From Serpentinimonas barnesii (lineage in GTDB: Bacteria > Pseudomonadota > Gammaproteobacteria > Burkholderiales > Burkholderiaceae_C), in contig NZ_BAWN01000015.1 of assembly GCF_000696225.1 (NCBI RefSeq), forward strand, positions 124,001-188,000: a stretch of DNA of 64,000 bases. The letters are read 5' to 3'. The notes beneath the pieces were generated by a model. It was not told the origin of the DNA and made no database searches. It was given only the letters and a program-made list of their open reading frames with translations. Position 1 is the stretch's first letter, and each line of letters opens with the position of its first letter. A program made the translations under genes and the position numbers. This document shows positions 1 through 64,000 of the stretch, one piece after another.

Positions 1-972
1 CTGCAGCGCTTCCCGACCACGCGCGACACCACCTCGGCGCTGTTCATACAAAGCGAATTCATCAGCGAGCGCTGGAGTCTGATCCCGGCGCTGCGCTACG
101 ACCGCTTCGACATCGACGCCCAAGAAAGCCCCCTGTTCCAGCGCCCGCTGGCCGATCTCTCGGGCGATGCGCTCTCGCCCAAGCTGGGTCTCATCTTCAG
201 GCCGCAAGCGCACTGGCAGATTTTTGGTAACGTGGCGGCGGGTTTCCGCGCCCCCAGCCCGCTGCAGCTCAACAACTTCTTTGAAAACCTGGTTGGTACG
301 GCACCCTACCGCACCATCCCCAACCCCAATCTGCGGCCCGAGCGCAGCCAAACCGTTGAACTCGGTGCGCGCGGCCAGCACGGCGCTGTGCAATGGCAGG
401 CCACCGCCTTCAGTGGGCGCTACCGCGATTTCATCGAAGACCAGGTGGCCGTGGGTGGCAGAGGAACCGTCGCCGATCCGCTCACCTTCCAGTCGATCAA
501 CCGGGGCCGGGTGCGCCTGAGCGGCTTCGAGCTCGATGGGCGCTGGGCCCTAAGCCCGGCCACCACACTGCGCGCCAGCTACGGCCAGACCGAAGGCCGT
601 GATACGGTGCTCAATCAGCCGCTGAACTCGGTCAACCCCGAGCGGCTGGTGCTGGGGCTGGAGCACCGCGTGCAGCAGTGGACGCTGGGTGCGCGCCTGA
701 CGCACACCGCCGCCAAAGACCAGGCCGACATCCAAAACACCCTCACCGGCGGCGCGGTGCAATTTGCCACGCCGAGCTGGACCACGCTCGATTTGAGCAC
801 CAGCTGGCAAATCACCCGCAGCACCCGCCTGAGCGCCGCGCTCAACAACCTCACTGACCGCAAATACTGGCACTGGGGCAATGTGCAGGGCCTGGCAGGC
901 AATTCCGCGGTGCTCGATGCCTTCACTTCCCCCGGACGCAGCCTCTCGCTGTCGCTCGTGAGCAGTTTTTAA
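1..972 (+). CDS. TonB-dependent outer-membrane receptor, C-terminal part (probable heme receptor)
   Basis: The frame is open from the first base, so the gene begins upstream of the window; 323 codons remain. The visible part is the end of a TonB-dependent beta-barrel: alternating amphipathic strands, the family motif NPNLRPE near residue 109, and a C-terminal strand ending in Phe, as expected for BAM-assembled barrels. The plug domain and TonB box are not in the window. Sixteen bases separate it from a complete heme-handling operon, so the most likely ligand is heme or a heme protein (HmuR/HemR-like role). That ligand is inferred from the neighbours, not from binding residues. A siderophore receptor is the main alternative. 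Confidence 0.85.
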   Translation: MQRFPTTRDTTSALFIQSEFISERWSLIPALRYDRFDIDAQESPLFQRPLADLSGDALSPKLGLIFRPQAHWQIFGNVAAGFRAPSPLQLNNFFENLVGTAPYRTIPNPNLRPERSQTVELGARGQHGAVQWQATAFSGRYRDFIEDQVAVGGRGTVADPLTFQSINRGRVRLSGFELDGRWALSPATTLRASYGQTEGRDTVLNQPLNSVNPERLVLGLEHRVQQWTLGARLTHTAAKDQADIQNTLTGGAVQFATPSWTTLDLSTSWQITRSTRLSAALNNLTDRKYWHWGNVQGLAGNSAVLDAFTSPGRSLSLSLVSSF

Positions 973-988
973 CCGGAGCCCATAGACC

Positions 989-2068
989 ATGAACATCGCA
1001 GAAATCCGCAACGCCTACCAAGCCGCCCGCGCCAAGGGGCTGCGCGCCCGCGACGCCGCCGAACACATCGGCCTCAGCGAGGGGGCCGCGCTGGCGGCGC
1101 ACCTCGGCAACCACGAACAGCCCACCCGCAGCGTGGCCTTGCGTCCAGACTGGCTGGCGCTGCTCAAATCGCTGCAAGCCTGCGGCCCGCTGCTGGCCCT
1201 GACGCGCAACCGCAGCGTGGTGCACGAAAAAACCGGGGTCTATGAAAAATTGTCGGCGCAAAACGAGGTCGGGCTCGCCCTAGGCAAAGAGATCGACCTG
1301 CGGCTGTTCTTCAAGCAGTGGCACGCCGGTTTGGCCGTGACCGAGCTCCATGCCGATGCCGACAAACCGGCCAGCAGCAGCCTGCAATTCTTCAACCGGC
1401 ATGGGCAGGCGGTGCACAAGGTCTTCCTGCGTGACAGCAGCGACCGCGCGGCTTGGCAAGCGGTGCTGGACCAGTGGCAAGACCCGCACGCAGCCACACC
1501 GGCGTTTGATCCGCCCACGGCAATAGCACCCAAGACCGCCGAGCCTGCCGTCGACGCCGCCGCCTTTGCTACAAGCTGGGCCAACATGAGCGACGTGCAC
1601 CAGTTTTTTCCGCTGCTGCGCGAGTATGGGGTGGAACGCCAACACGGCTTGCGGCTGGTCGAGGGCCGCTTTACGCGCCGCGTCAACCACGGCTCGGTGC
1701 GCCAGATGCTGATGGAAGCCGCCTTTGACAACACCCCAATCATGGTTTTCGTGGGCAGCAGCGGCTGCATCCAGATCCACAGCGGGCCCATCAAGCGCGT
1801 CGAGCCGCTGGAAATGCGCGGCCAAGTCTGGCTCAATGTGCTCGACCCCGGCTTCAACCTGCACCTGCGCGAAGACCACATTGGCACCGTCTGGGTGGTG
1901 GAAAAACCCAGCAGCGACGGCACCATCACTTCGCTGGAGGTGTTCGACCAGCAAGGCGAGCTGATGGCGCTGTTTTTTGGTGCCCGCAAACCGGGCCATC
2001 CCGAGCTGACTGAGTGGCGCCATCTGCTGGCGCACCTGACGGGGGTGGAGGAAGGTTCGCTGTCATGA
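989..2068 (+). CDS. hmuS: Cytoplasmic heme-handling/degrading factor, HemS/HmuS family
   Basis: A 359-residue protein of normal length for the HemS/ChuS/PhuS family, built from two similar halves. The segment DVHQFF at about residues 202-207 lies where HemS/PhuS carry their heme-coordinating His, which would be His204; an AVHKVFLRD stretch lies at 141-149. Family members bind incoming heme in the cytoplasm and pass it on, or degrade it to release iron. The gene follows a TonB-dependent receptor and its stop overlaps the hmuT start (ATGA), so translation of the two is probably coupled. The start has only a weak ribosome site. No Fur box was identified in the visible sequence; the operon promoter probably lies upstream of the window. 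Confidence 0.88.
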   Translation: MNIAEIRNAYQAARAKGLRARDAAEHIGLSEGAALAAHLGNHEQPTRSVALRPDWLALLKSLQACGPLLALTRNRSVVHEKTGVYEKLSAQNEVGLALGKEIDLRLFFKQWHAGLAVTELHADADKPASSSLQFFNRHGQAVHKVFLRDSSDRAAWQAVLDQWQDPHAATPAFDPPTAIAPKTAEPAVDAAAFATSWANMSDVHQFFPLLREYGVERQHGLRLVEGRFTRRVNHGSVRQMLMEAAFDNTPIMVFVGSSGCIQIHSGPIKRVEPLEMRGQVWLNVLDPGFNLHLREDHIGTVWVVEKPSSDGTITSLEVFDQQGELMALFFGARKPGHPELTEWRHLLAHLTGVEEGSLS

Positions 2069-2988
2069 TGGCTCTCACCAAGGCTGCCCGGGCGGGTTTG
2101 CGACGGCGCAATTGGTTGGCCGGCGGCGGCGCTGCGGCGGTGCTGGCCGCCTCAGCGGCTCTGGCCTGGCCCGGCACGGCGCAGGCCCGCAGCGGTACGC
2201 GCTCGACGCGCCTGATCACGGTCGGTGGCAGCCTCACCGAGGCGGTGTTTGCGCTGGGCGCGCAGGCCCAACTGGTGGGCACCGACACCACCAGCCTATA
2301 CCCCGCAGCGGCGCAGGCCACGCCCAAGGTGGGTTATAAGCGCCAGCTCTCGGCCGAGGGCTTGCTGGCGCTGCGCCCAGACGTGGTGCTGGCCTTGGCG
2401 GGCTCTGGCCCGCCGCTGGTGCTGACGCAACTGCGCGCGGCCCGGGTGCAGGTGGAATTGGTCGAGCGCCGTCACGAGTGGGACGACGTGCGGCGCACGG
2501 TGCAGGCGGCTGGGCGCGCCACCGGACAGGAGGCGGCGGCACTGGAGTTGCAGCGCCAGCTCGACCAACGCTGGGCCACGGTGCGCGCGCGCATCCAGGG
2601 CCACACAGGCGTGCGGCCACGGGTGCTGTTCATCATGGCGCACGGCGGCAGCCCGCTGGTGGCTGGTCGCCAAACCGCCGCCCACGCCATGCTGACGCTG
2701 GCCGGGGCAGACAATGTCATCAGCGGTTTCAACGGCTTTAGACCCATGACGGCCGAATCGATGGCTGCCGCCGCCCCAGACGCCATCGTCACCACCACCC
2801 AGAGCCTTGAAGCCATCGGGGGCGAGTCCGCGTTCTGGCAGCGCCCCGAATTGAGCCTCACCCCCGCTTGGCGGCGCCGCCAAGGAGGCGCTGCGCTGCT
2901 GCACCAGGACGCGCTGGCGCTGCTGGGCTTTGGACCGCGGTTGCCGCAGGTGCTCGAAGAACTGCACCAGGGCTTGCTGCGGGTATGA
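2065..2988 (+). CDS. hmuT: Periplasmic heme-binding protein of the heme ABC transporter
   Basis: A 307-residue protein of the cluster A-8/BtuF-like binding-protein family. The N-terminus has several arginines, then a hydrophobic stretch and an Ala-Gln-Ala site, so it is exported, possibly by Tat because of the consecutive Arg residues. The motif VGYKRQLSAEG is typical of HmuT/PhuT, where the Tyr binds ferric heme. Two ATGs lie back to back (2065 and 2068). The first was chosen because it gives the ATGA overlap with hmuS; an upstream in-frame start at 2014 would sit deep inside hmuS and is unlikely. The end overlaps hmuU, again by ATGA. Confidence 0.88.
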   Translation: MMALTKAARAGLRRRNWLAGGGAAAVLAASAALAWPGTAQARSGTRSTRLITVGGSLTEAVFALGAQAQLVGTDTTSLYPAAAQATPKVGYKRQLSAEGLLALRPDVVLALAGSGPPLVLTQLRAARVQVELVERRHEWDDVRRTVQAAGRATGQEAAALELQRQLDQRWATVRARIQGHTGVRPRVLFIMAHGGSPLVAGRQTAAHAMLTLAGADNVISGFNGFRPMTAESMAAAAPDAIVTTTQSLEAIGGESAFWQRPELSLTPAWRRRQGGAALLHQDALALLGFGPRLPQVLEELHQGLLRV

Positions 2989-4064
2989 ACACGCTGGTCC
3001 TCAAACGCAGCGGCGCTGCCTGGCACAGCCAACGGCCCAGCGGCCCCCTCGTGCTGGCTGGCCTGACACTGGCGCTGCTGCTAAGCCTGCTGTGGGCCAG
3101 TGGCCAGGGCGCCTTTGGCTTGCCCCTGCGCGAACTGCCGGCCGTGCTGGCAGCAGCGCTGTGGCCCACTGGCGAGCGCAGCGCCGCCGAACTGGTGTTT
3201 TTCAACATCCGCCTGCCGCGGCTGGTGCTGGCCGTGGCCGCTGGGGCCGGTCTGGGGCTGGCCGGGGCGCTGATGCAAGGCTTGTTTCGCAACCCGCTGG
3301 CCGACCCGGGGCTGATCGGCGTCAGCAGCGGGGCCGCGCTGGCCGCCGCCTTTGCCATTGTGCTGGGCAGCCTGTGGTGGCCCGAAGTGCCGCTGGCGCT
3401 GGGCACCTGGCCGCTGATGCTGATGGCCTTCTTGGGCGGTGTGGTGGTGACTGCCCTGATCTACGCGCTCGCGCTCGGCGAAGGCGGCACCCGCGTGGGC
3501 ATCATGCTGCTGGCCGGCATTGCCATCAACGCACTGGCCGGGGCCGGCATCGGGCTGCTGAGCTACCTGGCCACCGACGAGCAGTTGCGCAACCTGCAGT
3601 TCTGGATGCTGGGCAGCCTGGGTGGGGCGCGCTGGGAGGCGGTGTGGGTGGTGGCGCTGATCACCTGCCTGAGCGCGCTGCTGGCGCTGCGGCTGGCGCG
3701 CCCACTCAACGCACTGGCGCTGGGCGAGGCCCAGGCCACCATGCTCGGGGTGCCGGTGGAGCGCCTCAAGCTGCTGTGCGTGCTGCTCACCGCGTTGGTG
3801 GTGGGTGCCATCACCGCCACCACCGGCATCATCGGTTTCATCGGCTTGGTGGCACCGCACATCGTGCGCCTGCTGGCCGGGCCCGATCACCGCTGGGTGC
3901 TGCCGGGTTCGGCGTTGCTCGGGGCCACCCTGGTCTTGTTGGCCGACGCCTGGGCACGCACCGTGATCGCGCCGGCCGAGCTGCCGCTGGGCATCATCAC
4001 CGCCTTGGTCGGGGTGCCGTTCTTTTTGCTGCTGCTGCGCAGCGCCCACGCCCGCACCCTATGA
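2985..4064 (+). CDS. hmuU: Heme ABC transporter permease (FecCD/BtuC family)
   Basis: A 359-residue polytopic inner-membrane protein with about ten hydrophobic segments and the conserved FecCD core, including RLPRLVLAVAAGAGLGLAG, the NPLADPGLIGVSSGA region and the C-terminal GLVAPHIVRLL loop that contacts the ATPase. It forms the channel through which HmuT-delivered heme is imported. The start at 2985 gives a 4-base overlap with hmuT and precedes the first membrane segment; a longer in-frame reading from 2868 is inside hmuT and was rejected. It overlaps hmuV at its own stop by ATGA. Confidence 0.9.
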   Translation: MNTLVLKRSGAAWHSQRPSGPLVLAGLTLALLLSLLWASGQGAFGLPLRELPAVLAAALWPTGERSAAELVFFNIRLPRLVLAVAAGAGLGLAGALMQGLFRNPLADPGLIGVSSGAALAAAFAIVLGSLWWPEVPLALGTWPLMLMAFLGGVVVTALIYALALGEGGTRVGIMLLAGIAINALAGAGIGLLSYLATDEQLRNLQFWMLGSLGGARWEAVWVVALITCLSALLALRLARPLNALALGEAQATMLGVPVERLKLLCVLLTALVVGAITATTGIIGFIGLVAPHIVRLLAGPDHRWVLPGSALLGATLVLLADAWARTVIAPAELPLGIITALVGVPFFLLLLRSAHARTL

Positions 4065-4861
4065 ACACGGCACCGCACGGGCTACAAGCCCAAAACATAG
4101 GCGTGCACCTGCACGGCCGCACCCTGCTCGATGGCATAGCCTTGCACCTTGCGCCGGGCCAAGTGGGGGTGATTCTGGGCCCCAACGGGGCCGGCAAATC
4201 GACCCTGCTCAACGTGCTCGGCGGCCTGCTCAAGCCGCAAGCGGGTGGGGTCTGGCTCGACGGCGAGCGCCTAGGCCGGGGCAACGCCGCCGCGCTGGCG
4301 CGCCGCCGCGCCTACCTGCCCCAAGAGCTGGTGCCGGCCTTTGACTTCACGGCGCAGGAAGTGGTCGAGCTTGGGCGCTACCCACACCGCCTGCAGCCCG
4401 CTGCCGACGAGGCCGAGATCGTGCGCGCTGCGCTGCAGCACTGTGCGGTGGCGCACCTGGCGCAGCGCAGCATCCGCCAGCTCAGTGGTGGCGAGCGGGC
4501 GCGGGTGCAACTGGCGCGCACGCTGGCCCAGGTCTGGCACCCCTGTCCAAGCGGGCGCAGCAACTGGCTGCTGCTCGACGAACCCACCGCCGCGCTCGAT
4601 TTGCAGCACCAGCACGCCACCTTGGCCACCTTGCGCCAGTGGAGCCGCAGCCGCAGCGCCGGCGTGCTGCTGGTGCTGCACGACCTCAACCTGGCGCTGC
4701 GCTACGCCGACTTCTGCTGGGTGCTGCAAGACGGGCGCCTGCTAGGCCACGGCACTCCCAACGAGGTGCTGCAGCCCGCGCTGGTGCAAGCGGTCTGGCA
4801 GGTTCGGACCCACGCCGTGAACGACCCGGCGGGCGTGGCGCAATTGCTGCTGGCGGCTTGA
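4061..4861 (+). CDS. hmuV: Heme ABC transporter ATP-binding protein
   Basis: A 266-residue ABC ATPase. The Walker A motif GPNGAGKST is at 40-48, the signature LSGGE at 141-145 and Walker B LLLDEP near 170-175, followed by the D-loop and an H-loop (LVLHDLN). The insertion between signature and Walker B (an AQVW segment plus about ten residues) is typical of HmuV proteins. With HmuT and HmuU it makes a complete heme importer. The start overlaps hmuU. The gene ends 11 bases before the convergent livM stop, so no separate terminator fits between them. Confidence 0.9.
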   Translation: MNTAPHGLQAQNIGVHLHGRTLLDGIALHLAPGQVGVILGPNGAGKSTLLNVLGGLLKPQAGGVWLDGERLGRGNAAALARRRAYLPQELVPAFDFTAQEVVELGRYPHRLQPAADEAEIVRAALQHCAVAHLAQRSIRQLSGGERARVQLARTLAQVWHPCPSGRSNWLLLDEPTAALDLQHQHATLATLRQWSRSRSAGVLLVLHDLNLALRYADFCWVLQDGRLLGHGTPNEVLQPALVQAVWQVRTHAVNDPAGVAQLLLAA

Positions 4862-4872
4862 GGGCTTGAGGG

Positions 4873-6216
4873 CTAGCGGCGCAACGAATGCGGCTGTTCG
4901 CTGCGCTCGGGTATCAGCCCGTGCGGCCTGAAGCGCAGCACCAGCAGCAAAATCATGCCCATGACCATGAGCCGGATGTGCGCTGCACCTTCAAGCAAGT
5001 GGGCGCGCAGCCAGCTTTCGGCCGGCAGGGTGCCGGTGATGATGTCCATCAGCCACAGCCCGATCGGCTCGGCCTGGACCCAGAAGAACCAGATCAGGAA
5101 GCCGCCCAGGATCGCACCCATGTTGTTGCCCGAGCCGCCCACGATCACCATGACCCAGATCAGGAAGGTGAAGCGCAGCGGGTTGTAGGCGTTGGGGGTG
5201 AACTGGCCGTCGATGGTCACCAGCATGGCGCCGGCCACGCCGACGATGGCCGAACCGAGCACGAACACCTGCAGGTGGCGGCCGGTTACGTCTTTGCCCA
5301 TGGCTTCGGCGGCGGTCTCGTTGTCGCGGATGGCGCGCATCATGCGGCCCCAGGGCGAGTGGATGGCCGTTTGCGCCAGCCAAAACAGCAGCAGCAGCAC
5401 GCCCAGCGCCAGCCCCAGATAGCCCAGCTTGACGATGTAGGAGGCCAGGTCCGGCACCTCGGTGCCCAGACGCAGCGCCCATTCCTGCAGCCAGGCGGTT
5501 TGCTGCAGGTCGATCTCTTGCGGCAGCGGGCGCGGCAGGCCGTTGACGTTGTTCACGCCTCGGGTGAGCCACTCCTCGAAGCGCAGCAGCGAGAGGATGA
5601 TCTCGGCAATGCCCAGCGTGGCAATGGCCAGGTAGTCGGAGCGCAGGCCGAGCGTGATCTTGCCGATCATCCACGCCGCCCCGGCCGCGAACAGGCCGCC
5701 CACCACCCACGAGAGCATGATGGGCAAGCCAAGACCTCCGAGGTAGCCGGTGGCGGCCGGGTTCACGGCTTCGATCAGCTCCACCGCGGGGTCGAAAAAG
5801 TGCCGGGTGATGAAGTAGCCGCCGAGCAAAATCACCGCCATGGCCCACATGCGCGCGCGCCCACGCTGCATGCGCTTATAGACCACGAGGGCCACCAGCA
5901 GCGTGGCCAGCGAGAGCAGCACCGAGGTGATGATGCCCGAGCCACCGGCCTGCCAGGCTTCTGGGGTGGGTGGCATCGAAACCAGCACCGCCGCGATGCC
6001 GCCGAGCGCGGCAAAGCCCATCAGCCCGACGTTGAACAGCCCGGCGTAGCCCCACTGCACATTCAGCCCCAGCGCCATGATGGCACCGATGACGCAGTAG
6101 ATCATGATGGTCAGCGCCAGCGACCAGCTTTGCAGCACACCCACCAGCACCAGCGCCAGCCCCATCAGGCCAAACAGCAGCGGCGCATTGGCCTTGTGAT
6201 TGATCCAGGCATTCAT
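4873..6216 (-). CDS. livM: Branched-chain amino-acid type ABC transporter permease LivM
   Basis: A 447-residue inner-membrane permease of the LivM family, with a glycine-rich core (GYAGLFNVGLMGFAALGG) and the SDYLAIATLGIAEI segment that marks LivM. It pairs with LivH to form the translocation pore. The start overlaps the livH stop by ATGA. It is the last gene of the livK-G-F-H-M run and is somewhat longer than the E. coli protein because of an extended loop around residues 85-155. The substrate could be leucine/isoleucine/valine or another small amino acid or amide; sequence alone does not decide. Confidence 0.87.
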   Translation of the reverse strand: MNAWINHKANAPLLFGLMGLALVLVGVLQSWSLALTIMIYCVIGAIMALGLNVQWGYAGLFNVGLMGFAALGGIAAVLVSMPPTPEAWQAGGSGIITSVLLSLATLLVALVVYKRMQRGRARMWAMAVILLGGYFITRHFFDPAVELIEAVNPAATGYLGGLGLPIMLSWVVGGLFAAGAAWMIGKITLGLRSDYLAIATLGIAEIILSLLRFEEWLTRGVNNVNGLPRPLPQEIDLQQTAWLQEWALRLGTEVPDLASYIVKLGYLGLALGVLLLLFWLAQTAIHSPWGRMMRAIRDNETAAEAMGKDVTGRHLQVFVLGSAIVGVAGAMLVTIDGQFTPNAYNPLRFTFLIWVMVIVGGSGNNMGAILGGFLIWFFWVQAEPIGLWLMDIITGTLPAESWLRAHLLEGAAHIRLMVMGMILLLVLRFRPHGLIPERSEQPHSLRR

Positions 6217-7226
6217 ACCGATTTACCTCCGAACAGACCGGTTGGCCGGATCAGCAGCACCAACACCAAAATGACGAACGAAACCGCAAACTTGTAGTCG
6301 GTTGAGAGCAGTTGCATCAGGCCCTCGGGCTCCCAGGCTTCGGGGCCGAGGTAGTCGAACACGCGCCGCCAAGCGTAGGTGAGCAACACCTCGGAGAAAG
6401 CGACGATGAAGCCGCCCGCAATCGCCCCCAACGGGCTGCCCAGCCCGCCGACGATGGCGGCGGCAAAGATCGGCAGCAGCAACTGGAAGTAGGTGAAGGG
6501 CCTAAAGCCCTTGTCGAGCCCGTACAGCACCCCGGCCACGGTGGCCAGCGCCGCGGCCAGCACCCAGGTGATGAGCACCACCCGCTCCGGGTTGATGCCC
6601 GAGAGCAGCGCCAGGTTTTCGTTGTCGGAGTAGGCGCGCATCGACTTGCCGGTGCGGCTGCGCTCCAGAAACCAAAACAGCGCCACGACGATCAGCACCG
6701 CCGAGACCAGCGTGAGCGCCTGGCTGGTGCGCAAGGCGATGCCCTGCTCCAGCCCGGTGAAGTCGCGAAACTGCGCCACGGTGAAGATGAAGCGCTCGCC
6801 GTCGGCAAAGTGCTGCTCGCCCGGCCCGATGACGAAGCGCACGATGCCGTTGAGCAGGAACATCACGCCCACGGAGCAGATCAAAAATACCACCGCCGGG
6901 GCTTTTTTGACCCGGTGGTAGCGATAGACCCAGCGGTCCGAGAGCAGCACGAAGCCGACCGTGACCAGCACCGCCACCGGTATGGCCAGCAGCGCCGTGG
7001 GCAAAAAGCCCAAGCTTACGCCCTGCGACTGCAGCCACCAGGTGAACAAAATGGCGATCATGGTGCCAAAGGCCATGGTGTCGCCGTGGGCGAAGTTGGA
7101 AAAGCGCAAAATGCCATACACCAGCGTCACGCCCAGCGCACCCAGCGCGAGCTGGCTGCCGTAGGCGGCTGCGGGCAGCAGCACGAAGTTGGTGAACATC
7201 GCCAAGGCGTTGAAAATATCTTCCAT
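6213..7226 (-). CDS. livH: Branched-chain amino-acid type ABC transporter permease LivH
   Basis: A 337-residue polytopic membrane protein of the LivH family. Typical segments include YGILRFSNFAHGDTMAFG near the N-terminus and FAAAIVGGLGSPLGAIAGG near the C-terminus. It forms the heterodimeric pore with LivM. The spacing is tight: six bases after the livF stop, and a 4-base overlap with livM. No internal promoter was seen, so it is probably translated from the livG-F-H-M transcript. Confidence 0.9.
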   Translation of the reverse strand: MEDIFNALAMFTNFVLLPAAAYGSQLALGALGVTLVYGILRFSNFAHGDTMAFGTMIAILFTWWLQSQGVSLGFLPTALLAIPVAVLVTVGFVLLSDRWVYRYHRVKKAPAVVFLICSVGVMFLLNGIVRFVIGPGEQHFADGERFIFTVAQFRDFTGLEQGIALRTSQALTLVSAVLIVVALFWFLERSRTGKSMRAYSDNENLALLSGINPERVVLITWVLAAALATVAGVLYGLDKGFRPFTYFQLLLPIFAAAIVGGLGSPLGAIAGGFIVAFSEVLLTYAWRRVFDYLGPEAWEPEGLMQLLSTDYKFAVSFVILVLVLLIRPTGLFGGKSV

Positions 7227-7232
7227 GGCTGC

Positions 7233-7937
7233 TCAGCCTCCGAGGAAAGAGCGACGGACTTCGGGGTTGGCCATCAAGGCCGCGCCGCTGTCGGTGAAGC
7301 GGTTGCTGCCCTGCACCAGCACATAGCCTTTGTCGGCAATGTTTAGGGCCTGGCGGGCGTTTTGCTCGACCATCAAAATGGCGATGCCGGTGCGCGCGAT
7401 TTCGATGATGCGGTCAAACAACTCGTCCATCACGATCGGCGAAACGCCCGCAGTGGGCTCGTCGAGCATCAGCACCTGCGGCTGCGTCATCAGGGCGCGC
7501 CCAACCGCCACCTGCTGGCGCTGCCCACCCGAGAGCTGGCCCGCGGGCTGGCGGCGCTTTTCCTTGAGCACCGGAAACAGCGCATAGACCTGCTCCAGCG
7601 AGGCGCGGATGTCGTCGCGCCGGATGAAGGCCCCCATTTCGAGGTTTTCTTCCACGCTCATGGAGGTGAACACATTGTGCGTTTGCGGCACAAAGCCCAT
7701 GCCCGCCAGCACGCGCTGCTGCGGGCTGAGCGCCGTGATGTCGGCGCCCTTGAAGCGCACCTGGCCGTGGCGCAAGTTGAGCATGCCAAAAATGGCCTTC
7801 ATGGCGGTCGATTTGCCGGCCCCGTTGGGCCCGACGATGACGGCAATCTCACCCTGTTCGACCGCGATGGTGCAGCCGTTGAGGATGTCGCTGCCGCCGT
7901 AGCCGCCGGTCATGTTTTCGCCGATGAGAAAGCTCAT
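7233..7937 (-). CDS. livF: Branched-chain amino-acid type ABC transporter ATPase LivF
   Basis: A 234-residue ABC ATPase, the usual LivF length. Walker A GPNGAGKST is at residues 36-44, the signature LSGGQRQQVA is in mid-protein and Walker B reads LMLDEPTAG. The ATG at 7937 makes an ATGA overlap with the end of livG and gives the normal family N-terminus; the in-frame extension to 8108 lies inside livG. It forms the nucleotide-binding pair with LivG. Confidence 0.9.
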   Translation of the reverse strand: MSFLIGENMTGGYGGSDILNGCTIAVEQGEIAVIVGPNGAGKSTAMKAIFGMLNLRHGQVRFKGADITALSPQQRVLAGMGFVPQTHNVFTSMSVEENLEMGAFIRRDDIRASLEQVYALFPVLKEKRRQPAGQLSGGQRQQVAVGRALMTQPQVLMLDEPTAGVSPIVMDELFDRIIEIARTGIAILMVEQNARQALNIADKGYVLVQGSNRFTDSGAALMANPEVRRSFLGG

Positions 7938-8716
7938 TGGACTGCCCCCGGTTTGTTTTTCAGGCCACGGCCCAAGTAGGCTTCGATCACCTGCTCGTTG
8001 GCGATGACTTCGGCGGCGCTGCCACGCGCCAGCACCCGGCCTTCGGCCATCACGATCACCGGGTCGCACAGTCGGCCGATGAAGTCCATGTCGTGCTCGA
8101 TCATGCAAAAGGTGTAGCCGCGCTCGCGATTCAGGCGCACGATCGCGTCGCCCAAGGTGTTGAGCAGGGTGCGGTTCACGCCGGCCCCGACTTCATCCAG
8201 AAAGACGATTTTGGCCTCGGTCATCATGGTGCGGCCGAGTTCGAGCAGTTTTTTCTGCCCGCCCGAGAGGTTGCCGGCCAGTTCGTCGGCCACGGCCTCG
8301 ATTTGCAGAAAGGCGATCACCTCGTCGGCCTTGGCGCGCACCGCTTCTTCCTCTTGGCGCACCTGGCTCGGGCGCAGCCAAGTGCCCAGCAGCGTTTCGC
8401 CGCTCTGGCGCGGCGGCACCATCATCAGGTTTTCGCGCACCGTGAGGGTGGCAAACTCGTGCGCGATCTGGAAGGTGCGCAGCAGGCCACGGGCAAACAG
8501 CGCGTGCGGCGGCAGGCCGGTGATGTCCTGCCCGTCGAGCAGCACCTGGCCCGCGGTGGGCTGGTAGTGGCCGGCAATGACGTTGAACAGCGTCGTTTTG
8601 CCGGCACCGTTGGGCCCGATCAGCCCGGTGATGCGGCCGGCTTCGATGGTGAGCGACACGTCATCGACGGCGCGGATGCCACCGAACTGCATCCGTAGGT
8701 TTTTGACTTCTATCAT
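7934..8716 (-). CDS. livG: Branched-chain amino-acid type ABC transporter ATPase LivG
   Basis: A 260-residue ABC ATPase. It has Walker [10 protein letters not shown] at 34-42, signature [13 protein letters not shown], and the LivG-type C-terminus with [16 protein letters not shown]. The ATG at 8716 gives the standard N-terminus (MIEVKNL). No Shine-Dalgarno sequence precedes it: the 25 bases upstream are the T-rich tail and stem of a terminator-like hairpin. A GTG at 8740 inside that hairpin is the only upstream alternative. The lack of a ribosome site just after a hairpin suggests low or regulated expression relative to livK (inference). Confidence 0.87.
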
Positions 8717-8727
8717 GGCAACAAAAC

Positions 8728-8758
8728 AAACGGCCCGCACCGGGTGGGCGGACCGTTT
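8728..8758 (-). terminator. Intrinsic terminator-like hairpin between livK and livG
   Basis: On the minus strand an 11-bp stem (AAACGGTCCGC with GCGGGCCGTTT, one G-U pair) with a 9-base loop is followed by a T-rich tract running into the livG start. It lies after livK and only 11 bases before the livG ATG. It could let livK, which is needed in excess, be made at a higher level than the membrane components. Confidence 0.7.
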
Positions 8759-8820
8759 TTTAGGCGTTGAAGGGTCAGCCAGCGCCCCGGTGCTGGGGCG
8801 GCTGGCTGGTGGCGTAGGGA

Positions 8821-10038
8821 TCAGCGGAAACCGGTGGTTTCCATGCGGCCGTTGCGCACCTCGATGAGCCTGAAGGCGCCGGCTGCTTCGCCGGGGGCCA
8901 CCAAGCGCACCGCCGAAGCGCCTTCGTAGTTGATGCGACCGCCTGCGGCCAGAATGCGCAGGCCGCGTGCCAGATCACCGGCGTTGATGGTCTCGCCGGG
9001 GCCATTGGCAATGGCCATGATCTGCTCTTTGACGCGTGCGCTGTCGGTCGAGTTGGCGGCCTGCATGGCCAGCAAAATCAAAGCGGCGGCGTCGTAGGAC
9101 TCGTAGGTATAAGGGCCAACGCGGATGTTGGCCGCGCGCGCCAATTGCTCAAAACGCGTGCCACCGGGGCTGTCGGCACCGGGCTTGGTGCCAAAGGAGC
9201 CGTTGAGCCCTGCACCGATGGCCGGTGCCAGGCTGTCGCCGATCATGCCGTCGGGCAGGAAGAAGCGGGTGAAGGCGCCGCTGTCGAGCGCCGAGCGGAT
9301 GATGCCGCGCCCGCCTTGGTCCACATAACCGGCCACGATCAGGATCTCGCCCCCGGCTGCGGCCAGCGCCGCCACTTCGGCGGTGTAGTCGCCCTTGCCG
9401 TCTTCGTGCGCGGCGGCAATGGTGATGCGGCCACCCAAGCGCTCGAAGTTGCTGCGGATGTGGCTGGACAAGCCGCGGCCGTAGTCGTTGTTGGTGAAGG
9501 TCAGGGCGGCGCGGGAAATGCCGCGCTCGCGCAGCAGCTCGGCGATCAATTCACCCTGGCGCGCATCCGACGGGGCGGTGCGGAAGAACAGGTCGTTGTC
9601 GCGCACGCCGGTCAGGGCGGGCGAGGTGGAGGATGGGGAAACCATCAGCACGCCACGCGGCACAGCGACGTTTTGCAGCACGGCGGTGGTGGCACCCGAG
9701 CAGTCGGCCCCGACGATGGCGCTGACGCGCTCGGCGGTGATCAGGCGCTGCGCGGCGGCGCTGGCGGCGGCGGCATCGACGCAGGTGGAATCGGCGCGCA
9801 CGGCTTCGACGCGGGTGCCGCGCAGGAACAAGCCACTGGCATTGACTTCACGAATGGCCAGCTCGGCGCTGGCGGCCATGCCGGGCGTGAGCGATTCGAT
9901 CGGGCCGGTAAAGCCGAGCAAAATCCCCAAACGAACCGGGTTGGCGGCGGCGCCAGCAGCAGCAGGCGCCGGGGTTTGGGCCTGGGCCGCAAAGGCCAAG
10001 GAGGCCGCTAGGGCGGCGACGGTGAGGATCTTTTTCAA
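8821..10038 (-). CDS. livK: Periplasmic substrate-binding protein of the Liv transporter
   Basis: A 405-residue type I periplasmic binding protein (LivK/receptor ligand-binding family). The N-terminus is a clear Sec signal peptide, [20 protein letters not shown], cleaved near residue 20. The mature part has the expected Rossmann-like lobes, for example [16 protein letters not shown] and a later [17 protein letters not shown] stretch. It captures the ligand for LivHMGF. An AGGAG ribosome site lies about 15 bases upstream of the ATG. A hairpin separates it from livG. The ligand is not identifiable; amino acids are the family norm. Confidence 0.88.
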
Positions 10039-10063
10039 GAATGGCTCCTGGTAAGGAAATAAA

Positions 10064-10087
10064 TGCCGGGCAGGCCGCCCGTAGGCA
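10064..10087 (-). promoter_or_regulatory. Hairpin in the livK 5' leader
   Basis: Nested inverted repeats TGCC/GGCA and GGGC/GCCC with a 5-base loop and a 3-base bulge lie 26 bases upstream of the livK start. The structure may stabilise the leader or serve as an operator. No known riboswitch pattern was recognised. Confidence 0.3.
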
Positions 10088-10296
10088 CATCTAAGGTGTG
10101 AATCTTAGCAGCAGTTAAGCCAGCATTCATGAAACTGACACGTCAGCAAGGGTAAACCACGGACCCTCGACCCTTGCTCACATCCGGCTTTGCGCTGGTG
10201 CTGCAGCGCCTGCAAGCAAACCGCAACGCAGGAGCGCCCAACGGGCAATCCGGGTTAAAGTCACACATACCCTCCGCTGCGGCCACCCACGCACCC

Positions 10297-11985
10297 ATGA
10301 ACAGCCCCTCTGCCCTGCCAGCGCTTGCCCTCGCGCCAAGCCAACCGAAGGAACTGCACCAGTCGGCAGCCTTGGTGGTCGATGGCAACCCAAACACGCG
10401 CATGACGCTGGCGGGCCAGTTGCGCACCATGGGGCTGCAATCGGTGAGCCAGACCAGCCGCATCAGCGAAGCGCGGCGCGAGTTGGAGCGCAACCCCTTC
10501 GATGTGGTGATTTGCGGTGACCAGTTCCCCAAGGATGGCAGCAACGGCCAAGACCTGCTCGACGATTTGCGCCGCAGCGGCCTGCTGCCCTACGCCACCG
10601 TCTTCATTTTGTTGACCGATGAAGCCACCTACCTGAAGGTGAGCGAAGCGGCCGAATCGTCGGTGGACAGCTACATCGTGCGCCCCTACTCGGCCGGCAG
10701 CCTGGGCGACCGGATCGCGCAAGCCCGCCTGCGCAAATCCGCGTTGCAGCCGATCTACGCCGCGCTGGAGGCCCGGCAAACCGATCTGGCGGTGCAACTG
10801 GCGCGCACCCGGTTGGCCGAGCGCGGGCCGCAGTGGCAGCAAGCTGGCCGCCTAGGGGCCGAGGTGTTGCTGCGCCTGAGCCGCTTCGAGGAAGCGCAAG
10901 CGCTGTTCGCGGCCTTGTGGCAGGCCGACCCAAAGCCGTGGGCCTTGTTGGGCGTGGCGCGCACGCAACTCGACGCCGGCTCACCCAACGCCGCCTTGAC
11001 CACGCTGCAGGAATTGCTCGAACTCGAACCCAACTACCCAGAAGCCTACGATGTGCAGGGCCGGGTGCAAATGGAGCTGGGCCAGTTTCAGGCTGCCCTT
11101 GCCAGCCTGCAAACGGCCTTGTCCTTCACCCCACTGGCCATCGGGCGCCAGCAGCGTCTGGGGATGTTGGCTTTTTTTGCGGGCAACCGGGCCCAATCGG
11201 TCAATTTGCTGGAGCGCTCGACCCAGCTTGGGCTGGACTCCAAGATGTTTGACAGCGAGTCGCTGGTGTTGCTGGCGCTGGCGGCCTTTGCCAACCAGCA
11301 GCCGGCGCAACTGGAGCGCCACTTGGCCGAGTTGCGCAAGCGCTTGCGCGCCCAATCCGATGACTTGCGCCTGCAGCGCTTTACCGACCTGGTGGCCGCC
11401 TTGTCGTTTTTTCAGCAAGGCCAGCCCGAAAAAGCGCGCAACCTGGTTTCCGTAGCCTGCAACCGGGTCATGGAGCCCAGCTTTGACATGGAGGCAGCAC
11501 TCAACCTGTTGTGCGCGCTGAGCGGGCTGGAGCGGCGCCAAGCCGGCTGGCTGGACGAAACGGGCGTGATCGACCGCATCGGGCGCCGCTTTGCTACCAG
11601 CAAGGCCATGGGCGACCTGCTGAGCAGCGCAGCCAGCGCCCATCCACCCTTTGCCGAGCGCCTGCAGCAGGCCCAAGACGACATGGTGCAACTGATCGAG
11701 CGCGCTCTCAAGACGGCCAACAACGGCTCGCCACAAAGCGCCCTAGAAGACCTCTTGCGCACGGCCGAGGCCACGCACAATGCGCGCGCCGTCGAATCGG
11801 CTTGGCTGGTGCTGCAGCGCTACGGCTCCAGCTTGGCCGGGGCCGACGAGCTGCGCCAGCGCATTGGGCAACTGCGCACCGACTACGGCACGGCGCGCAA
11901 CAAACCGGCCTTGGGCGACCCCCGGCTGCGCCCGACGGGTGGGGTCAATCTGGGCGCACTGGACCGCCCAGCAGCGCCTGCCTGA
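10297..11985 (+). CDS. Response-regulator receiver domain fused to TPR repeats
   Basis: A protein of 562 residues if the ATG at 10297 is used. Residues about 25-140 form a receiver domain: the first strand reads LVVDGNPNTRMTL and the acceptor-Asp region reads DVVICGDQF. The rest is helical TPR repeats (for example LLELEPNYPEAYDVQGRVQM). There is no DNA-binding output domain, so it probably signals by protein contact. Similar REC-TPR proteins are common in Burkholderiales, but their function is poorly defined. A longer in-frame reading from 10174 has no family-like N-terminus. The gene stands alone, convergent with plsC. Confidence 0.75.
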   Translation: MNSPSALPALALAPSQPKELHQSAALVVDGNPNTRMTLAGQLRTMGLQSVSQTSRISEARRELERNPFDVVICGDQFPKDGSNGQDLLDDLRRSGLLPYATVFILLTDEATYLKVSEAAESSVDSYIVRPYSAGSLGDRIAQARLRKSALQPIYAALEARQTDLAVQLARTRLAERGPQWQQAGRLGAEVLLRLSRFEEAQALFAALWQADPKPWALLGVARTQLDAGSPNAALTTLQELLELEPNYPEAYDVQGRVQMELGQFQAALASLQTALSFTPLAIGRQQRLGMLAFFAGNRAQSVNLLERSTQLGLDSKMFDSESLVLLALAAFANQQPAQLERHLAELRKRLRAQSDDLRLQRFTDLVAALSFFQQGQPEKARNLVSVACNRVMEPSFDMEAALNLLCALSGLERRQAGWLDETGVIDRIGRRFATSKAMGDLLSSAASAHPPFAERLQQAQDDMVQLIERALKTANNGSPQSALEDLLRTAEATHNARAVESAWLVLQRYGSSLAGADELRQRIGQLRTDYGTARNKPALGDPRLRPTGGVNLGALDRPAAPA

Positions 11986-12017
11986 GGACCCCGCAGCCAC
12001 CGGCTGCACCCCGGCAC

Positions 12018-12845
12018 TCATGTCGCTTTTTGAGGTGTTTTTTCTGGTGTTTTTTTCCAGCGCGGCGGCTCGCCCGTGCGCGGCAACAAGGGCTGATTGG
12101 CCAAACGCCCAATTTCGACCCGCAGCGACTCGGCCCAGGCGCGGCGGTCGCGCCCTTGTGCGGTGTCGGGCTCGCCCCAGTGCACCACGGCCTGCAAATC
12201 GCTGGCGCTGACGATGCGCCAGACCGAAGTGAGCAAATTCGCTTTCCCAATATAGACTGCCGCATCGTGGCGTGGCGCCTCGCCCAGCAGGGCATGGCCG
12301 TCGCCTCGAAGATAAACCAGCCCGACCGGCAGGATGGGGCAGTCGGCCTCGAGCGCAGACTGCAGCAGCGACGCATGAAAGGGCATGATGCCTTGGCCGT
12401 CGCCGGTGGTGCCCTCTGGGAACAAGGCAATCAAATCGCCATCGCGCAATGCGGCGGCCGTCTGCTGCGCCACCCGCAACGCGTCGCTGCGCTTTTGGCG
12501 CTCGATGAACAAGGTGCCCGCCCCAATCGCCAAAAGGCCAATCACAGGCCAATGCCGCACCTCGGATTTGGAGATGAAACGGCACGGCTGGCTGGCGTTG
12601 ATAAGCAAAATGTCAAGCCACGAAATGTGGTTGGCCAGCACCAACAGCGGCCCTGCGGCCGGTGGCTCGCACAGCACCTGCAGCCGCACCCCCATGATGC
12701 GCAGCGCCTGGCGCGTCCAGTCGCGCGCTGTCACTTGGCGCGCGGTTGCGGACAAACCGGGAAAGCGCCAACGCACAAGGTACAAGCCCACTGCGATATG
12801 CAGCAGCAGCCGCAGCAAGCGCCAGACAGCGCGCACAAACCTCAT
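12018..12845 (-). CDS. 1-acyl-sn-glycerol-3-phosphate acyltransferase (PlsC family)
   Basis: A 275-residue acyltransferase. The catalytic motif NHISWLD (HX4D) is at residues 72-78 and the substrate-binding FPEGTT motif at 142-147. An N-terminal hydrophobic helix at about residues 7-27 anchors it in the inner membrane. PlsC-type enzymes acylate lysophosphatidic acid to phosphatidic acid; related enzymes remodel other lysolipids. The start at 12845 begins just before the anchor helix. It is the last gene of the yqgE-ruvX-pyr run, 22 bases after pyrC'. The C-terminus ends in a Lys/Thr/Pro-rich tail. Confidence 0.83.
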   Translation of the reverse strand: MRFVRAVWRLLRLLLHIAVGLYLVRWRFPGLSATARQVTARDWTRQALRIMGVRLQVLCEPPAAGPLLVLANHISWLDILLINASQPCRFISKSEVRHWPVIGLLAIGAGTLFIERQKRSDALRVAQQTAAALRDGDLIALFPEGTTGDGQGIMPFHASLLQSALEADCPILPVGLVYLRGDGHALLGEAPRHDAAVYIGKANLLTSVWRIVSASDLQAVVHWGEPDTAQGRDRRAWAESLRVEIGRLANQPLLPRTGEPPRWKKTPEKTPQKAT

Positions 12846-12867
12846 GGGTCGTCGCTCCACCGGCGTG

Positions 12868-14208
12868 TCAAGCCTGCCCGGGCAGGGCGGCCGCTTCAAA
12901 CACCACCTGCCCGCCCACCAGCGTGGCGCGCACACTGGCCGGCAGCTCGCGGCCCTCGAACGGGGTGATTCGGCCTTGGCTGCGCAGCCCAGCCCCGGCC
13001 ACCGTCCAGGCGCGCTGCGGGTCGATCAGGCACAGGTCGGCCACCCCGCCTTCGCTGACGCGCCCCAAACTGGCCTGCAAAGTGCCCAAGCTCGCCCCCA
13101 GCACCCGCGCCGGCCCGGCCGTGAGCACTTCGAGGGTGCGCAGCAGCGGCACTTGCTCCTCGGCCGCCCACTGCAAGGCCAGGCCCAGCAGCAGCTCGAC
13201 CGCGGTCGCGCCCGGCTCGGCCTCGGCAAAGGGCTGCACCTTGGCGTCGGCCGCCACCGGGTTGTGATCCGACACCAGCGCGTCGATGCTGCCATCGGCC
13301 AGCGCGGCGCGCAAGGCGGCGCGGTCGCTGGGCTGGCGCAGCGGCGGCTGCAGGCGCGCGCGGGTGTCGTAGTGGCCGATGTCGGCGTCGCACAGGTGCA
13401 GGTTGTGTGCGCTCACATCGCACGTGAGTGGCAGGCCGTCGGCCTTGGCCTGGCGCACCAGCGCCACCGCCGCCGCCGAACTGAGCCGGCACAGGTGCAG
13501 GCGCACGCCCGGCCCGGAGCTGGAGGCGCTGGCCTGCACGCCGCGCAGCAGCTCCAGCGCGGTGTGCACCGCCAGCACCTCGGCCGCCACCGGTATGCCG
13601 CTCAGGCCCATGCGCGTAGCCAGCGGGCCACTGGCCACCACCCCTTGGCCGAGCCAAAAGTCTTGCGGCCGCAGCCAGACGCTGTAGCCAAAGGTGGCGG
13701 CGTACTGCAGGGCGCGCTGCAACACCTGGGTGTTGACGATGGGCACCTCGGCCTGCCCAAAACCCACGCAGCCGGCCTGGCTGAGTTGCACCATCTCGGT
13801 TAAGGCCTCGCCCTTCAAGCCGCGCGTGAGGGCACCGAGCGGAAACACCCGCGCCTGGCGCAGCTTTTGCGCGCGCGCTTTCAGCATGTCCACCAGGCCG
13901 GGTTCATCCAGCACCGGGTCGGTGTCGGGCGGGCAGACCAAGCTGGTGACGCCACCGGCCAGCGCCGCCCCGAGCTCGGTTTCCAACATGCCGGCGTGCT
14001 CCTGCCCCGGCTCGCGCAGGCGCAGGCACAGGTCCACCAAGCCAGGCACGACCCAGCAGCCGCGGGCGTCGAGCACGCGCTCGGGCGCAAAGTCGGGCCG
14101 CACCGGGCCGATGCCGATGATGCGCCCGGCGGCAATGGCCACGTCGGCCACCCGGTCGGTCTGGCTGGCCGGATCGATCAGGCGTCCGCCCTGTATCAGT
14201 ATCTTCAT
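12868..14208 (-). CDS. Dihydroorotase-like protein PyrC', probably non-catalytic partner of PyrB
   Basis: A 446-residue amidohydrolase-fold protein of the long (type I) dihydroorotase group. The metal-binding HxH expected in the DxHxHxREPG motif is absent: residues 59-68 read DLCLRLREPG, so Cys61 and Arg63 replace the two His. The later His-bearing strand reads LHLCRLSS and the PHHL-type motif reads AHNL; SDHNPV is retained. In Pseudomonas an inactive PyrC' of this kind is needed to assemble active PyrB dodecamers. Position 20 bases after pyrB fits that role. A catalytic dihydroorotase should be encoded elsewhere in the genome. The ATG at 14208 gives the family N-terminus (MKILIQGGRLIDP). Confidence 0.85.
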   Translation of the reverse strand: MKILIQGGRLIDPASQTDRVADVAIAAGRIIGIGPVRPDFAPERVLDARGCWVVPGLVDLCLRLREPGQEHAGMLETELGAALAGGVTSLVCPPDTDPVLDEPGLVDMLKARAQKLRQARVFPLGALTRGLKGEALTEMVQLSQAGCVGFGQAEVPIVNTQVLQRALQYAATFGYSVWLRPQDFWLGQGVVASGPLATRMGLSGIPVAAEVLAVHTALELLRGVQASASSSGPGVRLHLCRLSSAAAVALVRQAKADGLPLTCDVSAHNLHLCDADIGHYDTRARLQPPLRQPSDRAALRAALADGSIDALVSDHNPVAADAKVQPFAEAEPGATAVELLLGLALQWAAEEQVPLLRTLEVLTAGPARVLGASLGTLQASLGRVSEGGVADLCLIDPQRAWTVAGAGLRSQGRITPFEGRELPASVRATLVGGQVVFEAAALPGQA

Positions 14209-14228
14209 GTTTGCTGCTCCACAGGCGG

Positions 14229-15182
14229 TTAGGCTTCGTTGGCGGCGACGATGCCCATCACCGCCATGCGCACCGCGATGCCGAAAGTCACCTGCTCCAG
14301 CACCACGCTCTGCGCGCCATCGACCACGCTGGAGGCGATCTCGACACCGCGGTTGACCGGCCCCGGATGCATCACGATGGCATCGGGCTTGGCCCAGCGC
14401 AGGCGCTCGGGCGTAAGGCCAAAGCGCTGGAAATACTCTTGGCTCGACGGCAGCAGGGCCCCGTTCATGCGCTCGTTTTGCAGCCGCAGCGTGATCACCA
14501 CGTCGCAGCCGCGGATGCCTTCTTCGAGCTCGTGGCAGACGCGCACCCCCATGGCGGCCAGATCGGGCGGCACCAGCGTGCGCGGCCCGACCACCCGCAC
14601 ATCGGGGCAACCCAGCGTGCGCAGGGCGTGGATGTCGGAGCGCGCCACGCGCGAATGCAGCACGTCGCCCACAATGGCCACCGACAACCGGCTGAAATCG
14701 CCCTTGTGGTGGCGGATGGTGTACATGTCGAGCAGCCCCTGCGTGGGGTGGGCGTGGCGCCCGTCGCCGGCGTTGATCACGTGCACGTGCGGGGCCACGT
14801 GCTGCGCGATCAGATACGGTGCGCCCGATTCGCTGTGGCGCACCACGAAGATGTCGGCCGCCATGGCGCTCAGGTTGGCGATGGTGTCGAGCAGCGATTC
14901 GCCCTTGGCGGCCGAGCTGCGCGCGATGTCGAGGTTGATCACGTCGGCCGACAGGCGCGTGGCGGCGATTTCGAAGGTGGTGCGGGTGCGCGTGCTGTTT
15001 TCGAAAAACAGGTTGAACACGCTTTTGCCGCGCAGCAGCGGCAGTTTTTTGACTTCGCGCTGGTGCACGCCGACGAAATTGGCCGCCGTGTCGAGGATGT
15101 GCGTCAAAATTTCGCGCGGCAGCCCTTCGGTCGAGAGCAGGTGAATGAGCTCGCCGTGGCGGTTGAGTTGTGGGTTGTTCAT
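14229..15182 (-). CDS. pyrB: Aspartate carbamoyltransferase catalytic subunit
   Basis: A 317-residue transcarbamylase. The carbamoyl-phosphate motif STRTRT is at residues 63-68, and the aspartate-domain HPTQ motif is present in [13 protein letters not shown]. It condenses carbamoyl phosphate with aspartate, the committed step of pyrimidine synthesis. It overlaps pyrR by 4 bases upstream and is followed by the inactive-looking pyrC'. No pyrI-type regulatory subunit gene is adjacent, as expected for a PyrB/PyrC' complex. Confidence 0.92.
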
Positions 15183-15751
15183 GCCGCGCCCTCCTGCGCC
15201 TTGCTGCCGGGTGTGGGGCCGGTGGCTGCGGTTTTGGATGCGGTTTCGGCAGCCAGCTCGAAGTCGAAGCCGCCCTCGGGGCGGCGCACCAGCTCGAAGC
15301 GCAGCGCCGCATCCAGCGGCAGCCGCACGGCGGCAAAGTCGGGCGCCAGCGGCAGCTCGCGCCCGCCCCGGTCCACCAGCACCGCCAGCCGCACGCAGGC
15401 CGGGCGGCCGTGGTCATAGAGCTCGTTGATGACGGCGCGCAGCGTGCGCCCGGTGTGGATCACGTCGTCGATCAGCAGCACCTGGGCCCCGTTGACCTCA
15501 AACGGCAGCCGGGTTTGCGAGCCGTGTGCGCGCAGGCCGCGCTGGGCGTAGTCGTCGCGGTGCAGCGTGGAAGAAATGACGCCCGCTGGCCCCGGCAGGC
15601 CCAGCTCGCGCTGCAGGCGCTCGGCCAACCAAGCGCCCCCGGTGGCTACGCCAACCAGGTGCAGGGGGGTGGCGCTGCCCGCCCCCAGGGCTTGCACGCC
15701 GCGCTTGAGTTCGGCATACAGCAGCTCGGCATCGAGTGGCAAATGGCTCAA
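15179..15751 (-). CDS. pyrR: PyrR-type pyrimidine regulator / uracil phosphoribosyltransferase
   Basis: A 190-residue phosphoribosyltransferase-fold protein with the PRPP-binding motif [13 protein letters not shown] at residues 91-103 and the PyrR-like [10 protein letters not shown] segment near 64. PyrR proteins attenuate pyr operons by binding UMP and RNA in Gram-positives. In proteobacteria the family is often annotated as bifunctional, but the regulatory activity is less well established. No clear pyr anti-antiterminator was recognised upstream. Start and stop overlap ruvX and pyrB by ATGA, so all three are probably coupled. Confidence 0.85.
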
Positions 15752-16191
15752 GGCAGACTCCTCAAAAATTGCTCCAAAATGATGCAGGCGGCGGCGGCGT
15801 CGGCGTCGTGTGCGCCCAGGCTGTGCGCCTCGGTGCTGCTGTAGCGCTCATCGACTTCGTACACCGGCAGCCCAAAGCGGCCGCGCAACTGGCGCGCAAA
15901 CTTTAAGGCCAAGGCGGTGTTTTCGTGCGGCGCGCCGTCGGGGTGGGTGGGGATGCCGACCACCAGCGCGTCGGGTTGCCACTCGCGCAGGCGCGCTTCG
16001 ATCAGGGGCCAGCGCGCCGCCCCTTCGGCGCGCAGCGTGGACTGGGCGGTGGCGCTGCGGGTGAGCCGATTGCCGGTGGCGACCCCGGTGCGCTTGCGCC
16101 CCCAGTCAAAGGCCAAAAACAGGCGCTGACTGTCTGGCACGACCGCAGCCGGTGCGGCGCTTGGCAACGCGGCAAGACCGGCCGCGCTCAT
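15748..16191 (-). CDS. ruvX: Putative pre-16S rRNA nuclease / Holliday-junction resolvase-like YqgF (RuvX)
   Basis: A 147-residue RNase H-fold protein. It has the catalytic first strand FLAFDWGRKRTGVATGN, a central VVGIPTHPDG loop and the YEVDERYSSTEA motif, all typical of YqgF. YqgF matures the 5' end of 16S rRNA in E. coli; the resolvase name is historical. The ATG at 16191 makes an ATGA overlap with yqgE; an in-frame start at 16221 would lie inside yqgE. The pair yqgE-yqgF is conserved in proteobacteria. Confidence 0.88.
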   Translation of the reverse strand: MSAAGLAALPSAAPAAVVPDSQRLFLAFDWGRKRTGVATGNRLTRSATAQSTLRAEGAARWPLIEARLREWQPDALVVGIPTHPDGAPHENTALALKFARQLRGRFGLPVYEVDERYSSTEAHSLGAHDADAAAACIILEQFLRSLP

Positions 16192-16916
16192 GCATGCCCC
16201 GCGCCCGGGGCCAGCATCCACGGCTGCAGACCCAGCAGGGCCATGGCCTTTTCATAACGCTGCGCCAGCGGGGTATCAAAAATCAGGGCCGGATCGGCGT
16301 CCACTGTCAGCCAACTGTTCTCACCGATCTCGGATTCGAGCTGCCCCTCGCCCCACGAGGCATAGCCCAAGGTGAGCAGCATCTTGGCTGGCCCGGCGCC
16401 GCAGGACAGGGCTTCGAGCACATCGCGCGAGCTGGTCATCTCCAGCCCACTGCCCGCAATTTTGAGGCTTGCCGCATAGGCGCTGGGCAGCGCGGGCACC
16501 GCCTTGTGCTGTGCCTCATCGGGTGCGGGCGCACCGCGCTCGGATTCGGGATCGGACTCGAGCCCGGCCAGCGCCTCGCGCAGGGCACGCGCCACCGCCG
16601 GCGGGGTCTCGTCGCTGCCCACCGCCTGCACCGCGCCCATGGCCGGGTGCAGCACAAAGCCGCGGTCGGTTTGCAACGGCCCGCCGAGCAGCACCTGCTG
16701 CTCCGCCAGTTCGCTGCGGCGCAGGGGCAAGTCCACCTTGTCAAACAACTCGCCCACCGTGAGTTCACTGGCTTTGTTGATGATCAGGCCCATCGCCCCG
16801 CGCGGCGTGTGCTCGCACAAAAACACCACGCTGTTGCCAAAAAGCTCGTCTTTTAGGCCCGGCATGGCGATCAGAAAGTGGTGGGTCAGGTTGGTGGGTG
16901 CAAAATCCGCAGTCAT
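16188..16916 (-). CDS. yqgE: YqgE/AlgH family protein (UPF0301, DUF179)
   Basis: A 242-residue protein of the DUF179 family. The N-terminus LTHHFLIAMPGL is followed by a GAMGLIINKASELTVGELF stretch and later by LLTLGYASWGEGQLESEI, all hallmarks of the family. Its biochemical role is unknown; AlgH was linked to alginate regulation in Pseudomonas. A longer-than-usual acidic loop with DPESERG lies around residues 125-140. Only 24 bases separate its start from the divergent photolyase gene, so the two promoters must be extremely compact or overlap into coding sequence. It heads the pyr operon. Confidence 0.88.
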   Translation of the reverse strand: MTADFAPTNLTHHFLIAMPGLKDELFGNSVVFLCEHTPRGAMGLIINKASELTVGELFDKVDLPLRRSELAEQQVLLGGPLQTDRGFVLHPAMGAVQAVGSDETPPAVARALREALAGLESDPESERGAPAPDEAQHKAVPALPSAYAASLKIAGSGLEMTSSRDVLEALSCGAGPAKMLLTLGYASWGEGQLESEIGENSWLTVDADPALIFDTPLAQRYEKAMALLGLQPWMLAPGAGHA

Positions 16917-16940
16917 GCCACGCATTCTAAGCGCCCACCC

Positions 16941-18452
16941 ATGACCCTCACTCCCAAACCCTACCCCAGCGGACTGGTCTGGCTGCGGCGCGACCTGCGC
17001 GCCCACGACCACGCCGCGCTCACCCAAGCGCTGCGCCAGTGCCAGCGCGTTTGGTGCGCCTTTGTGTTCGACACCGACATCTTGCAGCCGCTGCTGGAGC
17101 GGGGCTTGCGGGCCGATCGGCGCGTCGAGTTCATCCACGAGTCGCTGATCGACCTCGACGAACAACTGCGCGCACTCGGGCGCAGCAACGGCACCGAAGG
17201 CGTGGGGCTGCTGGTGCGCCACGGCCGCGCCAGCGAGGAAATCCCGCGCCTGGCCACGCAACTGGGGGTGCAGGCGGTGTACGCCAACCTCGACCACGAG
17301 CCCGCCGCGCTGGCGCGCGATGCCCAGGTGCGCGGCGCGCTGGCTCACGCGGGCGTGCTGCTGCACATGGGCAAGGACCAGGTGGTGCGCGAACACCATG
17401 AAGTCTTGAACCAAGGCGGTCGGCCCTTTACTGTGTTCACGCCTTACAAAAAAGCCTGGCTGCAAACGCTCAGCCCCTCGGATTTGCAGCCCCACCCCGT
17501 GGAGCGCTATGCCGACGCGCTGGCGCCCTGCCCGCCTGCTTTGAGCGCCGGGGTGCCGACGCTGGAGGCGATTGGTTTTGTGCCCAGCAACCTGCGCGAG
17601 CTCAAGATCCGCACCGGCAGCCGTGGCGCGCTGGCGCTGCTGGAAGATTTTTTGGCGCGCATCGAACACTACGGCCAAGCGCGCGACTACCCGGCCCTCA
17701 AAGGCCCGAGCTACCTGAGCGTGCACCTGCGCTTTGGCACCCTGAGCATCCGCCAGGTGGCGCGGCTGGCCCACGAGCTGCACCAACAAGGCGTGGCCGG
17801 CGCCAGCACCTGGCTGAGTGAACTGATCTGGCGCGAGTTTTACCAGCAGATTCTGGCCCACTTCCCGCACGTGGTCGAGCGCGCCTTCAAGCCCGCCTAC
17901 GACCGCATCCGCTGGGAGCACGGCAAGGCCGCGCAAGCGCACTTTGCCGCCTGGTGCGCGGGGCAGACCGGCTACCCGCTGGTGGACGCAGCCATGCACC
18001 AGCTCAATCAGACCGGCTACATGCACAACCGCTTGCGCATGGTGGCGGCCAGCTTTTTGTGCAAAGACTTGGGGCTGGACTGGCGCTGGGGCGAGCGCTA
18101 CTTTGCCGAGCACCTGATCGACTTCGACTTGGCCTCCAACAACGGCGGCTGGCAGTGGTGCGCCTCCAGCGGCTGCGACGCCCAACCCTACTTTCGCATT
18201 TTCAACCCGGTGCTGCAGAGCGAAAAGTTCGACCCCCAAGGCAAGTTCATCCGGCGCTACCTGCCGCAACTGGCGCGTCTGCCCGAGCCGCGGCTGCACG
18301 CACCATGGCGCGCCCCGGCAGCCGAACTTGAAGCGGCTGGCGTGGCGCTGGGACGCAACTACCCCAGCCCACTGGTGGACCATTTCGAGGCGCGCCAGCT
18401 CACGCTGGAGCGCTACGCGGTGGTGCGCGCCGAGTCCGAACCCGCGGGCTGA
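16941..18452 (+). CDS. phrB: Deoxyribodipyrimidine photo-lyase
   Basis: A 503-residue class I photolyase. The N-terminal alpha/beta antenna domain starts at VWLRRDLRAHDHAAL (residues 14-28). The C-terminal FAD domain has TGYPLVDAAMHQL, GYMHNRLRMV and the NNGGWQWCASSGCDAQPYF region typical of CPD photolyases. It repairs UV-induced cyclobutane dimers using light. Start 16941 follows the yqgE divergent gap. Its last 40 bases overlap the 3' end of the convergent chpA gene, so the two transcripts are antisense at their ends. Confidence 0.92.
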   Translation: MTLTPKPYPSGLVWLRRDLRAHDHAALTQALRQCQRVWCAFVFDTDILQPLLERGLRADRRVEFIHESLIDLDEQLRALGRSNGTEGVGLLVRHGRASEEIPRLATQLGVQAVYANLDHEPAALARDAQVRGALAHAGVLLHMGKDQVVREHHEVLNQGGRPFTVFTPYKKAWLQTLSPSDLQPHPVERYADALAPCPPALSAGVPTLEAIGFVPSNLRELKIRTGSRGALALLEDFLARIEHYGQARDYPALKGPSYLSVHLRFGTLSIRQVARLAHELHQQGVAGASTWLSELIWREFYQQILAHFPHVVERAFKPAYDRIRWEHGKAAQAHFAAWCAGQTGYPLVDAAMHQLNQTGYMHNRLRMVAASFLCKDLGLDWRWGERYFAEHLIDFDLASNNGGWQWCASSGCDAQPYFRIFNPVLQSEKFDPQGKFIRRYLPQLARLPEPRLHAPWRAPAAELEAAGVALGRNYPSPLVDHFEARQLTLERYAVVRAESEPAG

Positions 18453-21400
18453 GACCGGTGGGCCCGCACGCAGGCCGCATGCACCAGCGCCAGCAGTTCG
18501 GGCTCGGCATAGGGCTTGCCTAGGTAGTGCTTGACCCCTAGCGCGAACGCATGCTGACGGTGCTTGTCGGCTAGGCGCGAGGTGATCATGATGACTGGCA
18601 ACTCGGCCCAACGCGGTTCTTGGCGCATTTGTTGCAGCAGCTCGAACCCGTCCATGCGCGGCATTTCGATGTCGCACAGCAACAGCGCCGGGATCTCTTG
18701 GGCCAGCCGCTGCAGCGCTTGCACCCCGTCGGCCGCCAGCGCCACCCGGTAGCCCTCCCGCTGCAGCAGGCGTTGCGTGACGCGGCGCACCGTGATGGAA
18801 TCGTCCACCACCAGCACCAGCGGCGCCGCCGCGGCTCCAGTGGGTGCGGCCACTGCAACCGCAGCCTGTGCCGAAGTCGCTTGGCTGCGCTGCTGCTGCA
18901 CCCAGTGGCGCGCCGCGTCGGCACACAAAGCAGTCAAGGCAACCGGGTTGTAGATCAGGCACACCGCCCCCGAGGTCAGGACGGTGGCCCCGGCCAAGCC
19001 TGGCAGACCGGCCAAAGGGGGGCCCAAGGGTTTGAGCACCACCTCTTGCTGACCCAGCACCTCATCGACGTGCCAAGCCACCCGCTGGCCAGCGCTGTAG
19101 CACTCCAGCACCGACCACTGCCGCGCCAATTGCGACGGCTCGTCGGTGCTTTCGGCCGACAAGGCCAACAAGGCGCCGGCCCAATGAAAAGGCATCGGCC
19201 CGGTGTCGGCCGACCAGCGCGCGCTGGCATAGGCCGCCGTGAGGGCGTCGGCTTGCACCCGGTGCACCTGGTGCACCCAGTCGGCCGGCACACCAAAAAC
19301 AAACTCACCGACCCGCACCATCAGCACCTGGCTAAAGCTGCTGCTGCGCGCCAGCCAGAGCCGAAACGCGCAACCGCCTTCGGGGGGTGCCAGGCAGTCG
19401 ATGCGCCCGCCCAATGCCAGCACCTCGTTGCGCACCGCGTCCAGCCCAATGCCGCGCCCAGCCACCTCGGTGACTGCGCTGGCGGTGCTCAGGCCCACGG
19501 CAAAAATCAGCTGCTGGGCAGCTTCGAGGCTCCACGGCTGCGCCTGCGCATGCAGACCCAAGGCGATGGCGCGTTGGCGTATGCGCTCGCTGTCGAGCCC
19601 GGCGCCGTCGTCGCTGACCGTGATCGAGAGGTCGTTGTCGTGCGCTTGCAGCGCAATCACGATCCGACCCGGCATCGATTTGCCCAACTGGTGGCGCTGC
19701 ACATCGGTTTCCAAGCCATGCACCACGGCGTTGCGCAACAGGTGTTCGAGCACGGGCGCCAAGCGCTCGAGCAGGCCGCGCTCCACTTCGATCTCGCCCT
19801 GCTGGATCTGCAGCTCGACTGTCTTGTCACAGTCTTCGGCCGCCAAGCGCACCGTGCGCTGCAGGCGCTCGGCCAGCGAATCAAAAGCCACCAGCCGGCT
19901 GCGCAGCAAATCGCGTTGCAGCTCGCGGGTCTGACGCGTTTGTGCGGCCAAATTGCCCTCGGCCGACTGCATGGCGCGTTGCAACTGGTGTTGCACCGTG
20001 GCCACGTCGTTGACGGCCTCCGCCATCAACCGCGTGAGCTCTTGGGGCCGGGTGTAGCGGTCGAGTTCGAGCGGGTCGAAACCCGTTTCGGTGGCAGCGC
20101 TGGGCACGCCCGTGGGCGACAAAGGGGTCTCGGTCTGCAGCTCGAGCTCGCGCAACTGGCTGCGCAATCGGGCCACGTTAGAGGCCATGTCTTGGAACGA
20201 ACGGCGCACGAGCAAGAGGTCTGCCTCGAGCCGGGTGCGGCTGTGGCTGACGTCGGCCGCATGCAAAACGAGGCGATCGAGCCAGTCGGCGCGCACCCGC
20301 AGGGTATGGCTTGTCGTGGACGGTTGGGCCGCTTCGGACCAAAACCCGGTGCTCTTGTGGCTGCTTGGGCGCTGCACTGGCTCGGCACTGACTTTGACGC
20401 TGCTGCGGCGCAATTGCGTCAAATCAGATGCAATTTTGTCAAATTCTGGCTGCAAGGCGCGCAGGGCCTCGGATTGCGGCACCTCGGGCAGCGCCAGCAA
20501 CTCGCTTTCGAGCCGGTGCAGCCGCTCGCCCAGTTGCAAGGCCCCTGCCAGCCGGGCACTGCCCTTGAAGGTGTGCAAAAGGCGCAACAACTCGCTGCGC
20601 GCTGTGTTGTGCTGCGGACGGGCCGACCACTGGCGCAGCGCCGAATGCAGCTGCGGCAACAGCAACTGGGCCTCGTCCTCGAAAACCGCGAACAAATCGG
20701 GGTCGAGCGCGAAAGCGGCCGGGGATTCGATCAGCGTTCGCAGGGCGCTTGCAGACCCGCGTTCGGTCTGACCCAAGGACTGCGACCCGGCAGGCAGCGC
20801 CACGCTGGCCAGCCCGGCCAAGATTTCGGCGGAAGGGTCGCGCAAAATACCGGCTGCGAATTGGTGCAAGATGCCTTGCACTTGCTGCACCGCCTCAGTC
20901 AGGAGCGCATGCGCCGCGAGCACTGGGTGGGTGGATGAAGCATGGATTTTTCCTGCATCAGGCCGCGCCGCCAAGCGTTCAAGCGCCTGCTCGATCGCAC
21001 GCGCCAGCTGTGCCAATCCTTCGTGGCCCACCGTGGCCGCCCCCCCTGCCAGCGCATGGGCCAGTTGCGACAGCAGCTCCCATTGGCTTGGTTCGGCCTC
21101 GACCGAGCTTGCGCCGGGCCGCAGCGCCGCCAAGCCTTGCATCAGCCGCTGCAACCAGTTGTCGGCCTCGGTCAAAAAAACGTTGAATAGATCGAGATCG
21201 ATGCGCAGCGTCCCGACCAGCTTGACCGGCTGATCGAGCACCGGCGGCATGGTCAAGGCTTCGCGCAACACCGGCACCTGCTCGGGCTTTGGTGGCAAAC
21301 GAGGCGGCAAGGTGGTCGTCGCGTCCAGCGGCACGGCAGGCGGCGCTGGTGGGGCCGGTGGAGCGGGTGGGGCAGAAAGCGGCTCGTCGGTGGCCAGCGG

Positions 21401-23638
21401 CGACTCAAGGCCCAGTGCCAACCGAATCTGCTGCAGCGTGGCGCCGCACTGCAGCAACACATCCGGACTGGCCGGCAGGCGATCGGCCAGCCGCACATTG
21501 AGCATCTGCTCCATAGTCCAAGCCAACTGCCCCACCGCGGTTTGCCCGACCATGCGGGCGCTGCCCTTGAGGGTGTGAAAGGCACGGCGCACGGCCAGCA
21601 GCTCGGGCGCACTGCTGGGCTGGTTGTGCAACTGGGCCATGCCCTGCTCGATCTGCTCACACAGGGCTTGTGCCTCGGCCACAAAAACCCCAAGCATGTC
21701 GTCGTCGCCGTCGTCGCCGCTGTCAGCGGTGGCTGGCGCTTGCACTGCCTGCGCGGGCGGTGGCGCATGGGGCTGCAGCTCGGGGGGCAAAGCCGCACTC
21801 GCGGGGGGCGTTTCGGCACCGTTCTGTGGCAGCGCTGTGGCTGCCGAGGCCGTGGGCATCAGCGCCTGCAGGCGTTCAGTGGCCGGGTCGAATGCAAAAG
21901 CAGCGGCCGCCTTGCGCCCGGCTTGCTGCGCCAAGGCCTCCAGCATCAGCCCCAAGGCCGAAAAATTGTGCGCCAGCCACTGCGTGGACTCGGGCTCGGG
22001 CGGTGGCGACTCGGCTGCGGAATCCAGCGCCCAAAGTCGGCGCCGCATGGCGCCAAGGGTTGCCACCACCGGCTCCAAATCCAGCCATTCGGCCACTTTT
22101 TGCAGGGCGTCGATGCGCGACCAGATGCCGTCCGGCATGTCCAACGGGGCGCTTTGCGTGTTCGATAGCCAATCATCCAGTGCCCGCTCGACCTCGATCA
22201 AATCGCCCCGCATCTGCAACAGCAGGGCCGCTTGGCTTTGGCGCTCGCTAAAACCCCGGTAACGCTCAACCATCCACAGCGGGGTGTGCGCCAAGGGCAA
22301 GCCCAAGGCGCAGTTGTGCAAGCGCTCCATCAGGTCTTGCTGGCGCGTGCGCCATGCGCCGTCGTGGGCATCGAAGTCGTCGAGCTCGGCGCCCAAACAC
22401 AGCAGGCTGCTGCAAACCTCCAAGGCCAAGCCAGACGGCCAAGTGGCTGGGTCGTGCTTGAGTTGCTCAGCCAACTCGGACCATGTGCGGCTCCAAGAGC
22501 GGTCGGCTGGGGCCGGCTCGGATGAAAACGGGGACAAGGCGTCGAGGCAAGTGCCCAAGCGCTGCAAAGCGAGCCCGGCCGCTGCGCTGCTGTCTCCTGC
22601 GCTCCAGCGCTCCCACGCCTGCTGGGCCGCATTGAGCGCAGCAAGTGCTTGGTGCAGACTAAGCGCATCCCTCTGCCCCAACGGCTCTTGCTCTGGCAGC
22701 GCACCAGCGGCTGGCCGCTGCCAAGCATAAGTCTGCCAAATTGCGCTGAAATACGCCCAGTCTGGCCGCTGCCGATCATGCGGCACGCGAGCGATCAGAT
22801 ACAAGAGTTCATGGGTGGGCCGCACCCATTGCTCGACACGGCCCGATTCCATGGCCTTGTACTGTGACAGGACGCCGGCCACAGCCCGCTTGAGGTAGAC
22901 GCTGTCGGTCAGGCCCTCACCGCTCAGGGCTTCGAAACAGGCCGCAGCGGCGAGCCAGTATTGCTGCGCCTCGGCTCCAGTGGCTGCGCGCGCCAAGCCC
23001 CCGGCCAGCGGCACCAAAGCGGCTGCGGCAAGCGGGTCTCGGTTTTTGACCACCGCCAACACATGGCGCTCGATCCGGGTGCGCAGCGCCGGCTCTGGGT
23101 TCAGTGGGGCTGGCGCTTGGTCGGGCACGGGTGCATGGCGCGGCTCGCAGTCCCATAAATCGGCCGGATGGATGCGCACCGCACCGGCCAACTGCTGCCA
23201 AGCCAGGTAGGTGGGAAACAGGGCATCGGACGAGACCGGGCGCTGGCGCAACTCCCGCCAGAGGCAGTCTCGCAATACCCGACAGCCGGCGCTTACGGCT
23301 GCCGCCGCCTCGGCAGTGGCCAGCGCGGGCTTTAGTGTCAGTTGCCTGACCGCCGACTCGAGGGCACGCAAGGTTCGCGCCGCAGCGCTCAGCTCCACCA
23401 ATTCAAGCGCACCCACCGCCTGGTGCAACTGTTGGCCCAGCAGGCGCAGCTCGCTGCTGTCGACCTCGGCCAAATCGCCGCCCCGTGCAGCAGCGTTGTC
23501 GGACACAAAGCGCTGCAGCGTGGCGTCGGCGGCTTCAAGGCACTGGTGCAGTTCCTCAAAGACCCAGCTCAAAGGGCCGCTGTCGCTCGCGGGAACAGGG
23601 GCGAAGGCTGGCGGCGCAGCACCGTTGGGGGCGTTCAT
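18413..23638 (-). CDS. chpA: ChpA/PilL hybrid chemotaxis-type histidine kinase
   Basis: A 1741-residue hybrid CheA. Histidine phosphotransfer domains carry His688 (FHTLKGSAR), His861 (AHALAGGAATVG) and His1022 (LHTFKGSAR); an N-terminal region also looks Hpt-like but is degenerate. The kinase core has the N-box LLRNAVVHGLE near 1300, DDGAGLD and GRGIGLDAV. A CheW-like domain follows, then a C-terminal receiver with acceptor Asp1656 (LLLCDIEMPRMDG). With PilG, PilH, PilI and PilJ it controls type IV pilus twitching. ATG 23638 was chosen; a GTG four codons upstream is possible. Neither has a strong ribosome site. Confidence 0.9.
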   Translation of the reverse strand: MNAPNGAAPPAFAPVPASDSGPLSWVFEELHQCLEAADATLQRFVSDNAAARGGDLAEVDSSELRLLGQQLHQAVGALELVELSAAARTLRALESAVRQLTLKPALATAEAAAAVSAGCRVLRDCLWRELRQRPVSSDALFPTYLAWQQLAGAVRIHPADLWDCEPRHAPVPDQAPAPLNPEPALRTRIERHVLAVVKNRDPLAAAALVPLAGGLARAATGAEAQQYWLAAAACFEALSGEGLTDSVYLKRAVAGVLSQYKAMESGRVEQWVRPTHELLYLIARVPHDRQRPDWAYFSAIWQTYAWQRPAAGALPEQEPLGQRDALSLHQALAALNAAQQAWERWSAGDSSAAAGLALQRLGTCLDALSPFSSEPAPADRSWSRTWSELAEQLKHDPATWPSGLALEVCSSLLCLGAELDDFDAHDGAWRTRQQDLMERLHNCALGLPLAHTPLWMVERYRGFSERQSQAALLLQMRGDLIEVERALDDWLSNTQSAPLDMPDGIWSRIDALQKVAEWLDLEPVVATLGAMRRRLWALDSAAESPPPEPESTQWLAHNFSALGLMLEALAQQAGRKAAAAFAFDPATERLQALMPTASAATALPQNGAETPPASAALPPELQPHAPPPAQAVQAPATADSGDDGDDDMLGVFVAEAQALCEQIEQGMAQLHNQPSSAPELLAVRRAFHTLKGSARMVGQTAVGQLAWTMEQMLNVRLADRLPASPDVLLQCGATLQQIRLALGLESPLATDEPLSAPPAPPAPPAPPAVPLDATTTLPPRLPPKPEQVPVLREALTMPPVLDQPVKLVGTLRIDLDLFNVFLTEADNWLQRLMQGLAALRPGASSVEAEPSQWELLSQLAHALAGGAATVGHEGLAQLARAIEQALERLAARPDAGKIHASSTHPVLAAHALLTEAVQQVQGILHQFAAGILRDPSAEILAGLASVALPAGSQSLGQTERGSASALRTLIESPAAFALDPDLFAVFEDEAQLLLPQLHSALRQWSARPQHNTARSELLRLLHTFKGSARLAGALQLGERLHRLESELLALPEVPQSEALRALQPEFDKIASDLTQLRRSSVKVSAEPVQRPSSHKSTGFWSEAAQPSTTSHTLRVRADWLDRLVLHAADVSHSRTRLEADLLLVRRSFQDMASNVARLRSQLRELELQTETPLSPTGVPSAATETGFDPLELDRYTRPQELTRLMAEAVNDVATVQHQLQRAMQSAEGNLAAQTRQTRELQRDLLRSRLVAFDSLAERLQRTVRLAAEDCDKTVELQIQQGEIEVERGLLERLAPVLEHLLRNAVVHGLETDVQRHQLGKSMPGRIVIALQAHDNDLSITVSDDGAGLDSERIRQRAIALGLHAQAQPWSLEAAQQLIFAVGLSTASAVTEVAGRGIGLDAVRNEVLALGGRIDCLAPPEGGCAFRLWLARSSSFSQVLMVRVGEFVFGVPADWVHQVHRVQADALTAAYASARWSADTGPMPFHWAGALLALSAESTDEPSQLARQWSVLECYSAGQRVAWHVDEVLGQQEVVLKPLGPPLAGLPGLAGATVLTSGAVCLIYNPVALTALCADAARHWVQQQRSQATSAQAAVAVAAPTGAAAAPLVLVVDDSITVRRVTQRLLQREGYRVALAADGVQALQRLAQEIPALLLCDIEMPRMDGFELLQQMRQEPRWAELPVIMITSRLADKHRQHAFALGVKHYLGKPYAEPELLALVHAACVRAHRSQPAGSDSARTTA

Positions 23639-23652
23639 GGCGGGTATCACGC

Positions 23653-25059
23653 CTAGGCAATCGTAAAGCGGGCCACCGACATGCGCAGCTCGTTGGCCAA
23701 CTGAGTCAACTCGCGCAATTGCTGCACCGTGGCACGGGTGCCTTCACCGGTTTGCTCGGTGACGACAAAAATGCGCTGAATCTGGTTCGCCGTTTGCCCT
23801 GCCAGCTCGGCCTCATGGGTCGCCGAGGTGGCGATTTGCACAATCAAGTCGGCCACCTGGAACGACAAGCGGTCGATTTCTGCCAGCGCCGCACCGGCGT
23901 TGTCAGAGCGCCGCGTGCCTTCGACCACCTCGCGGGTGGAGCGCTCCATGGCCAGCACGGTGTCTTGGGTGTCGGTCTGAATGGCGCGCACTCGGGCCGT
24001 GATCTGGCGCGTCGCTTCGGCGCTGCGCTCGGCCAGCCGTTGCACCTCTTCGGCCACCACCGAAAAGCCGCGCCCGGCCTCGCCCGCTGCGGCGGCTTGG
24101 ATGGTGGCGTTGAGCGCCAGCACCTGCGTTTGTTCGGCCAGGTCATCGATGAACTCGGTGATTTCGCCAATCTCTTGCGAGGACTCGCCCAGGCGCTTGA
24201 TGCGTTTGGCCGTCTCTTGCATCTGGTGGCGAATGCGGTTCATGCCCTCGATGGCCTCATGCACCGCACGCGACCCGGTTTCGGCCGCCACGCGGGATTG
24301 GCGCGCCGCGCTGGCCGCACCCTGCGCCTGTTGCGACACGTGGCTGATGCGGGCAGCAATGTCGAGCACCGATTGCGAGGTTTGTCGAATCTCGTGCAGC
24401 TGCTCGGTCGAAGCGGCCAGCAGCTTGATGGAGGTGTCTTCAGCCCGCTCGGTGGTTTCGCCCACCCGCAGGGTGGTGATTTGCACCTGCTGCACCAAAC
24501 TGCGCAGCTCTTCGACGGTGTAGTTGACCGAATCGGCAATGGCCCCGGTCACGTCTTCGCTCACCGTGGCTTGCTGCGTCAGATCGCCCTCGGCCACCAG
24601 CTGCAGTTCGTTCATCAGTCGCAGAATGGCGGCTTGTGCCGCATCGTTGATGCGCCGCGCTTCCAGCTCTTGGGCGCGCGCCAGCGCCTCGGATTGCACC
24701 AAGGCCTGCTGTTGCGCCACGGCAGCCCGTTGCAGCTGAGCCAGCATGACCAGTGCGCACAGCACCGCCGCGAAACCAAAGCCAGCCGCCACCACGCCCC
24801 AAGCCCCTATGGGCAAATTGTGCGGCACCGCCCACTCGGGATTGAACCAGCCCTGCATCGCCGCCAGCACCATCAGCATCAGGGACAGCAACAAACTGAC
24901 CCACCAGTGACTCGCGCCCCACCAAGACAGGTCCTCCGTCGCGATTCCCTCTGCAGGTTCCTCGCCGGGCTTTACATCGTGCACAACGACAGCAGCCGCC
25001 GCCTCGGCCGGCGTGCTGTCGACCTTGGCAGGGAATAAACGACGCAACACAGCAAACAT
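23653..25059 (-). CDS. pilJ: PilJ-type methyl-accepting chemotaxis protein lacking a large periplasmic domain
   Basis: A 468-residue chemoreceptor. Two membrane helices at about 53-69 and 84-106 are separated by only about 14 residues. A long cytoplasmic coiled coil follows, with the MCP hairpin tip [20 protein letters not shown] at 326-345. Classical PilJ is several hundred residues longer and has a periplasmic helical sensor domain, which is missing here. It is identified as PilJ by position between pilI and chpA. The start at 25059 lies 8 bases after pilI; an extended reading to 25182 is inside pilI. Confidence 0.85.
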
Positions 25060-25067
25060 GGGCGACC

Positions 25068-25655
25068 TCAGGTGAGCAGCGGCACAGCAGGCACAGCAGG
25101 CACAGAACGGGAAAATCCGGGTAAAAGCAAATCTTGGAACGCCGCTGAAGCGCACAGCGCAGGCAAATCCAGCTCCAGCCACTGCTCGCCTTGGGCATCG
25201 CGAGCGAGGCGACTGACCCCGGGCGGGTAGCGGCCTTCGGTGGACCCGAACTCCAAATCATTGTCGTGGCGCAGACCGTACAGCCGATCGACGCACAGCG
25301 CCGCATGGACGCCCATGGCGGGGTTGAACCCGACCCAATAGGCGCCTGCCTGCTCAACCGGCGCTGGCGCTGGCGCTTGGGGAGCGCAATCGAGTAGACG
25401 CGACCAATCAAAAATCAAGCACATGGTGCCACGCATATCGGCCACGCCAACCACCCAAGGCTGGCCGTGCGGCAAACGTTGCAACGGTGTCGGAACGAAA
25501 ATTTCACCCGCTTGTGACAGCGGCAACAAAACGCGCACACCCTGAAAACCCAGCGCCAGCCAACCCGCCTGCTGGGGCCGTTGGCTGGCCTCGGCCAGCT
25601 TGCGGGCCAGCTCGGTCTCGAAAGACTGCAGCGAGGGGCGCTTGGAAGGATTCAT
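25068..25655 (-). CDS. pilI: CheW-like coupling protein PilI
   Basis: A 195-residue CheW-domain protein. The core includes [21 protein letters not shown] and the [13 protein letters not shown] strand. It couples the PilJ receptor to the ChpA kinase. The C-terminus ends in a short repetitive VPAVPAVP tail encoded by 9-bp tandem repeats. The gene is 21 bases after pilH and 8 bases before pilJ. Confidence 0.85.
25077..25105. repeat. 9-bp tandem repeat in the pilI 3' end
   Basis: The unit GGCACAGCA is repeated almost three times and encodes the Val-Pro-Ala tail of PilI. Slippage here would change tail length without shifting frame. Confidence 0.6.
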
Positions 25656-25676
25656 GGGAAAGGTCTGGCTGTGGCT

Positions 25677-26039
25677 TTAGGCCAGCGACTCGATGCGGGA
25701 CAACAGCAATTTGGTATCCACCGGCTTGGTGAAATAGTCGAGCGCGCCTTGACGCAAGCCCCATGCCCGGTCCGACTCAAGGTTTTTGCTCGAACAGATG
25801 AACACCGGCACCTTGCCGTACTGCGGGTGGCGCGCCAAGTTGCGCGTAAGGGAAAAGCCGTTGGTGCCGGGCATCACCACGTCCATCAAAATCAAGTCCG
25901 GCACCTGCTTGCCCAGTTCCAGCATCGCTTCTTCGGCACTTTGCGCGGTGCGCACCCGGTAGCCACTTCGCCACAGGAATTTGCACAGGTGAAGCAATTC
26001 GGTGCGCGAATCGTCAATCAGAAGGATGTTTCGAACCAT
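25677..26039 (-). CDS. pilH: Response regulator PilH (single receiver domain)
   Basis: A 120-residue stand-alone receiver. The acidic pair is at Asp9-Asp10 (LLIDDSRTE), the phospho-acceptor at Asp53 (LILMDVVMPG) and the conserved Lys at 105 (FTKPVD). In the Chp system PilH counteracts or modulates PilG, biasing pilus retraction. The ATG at 26039 yields the family start (MVRNILLIDD). It lies 16 bases after pilG. Which of the two regulators is G and which is H follows operon order and CheY-like similarity. Confidence 0.87.
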   Translation of the reverse strand: MVRNILLIDDSRTELLHLCKFLWRSGYRVRTAQSAEEAMLELGKQVPDLILMDVVMPGTNGFSLTRNLARHPQYGKVPVFICSSKNLESDRAWGLRQGALDYFTKPVDTKLLLSRIESLA

Positions 26040-26055
26040 GGCACAAACAAGAAGA

Positions 26056-26457
26056 TCAGGAAGCGGTTGGCAAAAGCGCCGCATGTTGCTGCACGGCCTG
26101 CAGCAACTGCTTGCGGTCAAAGGGTTTGCCCAAGTGGTCGTGGGCACCCGCCAAACGACCACGGGCAAGGTCAAAGACACCGTCTTTGGAAGACAGCATC
26201 AGCACCGGCACATGGGCAAAGCGGGGGTTGCGCCGAATGATGGCGCAGGTTTGATAACCGTCTAGGCGCGGCATCAGGATGTCGCAAAACACCAGGTCGG
26301 GCATGAAATCGTGCAACAAGGCCAGCGCCTGGTAGCCGTCTTCGGCCAACAACACCTCGTGGCCGCCTTCGCGTAAAAACCGTTCGGCGCAGTGGCGCAC
26401 AGTTTGGCTGTCATCGACCACCAGCACTTTGCAAGATCTTTTGAAGGTTTCCAGCAT
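26056..26457 (-). CDS. pilG: Response regulator PilG (single receiver domain)
   Basis: A 133-residue receiver protein with VLVVDDSQTVRHCAERFL at the N-terminus, acceptor Asp59 in DLVFCDILMPRLDGYQ and the conserved Lys111 in GKPFDR. PilG is the output regulator of the Chp pathway that promotes pilus extension and links to FimV in Pseudomonas; a FimV homologue is also encoded in this window. It is the first regulator gene after rubredoxin. Confidence 0.88.
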   Translation of the reverse strand: MLETFKRSCKVLVVDDSQTVRHCAERFLREGGHEVLLAEDGYQALALLHDFMPDLVFCDILMPRLDGYQTCAIIRRNPRFAHVPVLMLSSKDGVFDLARGRLAGAHDHLGKPFDRKQLLQAVQQHAALLPTAS

Positions 26458-26516
26458 GACACGTCTTGGTGGTTCGGCCTAGGCACCCAACTGGCTCAAG
26501 AGCGGCCGCACAGCCA

Positions 26517-26690
26517 TCACAAAGCCACCATTTCAAAGTCGTCCTTGCGCCCGCCACACTCGGGGCAGGTCCAGTTCATGGGCACATCTTCCCAGCGCGT
26601 GCCGGGGGCCAAGCCGTGCTCGGGCGCACCCGCCGCCTCGTCGTAAACCCAGCCGCAGATCAGGCACATCCAAGTTTTGTGAGCGCTCAT
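26517..26690 (-). CDS. rubA: Rubredoxin
   Basis: A 57-residue iron protein. The two CxxC knuckles are Cys9-Cys12 (MCLICGWVYDEA) and Cys42-Cys45 (CPECGG), with the conserved aromatic and Gly positions of rubredoxins. It carries single electrons through a mononuclear Fe(Cys)4 centre; the partner is not identifiable. It lies upstream of pilG on the same strand, an arrangement I recall as common in Burkholderiales and one that need not imply a shared function. It diverges from the thiD-like gene. Confidence 0.93.
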   Translation of the reverse strand: MSAHKTWMCLICGWVYDEAAGAPEHGLAPGTRWEDVPMNWTCPECGGRKDDFEMVAL

Positions 26691-26703
26691 GATTTAAAAG
26701 TGC

Positions 26704-26731
26704 TTGACATAGAATGCACTCATTGTATCCA
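26704..26731 (+). promoter_or_regulatory. Possible sigma-70 promoter of the thiD-like gene
   Basis: A consensus -35 box TTGACA (26704-26709) is followed after 16 bases by a weak -10, TATCCA. It lies 50 bases upstream of the thiD-like start in the rubA/thiD divergent gap. Confidence 0.25.
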
Positions 26732-26781
26732 GCCCCACCGGCTTTTCTAGGTCTAGGCCGCCAGCGACCCAGACGCCTTGC

Positions 26782-27732
26782 ATGAGCTCCGTTTTGTCCT
26801 CATCCTCGCCCTCTACTCCGTCCGCCGAGGCGGCTGCCGAAGCCAGCCTGCCCTGCGTGCTCACCTTCAACGCCAACGATCCCAGTGGCGCGGGCGGCTT
26901 GTCGGCTGACATCACCGCCATGTCCAGCGCCTCCTGCCACGTGCTGGCGGTGGCCACCGGCTGTTATGTGCGCGACACCCGCGCCATCCACCAGCACGTG
27001 GCGCTGGACGACGAACTGATCGACGACCAGGCGCGCTGCGTGCTCGAAGACATCACGCCGCAAGCGATCAAGGTCGGTTTCGTGGGCAACGCCGACAACC
27101 TGGCCACGGTGGCGGGCCTGCTGAGCGATTACGCCCACATTCCGGTGGTTTGCTACCTGCCCGACCTCACTTGGCTCGACGAGGTGGAACGCGAGAACTA
27201 CCTCGATGCGCTGGCCGAACTGGTGCTGCCGCAAACCAGTGTGCTGGTGGGCAACCACCACACCCTGAGCCGCTGGCTGCTGCCCGACTGGTCTGATGAT
27301 CGGAGCCCAAATGCGCGCGAGATCGCCGCCGCAGCGGCCATGCACGGCGTGCCCTTTACCTTGGCCACCGGCTTCAACACCCCCGACCAGCACCTCGAAA
27401 GCCACTTGGCTTCCCCCGAAACGCTGCTGGCCAGCGCCCGCTTCGAGCGCTTTGAAGCCACCTTCAGCGGCGCGGGCGACACCCTGTCGGCGGTGCTGTG
27501 CGCGCTGCTGGCGGGTGAGACCGACCTGCAAGCCGCCTGCGCCGAGGCCCTGAACTACCTCGACCAGTGTCTGGAGGCGGGCTTTCAACCCGGCATGGGC
27601 CACGCCGTGCCGAACCGACTGTTTTGGGCTCTAGATGAAGATGCGCCCCCCGACAACGAAGCCGACCCCGACGATTCGACCCCTCCGGCGCAACAGCTCG
27701 AAGGCTTTCCCACCCCATCCCGCACCCACTAA
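26782..27732 (+). CDS. ThiD-like hydroxymethylpyrimidine/phosphomethylpyrimidine kinase family protein
   Basis: A 316-residue ribokinase-fold kinase. The N-terminal motif NDPSGAGGLSADI (about 32-44) corresponds to the DPSGGAGIQAD loop of ThiD. The anion-hole motif is FSGAGDTLSA with Asp233, where classical ThiD has Cys (GTGC) and pyridoxal kinases have Asp. The assignment to HMP kinase is therefore by family, and substrate specificity is uncertain. An acidic, proline-rich tail of about 25 residues follows the fold. It lies 18 bases before hemL and may be cotranscribed with it; both pathways serve cofactors. Confidence 0.75.
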   Translation: MSSVLSSSSPSTPSAEAAAEASLPCVLTFNANDPSGAGGLSADITAMSSASCHVLAVATGCYVRDTRAIHQHVALDDELIDDQARCVLEDITPQAIKVGFVGNADNLATVAGLLSDYAHIPVVCYLPDLTWLDEVERENYLDALAELVLPQTSVLVGNHHTLSRWLLPDWSDDRSPNAREIAAAAAMHGVPFTLATGFNTPDQHLESHLASPETLLASARFERFEATFSGAGDTLSAVLCALLAGETDLQAACAEALNYLDQCLEAGFQPGMGHAVPNRLFWALDEDAPPDNEADPDDSTPPAQQLEGFPTPSRTH

Positions 27733-27750
27733 TCCAGCCCTGCCCCGACC

Positions 27751-29058
27751 ATGACCGACCGCAACCTCGCCCTGCTGCAACGCGCCCGCCAGCTCATCCC
27801 TGGCGGCGTCAATTCGCCCGTGCGCGCTTTCAAGGCCGTGGGCGGCACGCCGCGCTTTGTGCAACGCGCCCAAGGCGCCTACTTTTGGGACGCCAACGGC
27901 CAGCGCTACATCGACTACATCGGCTCCTGGGGCCCCATGATCTTGGGCCACGGGCACCCGGCGGTGCTGGAAGCGGTGCAGCGCGCCGCCCTCGACGGCT
28001 TTAGCTTTGGCGCCCCGACCGAGCGCGAAATCGAGCTGGCCGAAGAAATCGTCAAGCTGCTGCCCAGCATCGAGATGCTGCGGCTGGTGAGCTCGGGCAC
28101 CGAAGCCGGCATGAGCACCATCCGGCTGGCGCGCGGGGCAACCGGGCGCAGCAAGATCATCAAGTTCGAAGGCTGCTACCACGGCCACGCCGACGCGCTG
28201 CTGGTCAAGGCCGGCTCGGGCCTGGCCACCTTTGGCCACCCCACCAGCGCCGGTGTGCCACCCGAGGTGGTGCAGCACACCCTGGTGCTCGAATACAACA
28301 ACCTGCCCCAGCTCGAAGCCGCCTTTGCCGAACACGGCCCCGCCATCGCTTGCCTGATGATCGAACCCATTGCCGGCAACATGAACTTCGTGCGCGCCAG
28401 CGTGCCCTTCATGCGCCGCTGCCGCGAGCTGTGCAGCCAGCACGGCGCGCTGCTGGCCTTCGATGAGGTGATGAGCGGCTTTCGCGTTGCGCTCGGCGGC
28501 GCGCAGAGCCTGTATGCGCAGCACATCCCCGGCTTCGAGCCCGACCTCACGGTGCTGGGCAAGGTGATCGGTGGCGGCATGCCGCTGGCCGCTTTCGGCG
28601 GCAAACGCGCCGTGATGGAGCAACTGGCCCCGCTGGGCGCGGTCTATCAGGCCGGCACCCTGAGCGGCAACCCCGTGGCCACCGCCTGCGGCTTGGCTAC
28701 GCTCAAAGAGCTCCAGCGCCCCGGCTTTTTCGAGGCCCTGGGGGCGCGCACGCGCAGCCTGGTGCAGGGCCTGAGCGCAGCCGCCAACGCGGCCGGCGTG
28801 CCCTTTTGCACCGACAGCGAAGGCGGCATGTTTGGCTTCTTTTTGCTCGACCAGTTGCCGCAAAACTACGCTGCCGTGCTGCGCACCGACAGCGCGCGCT
28901 TCAACCACTTCTTTCACGCCATGCTCGATCGCGGCGTCTATTTCGCCCCGGCGCTGTACGAAGCCGGCTTTGTCAGCGCCGCCCACACCGAGGCCGATGT
29001 GCAGGCCACGGTGGAGGCGGCTCGGGCGGTGTGGGCGGGCGCGCACACGCCTTCGTAA
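27751..29058 (+). CDS. hemL: Glutamate-1-semialdehyde 2,1-aminomutase
   Basis: A 435-residue PLP enzyme of aminotransferase class III. The PLP-binding lysine is Lys271 in [17 protein letters not shown], preceded by the cofactor-contacting FDEVMSGFR motif. It converts glutamate-1-semialdehyde to 5-aminolevulinate, the first committed tetrapyrrole precursor in the C5 pathway. Length and N-terminus ([12 protein letters not shown]) are standard. Confidence 0.95.
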
Positions 29059-29097
29059 AGCCCTTGCAGCCAGAACTGCGCTCGAATTTTTCGGGTG

Positions 29098-29427
29098 CTA
29101 TGGCTGCGCAATCAAGCGCTCGATGGCCGCGCGGTAAGCGGCCCCATCTGCGCGTTTGGCCACGGCCAGCACGAGCAAGACCAAGACCTCATCCTCAACC
29201 CGATAGATCAGTCGATAGCCCTGCTTGAGGAGTTTGATCTTGTAGCAGTTGCGCAAATCGCGATGCAGCTCGGCACCCGGCACATGGGGCTGCTCCAGGC
29301 GCTTGGCCAGCAGTTTTTTGAAGACGGTTTTGACACTGCCGTCCAGCGCATTCCATTCTTCCAGAGCGGCCGGCAGGAATTTGAGCCGGTATCTTCTTTG
29401 CTTGGCTACAGCCTCAGAGCTGCTCAA
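29098..29427 (-). CDS. RelE/ParE-family toxin
   Basis: A 109-residue basic protein of the RelE/ParE fold. It has the pattern YRLKFLPAALEEWNALD, then a basic helix with FKKLLAKRLEQPHVPG, and the terminal strands KLLKQGYRLIYRVEDEVLVL typical of RelE toxins. RelE enzymes cut mRNA on the ribosome. The start overlaps the upstream antitoxin stop by 14 bases, the usual coupling in such modules. Catalytic activity is not proven by sequence. Confidence 0.82.
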   Translation of the reverse strand: MSSSEAVAKQRRYRLKFLPAALEEWNALDGSVKTVFKKLLAKRLEQPHVPGAELHRDLRNCYKIKLLKQGYRLIYRVEDEVLVLLVLAVAKRADGAAYRAAIERLIAQP

Positions 29428-29665
29428 GATCGACCTCGACCGCGCTGTCGATCAGCGTCAGGCGCTGGCGGGCCAGACTCACCAACTCACGCTCGCCCAG
29501 CTCTTCGACCAGTGCCTCAAAGAGCTTGGGGGTGATCATGTAGAAAGCCGGGCGGTTGTGGTTGAGCACGGCCACGGGCTTCTCACCAGCCGTGCGCAGC
29601 ACCTGTGCCGGGTTGCGTTTGAACTCCGACATGCTGATGGAATGGTCGGCGTAGATCGAATCCAT
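29414..29665 (-). CDS. Phd/YefM-family antitoxin
   Basis: An 83-residue acidic protein. The N-terminal Phd-type DNA-binding segment reads SISMSEFKRNPAQVL and is followed by EKPVAVLNHNRPAFYMI, typical of Phd/YefM antitoxins. The C-terminal third (ELGERELVSLARQRL) should wrap the toxin. A strong ribosome site GAGGAG lies about 7 bases upstream. These antitoxins usually autorepress their operon. It precedes the toxin gene on the same strand. Confidence 0.82.
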   Translation of the reverse strand: MDSIYADHSISMSEFKRNPAQVLRTAGEKPVAVLNHNRPAFYMITPKLFEALVEELGERELVSLARQRLTLIDSAVEVDLEQL

Positions 29666-29731
29666 GATCCGCTCCTCTAATGAATGGCTACAAATATAGC
29701 ACCCAATTCAGCGCCGCTTTAAGCGCTCCCC

Positions 29732-31111
29732 TCACCCCAACAAACGCGCCAGCAGCGCCCCCTCAGTTGGCTGCCCAATCCCCAGCGGCACGTACACGTG
29801 CAGCGGGTTGCCGGGGGCCACTTGCAGCGGCGTGCCGTCCAGGCCCTGCATGGCCTCTAGGGTGATGATGCGGTTGCCGCCGGGGTGGATGACTTCGATC
29901 AGGTCGCCCACGGCGAAGCGGTTTTTGGTCTCGACTTCGGCCCAGCCGTCGGCGCGCAGGCCGCGCACTTCGCCCACGTAGTGGCTGCGTTGCAGTTGCG
30001 AGTGGCCGCTGAGGTAGTTTTGGTAGTCCTGCGCCGGGCGGCGCTCCAGCAGGCCGCCGGTGTAGCCGCGGTTGGCCAGCCCTTCGAGTTCGAGCAGCAG
30101 TTGCGGGTCAAACGGCCGGCCGGCCAGCGCGTCGTCGATGGCGCGCCGATACACCTGCGCCGTGCGCGCCACGTAGTACAGGCTCTTGGTGCGGCCCTCG
30201 ATCTTGAGCGAATCGACACCGATGCGGCACAGCCGCTCGACGTGCTCGACGGCGCGCAAGTCTTTGCTGTTCATGATGTAGGTGCCGTGCTCGTCTTCCA
30301 TGATCGGCATCAGCTCGCCGGGGCGGGCCTTTTCTTCGAGCAGATAAACGCGCTCGGCGGCCGGGTGGCGCGCGCCGCTGCCGCAGGTGGAGAAGGCGCC
30401 CTCGGCCTCGGTGCGGGCTTGGGCAAAGTCGAAATCGGCCTCCAACCGCTGCACCGGCACCGCCTCGCCGGTAACCGGATCGACCTCGGCGGCTTGGGTG
30501 CCGTACTCCCAGCGGCAGGCGTTGGTGCAGGTGCCTTGGTTGGGGTCGCGCCGGTTGAAGTAGCCGCTCAGCAGGCAGCGCCCGGAGTAGGCGATGCACA
30601 GCGCGCCGTGTACGAACACTTCAAGCTCGATCTCGGGGCATTCGTTGCGGATGGCCTCCACTTCGTCGAGGCTGAGCTCGCGCGACAAGATGATGCGCCG
30701 CACCCCGACGCGGTGCCAGAACTTGACCGCCGCCCAGTTGGTGGTGTTGGCCTGCACCGAGAGGTGGATCGGCACCTCGGGCCACTTCTCGCGCACCTGC
30801 ATGATCAGGCCGGCGTCGGCCATGATGAGCGCATCCGGCTTGAGCTCGATGATCGGCTCGATGTCGCGCAGGTAGGTGCGCACCTTGTCGTTGTGGGCGA
30901 TCAGGTTGCTGGTGACGAACAATTTTTTGCCGCGCGCACGCGCCTCGGCCATGCCCTGGGCGAGTTGTTCGAGGCGGAATTCGTTGTTGCGCGCGCGCAG
31001 CGAGTAGCGCGGCTGGCCGGCATAGACGGCGTCGGCGCCGAAGTCGTAGGCGGCGCGCAGCTTGTCGAGCGAGCCAGCCGGCAGCAGCAGTTCAGGGGCT
31101 TTGAGGGTCAT
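29732..31111 (-). CDS. trhP: tRNA uridine hydroxylation protein TrhP/YegQ (peptidase U32 family)
   Basis: A 459-residue U32-family protein. The signature EVFVHGALCIAYSGRCLLSG with nearby Cys residues (GTCTNACRW) is present, and the N-terminus PELLLPAGSLDKLRAAYDFG is typical. TrhP acts in prephenate-dependent formation of 5-hydroxyuridine at tRNA position 34; the older peptidase label is probably not its role. The ATG at 31111 gives the family start. It lies 64 bases from the DUF779 stop on the same strand. Confidence 0.85.
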   Translation of the reverse strand: MTLKAPELLLPAGSLDKLRAAYDFGADAVYAGQPRYSLRARNNEFRLEQLAQGMAEARARGKKLFVTSNLIAHNDKVRTYLRDIEPIIELKPDALIMADAGLIMQVREKWPEVPIHLSVQANTTNWAAVKFWHRVGVRRIILSRELSLDEVEAIRNECPEIELEVFVHGALCIAYSGRCLLSGYFNRRDPNQGTCTNACRWEYGTQAAEVDPVTGEAVPVQRLEADFDFAQARTEAEGAFSTCGSGARHPAAERVYLLEEKARPGELMPIMEDEHGTYIMNSKDLRAVEHVERLCRIGVDSLKIEGRTKSLYYVARTAQVYRRAIDDALAGRPFDPQLLLELEGLANRGYTGGLLERRPAQDYQNYLSGHSQLQRSHYVGEVRGLRADGWAEVETKNRFAVGDLIEVIHPGGNRIITLEAMQGLDGTPLQVAPGNPLHVYVPLGIGQPTEGALLARLLG

Positions 31112-31175
31112 GGGGCGTATTTTCGGCGTTTTTGCTATTCCCTGGTGCGCGCCCGGCCCCGGCCCCTGCCCCGCC

Positions 31176-31561
31176 CTACCCGGCCCCCTCAAGCTGCAAG
31201 GCCGCCAGTTCCTCGTCCGTGAACACGCGCGAGCGGGTGTGAAAGGCGCGCCCCAGCGGCCCTTCGAGCGAGAAGGTGCCGCCAGTGCCCTCGATCACGT
31301 CAATGATCAGTTGCGTGTGCTTCCAAGTCTGGTACTGTGCCGTGCCGATGTAGAACGGGCAGCCGCCGATCTGACCCAGATAGACGTCGCCGCCGCCGAT
31401 CGTCAGCTCGCCCAGCAGGTAGCAGTTGGCGGCGCTGTTGTCGCAGCAGCCGCCAGACTGGTGAAACATCAGCCCCGGCCCGTGCAGGCCTTTTAGCTGC
31501 TCGATCAGTTCCAGCGCCGCCGGGGTGGCGACGACTTTCTCGACCGTGGCGGCTTGGCGCA

Positions 31562-31562
<1 letters not shown>
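31176..31562 (-). CDS. DUF779 family protein
   Basis: A 128-residue protein of the DUF779 family. It is rich in conserved Cys and Gly (HQSGGCCDNSAANCYLLGE, IGGCPFYIG). The family recurs next to acetaldehyde dehydrogenases; its biochemical role is unknown, though the conserved cysteines suggest metal or aldehyde binding (inference). Its start overlaps the aldehyde dehydrogenase stop by one base (TGATG), so it is probably translated by reinitiation. Confidence 0.85.
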
Positions 31563-33082
<1,520 letters not shown>

Positions 33083-33142
33083 GCTGTCTTCCTCTGTGTT
33101 TGGGGTGATTGCGAACTTTGCCGATGTGGCACCCATCTCTTA

Positions 33143-33157
33143 TCAAGTTCCGTGCCA
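33143..33157 (-). promoter_or_regulatory. Candidate sigma-54 promoter of the aldehyde dehydrogenase gene
   Basis: On the minus strand TGGCACGGAACTTGA matches the sigma-54 -24 element perfectly and has the correct spacing. The -12 element is TTGA where TTGC is expected, a mismatch at an important base. It lies 61 bases upstream of the aldehyde dehydrogenase start. Confidence 0.4.
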
Positions 33158-33247
33158 GCCCTGCCAAAAATCGCAACCCATTGATTTTCTTGAATGCATG
33201 CACATTCAACCAAGGCCAGCATGCGATCGCCTCCTGTTTCAAAACAC

Positions 33248-33270
33248 GACACCTGTCACAAAATTGGACA
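33248..33270. promoter_or_regulatory. Possible activator-binding inverted repeats
   Basis: GACACCTGTC (33248-33257) is followed by a second GACA at 33267-33270, giving alternating GACA/TGTC half-sites between the two sigma-54-like sites. This is a reasonable place for the enhancer of the AcoR-like regulator. No published site was matched. Confidence 0.25.
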
Positions 33271-33285
33271 ATTAAAAGGGGGCCG

Positions 33286-33300
33286 TGGCACAAGCCTTGC
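33286..33300 (+). promoter_or_regulatory. Candidate sigma-54 promoter of the acoR-like gene
   Basis: TGGCACAAGCCTTGC agrees with the sigma-54 consensus TGGCACG-N4-TTGC at every fixed position except one (A for the G of the -24 box). It lies 65 bases upstream of the acoR-like start. Confidence 0.6.
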
Positions 33301-33364
33301 GTCTGCCCCGGCTTGTGCCTATACTGGCCCCAGAGCCCGCACAAGGGCCTAGGAGACAGACCCC

Positions 33365-35413
33365 ATGCCCGCATCCCAGCCCGACTGGCCACTGCGCAAA
33401 ATCCGGCAACATTTGCTCGATCACGGTTGCTGCCCGCCCGGCACCCTGAGAGAGGGCTTGGCGCGCTCGTGGCAACGCAGTCTGGCCGCTGGCCTCTCGC
33501 CGCTGGCTTCAAGCAAGCGCACCGATCACTTGGGCGAGGCGCAGTTGCGCCACTTGCGTGCCAGCCAGCACGCGCTGCTGGCGCACTCGCTGCCGGTGAT
33601 GGAATACCTGTTCGAGCAAGTGCGCCCCGTTCCCAGCATGGTGATCTTGGCCGATTCGGGCGGCACCTTGCTGCACACCTTGGGCGAGGGGCAGTTTTTG
33701 GGCAAGGCCGAGCGCGTGGCCTTGTCGGCTGGCGCCACTTGGCACGAAGCGCAGCGCGGCACCAACGCCATCGGCACCGCCTTGGCCGAAGCCGCCGCGG
33801 TCGAAATCAACGGCGCCGAACACTACCTGGAGCGCAACGGTTTTTTGACCTGCGCGGCAGCGCCCATTTTTTCTGGCACCGGGCAGTTGTTGGGGGTGCT
33901 CGACATTTCGGCCGAACACGGCCACCGCAACCCCTACAGCCTGGGGCTGGTCAACACCGCCGCCCGCAGCATTGAAAACCGCCTGCTCTGCGCCCAACAC
34001 AAGGGGCTGACGCGGTTGCACCTGCACCCACGCGCCGAGGGCATCGGCTCCTTGGGTGAAGGCATTGTGATCGTCTCCGACGACGGCTGGCTGATTGCCG
34101 CCAACCGCAGCGCCCGCGAGTGGCTGCGCCAAGGCGCCGCACCCTTGGGTGCCCTGCGGCTGGAGCAGTTTCTGCCCCACAGCGTGGAGCAACTGCAGGC
34201 CCTACAGCGCCGCCACCCGCAGCAGCCGCTGGCGCTCACTTTGCACGATGGCCGCAGCCTGTTTGCCCAATTGCACGCCGAGCCAGCCGTTTTGCACCTG
34301 CTGCCTGCGTCTGCGCAACCCGCCCCAAGCGCAGCGTCTGGCCCTGCCGCAGCCACTGTCCCCGCAACGCCACCGCCCACCACCGCCGACGACCCGCTGG
34401 CCCGCCTCGACAGCGGCGACGCGCGCTGGCGCTTGGCCTGCGCCAAGGTGCGCCGCATCCTCGACAAGCCGATCGCTCTGCTGATACAGGGCGAATCTGG
34501 CGTCGGCAAAGAGTGGCTGGCGCGCGCCGCCCACGCCAGCGGCCCGCGGCGCGCGCAGCCCTTCGTGGCGCTCAACTGCGCCGCCCTGCCCGAAGGCCTG
34601 ATCGAAGCCGAACTCTTTGGCCACGCCCCCGGCGCCTTCACCGGCGCCAAGCGCGAAGGGCACACTGGCCTCTTGCGCCAGGCCCACGGCGGCACCCTGC
34701 TGCTGGATGAAATCGGCGACATGCCGCTGGCGGCGCAATCGCGCTTGCTGCGCGTGCTGCAAGAGCGCGAAGTCACCCCGCTCGGAGCCAGCAAGGCGCT
34801 GCCGCTGGATTTTTTCCTGATCTGCGCCAGCCACCGCCCGCTGCGCCCAGAGGTCGAGGCCGGGCGCTTTCGCGCCGATCTGTACTGGCGCATCAACGGC
34901 CTCACGGTCGAGCTGCCGCCGCTGCGCCAGCGCAGCGACTTTGATGCCCTCACCGCCCGACTGTTGCAAGGCATCGAGTCCGGGCGCGGCTTGGCGCTCA
35001 GCCCCGACTTGCTGCAAAGCTTTAAGCAGCACCACTGGCCCGGCAACCTGCGCCAATACGCCAGCGTGCTGCGCACCGCCTGCGCCATGCTGGAGCCGCA
35101 CGAGCGCGTGCTCGACTGGCCGCACCTGGCCGACGACATTCGCGCCGAGCTGCAAGCCGCCTGCTCCGGCCCTGCCGCCACCGCAAGCACAGCCCCAGTG
35201 GCAGCTACGGCCCGTGCGGCCCCAACGGCCCCGTCTGGCCCGCAGCCCCTGCCCCCACTGGCCACGGCGCTACCCCACAGCCTGATCCAGCTCGAACAGG
35301 CTGCCGTGCAACAAGCCCTGCTCGGCAGCCGGGGCAACGTCTCGCAAGCGGCGCGCACCCTAGGCATCAGCCGCCAAACCCTGTACCGCAAACTGCAGGC
35401 GCTGGGGGCTTGA
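33365..35413 (+). CDS. Sigma-54-dependent transcriptional activator, AcoR-like
   Basis: A 682-residue enhancer-binding protein. An N-terminal GAF-type sensor (residues about 70-210, HEAQRGTNAIGTALAE) is followed by a degenerate linker. The AAA+ domain has Walker A GESGVGKE near 376, the sigma-54 contact loop GAFTGA near 423 and Walker B LLLDEIGD near 446. A proline/alanine-rich linker leads to a Fis-type helix-turn-helix (NVSQAARTLGISRQTLYRKL). By analogy with AcoR it should sense acetoin, acetaldehyde or an alcohol and activate the divergent aldehyde dehydrogenase unit. The effector is inferred. Confidence 0.88.
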   Translation: MPASQPDWPLRKIRQHLLDHGCCPPGTLREGLARSWQRSLAAGLSPLASSKRTDHLGEAQLRHLRASQHALLAHSLPVMEYLFEQVRPVPSMVILADSGGTLLHTLGEGQFLGKAERVALSAGATWHEAQRGTNAIGTALAEAAAVEINGAEHYLERNGFLTCAAAPIFSGTGQLLGVLDISAEHGHRNPYSLGLVNTAARSIENRLLCAQHKGLTRLHLHPRAEGIGSLGEGIVIVSDDGWLIAANRSAREWLRQGAAPLGALRLEQFLPHSVEQLQALQRRHPQQPLALTLHDGRSLFAQLHAEPAVLHLLPASAQPAPSAASGPAAATVPATPPPTTADDPLARLDSGDARWRLACAKVRRILDKPIALLIQGESGVGKEWLARAAHASGPRRAQPFVALNCAALPEGLIEAELFGHAPGAFTGAKREGHTGLLRQAHGGTLLLDEIGDMPLAAQSRLLRVLQEREVTPLGASKALPLDFFLICASHRPLRPEVEAGRFRADLYWRINGLTVELPPLRQRSDFDALTARLLQGIESGRGLALSPDLLQSFKQHHWPGNLRQYASVLRTACAMLEPHERVLDWPHLADDIRAELQAACSGPAATASTAPVAATARAAPTAPSGPQPLPPLATALPHSLIQLEQAAVQQALLGSRGNVSQAARTLGISRQTLYRKLQALGA

Positions 35414-35533
35414 AGTTGGGGGGCTGAGGGGGCGTGGAGTCCTCACCCGGCGCTGGGATGGGCCTCAAGCTGCTGGGCCTGCAGGCGAACGCCCTCAAGC
35501 AAAACACCGCTCCAAGCAATGAAAGAATGGTAC

Positions 35534-35569
35534 GCTACCCCGTCAGCGATGACGGGCGTGGATTGAAAC
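35534..35569. CRISPR. Single orphan CRISPR-like repeat (no array, no cas genes)
   Basis: A 36-base element. It contains a perfect 7-bp stem with GCGA loop, CCCGTCAGCGATGACGGG (35539-35556), and ends in GTGGATTGAAAC (35558-35569), the terminal sequence of many type I and III repeats. No second good copy was found in the window. At exactly 35 bases downstream (35605-35640) a 36-base stretch shares GCT at its start and a CCCGC/GCGGG hairpin but only 11 of 36 bases, so a degenerate last repeat is possible but weak. The rest of 35414-35635 shows no gene. Confidence 0.5.
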
Positions 35570-35635
35570 CAAGAGAACGCCGCACTTCGCGCCCCCTTGG
35601 CCGGGCTCTCTCCCGCCATCGCGGGTCGCCGCATC

Positions 35636-37153
35636 CTATCCCGCCAACTCACCCCGCCGGATGGCCTGGCGCGCGGTACACAGCGCGTCTATGGCCTCAA
35701 AAACCCTTACAGGTACCCGATCGGCATATGTTTTGCGCTTGCCCCTGGAGATCGCACCCCCGTTTTGGAGCGCTATGGCAATCAGCGTGGAAAGGTCGGC
35801 GTCGCGCACGTCGTGATCATGCTTGATCTGCTTGTAAATCGCATCAAAATCGCCCAGCCACTGTGCCTGCCTCAGCAGATCTTGCTCTAGGGCCACCTGT
35901 GCCATGCTCAAGGTGAACTCCGCCGCAGCCGTCAGGTCCATAAACCGAAAGGCTTCGTCGGCATGGGGCTTCCAGGTAAAGAAGTAATCCTCATCCCCGG
36001 CCCACAACACCTCACACAACTCGCGTGCGGGTGCGCTGAAGTCCACTAGCGCCTGGAGGTACTCGTCTTCGTGCCGTTTCATGGCCACCGAAATGGGGAG
36101 AACCACCGCCCGTGGCAACGCGCCGGATTGGCCAAGGCAGTGGTGGATGAGAAACCGAGACAGGCGGCCATTGCCGTCCATGAAGGGATGGATGAAGACA
36201 AAGCCAAAGGAGACGATGGCCGCATGCACCAGGGGGTCTAGCTCCTGCGGCTTGCGGTTGGCCAGATCCATCAACCCGTCCATGAGAGCAGGAACCCGTT
36301 CGGGCTTGGGCGGCACATAGCGCACGCCAGCGGCACCGACACCTTTTTGCAAGCGATTTTGCTCGGAGCGAAACTCGAATGCCTGGTCGAATTCGTTGGT
36401 GATGCTCAGGCGCTGCAGTTCACACAGCAGATCTTGCGTCAACTCGTGCGCATCTCCGGCGTGCTTGAGCAGGCTCACGAATGCCTGGGCTTTGTCTCGG
36501 CTAGGCACTTCGCCCTCGATGGCGAAGGAGCCTTCGGTCTCGCTCAAGTAGGCCCAGCCCAGCGCCCTATCCAAAACCTCGATCCCAATGTTTTGTGCAA
36601 ATTGGCGGGCTTGCGCCAGAATGTCTTGCTCCAGCAGGCGCTGCAAAGCCGGGGTTCTGCGCACTGTTGGACAAAACCCGATCTCGCCCAAACCGTTGAA
36701 GTCCATGCGCCATTTCGCACTTCGTCGCGATGCGCCCACACAGTAGCGCTGGGGATCAAACACGGCTTGGTAGGGCGCTGTGATCACCGCATCTCCCTGG
36801 CTGAGATTTTCCCCGGTCACCAGCTCCCAGAGGTGGCAAGCGGTCCGGACATACACCCCATTCGGGGTCGCGGCGTGCGCAGCCTCCATATCTGCCGCAG
36901 GAACCTGCTTGAGACCGGCCGCCAGCAGGTACAGGTTGACCCCTTCGTACTTCAAGGCAAAAAGGAGGTGGCCCAGTAGGGTGTCGGGCGGTGCCATGCG
37001 CGCTGGCACCATCAGGGCACCTGATGGTGTCGCAAGCATCGACTGGGTCGCCGCCAAGTGGGCTGCTCTGGCACCCAGGAAGGAGGGCAGTCGCAAGCGA
37101 TCGCGCAGCCAAGCATAGCCAAGCAGGCCTGTGTTTTTTTGTAGTGAGCTCAT
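35636..37153 (-). CDS. Fic domain protein (predicted AMP-transferase) with inhibitory motif
   Basis: A 505-residue protein. The Fic core motif HPFMDGNGRLSR starts at His322 and is complete, so AMPylation activity is plausible. An upstream inhibitory-helix motif (S/T)xxxE(G/N) is present as SFAIEG at 209-214, with Glu213, placing the protein among class II, self-inhibited Fic enzymes. A C-terminal winged-helix-like region (DLSTLIAIALQNGGAISRG) may bind DNA. Targets are unknown. It stands alone between an AcoR-like regulator and acnB, and two 12-bp direct repeats lie upstream of its start. Confidence 0.87.
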   Translation of the reverse strand: MSSLQKNTGLLGYAWLRDRLRLPSFLGARAAHLAATQSMLATPSGALMVPARMAPPDTLLGHLLFALKYEGVNLYLLAAGLKQVPAADMEAAHAATPNGVYVRTACHLWELVTGENLSQGDAVITAPYQAVFDPQRYCVGASRRSAKWRMDFNGLGEIGFCPTVRRTPALQRLLEQDILAQARQFAQNIGIEVLDRALGWAYLSETEGSFAIEGEVPSRDKAQAFVSLLKHAGDAHELTQDLLCELQRLSITNEFDQAFEFRSEQNRLQKGVGAAGVRYVPPKPERVPALMDGLMDLANRKPQELDPLVHAAIVSFGFVFIHPFMDGNGRLSRFLIHHCLGQSGALPRAVVLPISVAMKRHEDEYLQALVDFSAPARELCEVLWAGDEDYFFTWKPHADEAFRFMDLTAAAEFTLSMAQVALEQDLLRQAQWLGDFDAIYKQIKHDHDVRDADLSTLIAIALQNGGAISRGKRKTYADRVPVRVFEAIDALCTARQAIRRGELAG

Positions 37154-37162
37154 TGCAGACGC

Positions 37163-37194
37163 GATTTTCTATAGCAGCGTGTGATTTTCTATAG
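37163..37194. repeat. Two 12-bp direct repeats upstream of the Fic gene
   Basis: GATTTTCTATAG occurs at 37163-37174 and 37183-37194, a 20-base period, immediately upstream of the Fic start at 37153. Such spacing suggests an operator for a dimeric regulator, possibly the Fic protein itself through its C-terminal region (inference). Confidence 0.5.
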
Positions 37195-37263
37195 ATTGGG
37201 GCCTTGACGCAACTTTATTTATAGCGCATCAGCCGCCAAGGTCGGCGCATCCCTAGCCAAACC

Positions 37264-37288
37264 AAAAAAAACGGCCCCGCAGGGCCGT
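37264..37288 (-). terminator. Intrinsic terminator of acnB
   Basis: On the minus strand a perfect 7-bp stem ACGGCCC/GGGCCGT with a 4-base loop is followed by seven T residues. It lies about 80 bases downstream of the acnB stop. Confidence 0.85.
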
Positions 37289-37370
37289 CGCAAACCTTTT
37301 TACCTCTGCAGCGCAGCAGGTGCGGGCCAGCCGCACGCCACCCAGCGCGCCGCCGGCCCTAGGCCACGCC

Positions 37371-39962
37371 TCAGACCGCCACTTCCTTGGCGGTTGCGGT
37401 GTATTCGGCGATCTGGTCGAAGTTCAGGTATTTGTAGATCGCTGCGCCGTCTTGGTTCACCACCCCCATGGCGGCGTGGTATTCGGCCACGGTGGGCAGC
37501 TTGCCCAGCTTGGAGGCGATGGCCGCCAGCTCGGCCGAGGCCAAGAACACGTTGGTGTTCTTGCCGAGGCGGTTGGGGAAGTTGCGCGTGCTGGTCGAGA
37601 CCACGGTCGCACCTTCGCGCACCTGCGCCTGGTTGCCCATGCACAAGCTGCAGCCGGGCATTTCGGTGCGCGCACCGGCGGCGCCGAAGTTGGCGTAGTG
37701 GCCCTCTTTCATCAGCTCGCTGGCGTCCATCTTGGTGGGCGGGGCCACCCAGAGCTTGACCGGAATGTCGCGCTGGCCCCCGAGCAGCTTGGCGGCGGCG
37801 CGGAAGTGCCCGATGTTGGTCATGCACGAGCCGATGAAGGCTTCGTCGATCTGGGTGCCGGCCACGTCGGACAGCACCTTGGCGTCGTCCGGGTCGTTGG
37901 GGCAGCACAGGATCGGCTCTTTGATCTCGGCTAGGTCGATCTCGATCACGGCGGCGTATTCGGCGTTGGCGTCGGCTTGCAGCAGCTTGGGCTGGTCCAG
38001 CCATTGCTGCACTTTCTCGATGCGGCGCGCTAGCGTTTTGGCGTCTTGGTAGCCGTCGGCGATCATGTTTTTCATCAGCACGATGTTGCTGTTGAGGTAT
38101 TCGATCACCGGCTCGGGGTTGAGCTGAATGGTGCAGCCCGCCGCCGAGCGCTCGGCCGAGGCGTCGGAGAGCTCAAAGGCTTGCTCCACCTTGAGGTTGG
38201 GCAGACCTTCGATTTCCAGGATGCGGCCCGAGAAAATGTTTTTCTTGCCCGACTTGGCCACCGTGAGCAAGCCGGCCTTGATGGCGTAGAGCGGAATGGC
38301 GTGCACCAAGTCGCGCAGCGTCACGCCGGGTTGCATCTGGCCTTTGAAGCGCACCAGCACCGATTCGGGCATGTCCAGCGGCATCACGCCAGTGGCGGCC
38401 CCGAAGGCCACCAGGCCGGAACCTGCGGGGAAGCTGATGCCGATCGGAAAGCGCGTGTGGCTGTCGCCGCCGGTGCCCACGGTGTCGGGCAGCAGCAGGC
38501 GGTTGAGCCAGGAGTGGATCACGCCGTCGCCGGGGCGCAGCGCCACGCCGCCGCGGCTGCTGATGAAGGGCGGCAGCTCGCGGTGCATTTTGGCATCGAC
38601 CGGTTTCGGGTAGGCCGCGGTGTGGCAAAAGCTCTGCATCACCAGATCGGCCGAGAAGCCCAGGCAGGCCAGGTCTTTGAGCTCGTCGCGCGTCATGGGG
38701 CCGGTGGTGTCCTGGCTGCCCACGGTGGTCATGCGCGGCTCGCAGTAGGTGCCGGGGCGCACGCCTTGGCCTTCGGGCAGGCCCACGGCGCGGCCCACCA
38801 TTTTCTGCGCCAGCGTAAAGCCGGCTTGGGTGGCCTTGGGTGCGGCGGGCAGGCGAAACAGCGTGGACGCGGGCAAGCCCAAGAACTCGCGCGCCTTGGC
38901 GGTGAGCGAGCGCCCAATGATCAGGTTGATGCGGCCGCCTGCGCGCACTTCGTCGAGCAGCACCTCGCTCTTGAGCTCAAAGGTGGTGAGGGTGGCGCCG
39001 CCCTTGAGGATTTTGCCCTCGTAGGGCAGGATGTCGATCACGTCGCCCATTTCGAGCCGGCTCACATCGACTTCAATCGGCAGCGAGCCCGAATCTTCTT
39101 GGGTGTTGAAGAAGATCGGGGCAATCTTGCCGCCCAGCGTGACGCCGCCAAAGCGCTTGTTGGGCACGAAGGGGATGTCTTGCCCAGTGGCCCAGACCAC
39201 CGAGTTGGTGGCCGATTTGCGGCTGGAGCCGGTGCCCACCACATCGCCCACGTAGGCCACCAGATGGCCTTTTTTCTTCAGCTCTTCGATGAACTGCATC
39301 GGGCCGCGCTTGCCGTCTTCTTCGGGCTTGAAGGCCGCATCGGGGCGGGTGTTTTTGAGCATCGCCAGGTAGTGCAGCGGGATGTCCGGGCGGCTCCAGG
39401 CGTCGGGCGCAGGCGAGAGGTCGTCGGTGTTGGTCTCGCCGGGCACTTTGAACACGGTCACAGTGATCTGCTTGGGCACTTCGGGGCGGCTGGTGAACCA
39501 CTCGGCCGCGGCCCAGCTTTGCATCACCTCTTGCGCCCGGGCGTTGCCGGCCTTGGCCTTGGTGGCGACGTCGTTGAAGAAGTCGAACATCAGCAGGGTT
39601 TTCTTCAAGGCGGCGGCCGCCACACCCGCGACTTCGGCGTCGTCGAGCAGGTCGATCAGGGGGTGTACGTTGTAGCCGCCGACCATGGTGCCCAGCAGTT
39701 CGGTGGCGCGGGCCTTGGAGAGCAGCCCGACGGCGATGTCGCCATGCGCCACGGCGGCCAAGAAGCTGGCCTTGACCTTGGCCGCGTCGTCCACCCCCGG
39801 CGGCACGCGGTGCGTAAGCAGGTCGAGCAAAAACTCGGCTTCGCCGGCGGGCGGGTTTTTGATGAGCTCGATCAGCTCGGACACCTGTTTGGCGTCCAGT
39901 GGCAGCGGCGGAATGCCGAGTGCGGCGCGCTCGGCGGCGTGTTGGCGGTAGGCTTGCAACAT
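37371..39962 (-). CDS. acnB: Aconitate hydratase B (bifunctional aconitase / 2-methylisocitrate dehydratase)
   Basis: An 863-residue AcnB-type aconitase of normal length. The AcnB-specific N-terminal HEAT-like region and swivel domain precede the catalytic domains; the GSCMTN motif and a later GCSLCMGNQ motif supply the Fe-S cluster cysteines. It interconverts citrate and isocitrate. A GGAG ribosome site 8 bases before the ATG at 39962 decides the start over a GTG at 39971. It is the last gene of the mdh-citE-like-exported protein-acnB run and has its own terminator. Confidence 0.95.
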
Positions 39963-39986
39963 GATTATCACTCCAGAAAAAAAGGT

Positions 39987-40547
39987 TTAGTTAGCGGGTG
40001 GCCGCTGGGCCACATCGAACAGGCTGGGGCCGGGGTTGCGCTGCATGGCGGCGGCCACGGCCTGCTGCACGGCGTTGGCGCAGTCGTCGAGCAGGCGCCG
40101 GCCTTGGCGTTGATTGAGCAAAATGGATTTGTTGGCCAACTGCAGCCAGACCACGCCTTGGGCCCGGTCTTCGAGCCGGATGGCGCCGGTGCTGGTTTCC
40201 ACCGGGCGCAAGCGGTAGGTCTGCCGATCCAGGCTAAGGCGGAAAAAGCCCGGCTCTTGCGCGTCGGCCTCGATGCGCACGCTGCGCCCTTGGGCACAGC
40301 TCTTGCTTCCCACGTGCACCAGCGCGGCCGTGGCCCGTTCGCGCTCGCTCAAGGGGGTGTCGGCCGGGGTGCCGGCTTGCACCGTGGGCACGGAGCGGCC
40401 GCTGCCTTGTGCGTGGGCCGTTGCCAAGGCGCCGCCGGCCAGCAGGGCTGCAAGCAAGCTCAGACCGAGCACAGACCGAGATACCCGCAGGGCGCGGGGC
40501 CTGCCACTGGCCGAAAGCAAGGAAATTTGCATAGCATTCGATGGCAT
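39987..40547 (-). CDS. Exported protein with an MliC-like beta-barrel region
   Basis: A 186-residue protein. A signal peptide ends near Ala46 in ALATAHAQ. The mature region has the pattern of short strands (FFRLSLDRQTYRLRPVETSTG, then VVWLQLANKSILLNQRQG, ending in DDC) that resembles MliC/PliC lysozyme inhibitors, with two Cys (KSCAQG and DDC) that could pair. The lysozyme-inhibitor role is a suggestion from pattern only. An AGGAG ribosome site 6 bases upstream supports the ATG at 40547. It sits between acnB and the CitE-like gene. Confidence 0.65.
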   Translation of the reverse strand: MPSNAMQISLLSASGRPRALRVSRSVLGLSLLAALLAGGALATAHAQGSGRSVPTVQAGTPADTPLSERERATAALVHVGSKSCAQGRSVRIEADAQEPGFFRLSLDRQTYRLRPVETSTGAIRLEDRAQGVVWLQLANKSILLNQRQGRRLLDDCANAVQQAVAAAMQRNPGPSLFDVAQRPPAN

Positions 40548-40581
40548 GGCAGGCTCCTGTTAAAAAAGTAGCGGGCGGTGC

Positions 40582-41598
40582 TCAAGGGCGCAGGTGCTGC
40601 ACGGTCGGTGGCGGCACAAAAAACCGAGCCAACGCCGCATCGAGCGCGGCCCCGGTTTGTTGTGCGCGCTCCAGCACTTGCCAATGGTAGCGGTAGCTGG
40701 CGCGGTCGTGCAATTGCCCTTGGTGCGAGATGGGCGCCCAATCGGCCTGCGCTGCCGCCAGAATAATCGCGGTGGCCAGATCGAGCTCGTCGGCCGGCGG
40801 GGCAAAGGCTTGCAGGATGGGCTCGATCTGCTGCGGGTGGATGCTCCACATGCGGCGGTAGCCAAACTCGTGCGCCGCCCTGTGCGCCGCCTGGCGCAGC
40901 GCGGGCAGGTCCTTGATTTCGGTGACCACGCAGTGCGCGGGCACCTTGCCGTGGGCATGGCAGGCGCTGGCGATTTCGAGCTTGGCGCGGCGCACCAGCG
41001 GGTGGCTGAACTGGCCCTGCACCCCCATGGCCGAGGCTGGAATGGCCCCGCCGTGCGCCGACACAAAGTCCATCAGGCCAAAGCTGATCGACTCCACGCG
41101 CGCGTGCGCCGCCAGCTCGAACGCCTGGTGCAGCGCCAGCGGCGACTCGATCAGCACATGCAAGGGCAGCGTCGTGCCCCCAGCGGCATCCACCGCTAGC
41201 ACGGCGCGCTGCACATCGGCCAGCCCCTCGACCTTGGGCAGCATCAGGTAGGCCAGCCGCGCCCCGGCTGCACCGACGATGGTGGCCACATCGGCCTCGA
41301 AAGCCCGATGATCGACCGGGTGCACCCGCACCCCGACGCGTGGCTGAACCGCAGCGGTCCAATCCAGCCCCTGCAACAGCTCGACCACCCGCGCCGCGTG
41401 CTCGGCCTCGCCGCCCACGGGGGCGCCGTCTTCGCAGTCGAGCGTGACATCGAACACGCAGCGGCCGTGGCGCTGGCTGTATTCGGCCTGCAGCGCCAGG
41501 CTTTTGCGCATGCGCGCCGGCACGCCGCTGTAATGGTCGCAAACCGGCAGCAAGCGCTGGCCGGCTTGGGGACCCAACAACACGTCGCGCGGGTGCAT
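40582..41598 (-). CDS. HpcH/HpaI-type aldolase, CitE-like lyase
   Basis: A 338-residue TIM-barrel lyase of the CitE/HpcH-HpaI family. It has the metal-binding DCEDGAP motif near the N-terminus, MLPKVEG in mid-protein, and ESPLALHQAFELA followed by ISFGLMDFVSAHGG. Relatives cleave citryl-, malyl- or citramalyl-CoA. No citD or citF homologue is nearby, so it is not part of a classical citrate lyase; a stand-alone acyl-CoA lyase is likelier. It starts 21 bases after the mdh stop; the ATG at 41598 was preferred to an in-frame TTG at 41619. Confidence 0.8.
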   Translation of the reverse strand: MHPRDVLLGPQAGQRLLPVCDHYSGVPARMRKSLALQAEYSQRHGRCVFDVTLDCEDGAPVGGEAEHAARVVELLQGLDWTAAVQPRVGVRVHPVDHRAFEADVATIVGAAGARLAYLMLPKVEGLADVQRAVLAVDAAGGTTLPLHVLIESPLALHQAFELAAHARVESISFGLMDFVSAHGGAIPASAMGVQGQFSHPLVRRAKLEIASACHAHGKVPAHCVVTEIKDLPALRQAAHRAAHEFGYRRMWSIHPQQIEPILQAFAPPADELDLATAIILAAAQADWAPISHQGQLHDRASYRYHWQVLERAQQTGAALDAALARFFVPPPTVQHLRP

Positions 41599-41619
41599 GG
41601 TGCGGCTGCCTGGATGCAA

Positions 41620-42606
41620 TTACAGCAGGTGCCGCACCCCGTCTTGCTCACCTTGGAGTTCGGCCAAGGTCTTGTTGATGCACTCTTGGCTGAAGGCGTC
41701 GATCGGCAGTCCTTCGACGATCTGGTAGTCGCCGCCCGAGCAGGTCACGGGGTAGCCGAACATCACCTCTTTGGGGATGCCGTATTCGCCGTTGGAGGGC
41801 ACGCCCATCGTCACCCACTCGCCGCCAGTGCCCAGCGCCCAGTCGCGCATGTGGTCGATGGCCGCATTGGCCGCCGAGGCCGCCGACGACAGGCCGCGCG
41901 CTTCGATGATGGCCGCGCCGCGCTTGCCCACCGTGGGCAGGAACACGTCTTTGTTCCATGCGTGGTCGTTGATCATGTCTTTGACCGAGGCGCCCGCAAT
42001 GGTGGCAAAGCGGTAGTCGGCGTACATGGTCGGGCTGTGGTTGCCCCACACCGCCAAGCTCTTGATCGAGGCCACTGGCTTGCCGGTTTTGGCCGCCAGT
42101 TGGCTCAGGGCGCGGTTGTGGTCCAGCCGCAGCATGGCGGTGAAGTTGCGCGCCGGCAGGTCGGGGGCCGACTTCATGGCGATGTAGGCGTTGGTGTTGG
42201 CCGGGTTGCCCACCACCAGCACTTTAACGTTGCGGCTGGCGACGGCGTTGAGTGCCTTGCCCTGGGCCGTGAAGATCGCGCCGTTGATGGCGAGCAACTC
42301 GGCCCGCTCCATGCCGGGGCCGCGCGGACGCGAGCCGACTAACAAGGCGTAGTCGGTGTCTTTGAAGGCGGTCATGGGGTCGCTGTGCGCTTCCATGCCG
42401 GCCAGCAGCGGGAAGGCGCAGTCGTCGAGCTCCATCATCACGCCCTTGAGCGCTTTTTGGGCTTTTTCGTCGGGGATTTCGAGCAGCTGCAGGATCACGG
42501 GCTGATCCTTGCCCAGCATTTCACCGGAAGCGATGCGAAACAGCAGGGCATAACCAATTTGGCCAGCGGCACCGGTGACGGCCACGCGAACGGGCTTCTT
42601 GCTCAT
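41620..42606 (-). CDS. mdh: Malate dehydrogenase (NAD)
   Basis: A 328-residue LDH/MDH-family protein of the cytosolic-type group. The NAD-binding motif [16 protein letters not shown] is at the N-terminus, the coenzyme-region [15 protein letters not shown] follows, and the catalytic His lies in WGNHSPTMY. It oxidises malate to oxaloacetate. It is the first gene of a minus-strand TCA unit and is preceded by a strong promoter. It diverges from the GntR-type regulator. Confidence 0.95.
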
Positions 42607-42656
42607 GTAAACACTCCAAATAATGCACAGGTTGAAAAAAAGCGCTCGATGACCCG

Positions 42657-42685
42657 AGTGTACCCCGGCTTGCCCTGCGCGTCAA
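42657..42685 (-). promoter_or_regulatory. Sigma-70 promoter of mdh
   Basis: On the minus strand TTGACG (42685-42680) is followed by a 17-base spacer and TACACT (42662-42657), a good match to the housekeeping consensus. Transcription would start about 45 bases upstream of the mdh ATG. Confidence 0.6.
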
Positions 42686-42696
42686 TTTGTCTTGTG

Positions 42697-42708
42697 TCTT
42701 ATATAAGA
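42697..42708. promoter_or_regulatory. Perfect 12-bp palindrome, probable GntR-family operator
   Basis: TCTTATATAAGA reads identically on both strands. It is 11 bases upstream of the mdh -35 box and 19 bases before the preferred gntR start, and it overlaps the region where a gntR promoter would be. The placement suits autoregulation and control of mdh by the adjacent GntR protein. Confidence 0.6.
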
Positions 42709-42727
42709 TATGATTGGGGCAACGCAT

Positions 42728-43519
42728 ATGGGTTCCGCCTTATCCTCCACCGCACCTGCTCCGGGCGCCAGCGACGGCAGTTCGGCTGCAGCCACGCCCG
42801 CCTTCAGCCCCTTGTACCAGCAAATCAAGGCGCTGTTGTTGCACAGCTTGCAAAACGGCGAATGGAAGCCGGGCGAGCCGATTCCGAGCGAGGTCGAGCT
42901 GGCGGCGCGCTTTCGTGTCAGCCAGGGCACGGTGCGCAAAGCCATCGACGAACTGGCCGCCGACAACCTGCTGCGCCGCCGCCAAGGCAAGGGCACTTTT
43001 GTGGCCACGCACGCCGAGCAGCACGTCTCGTACCGCTTTCTGCGCCTGCACCCCGACCGCGGCAACCCCGACGCCGACGGCCCAGCCGAACGCCAGATTC
43101 TGTCATGCCAGCGCCTGCGCGCCCCGGCCGACGTCGCCGTTGCACTGGGCTTGCGCGCGGGCGACACGGCGGTGCAGGTGCTGCGCGTGCTGGCCTTTCA
43201 GGGCCGGCCGACCATCTTGGAGCAAATCTGGCTACCCGGCACGCCCTTCAAGGGGCTCACGTTAGAGGTCTTGACGCAAGACCAAGGCCCGATGTACGCG
43301 CTGTTCGAGAGCCAATTTGGCCTGAGCATGGTGCGCGCCGAAGAAAAGATTAAAGCCGTGGCTGCCGACCCAGAGGCCGCCGAGCGCCTGGGTGTGGCAC
43401 CCGGCACGCCGCTGCTGAGCGTCGAGCGCATCGCCTACACCTACCACGACACCCCGATGGAGCTGCGCCGCGGCCTGTACCGCACCGATCACCACCACTA
43501 CCGCAACCATTTGAGCTAA
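42728..43519 (+). CDS. GntR-family (HutC subfamily) transcriptional regulator of the TCA cluster
   Basis: A 263-residue regulator. The N-terminal winged helix has FSPLYQQIKALLLHSLQNGEW and the recognition region IPSEVELAARFRVSQGTVR. A UTRA ligand-binding domain follows, ending GLYRTDHHHYRNHLS. The start at 42728 was preferred because the ATG at 42710 is only 2 bases from a 12-bp palindrome and lacks a ribosome site. Lying between mdh and sdhC, it probably controls one or both arms of the cluster. The effector, perhaps a dicarboxylate or acyl-CoA, is unknown. Confidence 0.85.
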   Translation: MGSALSSTAPAPGASDGSSAAATPAFSPLYQQIKALLLHSLQNGEWKPGEPIPSEVELAARFRVSQGTVRKAIDELAADNLLRRRQGKGTFVATHAEQHVSYRFLRLHPDRGNPDADGPAERQILSCQRLRAPADVAVALGLRAGDTAVQVLRVLAFQGRPTILEQIWLPGTPFKGLTLEVLTQDQGPMYALFESQFGLSMVRAEEKIKAVAADPEAAERLGVAPGTPLLSVERIAYTYHDTPMELRRGLYRTDHHHYRNHLS

Positions 43520-43686
43520 GCAAGACCAAGCCAAACATAACCATAGACCGACCGCGCAAATGTTGCGTTGCAATAGAATCCGACAGGTCGACGTCAGGGT
43601 TATCGTGCAGACTCAAAAATTGACCCGAACGCCCTTACCGCCTCCTCCGCTCCATCCGCACCACACCCCAACCACAGGTCCACACC

Positions 43687-44121
43687 ATGGCTGAATCGCG
43701 CACCACACCGCGGCCCGAGTTTCGCAACATCAACGCCTTCAGTGATCTGCCCAGCTACCGCCTGCCGGCAGCGGGCTGGGTCTCGATCCTGCACCGCATC
43801 AGCGGCTTGCTGCTGTTTTTGCTGCTGCCTTTCATCGTCTGGATGTTCGACACCTCGCTCTCATCCGAGCTGTCCTTTGGCGTGTTTGCCTCGGCCTTCA
43901 CGGCCGGCATAGCCTTCGTGCCGGCCTGGTTCGTCAAGCTGGTGGTGCTGGCCCTGATCTGGGCCTTTTTGCACCACCTGATCGCGGGCCTGCGCCACGT
44001 TTACATGGACGCCACCCACAGCGTGGGCAAAGCCTTTGGCAAATCCTCTGCCGTCGCCACCTTGGTGCTTAGCCTGGGCCTCACGGCTGCGCTGGGCGCC
44101 AAGCTGTTTGGCCTGTACTAA
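43687..44121 (+). CDS. sdhC: Succinate dehydrogenase cytochrome b556 subunit
   Basis: A 144-residue membrane anchor with three hydrophobic helices. The motif SILHRISGLLLFLLLPF is the conserved SdhC quinone-site region, and the HHLIAGLRHVYMDATH segment carries the heme b ligand His. With SdhD it anchors SdhAB and passes electrons to quinone. The 167-base gap from gntR should hold the sdh promoter; no convincing -35/-10 pair was found there. Confidence 0.93.
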   Translation: MAESRTTPRPEFRNINAFSDLPSYRLPAAGWVSILHRISGLLLFLLLPFIVWMFDTSLSSELSFGVFASAFTAGIAFVPAWFVKLVVLALIWAFLHHLIAGLRHVYMDATHSVGKAFGKSSAVATLVLSLGLTAALGAKLFGLY

Positions 44122-44152
44122 AAACCACAGCAAACCCTAGGAGCACATCACC

Positions 44153-44518
44153 ATGGCAGTCAACTACGGTTCCCGGCGCAACGTCAGCGGCGCCCACTAC
44201 GGCTTGCGCGACTGGCTGATGCAGCGCGTCAGCGCCACCCTCATGGCCTTGTTCACCCTGCTGCTGCTGGCGCAGGTGCTGCTGGTCAGCGGCCCGATCG
44301 GCTACGAAGTCTGGGCCGGCATCTTTGCCCAAACCTGGATGAAGTTCCTCACCTACGCCCTGATCGTGGCGCTCATCTGGCACGCCTGGGTGGGGGTGCG
44401 CGACATCTGGATGGACTACGTCAAACCGGCCGGGCTGCGCCTGGCGCTGCATGTGTTCACGCTCGTCTGGCTGGTCGGCTGCGCCGGCTGGGCCTTCCAA
44501 GTGCTCTGGAGACTCTGA
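44153..44518 (+). CDS. sdhD: Succinate dehydrogenase membrane anchor subunit
   Basis: A 121-residue protein with three predicted membrane helices. The N-terminus SGAHYGLRDWLMQRVSA is typical of SdhD, and the conserved HAWVGVRDIWMDYVKP segment contributes to heme and quinone binding. It is 31 bases after sdhC with AGGAG upstream, and 3 bases before sdhA. Confidence 0.92.
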   Translation: MAVNYGSRRNVSGAHYGLRDWLMQRVSATLMALFTLLLLAQVLLVSGPIGYEVWAGIFAQTWMKFLTYALIVALIWHAWVGVRDIWMDYVKPAGLRLALHVFTLVWLVGCAGWAFQVLWRL

Positions 44519-44521
44519 TTC

Positions 44522-46330
44522 ATGGCTGCTCTCACCTCTTCCCTGCCCCGGCGCCGCTTTGACGTCGTCATCATCGGGGCCGGCGGCTCCGGCATGCGCG
44601 CCTCGCTGCAACTGGCGCGCGCTGGCCTCAACGTGGCTGTGCTCTCCAAAGTGTTCCCGACCCGCTCGCACACCGTGGCGGCGCAAGGCGGCATTGGGGC
44701 ATCGCTCGGCAATATGAGCGAAGACAACTGGCACTACCACTTCTACGACACCGTCAAGGGCTCCGACTGGCTCGGCGACCAAGACGCGATCGAGTTCATG
44801 TGCCGCGAAGCACCCAAAGTGGTCTATGAGCTGGAACACTTCGGCATGCCCTTCGACCGCAACCCGGACGGCACCATCTACCAGCGCCCCTTTGGCGGCC
44901 ACACCGCCAACTACGGCGAAAAACCGGTGCAGCGCGCCTGCGCCGCCGCCGACCGCACCGGCCACGCCATGCTGCACACCCTGTACCAGCAAAACGTGGC
45001 GGCGCGCACCACCTTCTTCGTCGAGTGGATGGCGCTCGACCTGGTGCGCAACGCCGACGGCGACGTGCTGGGCGTGACCGCGCTCGAAATGGAAACCGGC
45101 GAAACCTATTTGCTGCAAGCCAAAACCACGCTGCTGGCCACCGGCGGTGCCGGGCGCATTTTTGCCGCCTCTACCAACGCCTTCATCAACACCGGCGACG
45201 GCCTAGGCATGGCAGCGCGCGCGGGCATCCCGCTGCAAGACATGGAATTCTGGCAGTTCCACCCCACCGGCGTAGCCGGGGCCGGGGTGCTGCTCACCGA
45301 AGGCTGCCGTGGCGAAGGCGCGATTCTGCGCAACGCCAGCGGCGAGCGCTTCATGGAGCGCTACGCCCCCACCCTCAAAGACTTGGCCCCGCGCGACTTC
45401 GTCAGCCGCTGCATGGACCAAGAGATCAAGGAAGGGCGCGGCTGCGGCCCCAACAAAGACTACATCAACCTCGACATGACGCACTTGGGTGGCGACACCA
45501 TCCTCAAGCGCCTGCCCTCGGTGTTCGAAATTGGCCACAACTTTGCCAACGTGGACATCACCAAGGAACCCATCCCGGTGGTGCCCACCATCCACTACCA
45601 GATGGGTGGCATCCCGACCAACATCCACGGCCAGGTGGTGCTGCCCGACGGCAGAGGCGGCCAGCGCCCGGTGCAGGGCCTGTACGCCGTGGGCGAGTGC
45701 GCCTGCGTATCGGTACACGGAGCCAACCGGCTCGGCACCAACTCGCTGCTCGACCTGCTGGTGTTTGGCCGCGCAGCCGGCAACCACATCGTCAACACGC
45801 TGGAGCGCAAGGCCGAATTTGCCGACCTGCCGGCCGACGCCGCCGACCGCTCACTGGCCCGGCTGGCCCGGCTCGACACCTGCACCGAGGGCGAATACGC
45901 CCAAAACGTGGCCGACGATCTGCGCACCACCATGCAGCAACACGCCGGGGTGTTCCGCACCCAGGCCAGCATGGACGAAGGGGTGGGCAAGGTCAATGCG
46001 CTGCGCCAGCGCGTGCAGGCCATCGGCCTGAAAGACAAATCCAAGGTTTTCAACACCGCCCGCATCGAGGCGCTGGAAGTGGAAAACCTGATCGAAGCCG
46101 CCCAAGCCACCATGAGCTCGGCCGCCGCCCGACGCGAGTGCCGCGGTGCCCACACCGTGAACGACTACGAGCGTGCCGCCGACGACGCCGAGTTCCCGCT
46201 CGGCCGCAACGACCGCGACTGGATGAAGCACACCCTGTGGCACAGCGCCGACAACTCGCTCAGCTACAAGCCGGTCAACCTCAAGCCACTCACGGTGGCC
46301 TCGGTTCCGCCCAAAGTCCGCACCTTCTAA
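44522..46330 (+). CDS. sdhA: Succinate dehydrogenase flavoprotein subunit
   Basis: A 602-residue flavoprotein. The FAD-binding GAGGSGMRASLQLA motif is at the N-terminus, and the covalent-FAD His is in RSHTVAAQGGIGA. The catalytic region includes HPTGVAGAG and a later HGANRLGTNSLLDLLVFGR segment. It oxidises succinate to fumarate in complex II. FAD attachment would be assisted by the SdhE-like protein encoded two genes downstream. Confidence 0.96.
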   Translation: MAALTSSLPRRRFDVVIIGAGGSGMRASLQLARAGLNVAVLSKVFPTRSHTVAAQGGIGASLGNMSEDNWHYHFYDTVKGSDWLGDQDAIEFMCREAPKVVYELEHFGMPFDRNPDGTIYQRPFGGHTANYGEKPVQRACAAADRTGHAMLHTLYQQNVAARTTFFVEWMALDLVRNADGDVLGVTALEMETGETYLLQAKTTLLATGGAGRIFAASTNAFINTGDGLGMAARAGIPLQDMEFWQFHPTGVAGAGVLLTEGCRGEGAILRNASGERFMERYAPTLKDLAPRDFVSRCMDQEIKEGRGCGPNKDYINLDMTHLGGDTILKRLPSVFEIGHNFANVDITKEPIPVVPTIHYQMGGIPTNIHGQVVLPDGRGGQRPVQGLYAVGECACVSVHGANRLGTNSLLDLLVFGRAAGNHIVNTLERKAEFADLPADAADRSLARLARLDTCTEGEYAQNVADDLRTTMQQHAGVFRTQASMDEGVGKVNALRQRVQAIGLKDKSKVFNTARIEALEVENLIEAAQATMSSAAARRECRGAHTVNDYERAADDAEFPLGRNDRDWMKHTLWHSADNSLSYKPVNLKPLTVASVPPKVRTF

Positions 46331-46366
46331 AGCTGCCGACGCGCACCCCACCCGGAGCACCTGAAC

Positions 46367-47071
46367 ATGGCCCTACGCACCTTCAAAATCTACCGCTACG
46401 ACCCCGAGCGCGACGCCAAGCCCTACATGCAGACCCTGCAAGTGGAGCTGAGCGGGCACGAGCGCATGCTGCTCGACGCGCTGATGAAGCTCAAGGTTGT
46501 CGATCCCACGCTCTCGTTTCGGCGCTCCTGCCGCGAAGGCGTGTGCGGCTCCGACGGCATGAACATCAACGGCAAGAACGGCTTGGCCTGCCTGACCAAT
46601 ATGAACACGCTCAAGGGCGAGATCGTGCTTAAGCCGCTGCCCGGGCTGCCGGTGGTGCGCGACCTGATCGTGGACATGACGCAGTTTTTCCAGCAGTACC
46701 ACAGCATCAAGCCGTATTTGATCAACACCAGCCAGCCGCCGGAAACCGAGCGCCTGCAGTCGCCCGAGGAGCGCGAAGAGCTCAACGGCCTGTACGAGTG
46801 CATTCTGTGTGCGAGCTGCTCCACCGCCTGCCCGAGCTTTTGGTGGAACCCCGACAAATTCGTCGGCCCGGCCGGTTTGCTGCAAGCCTACCGCTTTTTG
46901 GCCGATAGCCGCGACCAGGCCACCGCCGAGCGGCTCGACAACCTCGAAGACCCGTACCGCCTGTTTCGCTGCCACACCATCATGAACTGCGTCGATGTCT
47001 GCCCCAAGAGCCTGAACCCGACCCAGGCGATAGGCAAGATCAAGGAAATGATGGTGCGGCGCGCCATCTAA
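46367..47071 (+). CDS. sdhB: Succinate dehydrogenase iron-sulfur subunit
   Basis: A 234-residue iron-sulfur protein. The [2Fe-2S] cysteines are in SCREGVCGSDGMNINGKNG and the following AC. The [4Fe-4S] and [3Fe-4S] ligands are in CILCASCSTACP and CHTIMNCVDVCPKSLNP. It passes electrons from SdhA to the membrane subunits. The sdhE-like start follows 4 bases after the stop. Confidence 0.96.
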   Translation: MALRTFKIYRYDPERDAKPYMQTLQVELSGHERMLLDALMKLKVVDPTLSFRRSCREGVCGSDGMNINGKNGLACLTNMNTLKGEIVLKPLPGLPVVRDLIVDMTQFFQQYHSIKPYLINTSQPPETERLQSPEEREELNGLYECILCASCSTACPSFWWNPDKFVGPAGLLQAYRFLADSRDQATAERLDNLEDPYRLFRCHTIMNCVDVCPKSLNPTQAIGKIKEMMVRRAI

Positions 47072-47075
47072 CGGT

Positions 47076-47537
47076 ATGACCCCCACGCTTGCCACTTCGT
47101 GCGCTGCGCTGCCCCCCGAGGGGGCTGCCCCGCCTTGGGACGGCCCGGCGGCGGAAGGCATGGCCCCCACGCTTGCCACTTCGTGCGCTGCGCTGCCCCC
47201 CGAGGGGGCTGCCCCGCCTTGGGACGGCCCGGCGGCGGGGCTGGCCTCCACGCTTGCCGACGCCGACCCGATTGATGAGCGCGCGCTCAGCAAGCTGCGC
47301 TGGCGCTGCAGGCGCGGCTTGCTGGAAAACGACCTGCTGCTGGAGCGCTTTTTTGCTCGCATGGGGACCTCGATCAGCCAGCGCCAGGCGCGCGCCATGC
47401 ACACCCTGATGGACTTGTCCGACCCCGACTTGCTCGATTTGCTGCTCTCGCGCAAGCCCCCCGGCCCCGAGCACAGCAGCGCCGAGGTGCTGGAGCTGCT
47501 GCAGCAGTTGCGCCCGGTCGCGCAGCAGCCCGCCTAG
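47076..47537 (+). CDS. sdhE: SdhE-like FAD assembly factor with a duplicated repeat in its N-terminus
   Basis: A 153-residue reading frame; SdhE proteins are usually about 80-95 residues. The SdhE core begins near residue 66 (ERALSKLRWRCRRGLLENDLLLERFF), contains the RxGxxE-like segment seen here as RRGLLEND, and runs through MDLSDPDLLDLLLSR. The first 55 residues are two copies of a 28-residue block (TLATSCAALPPEGAAPPWDG) encoded by a DNA repeat. Three in-frame starts are possible: 47076, the copy-2 ATG at 47160, or a later non-ATG codon. SdhE promotes covalent flavinylation of SdhA. Confidence 0.8.
   Translation: MTPTLATSCAALPPEGAAPPWDGPAAEGMAPTLATSCAALPPEGAAPPWDGPAAGLASTLADADPIDERALSKLRWRCRRGLLENDLLLERFFARMGTSISQRQARAMHTLMDLSDPDLLDLLLSRKPPGPEHSSAEVLELLQQLRPVAQQPA
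47080..47238. repeat. Two 84-base-period direct repeats with internal hairpins
   Basis: Bases 47080-47154 and 47164-47238 are identical over 75 bases. Each copy carries a GC hairpin (GCCCCCCGAGGGGGC) and a second inverted GC block. The 84-base period equals 28 codons, so the sdhE frame is preserved. The sequence resembles the hairpin-bearing repeats scattered through Comamonadaceae genomes; that resemblance is from memory. No further copy was seen in this window. Confidence 0.9.
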
Positions 47538-47591
47538 CCCGATCCCCCCAAGTTTTAGCCCCTTTTACCCTTCACCCCATAAGGATGTCGC

Positions 47592-48902
<1,311 letters not shown>

Positions 48903-48931
48903 TTCTTCAGACCCAGCCCGGCCCCCACCCG

Positions 48932-48962
48932 GCCCCGCTCTGCTTGGCGTGAGCGGGGCTTT
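48932..48962 (+). terminator. Terminator-like hairpin after gltA
   Basis: A perfect 9-bp stem GCCCCGCTC/GAGCGGGGC with a 10-base loop lies 30 bases after the gltA stop. It is followed only by TTT, so termination may be partial. Confidence 0.5.
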
Positions 48963-48989
48963 GTCACCACCTGAAGGCACTGCCCACGC

Positions 48990-50411
48990 ATGGGACGCAC
49001 GCTCTACGACAAAATCTGGGACGAGCACGTCGTCCACACCGAGCCCGACGGCACCGCCGTGCTCTACATCGACCGGCACCTGGTGCACGAAGTCACCAGC
49101 CCGCAGGCCTTCGAAGGGCTGCGCGAGGCCGGGCGCAAGGTCTGGCGCGTCAGTTCGGTGGTGGCCACGGCCGACCACAACACCCCCACCACCGGCTGGG
49201 AGTTGGGCTACGAGGGCATTGCCGACCCGATCAGCAAAGAGCAGATCACCACGCTCAACACCAACATCGCCGAGTTTGGCGCCGCCGCCTTCTTCCCCTT
49301 CATGCACCCGCGCCAAGGGATCGTGCACGTGGTGGGGCCAGAAAACGGCGCCACCCTGCCCGGCATGACCGTGGTCTGTGGCGACTCGCACACCTCCACC
49401 CACGGCGCTTTTGGGGCGCTGGCGCACGGCATCGGCACCAGCGAAGTCGAGCACGTGCTGGCCACCCAAACGCTGCTGGCCAAAAAGGCCAAGAACCTGC
49501 TCATCCGCGTCGAGGGCCAACTGCCCCAGGGCTGCGGCGCCAAAGACATTGTGTTGGCCATCATCGGCCGCATCGGCACCGCGGGCGGCACCGGCTGCAC
49601 GATCGAGTTTGGCGGCAGCGCCATCCGCGCCCTGTCGATCGAAGGCCGCATGACGGTCTGCAATATGGCGATCGAGGCCGGGGCCCGAGCCGGCCTGGTG
49701 GCGGTGGACGAGAAAACCATCGCCTACCTCAAAGGGCGCCCGCTGGCCCCCAGCGGCTTGGAGTGGGAGCAGGCCGCTGCCTACTGGCGCACCCTGCAAT
49801 CCGACCCGGACGCCGTTTTCGACTCCGTGGTCGAACTCGACGCAGCCCAGATCGCCCCCCAAGTGACCTGGGGCACCTCGCCCGAAATGGTGCTGCCGAT
49901 CACCGGCCGCGTGCCCGACCCGGACCAGATCAAAGACGCGGGCCAGCGCGCCGCCGTGGAACGCGCGCTCAGCTACATGGGCCTGCAACCGGGCCAGCGC
50001 CTGGCCGACCTGAGTGTGGACAAGGTGTTTATCGGCTCGTGCACCAACAGCCGCATCGAAGACCTGCGCGAAGCCGCGGCCATGGTGCAAAAGCTGGGCC
50101 AGAAAGTGGCGCGCAACGTGCGTCTGGCGCTGGTGGTGCCCGGCTCCGGCCAAGTCAAGGCGCAGGCCGAGCGCGAAGGCTTGCATGAGATTTTTCGCGC
50201 CGCGGGCTTTGAGTGGCGCGAGCCCGGCTGCAGCATGTGCCTGGCCATGAACGCCGACCGCCTAGAGCCAGGCGAGCGCTGCGCCAGCACCAGCAACCGC
50301 AACTTCGAAGGCCGCCAAGGGGCGGGGGGCCGCACCCATTTGCTCAGCCCAGCCATGGCGGCGGCGGCGGCCATCGCTGGCCACTTCGTCGATGTGCGCC
50401 CTTACGCCTGA
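48990..50411 (+). CDS. leuC: 3-isopropylmalate dehydratase large subunit
   Basis: A 473-residue aconitase-family protein. The N-terminus [12 protein letters not shown] is typical. Cluster cysteines occur in [15 protein letters not shown] and in the C-terminal CSMCLAMN motif, and [15 protein letters not shown] is intact. With LeuD it isomerises 2-isopropylmalate to 3-isopropylmalate. The gene begins 87 bases after gltA. The next gene is a tiny lipoprotein rather than leuD itself. Confidence 0.95.
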
Positions 50412-50435
50412 ATTCCCTCACCCAGGAGTTTTGCC

Positions 50436-50561
50436 ATGAAACCCGTCCTTACCCTGTTGCTGCTGGCCGCCAGCCTGACCTTGAGCGGCTGCTCGACCAT
50501 TGCCGGCATCGGCAAAGACGTGCAGCGCGGCGGCCAGATCATCCAGGACGCCGCCCGCTAG
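50436..50561 (+). CDS. Entericidin-like small lipoprotein
   Basis: A 41-residue peptide. The signal sequence MKPVLTLLLLAASL is followed by the lipobox LSGC (acylated Cys19) and a short mature tail STIAGIGKDVQRGGQIIQDA, typical of the entericidin EcnA/EcnB family. These small envelope lipoproteins are linked to stress and cell lysis in enteric bacteria; the role here is unknown. A clear AGGAG site lies 9 bases upstream. It is embedded between leuC and leuD. Confidence 0.88.
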   Translation: MKPVLTLLLLAASLTLSGCSTIAGIGKDVQRGGQIIQDAAR

Positions 50562-50588
50562 GCCGCGCCCGCACCCCTTACGCCCCCG

Positions 50589-51239
50589 ATGCAAGCTTTT
50601 ACCGTACACCAGGGCCTGGTGGCTCCGATCGACCGCGAAAACGTCGACACCGACGCCATCATTCCCAAGCAGTTCCTGAAATCGATCCGCAAGACCGGTT
50701 TTGGCCCCAACCTGTTCGACGAGTGGCGCTACCTCGACGTCGGCCAGCCGGGGCAAGACCCGGCCAGCCGCCGCCCGAACCCCGATTTCGTGCTCAACCA
50801 GCCGCGCTACGCCGGGGCCTCGGTGCTGCTGGCGCGCAAAAATTTTGGCTGCGGCTCCAGCCGCGAACACGCGCCCTGGGCGATCGAGCAGTGCGGCTTT
50901 CGGGCCCTGATCGCCCCCAGCTTTGCCGACATTTTTTTCAACAACTGCTTCAAAAACGGCCTGCTGCCGATCGTGCTGCCCGAGCCGCAGGTGGCGCAGC
51001 TGTTCGACGCGGTACACGCCTTCCCCGGCTACCGCCTGACCATCGACTTGCCGCGCCAGTGCATCGTGCTGCCGCAGGGCGAAGAAATCGCCTTCGAGGT
51101 CAACGCCTTTAGAAAGCACTGCCTGCTCAACGGCCTCGACGACATCGGCCTGACGCTGCGCCACGCCGACAAAATCCGCAGCTTCGAAGCCGAGCGCCTA
51201 GCCACCAAACCGTGGCTGAACCGCACCTGGCTGGGCTGA
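50589..51239 (+). CDS. leuD: 3-isopropylmalate dehydratase small subunit
   Basis: A 216-residue swivel-domain protein of normal length. The N-terminal [14 protein letters not shown] and the [15 protein letters not shown] motif are characteristic. It forms the heterodimeric isomerase with LeuC. It starts 27 bases after the entericidin-like gene and is followed by leuB after 45 bases. Confidence 0.95.
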
Positions 51240-51284
51240 TCTCGCCCGCCCCCTTTGTTTCCCCCACGCACGCCCCCCCACCCC

Positions 51285-52367
51285 ATGAAAATCGCAGTCC
51301 TTCCCGGTGATGGCATCGGCACCGAAATTGTTGCGCAGGCCCTGGCGGTGCTGCAAGCACTGGAATTGCCCTTCGAGTTCGAGCACGCCCTGGTGGGCGG
51401 GGCCGCCTACGCCGCGCACGGGCACCCGCTGCCCGAGGCCACGCTCAAGCTGGCGCAGCAGGCCGACGCGGTGCTCTTTGGGGCCGTGGGCGACTGGAAA
51501 TACGACCAGTTGGAGCGCCACCTGCGCCCCGAGCAGGCCATTTTGGGGCTGCGCAAGCACCTCGGGCTGTTCGCCAACTTTCGCCCCGCGATCTGCTACG
51601 AGCAACTGGTGGATGCCTCCAGCCTCAAGCCCGAGCTCATCGCCGGGCTCGACATCCTGATCATCCGCGAGCTCACCGGCGACATTTACTTTGGCCAGCC
51701 GCGCGGGCGCCGCATCGCCAGCGACGGCCTGTTCCCCGGCAGCGAAGAAGCCTTCGACACCATGCGCTACAGCCGGCCCGAAATCGAGCGCATCGCGCAC
51801 GTGGCCTTCAAGGCGGCGCGCCAGCGCGGCAAGAAAGTCACCAGCGTCGATAAGGCCAACGTGCTGGAAACCTTCCAGTTCTGGAAAGACGTGGTGACCG
51901 AAGTCCACGCCCAGTACCCCGACGTGGCGCTGGAGCACATGTACGTGGACAACGCCGCCATGCAACTGGTCAAGCGCCCCAAGGCCTTCGACGTGGTGGT
52001 GACTGGCAATATGTTTGGCGACATCCTCTCGGACGAAGCGGCCATGCTCACCGGCTCGATCGGCATGTTGCCCTCGGCCAGCCTGAACGAGCGCGGCCAG
52101 GGCCTGTACGAGCCCAGCCACGGCAGCGCCCCCGACATCGCCGGCCAAGGCATTGCCAACCCGCTGGCCACCATTTTGAGTGCCGCCATGCTGCTGCGCT
52201 ACTCGCTGCGCCAAGACGCCGCGGCAGCGCGCATCGAGGCCGCGGTGCAAAGCGTGCTGGCGCAAGGGCTGCGCACCCCCGATATTTACCGCGAAGGCTG
52301 CACCCGCGTCGGCACGGCGCAGATGGGCGCGGCGGTGGTGGCGGCGCTGCGCGCGCAGGCAGGCTAA
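51285..52367 (+). CDS. leuB: 3-isopropylmalate dehydrogenase
   Basis: A 360-residue decarboxylating dehydrogenase. The NAD-region and substrate motifs [19 protein letters not shown] and the [20 protein letters not shown] segment identify LeuB. It oxidises 3-isopropylmalate to 2-oxoisocaproate, completing the leucine steps encoded here; leuA is not in the window. ATG 51285 gives the family start. It ends with a 4-base overlap with the convergent DUF2784 gene. Confidence 0.95.
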
Positions 52368-52735
52368 GCCCGTGTTTGGCGGCGCCGGCGCAACACCCAA
52401 GCGTAGATCACCACGTTAAAAATCAGCACCAGCGCCCCGAGCACAAACTGCAACTCGCGCGTCAGCCCCTCGGGGTAAATGACGGCCAGCAGATAGTGCT
52501 CGATGAAGCCGCCCTCCACCCCCGCCTGGCCGGCCAGCGCCCGAAAGTGGTTTTCGATGTCGGTCAAGGGGCATGGGGCCCCGGCCAGCATGACAAAAAA
52601 AGCCCATGCGGCGCAAGGCAGTTGCAGCCACGGCACCCAGCGCCACCGAAGCGCCAGCACCGCCCCGAACACCGAAAACACGATGTAGAGCAGGTGCAGC
52701 GACAGCACCAGATCGGCAGCCAGACGGTAGAGCAT
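52364..52735 (-). CDS. DUF2784 family membrane protein
   Basis: A 123-residue protein with three to four hydrophobic helices. The pattern [19 protein letters not shown], then [17 protein letters not shown] and a final helix ending in basic residues (RRRRQTRA), fits DUF2784. The function is unknown. It runs opposite to leuB and asd and stands alone. Its position within the leu-asd string is probably incidental. Confidence 0.8.
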
Positions 52736-53031
52736 GGGTGAAGACTATCGCAAAACCCTGACCCGCGCATGCAAAACCCGAGCAAAATCCGATCCCTAAA
52801 CCCGGCTAGAATGGCTACCCATGTTTATGCACTGCGCGCCCGCATTCCACGCAACCCCTGCCTCCCGGCCGGGCTGGGCGGTGCGCGCCTTCATCAAAAC
52901 CACGACCGGCTGAACACAGCCCGGTTCGTCGCGCCCCCACCCGGCCAGACGAGCCGGGGCAGCTGGTTTAACAGGCGGTCTGCCATGCGGCCCGCCACTG
53001 CAGCGATTTTTTAACTGAAAGGGCGTTTGTC

Positions 53032-54141
53032 ATGAGCAAAGTGGTAGGTCTGGTCGGCTGGCGCGGCATGGTCGGTTCGGTGTTGATGGACCGCATGAGC
53101 GCCGAGGGCGACTTCGCGCACATCGATCCGGTGTTTTTCTCCACCTCCAACGCGGGCGGGGCTGCGCCGGAGCAAGCCCGCACCCAGCGCACGCTGCAAG
53201 ACGCCAACGACCTCGCGGCGCTGGCGCGCTGCGACATCATCCTCACCTGCCAGGGCGGTGACTACACCAAAGCCGTGTTTGCGCGCCTGCGCCAAAGCGG
53301 CTGGCAAGGGCACTGGATCGACGCCGCTTCGGCGCTGCGCATGGAAGATGACGCGGTCATCATCCTCGACCCGGTCAACGAGGGCCTGATCCGCAACCGG
53401 CTGGCGGCGGGCGGGCGCAACTGGATCGGCGGCAACTGCACCAACTCGATCCTGCTCATGGGCTTGAACGGCCTGTTCAAGGCCGATCTGGTCGAGTGGG
53501 TCAGCTCCATGACCTACCAGGCCGCTTCGGGCGGCGGCGCCAACCACATGCGCGAGCTGCTGCAAGGCATGGGCGTGTGCCACGCCGCCGTGGCCAACGA
53601 ATTGGCCAACCCGGCCAGCGCCATACTGGAAATCGACCGCAAGGTGGCGCACGCCATTCGCCACGAGGTGCCGCGCGAGTATTTCGGTGCCCCGCTGGCC
53701 GGTGGCCTGATTCCGTGGATCGACGCGCAGCTCGACAACGGCCAGTCCAAAGAAGAATGGAAAGGCCAGGCCGAGGTCAATAAAATTCTGGGCACGGCGC
53801 AGACCATCCCGGTCGATGGCCTGTGCGTGCGCATCGGGGCCATGCGCTGCCACAGCTTGGCGCTCACGCTCAAGCTCAAGCAAGACCTGCCGCTGGCCGA
53901 GATCGAGACCCTGATCCGCAACGGCAACCCGTGGGTCAAGTGGGTGCCCAATGAGCGCGCCGCTTCGGCCCAAGAGCTCACACCCGCCGCCATCACCGGC
54001 GGCCTGCAGGTGGGGGTGGGGCGGGTGCGCAAGCTCAACATGGGGCCGCAGTACCTGTCGGCGTTTGTGATCGGCGACCAACTGCTGTGGGGCGCGGCCG
54101 AGCCGCTGCGGCGCATGCTGCGCATCCTGTTGGCGGCTTGA
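53032..54141 (+). CDS. asd: Aspartate-semialdehyde dehydrogenase
   Basis: A 369-residue enzyme of the Gram-negative Asd group. The N-terminal [18 protein letters not shown] binds NADP, the active-site Cys is in [17 protein letters not shown], and the catalytic His lies in [16 protein letters not shown]. It makes aspartate semialdehyde for lysine, threonine, methionine and diaminopimelate. A GAAAGGG ribosome site precedes the start. The 296-base upstream gap contains no clear gene apart from a 30-codon frame at 52821-52913. Confidence 0.95.
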
Positions 54142-54248
54142 GGGTATAGTGGCGGTTGAATGATCGACGGTTTGTTGCTCCGATGCAACGATCAGCGCCT
54201 CATTTGACCGCAACCGGGCTTCCGCACGGATTCAGGCTGAATCTGAGC

Positions 54249-54277
54249 TTGTCAATGCAAGCGCTTGATGTTATGGT
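54249..54277 (+). promoter_or_regulatory. Sigma-70 promoter of fimV
   Basis: TTGTCA (54249-54254), a 17-base spacer and TATGGT (54272-54277) form a good promoter. Transcription would begin near 54284, after the first in-frame ATG at 54281, so the functional fimV start must be downstream. Confidence 0.55.
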
Positions 54278-54337
54278 CAAATGGCTTTGCAAATGCCAGA
54301 GGTGTTTGTGCCTTACTACCCTTCCAAATTGCACCCC

Positions 54338-56875
54338 ATGGGACCCAAAACCCTAGCCAGCAGCAAGACTCCCCACACCAACCAGCGGCTGCGCTGGCGC
54401 CCGTTGGTGAGCGCGGTCGCAATCGCGGCCGCCCTCACGGTGTCGGCAAGCCAGGCGTGGGCCGTGGCGCTGGGGCGGGTGACGGTTCAGTCGCAGCTGG
54501 GGCAACCGCTGCGCGCGGAAATTGAATTGCCCCAATTGTCTGCCCAAGATGCGGCAACCTTGCAAGCCAGTGTGGCGGCACCGGAGCGCTTCCAAGCGCT
54601 CAACTTGAGCTTCAATCCAGCCCTCAACGACGTGCAGTTTCGGCTGGTCGTTCTGCCCGACGGGCGCAGCGTGTTGCGCCTAAGCAGCAACACCGCCATC
54701 ACCGAACCCTTCCTCGACTTGCTGGTGCAAGCCAATTGGGCCAACGGGCAGTTGCTGCGCGGCTACACGCTGTTGTTCGACCCGCCCAACCTGCGCCCTG
54801 CCACCGAACCGCTGCCGCCGGTTGCTGCCGTGGTGGCGCCTCAAATACCAGCCCCACCGACGCCTGCGCCCGTTCCCACGGTAACGCAAGTGCGTCCGGC
54901 GGTACCACTGCCCCCCGCCGCCCCCCCGCGAGCGGCCGCTGCACCCACGACTCCACCCACCCAAGCGCCCCCGGCTGCCGTGCGCGCACCCGCACCCGAG
55001 TCCGTTACGGTGCGCCGTGGCGATACGGCGGGTCGCATTGCTCAGGCCCACCTGCCGGCTGGGGTCTCGCTCGACCAAATGCTGGTGGCGCTGCTGCAAG
55101 CCAACCCCGACGCCTTCATGGGCGCCAACGTCAACCGGCTGCGTGCCGGGGTCGTGCTCGATTTGCCCGATGCCCAAGCCGCCAGCGCCACCCCGGCCCC
55201 CGAGGCGCGCCGCATTGTGCAGGCCCACAGCCGCGACTTCAACGAGTTCCGGCGTCGCTTGGCGGCATTGGCGCCCGCCCAAGTGGCGCCTGAAGCCACC
55301 CGTGCTGCAGCCGGCGCGGTGCAAGCCGAGGTCGCCGACCCGCGGCCTGCTGCCACGGCGCAAGACCGTTTGACGCTGGAGCGCGGCACCCTGCCCGACA
55401 CCGCTGCCGACCAACTGGCCCAAGCGCGGCAACAGCAGGCTGCACAGCAGCAAGCCGCCGAGCTCGAGCGCAATCTGCAAGAGCTCGAACGCCTGCGCCA
55501 GGCTGCGCTGGCCGCTGCCACCTCACCCGCCCCAGCGGCTGCCACCACGGCCCCGGCAGCCACCGCTGCCCCGGTTGCACCTGAAACCGCTGTTCCGCCC
55601 ACAGGGCCGACCGTTGAGGTGGCGGCCGCAGTCGCACCGCCGGCTCCCCCGGCACCGGCAGCCGAGCCGCCGGCCCCGCCAGCCCCCCCCTTGGCAGAAG
55701 CCGCTGCACCCAGTTTGGTGCAGACCCTCACCACCCACCCGCTGGCGCTGCCCGTCGCCGGAGGGGCCGCCGCCCTGCTGTTGCTGGGCTTGTTGGCCGC
55801 ACGCATGCGCAGCCGGCGCCAGCAAGAGCGGGGCGCCTTGGACGACCGGGACGATCCGCAGGCGCTGGACACAGAACACGACCCGTCGAGACACCCCGAT
55901 ACCGAGGCTCCGGCCACTTCGATGATGTACTCGCCCAGCCAGCTCGATGCCGGTGGAGACGTCGATCCGGTGGCCGAAGCCGAGGTGTACCTGGCCTACG
56001 GCCGCGAAAAGCAAGCCGAAGACATCCTGGTCGAAGCCATCCGCCTGCACCCCGAACGCCAACCCGTGCACCTCAAGCTGCTGGAAATCTATGGCCAGCG
56101 GCGCGATGTGGCCGCCTTCAACGACGCTGCCAAGGTGCTGCATCTGGTCAGTGGCGGCACAGGCGACGCCTGGGATCAGGCGCGCGAGGCCGGGCTGCTG
56201 CTCGACCCCGACAACCCCCTCTACCAATGGGCCCCCTCCAGTGCCATGTCCGGTGCGACCGGTTCGGTTTTGCCCGACATCAATCTGGATTTGGAACCCC
56301 CACCGCCTCCTGCCACACCGGCTGCTGAGCAAACCGCCGATCCTGCCCCTGAACCGCAGCCGGCGGCAACTGCCGCGAACGACGAGTTGGATGCCCTGCT
56401 GATGGGCCAGCGCAAACCCACCACCCAAGCCGAACAAGCCATCGACTTCGATTTCGACCTCGAACCCGCTCCCTCCTCTGCACCCGCACCCAGCCCCACC
56501 GCGACCAGCGAGGCGGCGCCTCCGCCTCCTGCTGCTGCATCCGCGCCGCAGGGGCTCGACTTCGATCTCGACCTGAGCGATTTCGATGCACCCGCGCCCC
56601 AGCCGCCCGCTTCAGCGCCTGCACCCGCTCCCGAGCAAACAGCGGCTTCCGACCCACTCCCTGCCAGCCTGAAGGACTTGTCGCTCGACCTCGACCTCGA
56701 CCTCGGCCTCGACACACAAGGAGCCGACCCCTTGGAGACCAAGTTGTCGCTGGCACAAGAGTTCGATGCCATTGGTGACACCGACGGGGCGCGCTCGCTG
56801 GCGCAAGAAGTCGAGCAAGAAGCCACCGGGGCGCTGAAAGAGCAGGCGCGGGCCTTCTTGGCGCGCATCGGCTAA
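54338..56875 (+). CDS. fimV: FimV/HubP-family polar landmark protein
   Basis: An 845-residue protein. A signal sequence ends at about residue 45 (SQAWAVALG). The conserved FimV N-domain (GRVTVQSQLGQPLRAEIELP) follows. A LysM domain lies at about 222-270, with long Ala/Pro-rich linkers. A membrane helix is at about 468-490, a TPR-like cytoplasmic segment with YLAYGREKQAEDILVEAI near 545, and the C-terminal FimV motif (LAQEFDAIGDTDGARSLAQE). Acidic Asp-Phe-Asp-Leu repeats mark the cytoplasmic part. Such proteins anchor polar machines, including type IV pili and the Chp system. Confidence 0.85.
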   Translation: MGPKTLASSKTPHTNQRLRWRPLVSAVAIAAALTVSASQAWAVALGRVTVQSQLGQPLRAEIELPQLSAQDAATLQASVAAPERFQALNLSFNPALNDVQFRLVVLPDGRSVLRLSSNTAITEPFLDLLVQANWANGQLLRGYTLLFDPPNLRPATEPLPPVAAVVAPQIPAPPTPAPVPTVTQVRPAVPLPPAAPPRAAAAPTTPPTQAPPAAVRAPAPESVTVRRGDTAGRIAQAHLPAGVSLDQMLVALLQANPDAFMGANVNRLRAGVVLDLPDAQAASATPAPEARRIVQAHSRDFNEFRRRLAALAPAQVAPEATRAAAGAVQAEVADPRPAATAQDRLTLERGTLPDTAADQLAQARQQQAAQQQAAELERNLQELERLRQAALAAATSPAPAAATTAPAATAAPVAPETAVPPTGPTVEVAAAVAPPAPPAPAAEPPAPPAPPLAEAAAPSLVQTLTTHPLALPVAGGAAALLLLGLLAARMRSRRQQERGALDDRDDPQALDTEHDPSRHPDTEAPATSMMYSPSQLDAGGDVDPVAEAEVYLAYGREKQAEDILVEAIRLHPERQPVHLKLLEIYGQRRDVAAFNDAAKVLHLVSGGTGDAWDQAREAGLLLDPDNPLYQWAPSSAMSGATGSVLPDINLDLEPPPPPATPAAEQTADPAPEPQPAATAANDELDALLMGQRKPTTQAEQAIDFDFDLEPAPSSAPAPSPTATSEAAPPPPAAASAPQGLDFDLDLSDFDAPAPQPPASAPAPAPEQTAASDPLPASLKDLSLDLDLDLGLDTQGADPLETKLSLAQEFDAIGDTDGARSLAQEVEQEATGALKEQARAFLARIG

Positions 56876-56907
56876 AGCCAGACCCCCTCTCGGAAGGCCC
56901 ACGCACT

Positions 56908-57693
56908 TTGCGCCTCGCGCTTGGCATCAGCTACTGCGGCAGCGCCTACCAAGGCTGGCAGAGCCAGACCGGCGGCCAGACGGTGCAAGACCGCCTGCAG
57001 GCGGCGCTGGCCGCCTTCACCGCCACCCCGGCCGTGAGCACCCTGTGCGCCGGCCGCACCGATGCCGGCGTGCACGCCCTGATGCAAGTGGTGCATTTCG
57101 ACACCCCGATCGAGCGCCCGCTGCACGCTTGGGTGCGCGGCTGCAACCGCTACCTGCCGCCCGACATCGCCATCCAGTGGGCGCAGCCGGTGCCCGATGC
57201 CTTCCACGCCCGTGCCAGTGCGCTGGCGCGCCGCTATGTGTATGTGCTGCTCGAATCGCCCGTGCGCCCCAGCCTGGAGCACGGCCGCGCCGGCTGGGTG
57301 TTTAGGCCGCTGTCGCTGCCCGCCTTGCAAGCGGCGGCGGCGCACCTGCTGGGCCGGCACGACTTCACCAGCTTTCGCGCCTCCAGTTGCCAGGCGCTCA
57401 GCCCCGTCAAGCACCTGCGGCGGCTCGACATTTCGCGCCACGGAGCCTACTGGCGCTTCGAGTTCGAGGCCGACGCCTTTTTGCACCACATGGTGCGCAA
57501 CCTCATGGGCTGTCTGCTGGCCGTCGGCCAAGGCCTGCACCCGCCGGAGTGGATTGCCGCCGTGCTGGCAGCGCGCAGCCGCGCCGTCGCCGCCCCCACC
57601 TTCGCCCCCGATGGGTTGTACTTCCTCGGCCCGGTCTATGCCCCGCACTGGGGCCTGCCGAGCCAGGTGCCGGGGCTGGACTGGCTGCCCTAG
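56908..57693 (+). CDS. truA: tRNA pseudouridine synthase A
   Basis: A 261-residue TruA of standard length. The catalytic Asp is in GRTDAGVHALMQVVHF. It forms pseudouridine at tRNA positions 38-40. The start codon is TTG at 56908, supported by a GGAAGG ribosome site about 10 bases upstream and by the family N-terminus (LALGISYCGSAYQGWQ). It follows fimV by 32 bases. Confidence 0.93.
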   Translation: MRLALGISYCGSAYQGWQSQTGGQTVQDRLQAALAAFTATPAVSTLCAGRTDAGVHALMQVVHFDTPIERPLHAWVRGCNRYLPPDIAIQWAQPVPDAFHARASALARRYVYVLLESPVRPSLEHGRAGWVFRPLSLPALQAAAAHLLGRHDFTSFRASSCQALSPVKHLRRLDISRHGAYWRFEFEADAFLHHMVRNLMGCLLAVGQGLHPPEWIAAVLAARSRAVAAPTFAPDGLYFLGPVYAPHWGLPSQVPGLDWLP

Positions 57694-57721
57694 ACCCGCG
57701 CTCATCAAGCCATTGCCCGCC

Positions 57722-58393
57722 ATGCCCCACCGCACCCGCATCAAAATCTGTGGCCTCACGCGAGCCGCCGACCTGCGCCACGCTGCCGCCGCCGGGGCCG
57801 ACGCCGTGGGCTTCGTGCTCTACCCGCCCAGTGCGCGCGCCCTCACTCCCGCGCAAGCGGGCGAGCTGGCGCGGCTGCTGCCCTCCTTCGTCATGCCGGT
57901 GCTGTTGTTCGTGAATCCGAGCGCGGCCGAGGTGCAGGCGGGGCTGGCGGCGGTGCCGCAGGCGCTGTTGCAGTTTCATGGTGACGAAACCCCCGCCCAG
58001 TGCCAAGCGCTGGCTCAGGGGCGGCCCTATCTGCGTGCGGCGCGCATTCCGCTGGGCGCCGACGCGGCGCGCTTCGATCTCCTAGAATACGCCCAGCAAC
58101 ACGCCGGCGCGCAAGCGCTGCTGCTCGACGCCCAGGTGCCGGGCTATGGCGGCGCCGGCCACGCCTTCGACTGGACAGCCTTCAATTGGTCACACCCCGC
58201 ACTAAACGCCAGCTCTCGCCTCGTTTTGTCTGGTGGGCTCACACCTGCAAACGTGGCCGATGGCGTGCGCCTGCTGCGCCCGTGGGCGGTTGATGTGAGC
58301 TCGGGCGTGGAAGCCGCGCGCGGCATCAAATGCCCCGAACTGATCGAGCGCTTCATCGCCGCCGTGCGCTTGGCCGACGCGGCCGCAGCCTGA
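57722..58393 (+). CDS. trpF: Phosphoribosylanthranilate isomerase
   Basis: A 223-residue TIM barrel. [15 protein letters not shown] at the N-terminus carries the catalytic Cys, and [15 protein letters not shown] and [14 protein letters not shown] are the phosphate-binding loops. It isomerises PRA in tryptophan synthesis. Start 57722 lies 28 bases after truA. A separate trpF ahead of trpBA, apart from trpDC, is the usual betaproteobacterial arrangement. Confidence 0.93.
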
Positions 58394-58466
58394 CCCGCTC
58401 CTGCCCAACCTTGCCCCGGCCGGCCCACCCCGAGGCCGACCCGCCGCCCCTACACAACCAAGCACC

Positions 58467-59704
<1,238 letters not shown>

Positions 59705-59708
<4 letters not shown>

Positions 59709-60547
59709 GTCGCACCCCCTTGAGCCGCATCCCAGCCACCTTCGCGCGCCTGCAAGCGCAGCAGCGCAAAGCGCTCATCCCCTACGTGACGGCGGGTTTT
59801 CCGCAGGCCGACTGCACCCCGGCGCTGATGCACGCGCTGGTGCAGGGCGGTGCCGACATCATCGAGCTTGGGGTGCCCTTTTCCGACCCCATGGCCGACG
59901 GCCCGGTGATCCAGCAAGCCGGTGAACGCGCGCTGCGCGCCGGCGTCGGGCTGGCGCAGGTGCTGGCCATGGTGCGCGCCTTTCGCACCCACGACCCCCA
60001 CACCCCGGTGGTGCTGATGGGCTACGCGAATCCGGTTGAGCGCTACCAGATCAAGCACGGTGCCGGCTCCTTTGCGCGCGACGCCGCCGCCGCCGGGGTG
60101 GATGGGGTGCTGATCGTCGATTACCCGCCCGAGGAGTGCCAGCAATTTGCCGCCGAGCTCAAAGCCCAGGGGCTGGACCTGATCTTTCTGCTGGCCCCCA
60201 CCAGCAGCGAGGCGCGCATGGCCGAAGTCGGGCGCGTGGCCAGCGGCTACGTCTATTACGTCTCGCTCAAGGGCGTGACCGGGGCCGGGCACCTCGACAC
60301 CGCCGCCGTGGAAGCGATGCTGCCGCGCATTCGTCGCCACGTGCACATCCCCGTGGGCGTGGGCTTTGGCATCCGCGATGCCGCCAGCGCCTGCGCCGTG
60401 GGCCGCAGCGCCGACGCCGTGGTGATCGGCACCCGCCTGATCCAGTTGCTCGACGCCGCCGCACCCGGCCAGACCGAGGCCGTGGCGCGCGCCTTCATGG
60501 CCGAGCTGCGGCTGGCGCTGGATGGCTTGAAGGGCAATCAGGGATAA
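59705..60547 (+). CDS. trpA: Tryptophan synthase alpha chain
   Basis: A 280-residue TIM barrel. The catalytic Glu is in [18 protein letters not shown] and a second catalytic Asp lies in [11 protein letters not shown]. It cleaves indole-glycerol phosphate and channels indole to TrpB. The ATG at 59705 is fixed by the overlap with trpB. Confidence 0.95.
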
Positions 60548-60588
60548 TCAGCGCCGTTGTTTGCCTCCACCCAGCAAGGAAAGTCCGC

Positions 60589-61467
60589 ATGTCCTGGCTC
60601 GAAAAACTGCTCCCGCCCAAAATCAAGCGCGCCGACCCGGCCGAGCGCCGCAGCATGCCCGAGGGGCTGTGGCTCAAGTGCCCCAGTTGCGAGGCCGTGC
60701 TCTACAAGAGCGACCTGGAAAGAAACCTCAACGTCTGCCCGCACTGCGCGCACCACCACCGCATTGGCGCCCGGGCGCGCCTGAACGCCTTCCTGGACGC
60801 AGAAGGCCGCTACGAAATCGGGCAAGAGGTGCTGCCGGTCGATGCGCTCAAGTTCAAAGACAGCCGCAAATACCCGGAGCGGCTCAAAGAGGCGCTGGAG
60901 CACACCGGCGAGACCGACGCCCTGATCGTGATCGGCGGCTCGGTGCAGGGCATCGACCTGGTCGCGGCCTGCTTCGAGTTCGAGTTCATGGGCGGCTCGA
61001 TGGGCTCGGTTGTGGGCGAGCGCTTTGTGCGCGGGGTGGAGGCGGCGATCGAGCAAAAAGTGCCCTTCGTCTGCTTCACCGCCACCGGCGGGGCGCGCAT
61101 GCAAGAGGGGCTGCTCAGCCTGCTGCAAATGGCCAAGACCAACGCCGCCCTGACGCGGCTGGCCAAAAAGGGCCTGCCCTATATCAGCGTGCTGACCGAC
61201 CCGACCATGGGCGGGGTGAGCGCCGGTTTTGCCTTTGTGGGCGACGTGGTGATCGCCGAACCCAAGGCGCTGATCGGCTTTGCCGGGCCGCGCGTGATCG
61301 AAAGCACGGTGCGCGTCAAGCTGCCGGAGGGCTTTCAGCGCGCCGAATTTTTGCTCGGCAAAGGTGCCTTGGACCTTATTTGCGACCGGCGCGAGCTGCG
61401 CCCCACCGTGGCCAATGTGCTGGCCATGCTGCAGCGCCAGAGCGCGGACGCGGTGCTGAGCAGCTAA
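60589..61467 (+). CDS. accD: Acetyl-CoA carboxylase carboxyltransferase subunit beta
   Basis: A 292-residue carboxyltransferase. An N-terminal zinc ribbon has CPSC and CPHC pairs, followed by the crotonase-type core with [20 protein letters not shown] and [13 protein letters not shown]. With AccA it transfers carboxyl to acetyl-CoA in fatty-acid synthesis. An AAGGA ribosome site precedes the ATG at 60589. It follows trpA; the gene that often comes next in relatives, folC, is absent here. Confidence 0.95.
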
Positions 61468-61474
61468 GGCACAG

Positions 61475-62581
61475 CTAGGGCAGCAAGGCCAGCGCCTGCA
61501 TATAGCGCGGGCTGCGCATCAGCTCGTCCCAATCGGGCGCGGCGGCAGCGGGCAGCAAATCGAGGCGGCGCTGCTCGCCCAAGCCGCTGGGCTGCCAGCG
61601 GCCTTCAAGCTGGGCTTGGCTCAGGCCGTCGATCAACTCGTCGATGGGATCGCCGCCCTCGACCACGCTCTGGTTGCACAGCAGCACCAGGTCGCAGCCG
61701 GCTTGCAGCGCCACCAGCGCGGCTTCGGTGTAGCCCAGCTCGCGCCCGTCGAGGCGGCGCGCCCCGGCCATGCTCAGGTCGTCGCTGAACACGGCGCCGC
61801 CAAAGCCCAAATGCTGGCGCAAAATGCCCTCGATCCAGCGCGCCGAAAAACCGGCCGGGCGGCTGTCGATCTGCGCATAGACCACGTGCGCGGGCATGAC
61901 GGCGTCTAGGCTGGCCTGCAACCAGCCATAGGGCGCAGCGTCGGCGGCCAAAATAGCGCCCAGGCTGCGCGGATCGAGCGGGATTTCGAGGTGCGAATCG
62001 GCCGCCACGTAGCCGTGCCCAGGAAAGTGTTTGCCGCAGTTGCGCATGCCCGCTTGCAACAGGCCGTGCATGAGCGCCTGCGCCAGCACACTCACGATGC
62101 GCGCATCGCCCGCCAGGGCGCGGTCGCCGATCACGGCGCTGCCGCCGTAATCGAGGTCCAGCACCGGGGTGAAGCTCAAGTCCACCCCGCAGGCGCGCAA
62201 CTCGGCCGCCAACACGTAGCCGCAGGCGGTGGCGGCGCGGCAGGCGGCGAGTGCGGCGGCGCCCGGCAGATCAGACGCTGCGCCTGGCCTTGGCTCAGTC
62301 TCGCCCAGCCACATCTGCCCCAGGGCGCGCATGGGCGGCAGGTGCGTAAAGCCATCGCTGCGAAAGCGCTGCACCCGCCCACCTTCGTGATCGACGCAAA
62401 TCAGCAGATCGGGGCGCACTTTTTTGATCTGGCGGCACAACTTGCTCAGTTGGGCGCGGCTCTCCCAGTTGCGGCCAAACAGGATGATGCCGCCCACCAG
62501 GGGGTGCGCGAGGCGGCGTTTGTCGGTTTTGCTCAGGCCGGTGCCGGCCACGTCGATGATCAGGGGGGCGTGTTGCATCAT
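61475..62581 (-). CDS. nagZ: Beta-N-acetylhexosaminidase (GH3)
   Basis: A 368-residue GH3 glycosidase. [13 protein letters not shown] binds substrate, [16 protein letters not shown] is the flexible catalytic loop with the acid/base His, and the nucleophile Asp is in [12 protein letters not shown]. It removes GlcNAc from recycled 1,6-anhydromuropeptides in the cytoplasm. Its start overlaps the acpS stop by ATGA. Its 3' end is 7 bases from convergent accD. Confidence 0.93.
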
Positions 62582-62973
62582 GGGTTTTGCTCCACCACCA
62601 CAAAGCTGGTGGCATAGTCGCTCTCATCGCTGAGGCTGATGTGGGCGCGCAGCCCACGGGACTCGAACCACAGCAGCAAGCTGCCGTGCAGGTGCAGCGT
62701 GGGTGCGCCGCTGGGCAGGTTGAGGATTTCGCAGGCGCGCCAGCTCATGGGCTGGCGCAGCCCCAAGCCGATGGCTTTGCTGAAGGCTTCCTTGGCGCTA
62801 AAGCGCGTGGCCAAGTAGCGCAGACCGCGCTCGGGGCTGCGTGCGCAGCGCTGCTGCCAGATGGGCAGCTCTTGCGCGCCCAGCACGCGCTGGGGCAGGC
62901 GCTCGCCGTGGCGCTGCAGCGCGGCGCGCATGCGCCGGATGTCGCACACGTCGGTGCCGATGCCAAAGATCAT
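62578..62973 (-). CDS. acpS: Holo-[acyl-carrier-protein] synthase
   Basis: A 131-residue AcpS. The metal-binding Asp is in [17 protein letters not shown] and the second acidic motif is [18 protein letters not shown]. It transfers phosphopantetheine from CoA to ACP. The start at 62973 overlaps the pdxJ stop by 4 bases. The trio pdxJ-acpS-nagZ is a common Burkholderiales arrangement. Confidence 0.94.
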
Positions 62974-63797
62974 GGCGCGGGGTGGTCTTGGCTGCCGCTG
63001 GCAATGGCCGCCAGATAGCCCCGCACCGTGGCGCTGTAGCCGAGTTCGAGCGCGTCGGCGATCAGGGCGTGCCCAATCGAAACCTCGGCCACCGGCGGCA
63101 AGGCGCGCAAAAAAGGCCCGAGGTTGGCGCGGTTGAGGTCGTGCCCGGCGTTCACCGCCAGCCCGGCGGCGTGCGCGGCCTGCGCGGCGGCGGCGTAGCG
63201 CTGCAATTGCGCCTCCAGGGCTGCCCCGGCCCCCTCCCCTGCCGCATACGCTGCCGCATACGCCGCCGCATAGGGCTCGGTGTAAAGCTCCACCCGCTGC
63301 GCCCCCACGGCGCGTGCCGCCGCCATCTGCTCCGGGTCGTCGGCATCCATGAACAGGCTCACGCGCACCCCCAGCGCCAGCGCCTGCTCGATCAGTGGGC
63401 GCAAGCGCTCGGCATCGGCGGGGAAGTTCCAACCGTGGTCGCTGGTGAACTGGCCCACGCTGTCGGGCACGAAGGTGAGCTGGTGCAGCGGCAGGCCGCG
63501 TGCGCGCACCTGGCGCGCCACATCAAGCAGGTTGTGTAAGGGGTTGCCTTCGATGTTGTATTCGCGCTGCGGCCAGTGCTGCAGCAGCTCGGCCAGATCG
63601 AACACATCGTGCAGGCGGATGTGGCGCTCGTCGGGCCTTGGGTGTACGGTGATGCCTTGCGCCCCAGCTTCCAGGCAGGCTTGCGCGGCGCGGCACACGC
63701 TGGGGATGCCCAGATGGCGGCTGTTGCGCAGCAGTGCCACCTTGTTGAGGTTGACCGACAAGGCGCAGCGGGGGGCAAAATCGGCAGCAGGTGGCAT
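62970..63797 (-). CDS. pdxJ: Pyridoxine 5'-phosphate synthase
   Basis: A 275-residue TIM barrel, about 30 residues longer than most PdxJ proteins. The active-site motifs [25 protein letters not shown] and NIEGNP are intact. It condenses 3-amino-2-oxopropyl phosphate with deoxyxylulose phosphate to make vitamin B6. An Ala/Tyr-rich insertion at residues 176-186 is encoded by 12-bp tandem repeats. The ATG at 63797 was preferred over an in-frame TTG at 63815; neither has a strong ribosome site. Confidence 0.9.
63241..63273. repeat. 12-bp tandem repeat inside pdxJ
   Basis: The unit GCCGCATACGCT is repeated almost three times with one variable base and encodes Tyr-Ala-Ala-Ala blocks. Unit length is a multiple of three, so copy-number change would alter only loop length. 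Confidence 0.7.
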
Positions 63798-63854
63798 GAG
63801 CAATGGGGCCGGCAAGGCGATGGGGTTAAGGCTAGGCGAGCGGGCTTGGAGTCA

Positions 63855-63895
63855 GATTCGGGTCGGATTCTGGGTCGGCTTCGGATTCGGATTCG
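63855..63895. repeat. Imperfect GGATTC/GGGTCG microrepeats upstream of pdxJ
   Basis: GGATTC-like hexamers recur about five times between pdxJ and the next gene upstream. No regulator site was recognised and the stretch is not a continuous reading frame on the minus strand. Confidence 0.35.
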
Positions 63896-63942
63896 CTTCA
63901 GGGCAGGCCGCAGCGCGGTGCCGATCCAGCCCGAGGGCCAAT

Positions 63943-64000
63943 TCAGACCGGCACCACCGCGCGGCTGCCCACGAAGCGCTGCACCTGCTGCGCCCAGCGC
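63943..64000 (-). CDS. C-terminal end of an unidentified gene, cut by the window edge
   Basis: The minus-strand frame is open from the window edge for 18 codons with GC-rich codon use, reads RWAQQVQRFVGSRAVVPV and stops at 63943. In relatives recO often precedes pdxJ, but this tail is too short to assign. Confidence 0.3.
   Translation of the reverse strand, partial: RWAQQVQRFVGSRAVVPV

Follow-up and report, generated by a model that had tools for sequence, protein, structure and literature searches.

The window, by which we mean the whole 64,000-nucleotide stretch of DNA analysed, contains a composite interval between the gene for a sigma-54 dependent activator, which we take to be AcoR-like, and acnB, identified by Pfam as aconitase B. 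From left to right it holds the 3′-end of a hipA-like gene, a fragment of an IS481-family transposase gene, part of a CRISPR repeat, a stretch of 66 bases, and a fic gene (Table 1). The AcoR-like gene is syntenic in two other genomes of the genus, with 90% identity over query positions 11-2197 in G002 and 79% over positions 8-2100 in G001. At the matching site G002 has an intact hipA, recognizable by its HipA_C and Couple_hipA domains and preceded, by eye, by a likely hipB reading frame. The fic gene occupies the site of this cassette, collinearity with G002 restarting at 37119. The interval from the AcoR-like gene to acnB (35413-37371 in the window) varies in the genus: it is 82 bases long in G001, contains hipA (likely hipBA) in G002, and here contains the hipA remnant and a fic gene of the candidate defence family PDC-S24. 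The original prediction had placed its element alone between the AcoR-like and Fic genes; the location was right, but the remnants of hipA and IS481 lie there as well.

Table 1. Features of the interval that bears the solitary CRISPR repeat
Feature	Position in window	Strand	Evidence
AcoR-like sigma-54 dependent activator gene (conserved left flank)	33365..35413	+	Pfam GAF, Sigma54_activat and Fis-type HTH domains
hipA-like remnant, last 18 codons with stop (EGVRLQAQQLEAHPSAG, then stop)	35443..35496	-	50/54 bases as in the end of G002 hipA
IS481-family transposase gene remnant, 48 bases	35491..35538	+	45/50 aligned columns identical to L043
Truncated type I-C CRISPR repeat	35539..35569	+	31 of 37 bases; IS481 sequence in place of the first 6
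66-base stretch from repeat to fic stop codon	35570..35635		no credible second repeat
fic gene (Fic/DOC)	35636..37153	-	Pfam PF02661, E 1e-17; PADLOC PDC-S24, E 1.6e-156

The repeat sits at the 3′-end of fic. Twenty plasmid-borne Fic relatives, among the matches listed, are all less than 60% identical to the product, and their alignments extend to residues 489-503 of 505, so that the end of fic looks natural. Similarity of the locus to plasmids and phages amounts to short, weak matches only (2 and 13 records, respectively). PHROGs searches with six neighbouring proteins returned families without phage-specific names, or no match. The 66 bases separating repeat and fic, which may begin with an old spacer, gave short, weak matches only in a search of 399 genomes from the order, its own genome excepted.

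The element as originally described is a 36-base sequence on the plus strand (35534-35569), and the perfect CCCGTCA/TGACGGG stem, the GCGA loop and the CRISPR-like terminal GTGGATTGAAAC ascribed to it are all present there. It occurs once in the whole genome (2,492,251 bases in 94 contigs) when up to three mismatches are allowed, and its reversed control does not occur at all. A 29-base sub-pattern likewise finds one match in the window at three mismatches or fewer, against a mean of 0.00 over 100 shuffles. The shorter 16-base probe from the 3′-end is less discriminating: with up to two mismatches it has six sites in this genome (one at 0 mismatches, five at 2), and its reversed control has one. 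The Rfam model CRISPR-DR9 (RF01322) aligns to exactly the 36 bases with a score of 26.6 bits (E 0.0019, search over 1,201 bases); the element shares the stem-loop layout and the GGATTGAAAC end of this family, but the score falls under the gathering score of 45, and the full window produces no Rfam match at gathering thresholds. The RNA folds at -17.4 kcal/mol (z -4.2).

Only part of this element is CRISPR sequence. The IS481 remnant, which comes from near the 3′-end of a transposase gene, carries a 2-base deletion and includes no IS end. When 35491-35538 is compared with the transposase gene of G002, which belongs to IS481 by NF033577 (254 bits; cut-off 224), the last 20 bases are identical. 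GCTAC (35534-35538) forms the terminal bases of this match and directly abuts the repeat. By comparison, TCG immediately precedes CCCG(T/C)CAG in 162/162 array repeats that fit the core pattern, repeats that do not fit it being left out of the count (loci L103-L110 and L065), whereas the window has TAC. Since the IS481 match runs through GCTAC and the arrays have TCG at the corresponding position, the junction is placed at about 35538/35539. On sequence comparison, then, the "36-base element" is five bases of transposase gene followed by 31 bases of repeat, and the original view of all 36 bases as repeat holds for 35539-35569 only. At its other end the IS481 fragment overlaps the hipA remnant by six bases, GCCCTC.

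In the native repeat the stem, CGCCCGTCA/TGACGGGCG, has nine pairs, of which seven are left in the window. Nevertheless the native repeat of Pseudorhodoferax sp. Leaf267 folds at -18.6 kcal/mol, and the fused RNA is nearly as stable because the GCTAC of IS481 pairs by chance with GTGG. The complete 36-mer has no exact match in either genome_contigs or viral_contigs, as would be expected if its 5′-end is IS481. The 31-base core shows no decay in the window; this suggests that the event was recent, the other reading being that the 31 bases are under selection.

Comparison with relatives reveals where such repeats reside. Among 199 genomes, this one included, the 31-base core was detected at three mismatches or fewer in two: the present genome and G083. 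The latter has 26 copies, all sharing one identical single mismatch, in an array of 37-base repeats with a period of 71-74; the array adjoins cas1 and cas4, and further along lie cas7, cas8c, cas5d and cas3 (Pfam). The same number of copies is found in JAPWHR010000001.1 (Comamonadaceae bacterium G21597-S1), which indicates the family concerned; the closest known repeat is the type I-C one of Comamonadaceae and relatives. With Y at its single variable position, the core was located in eight genome_contigs stretches. The exact GTGG form is present in Leaf267 (17 copies) and in a Ramlibacter metagenome-assembled genome (one copy), and the remaining six stretches have the GCGG form. Runs of repeat matches were also noted in at least six of 399 family genomes (G083, G259, G293, G332, G335 and G457). 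Within the genus, G002 possesses 80 repeats of related sequence together with Cas5d, Cas8c, Cas7 and Cas1c (NCBIfam) and cas3 and cas4 (Pfam), but 5/31 core positions differ from the window; the G002 repeat is therefore not the direct source of the window repeat.

Taken at the level of sequence, 35539-35569 is a genuine type I-C CRISPR repeat of a kind that relatives in the family carry in real arrays. It shares with the repeats of Leaf267 and G083 a run of 31 contiguous bases (identical in the former, one mismatch in the latter), including stem, loop and 3′-end. It differs in being a single copy outside any array, with its first six bases replaced by IS481 and two stem pairs lost, in a genome where type I-C cas8c and cas5d were not found. 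The Ramlibacter locus, for its part, carries on its minus strand at about 1340-1517 the remnant of a three-repeat type I-C array, in which an intact repeat is flanked by a point-mutated one and by a 5′-truncated one that comes, by eye, after an apparent gene end.

The CRISPR system of this genome is of another type. PADLOC identified a type I-E operon on contig C83 (Cas3e, Cas8e, Cas11e, Cas7e, Cas5e, Cas6e and Cas1e), and the associated array differs from the window repeat. This array is long, and spurious reading frames across it repeat the motif FIPARAGNT. The profiles for cas8c (TIGR01863) and cas5d (TIGR01876), each of which was positive in 1/14 control genomes, had no match in the draft genome. 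The original statement that cas genes are missing consequently applies to the locus itself and to type I-C cas8c and cas5d throughout the genome, but not to CRISPR-Cas as such. With the DNA of the G002 type I-C operon as query (position 1 to approximately 8150), G083 was matched, and no match was found among the scored candidates in this genome (40/274 scored). Nor is there a leader: the bases upstream of the repeat are the IS481 fragment, and the G083 leader, which matches that of G002 at E 1.6e-14, finds nothing in 35000-36000 even at a cut-off of E 10. Measured against a type I-C array, then, the locus offers the repeat sequence (31/37 bases), with one copy in place of two or more spaced repeats, no leader, and no type I-C cas8c or cas5d in this one draft genome.

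A scan of 35300-35800 for promoters of the sigma-70 type, the only type scanned, found none. One terminator-like site was recorded in the same interval, on the minus strand at 35521-35505, which is within the shuffle range of 0.5. Since type I-C cas5d and cas8c were not found and no promoter was recognized, the element should be neither processed nor active. Most likely, the kind of CRISPR system behind this leftover is one not found in this bacterium, and the repeat is inactive.

A degenerate second repeat, one spacer length away, had also been proposed. The candidate has a local score of 8, and 36% of the 19,936 control segments score at least as high; its best ungapped identity is 18/37 (best of 13 offsets), a value attained by 9.8% of 4,000 controls, each taken at the best of 12 offsets. 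The sequence near 35604 is thus not distinguishable from chance, even though GGCTC there is 71 bases from the expected start of the native repeat.

We consider the element to be, very probably, an inert scar at a junction, in which a type I-C repeat was truncated at an IS481-linked replacement of one cassette by another. The order seen on the DNA is the last 18 hipA codons, the IS481 transposase fragment, 31 bases of repeat, 66 bases and fic, and the repeat would have arrived with the incoming DNA. Two routes may be envisaged. The donor piece could have included fic together with the end of a neighbouring type I-C array; alternatively, an IS481 copy could have been situated at or in an array, where a deletion would have fused transposase gene and repeat. 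In either case, recombination importing fic would have left the fused piece behind. A donor was sought in several ways. In 27 fic-homologue loci (L074-L095, L097 and L099-L102), neither GGATTGAAAC nor its complement turned up within about 1.5 kb; a comparison of fic with 15 array or cas loci gave no match; and none of the 13 such loci scanned contains an IS481-like motif. Repeat and fic were not found together in 399 family genomes, among the matches listed (68 genomes matched some part), nor in 399 order genomes; of the 31 that matched there, 30 gave short, weak matches and the remaining one was this genome. As no donor was found, we infer the sequence of events that involved IS481, the repeat and fic. 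A search by title for reports of isolated-repeat relics associated with insertion sequences gave no matching report among the matches listed.

The closest competitor, though itself improbable, is that a type I-C array and cas operon once stood at this very position and were lost except for one repeat. The presence of a type I-C locus with 80 repeats in the same genus speaks for it, but that locus lies elsewhere, at 1.488-1.502 Mb beside tRNA-Pro(ggg), while the gap of G002 that corresponds to ours holds hipA; the missing leader at the window repeat also argues against it. The tRNA-Pro(ggg) site of this genome has approximately 1.27 kb of other sequence (4897-6166 of L111, on contig C89) with no type I-C remains, the best repeat match having 14 mismatches of 33. 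Two small reading frames within this segment resemble, by eye, a HEPN protein and a nucleotidyltransferase (MNT), and G001 has a different sequence again at its tRNA-Pro site. We think it barely credible, and on a par with the next explanation but one, that the assembly fused an IS fragment and a repeat from separate places. Both are repeat-type sequences and the draft is in 94 contigs, so that a misjoin, or a type I-C system lying in a gap, is possible. Against an artefact stand the lack of a second repeat copy at three mismatches or fewer, the lack of any other match to the IS stretch better than E 0.001 among the scored candidates in this genome (40/59 scored), and the collinearity of both flanks with the sister genome G002.

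The remaining explanations assign the repeat a function. Solitary repeat units, one tested case being of type I-C, are known from viruses and prophages and act as RNA anti-CRISPRs (Racr; available part of PMC10651486), and a transcribed mimic titrating type I-C Cas proteins would correspond to the decoy or anti-CRISPR unit of the original prediction. The window element resembles Racr units, as the available part of that paper describes them, in being one repeat outside any array, and the fused sequence folds well. However, candidates there were chosen for a promoter within 250 bp upstream, and among 170 prophage units in hosts with any cas operon, the subtype matched in 82.9% (PMC10651486, same part); here there is no sigma-70-like site in the scanned interval, no matching Cas type was found in the host, and the 5′ part of the repeat has been replaced. 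Neither of two core patterns has an exact match in viral_contigs, and, with the AcoR-like gene and acnB being neighbours in G001, there is no sign of a virus or plasmid around the repeat. A Racr-like role is accordingly very unlikely. The same low standing is given to the proposal that the IS481-repeat fusion is transcribed, serves as an RNA decoy or guide directed at type I-C systems that mobile DNA brings into the cell, and for this reason persisted along with the fic cassette.

Some Fic proteins are toxins. An ectopic repeat that steers Cascade to repress such a gene, in the manner of CreA, could therefore be imagined here, and ectopic repeats beside toxins are known from CreTA (available part of PMC9458426). 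The likeness, so far as that part describes CreTA, consists in a repeat that lies outside any array and close to a possible toxin gene. In contrast to CreTA, the window core is single and not degenerate, the second repeat is at chance level, and the effector found in the genome is type I-E rather than type I-C. Nowhere in the window is there a match to the 35 bases 3′ of the repeat that combines a TTC PAM with a seed of at least 7/8, and their best match to the fic promoter, 20/35, is close to the mean of 200 shuffles (18.65); the repeat, moreover, is at the 3′-end of fic. Targeting of fic was rejected on the PAM, seed and promoter results, and a CreA-like role seems a shade less likely still than a Racr-like one. 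A captured RNA-processing site, also suggested originally, has no positive evidence in its favour, and nor has the decoy; against both stand that type I-C cas8c and cas5d were not found in the genome, that 35300-35800 has no sigma-70-like site, that viral_contigs has no exact copy, and that the 5′-end is transposase sequence. The window element lacks most of the tested features of both Racr and CreTA.

Of the three original options the array relic is the one that survives: relatives carry real arrays of the type I-C family to which the repeat belongs, so the comparison that might have removed this option has left it standing. It is modified in that the relic is not a whole repeat left in place, but a truncated one at a recombination junction. 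On the evidence here the element works like neither Racr nor CreTA, and we would class it as a type I-C repeat relic that has been truncated. A lone repeat with a perfect hairpin and a canonical 3′-end can thus be a scar of cassette turnover, and before a solitary repeat receives a regulatory or anti-CRISPR label, one should compare its 5′ boundary with mobile-element sequence and look in the genome for the matching Cas type. For the genus, the site records the exchange of hipA for fic at one position of the chromosome; a second variable position lies beside tRNA-Pro, where G002 has its type I-C locus and the present genome has other sequence.
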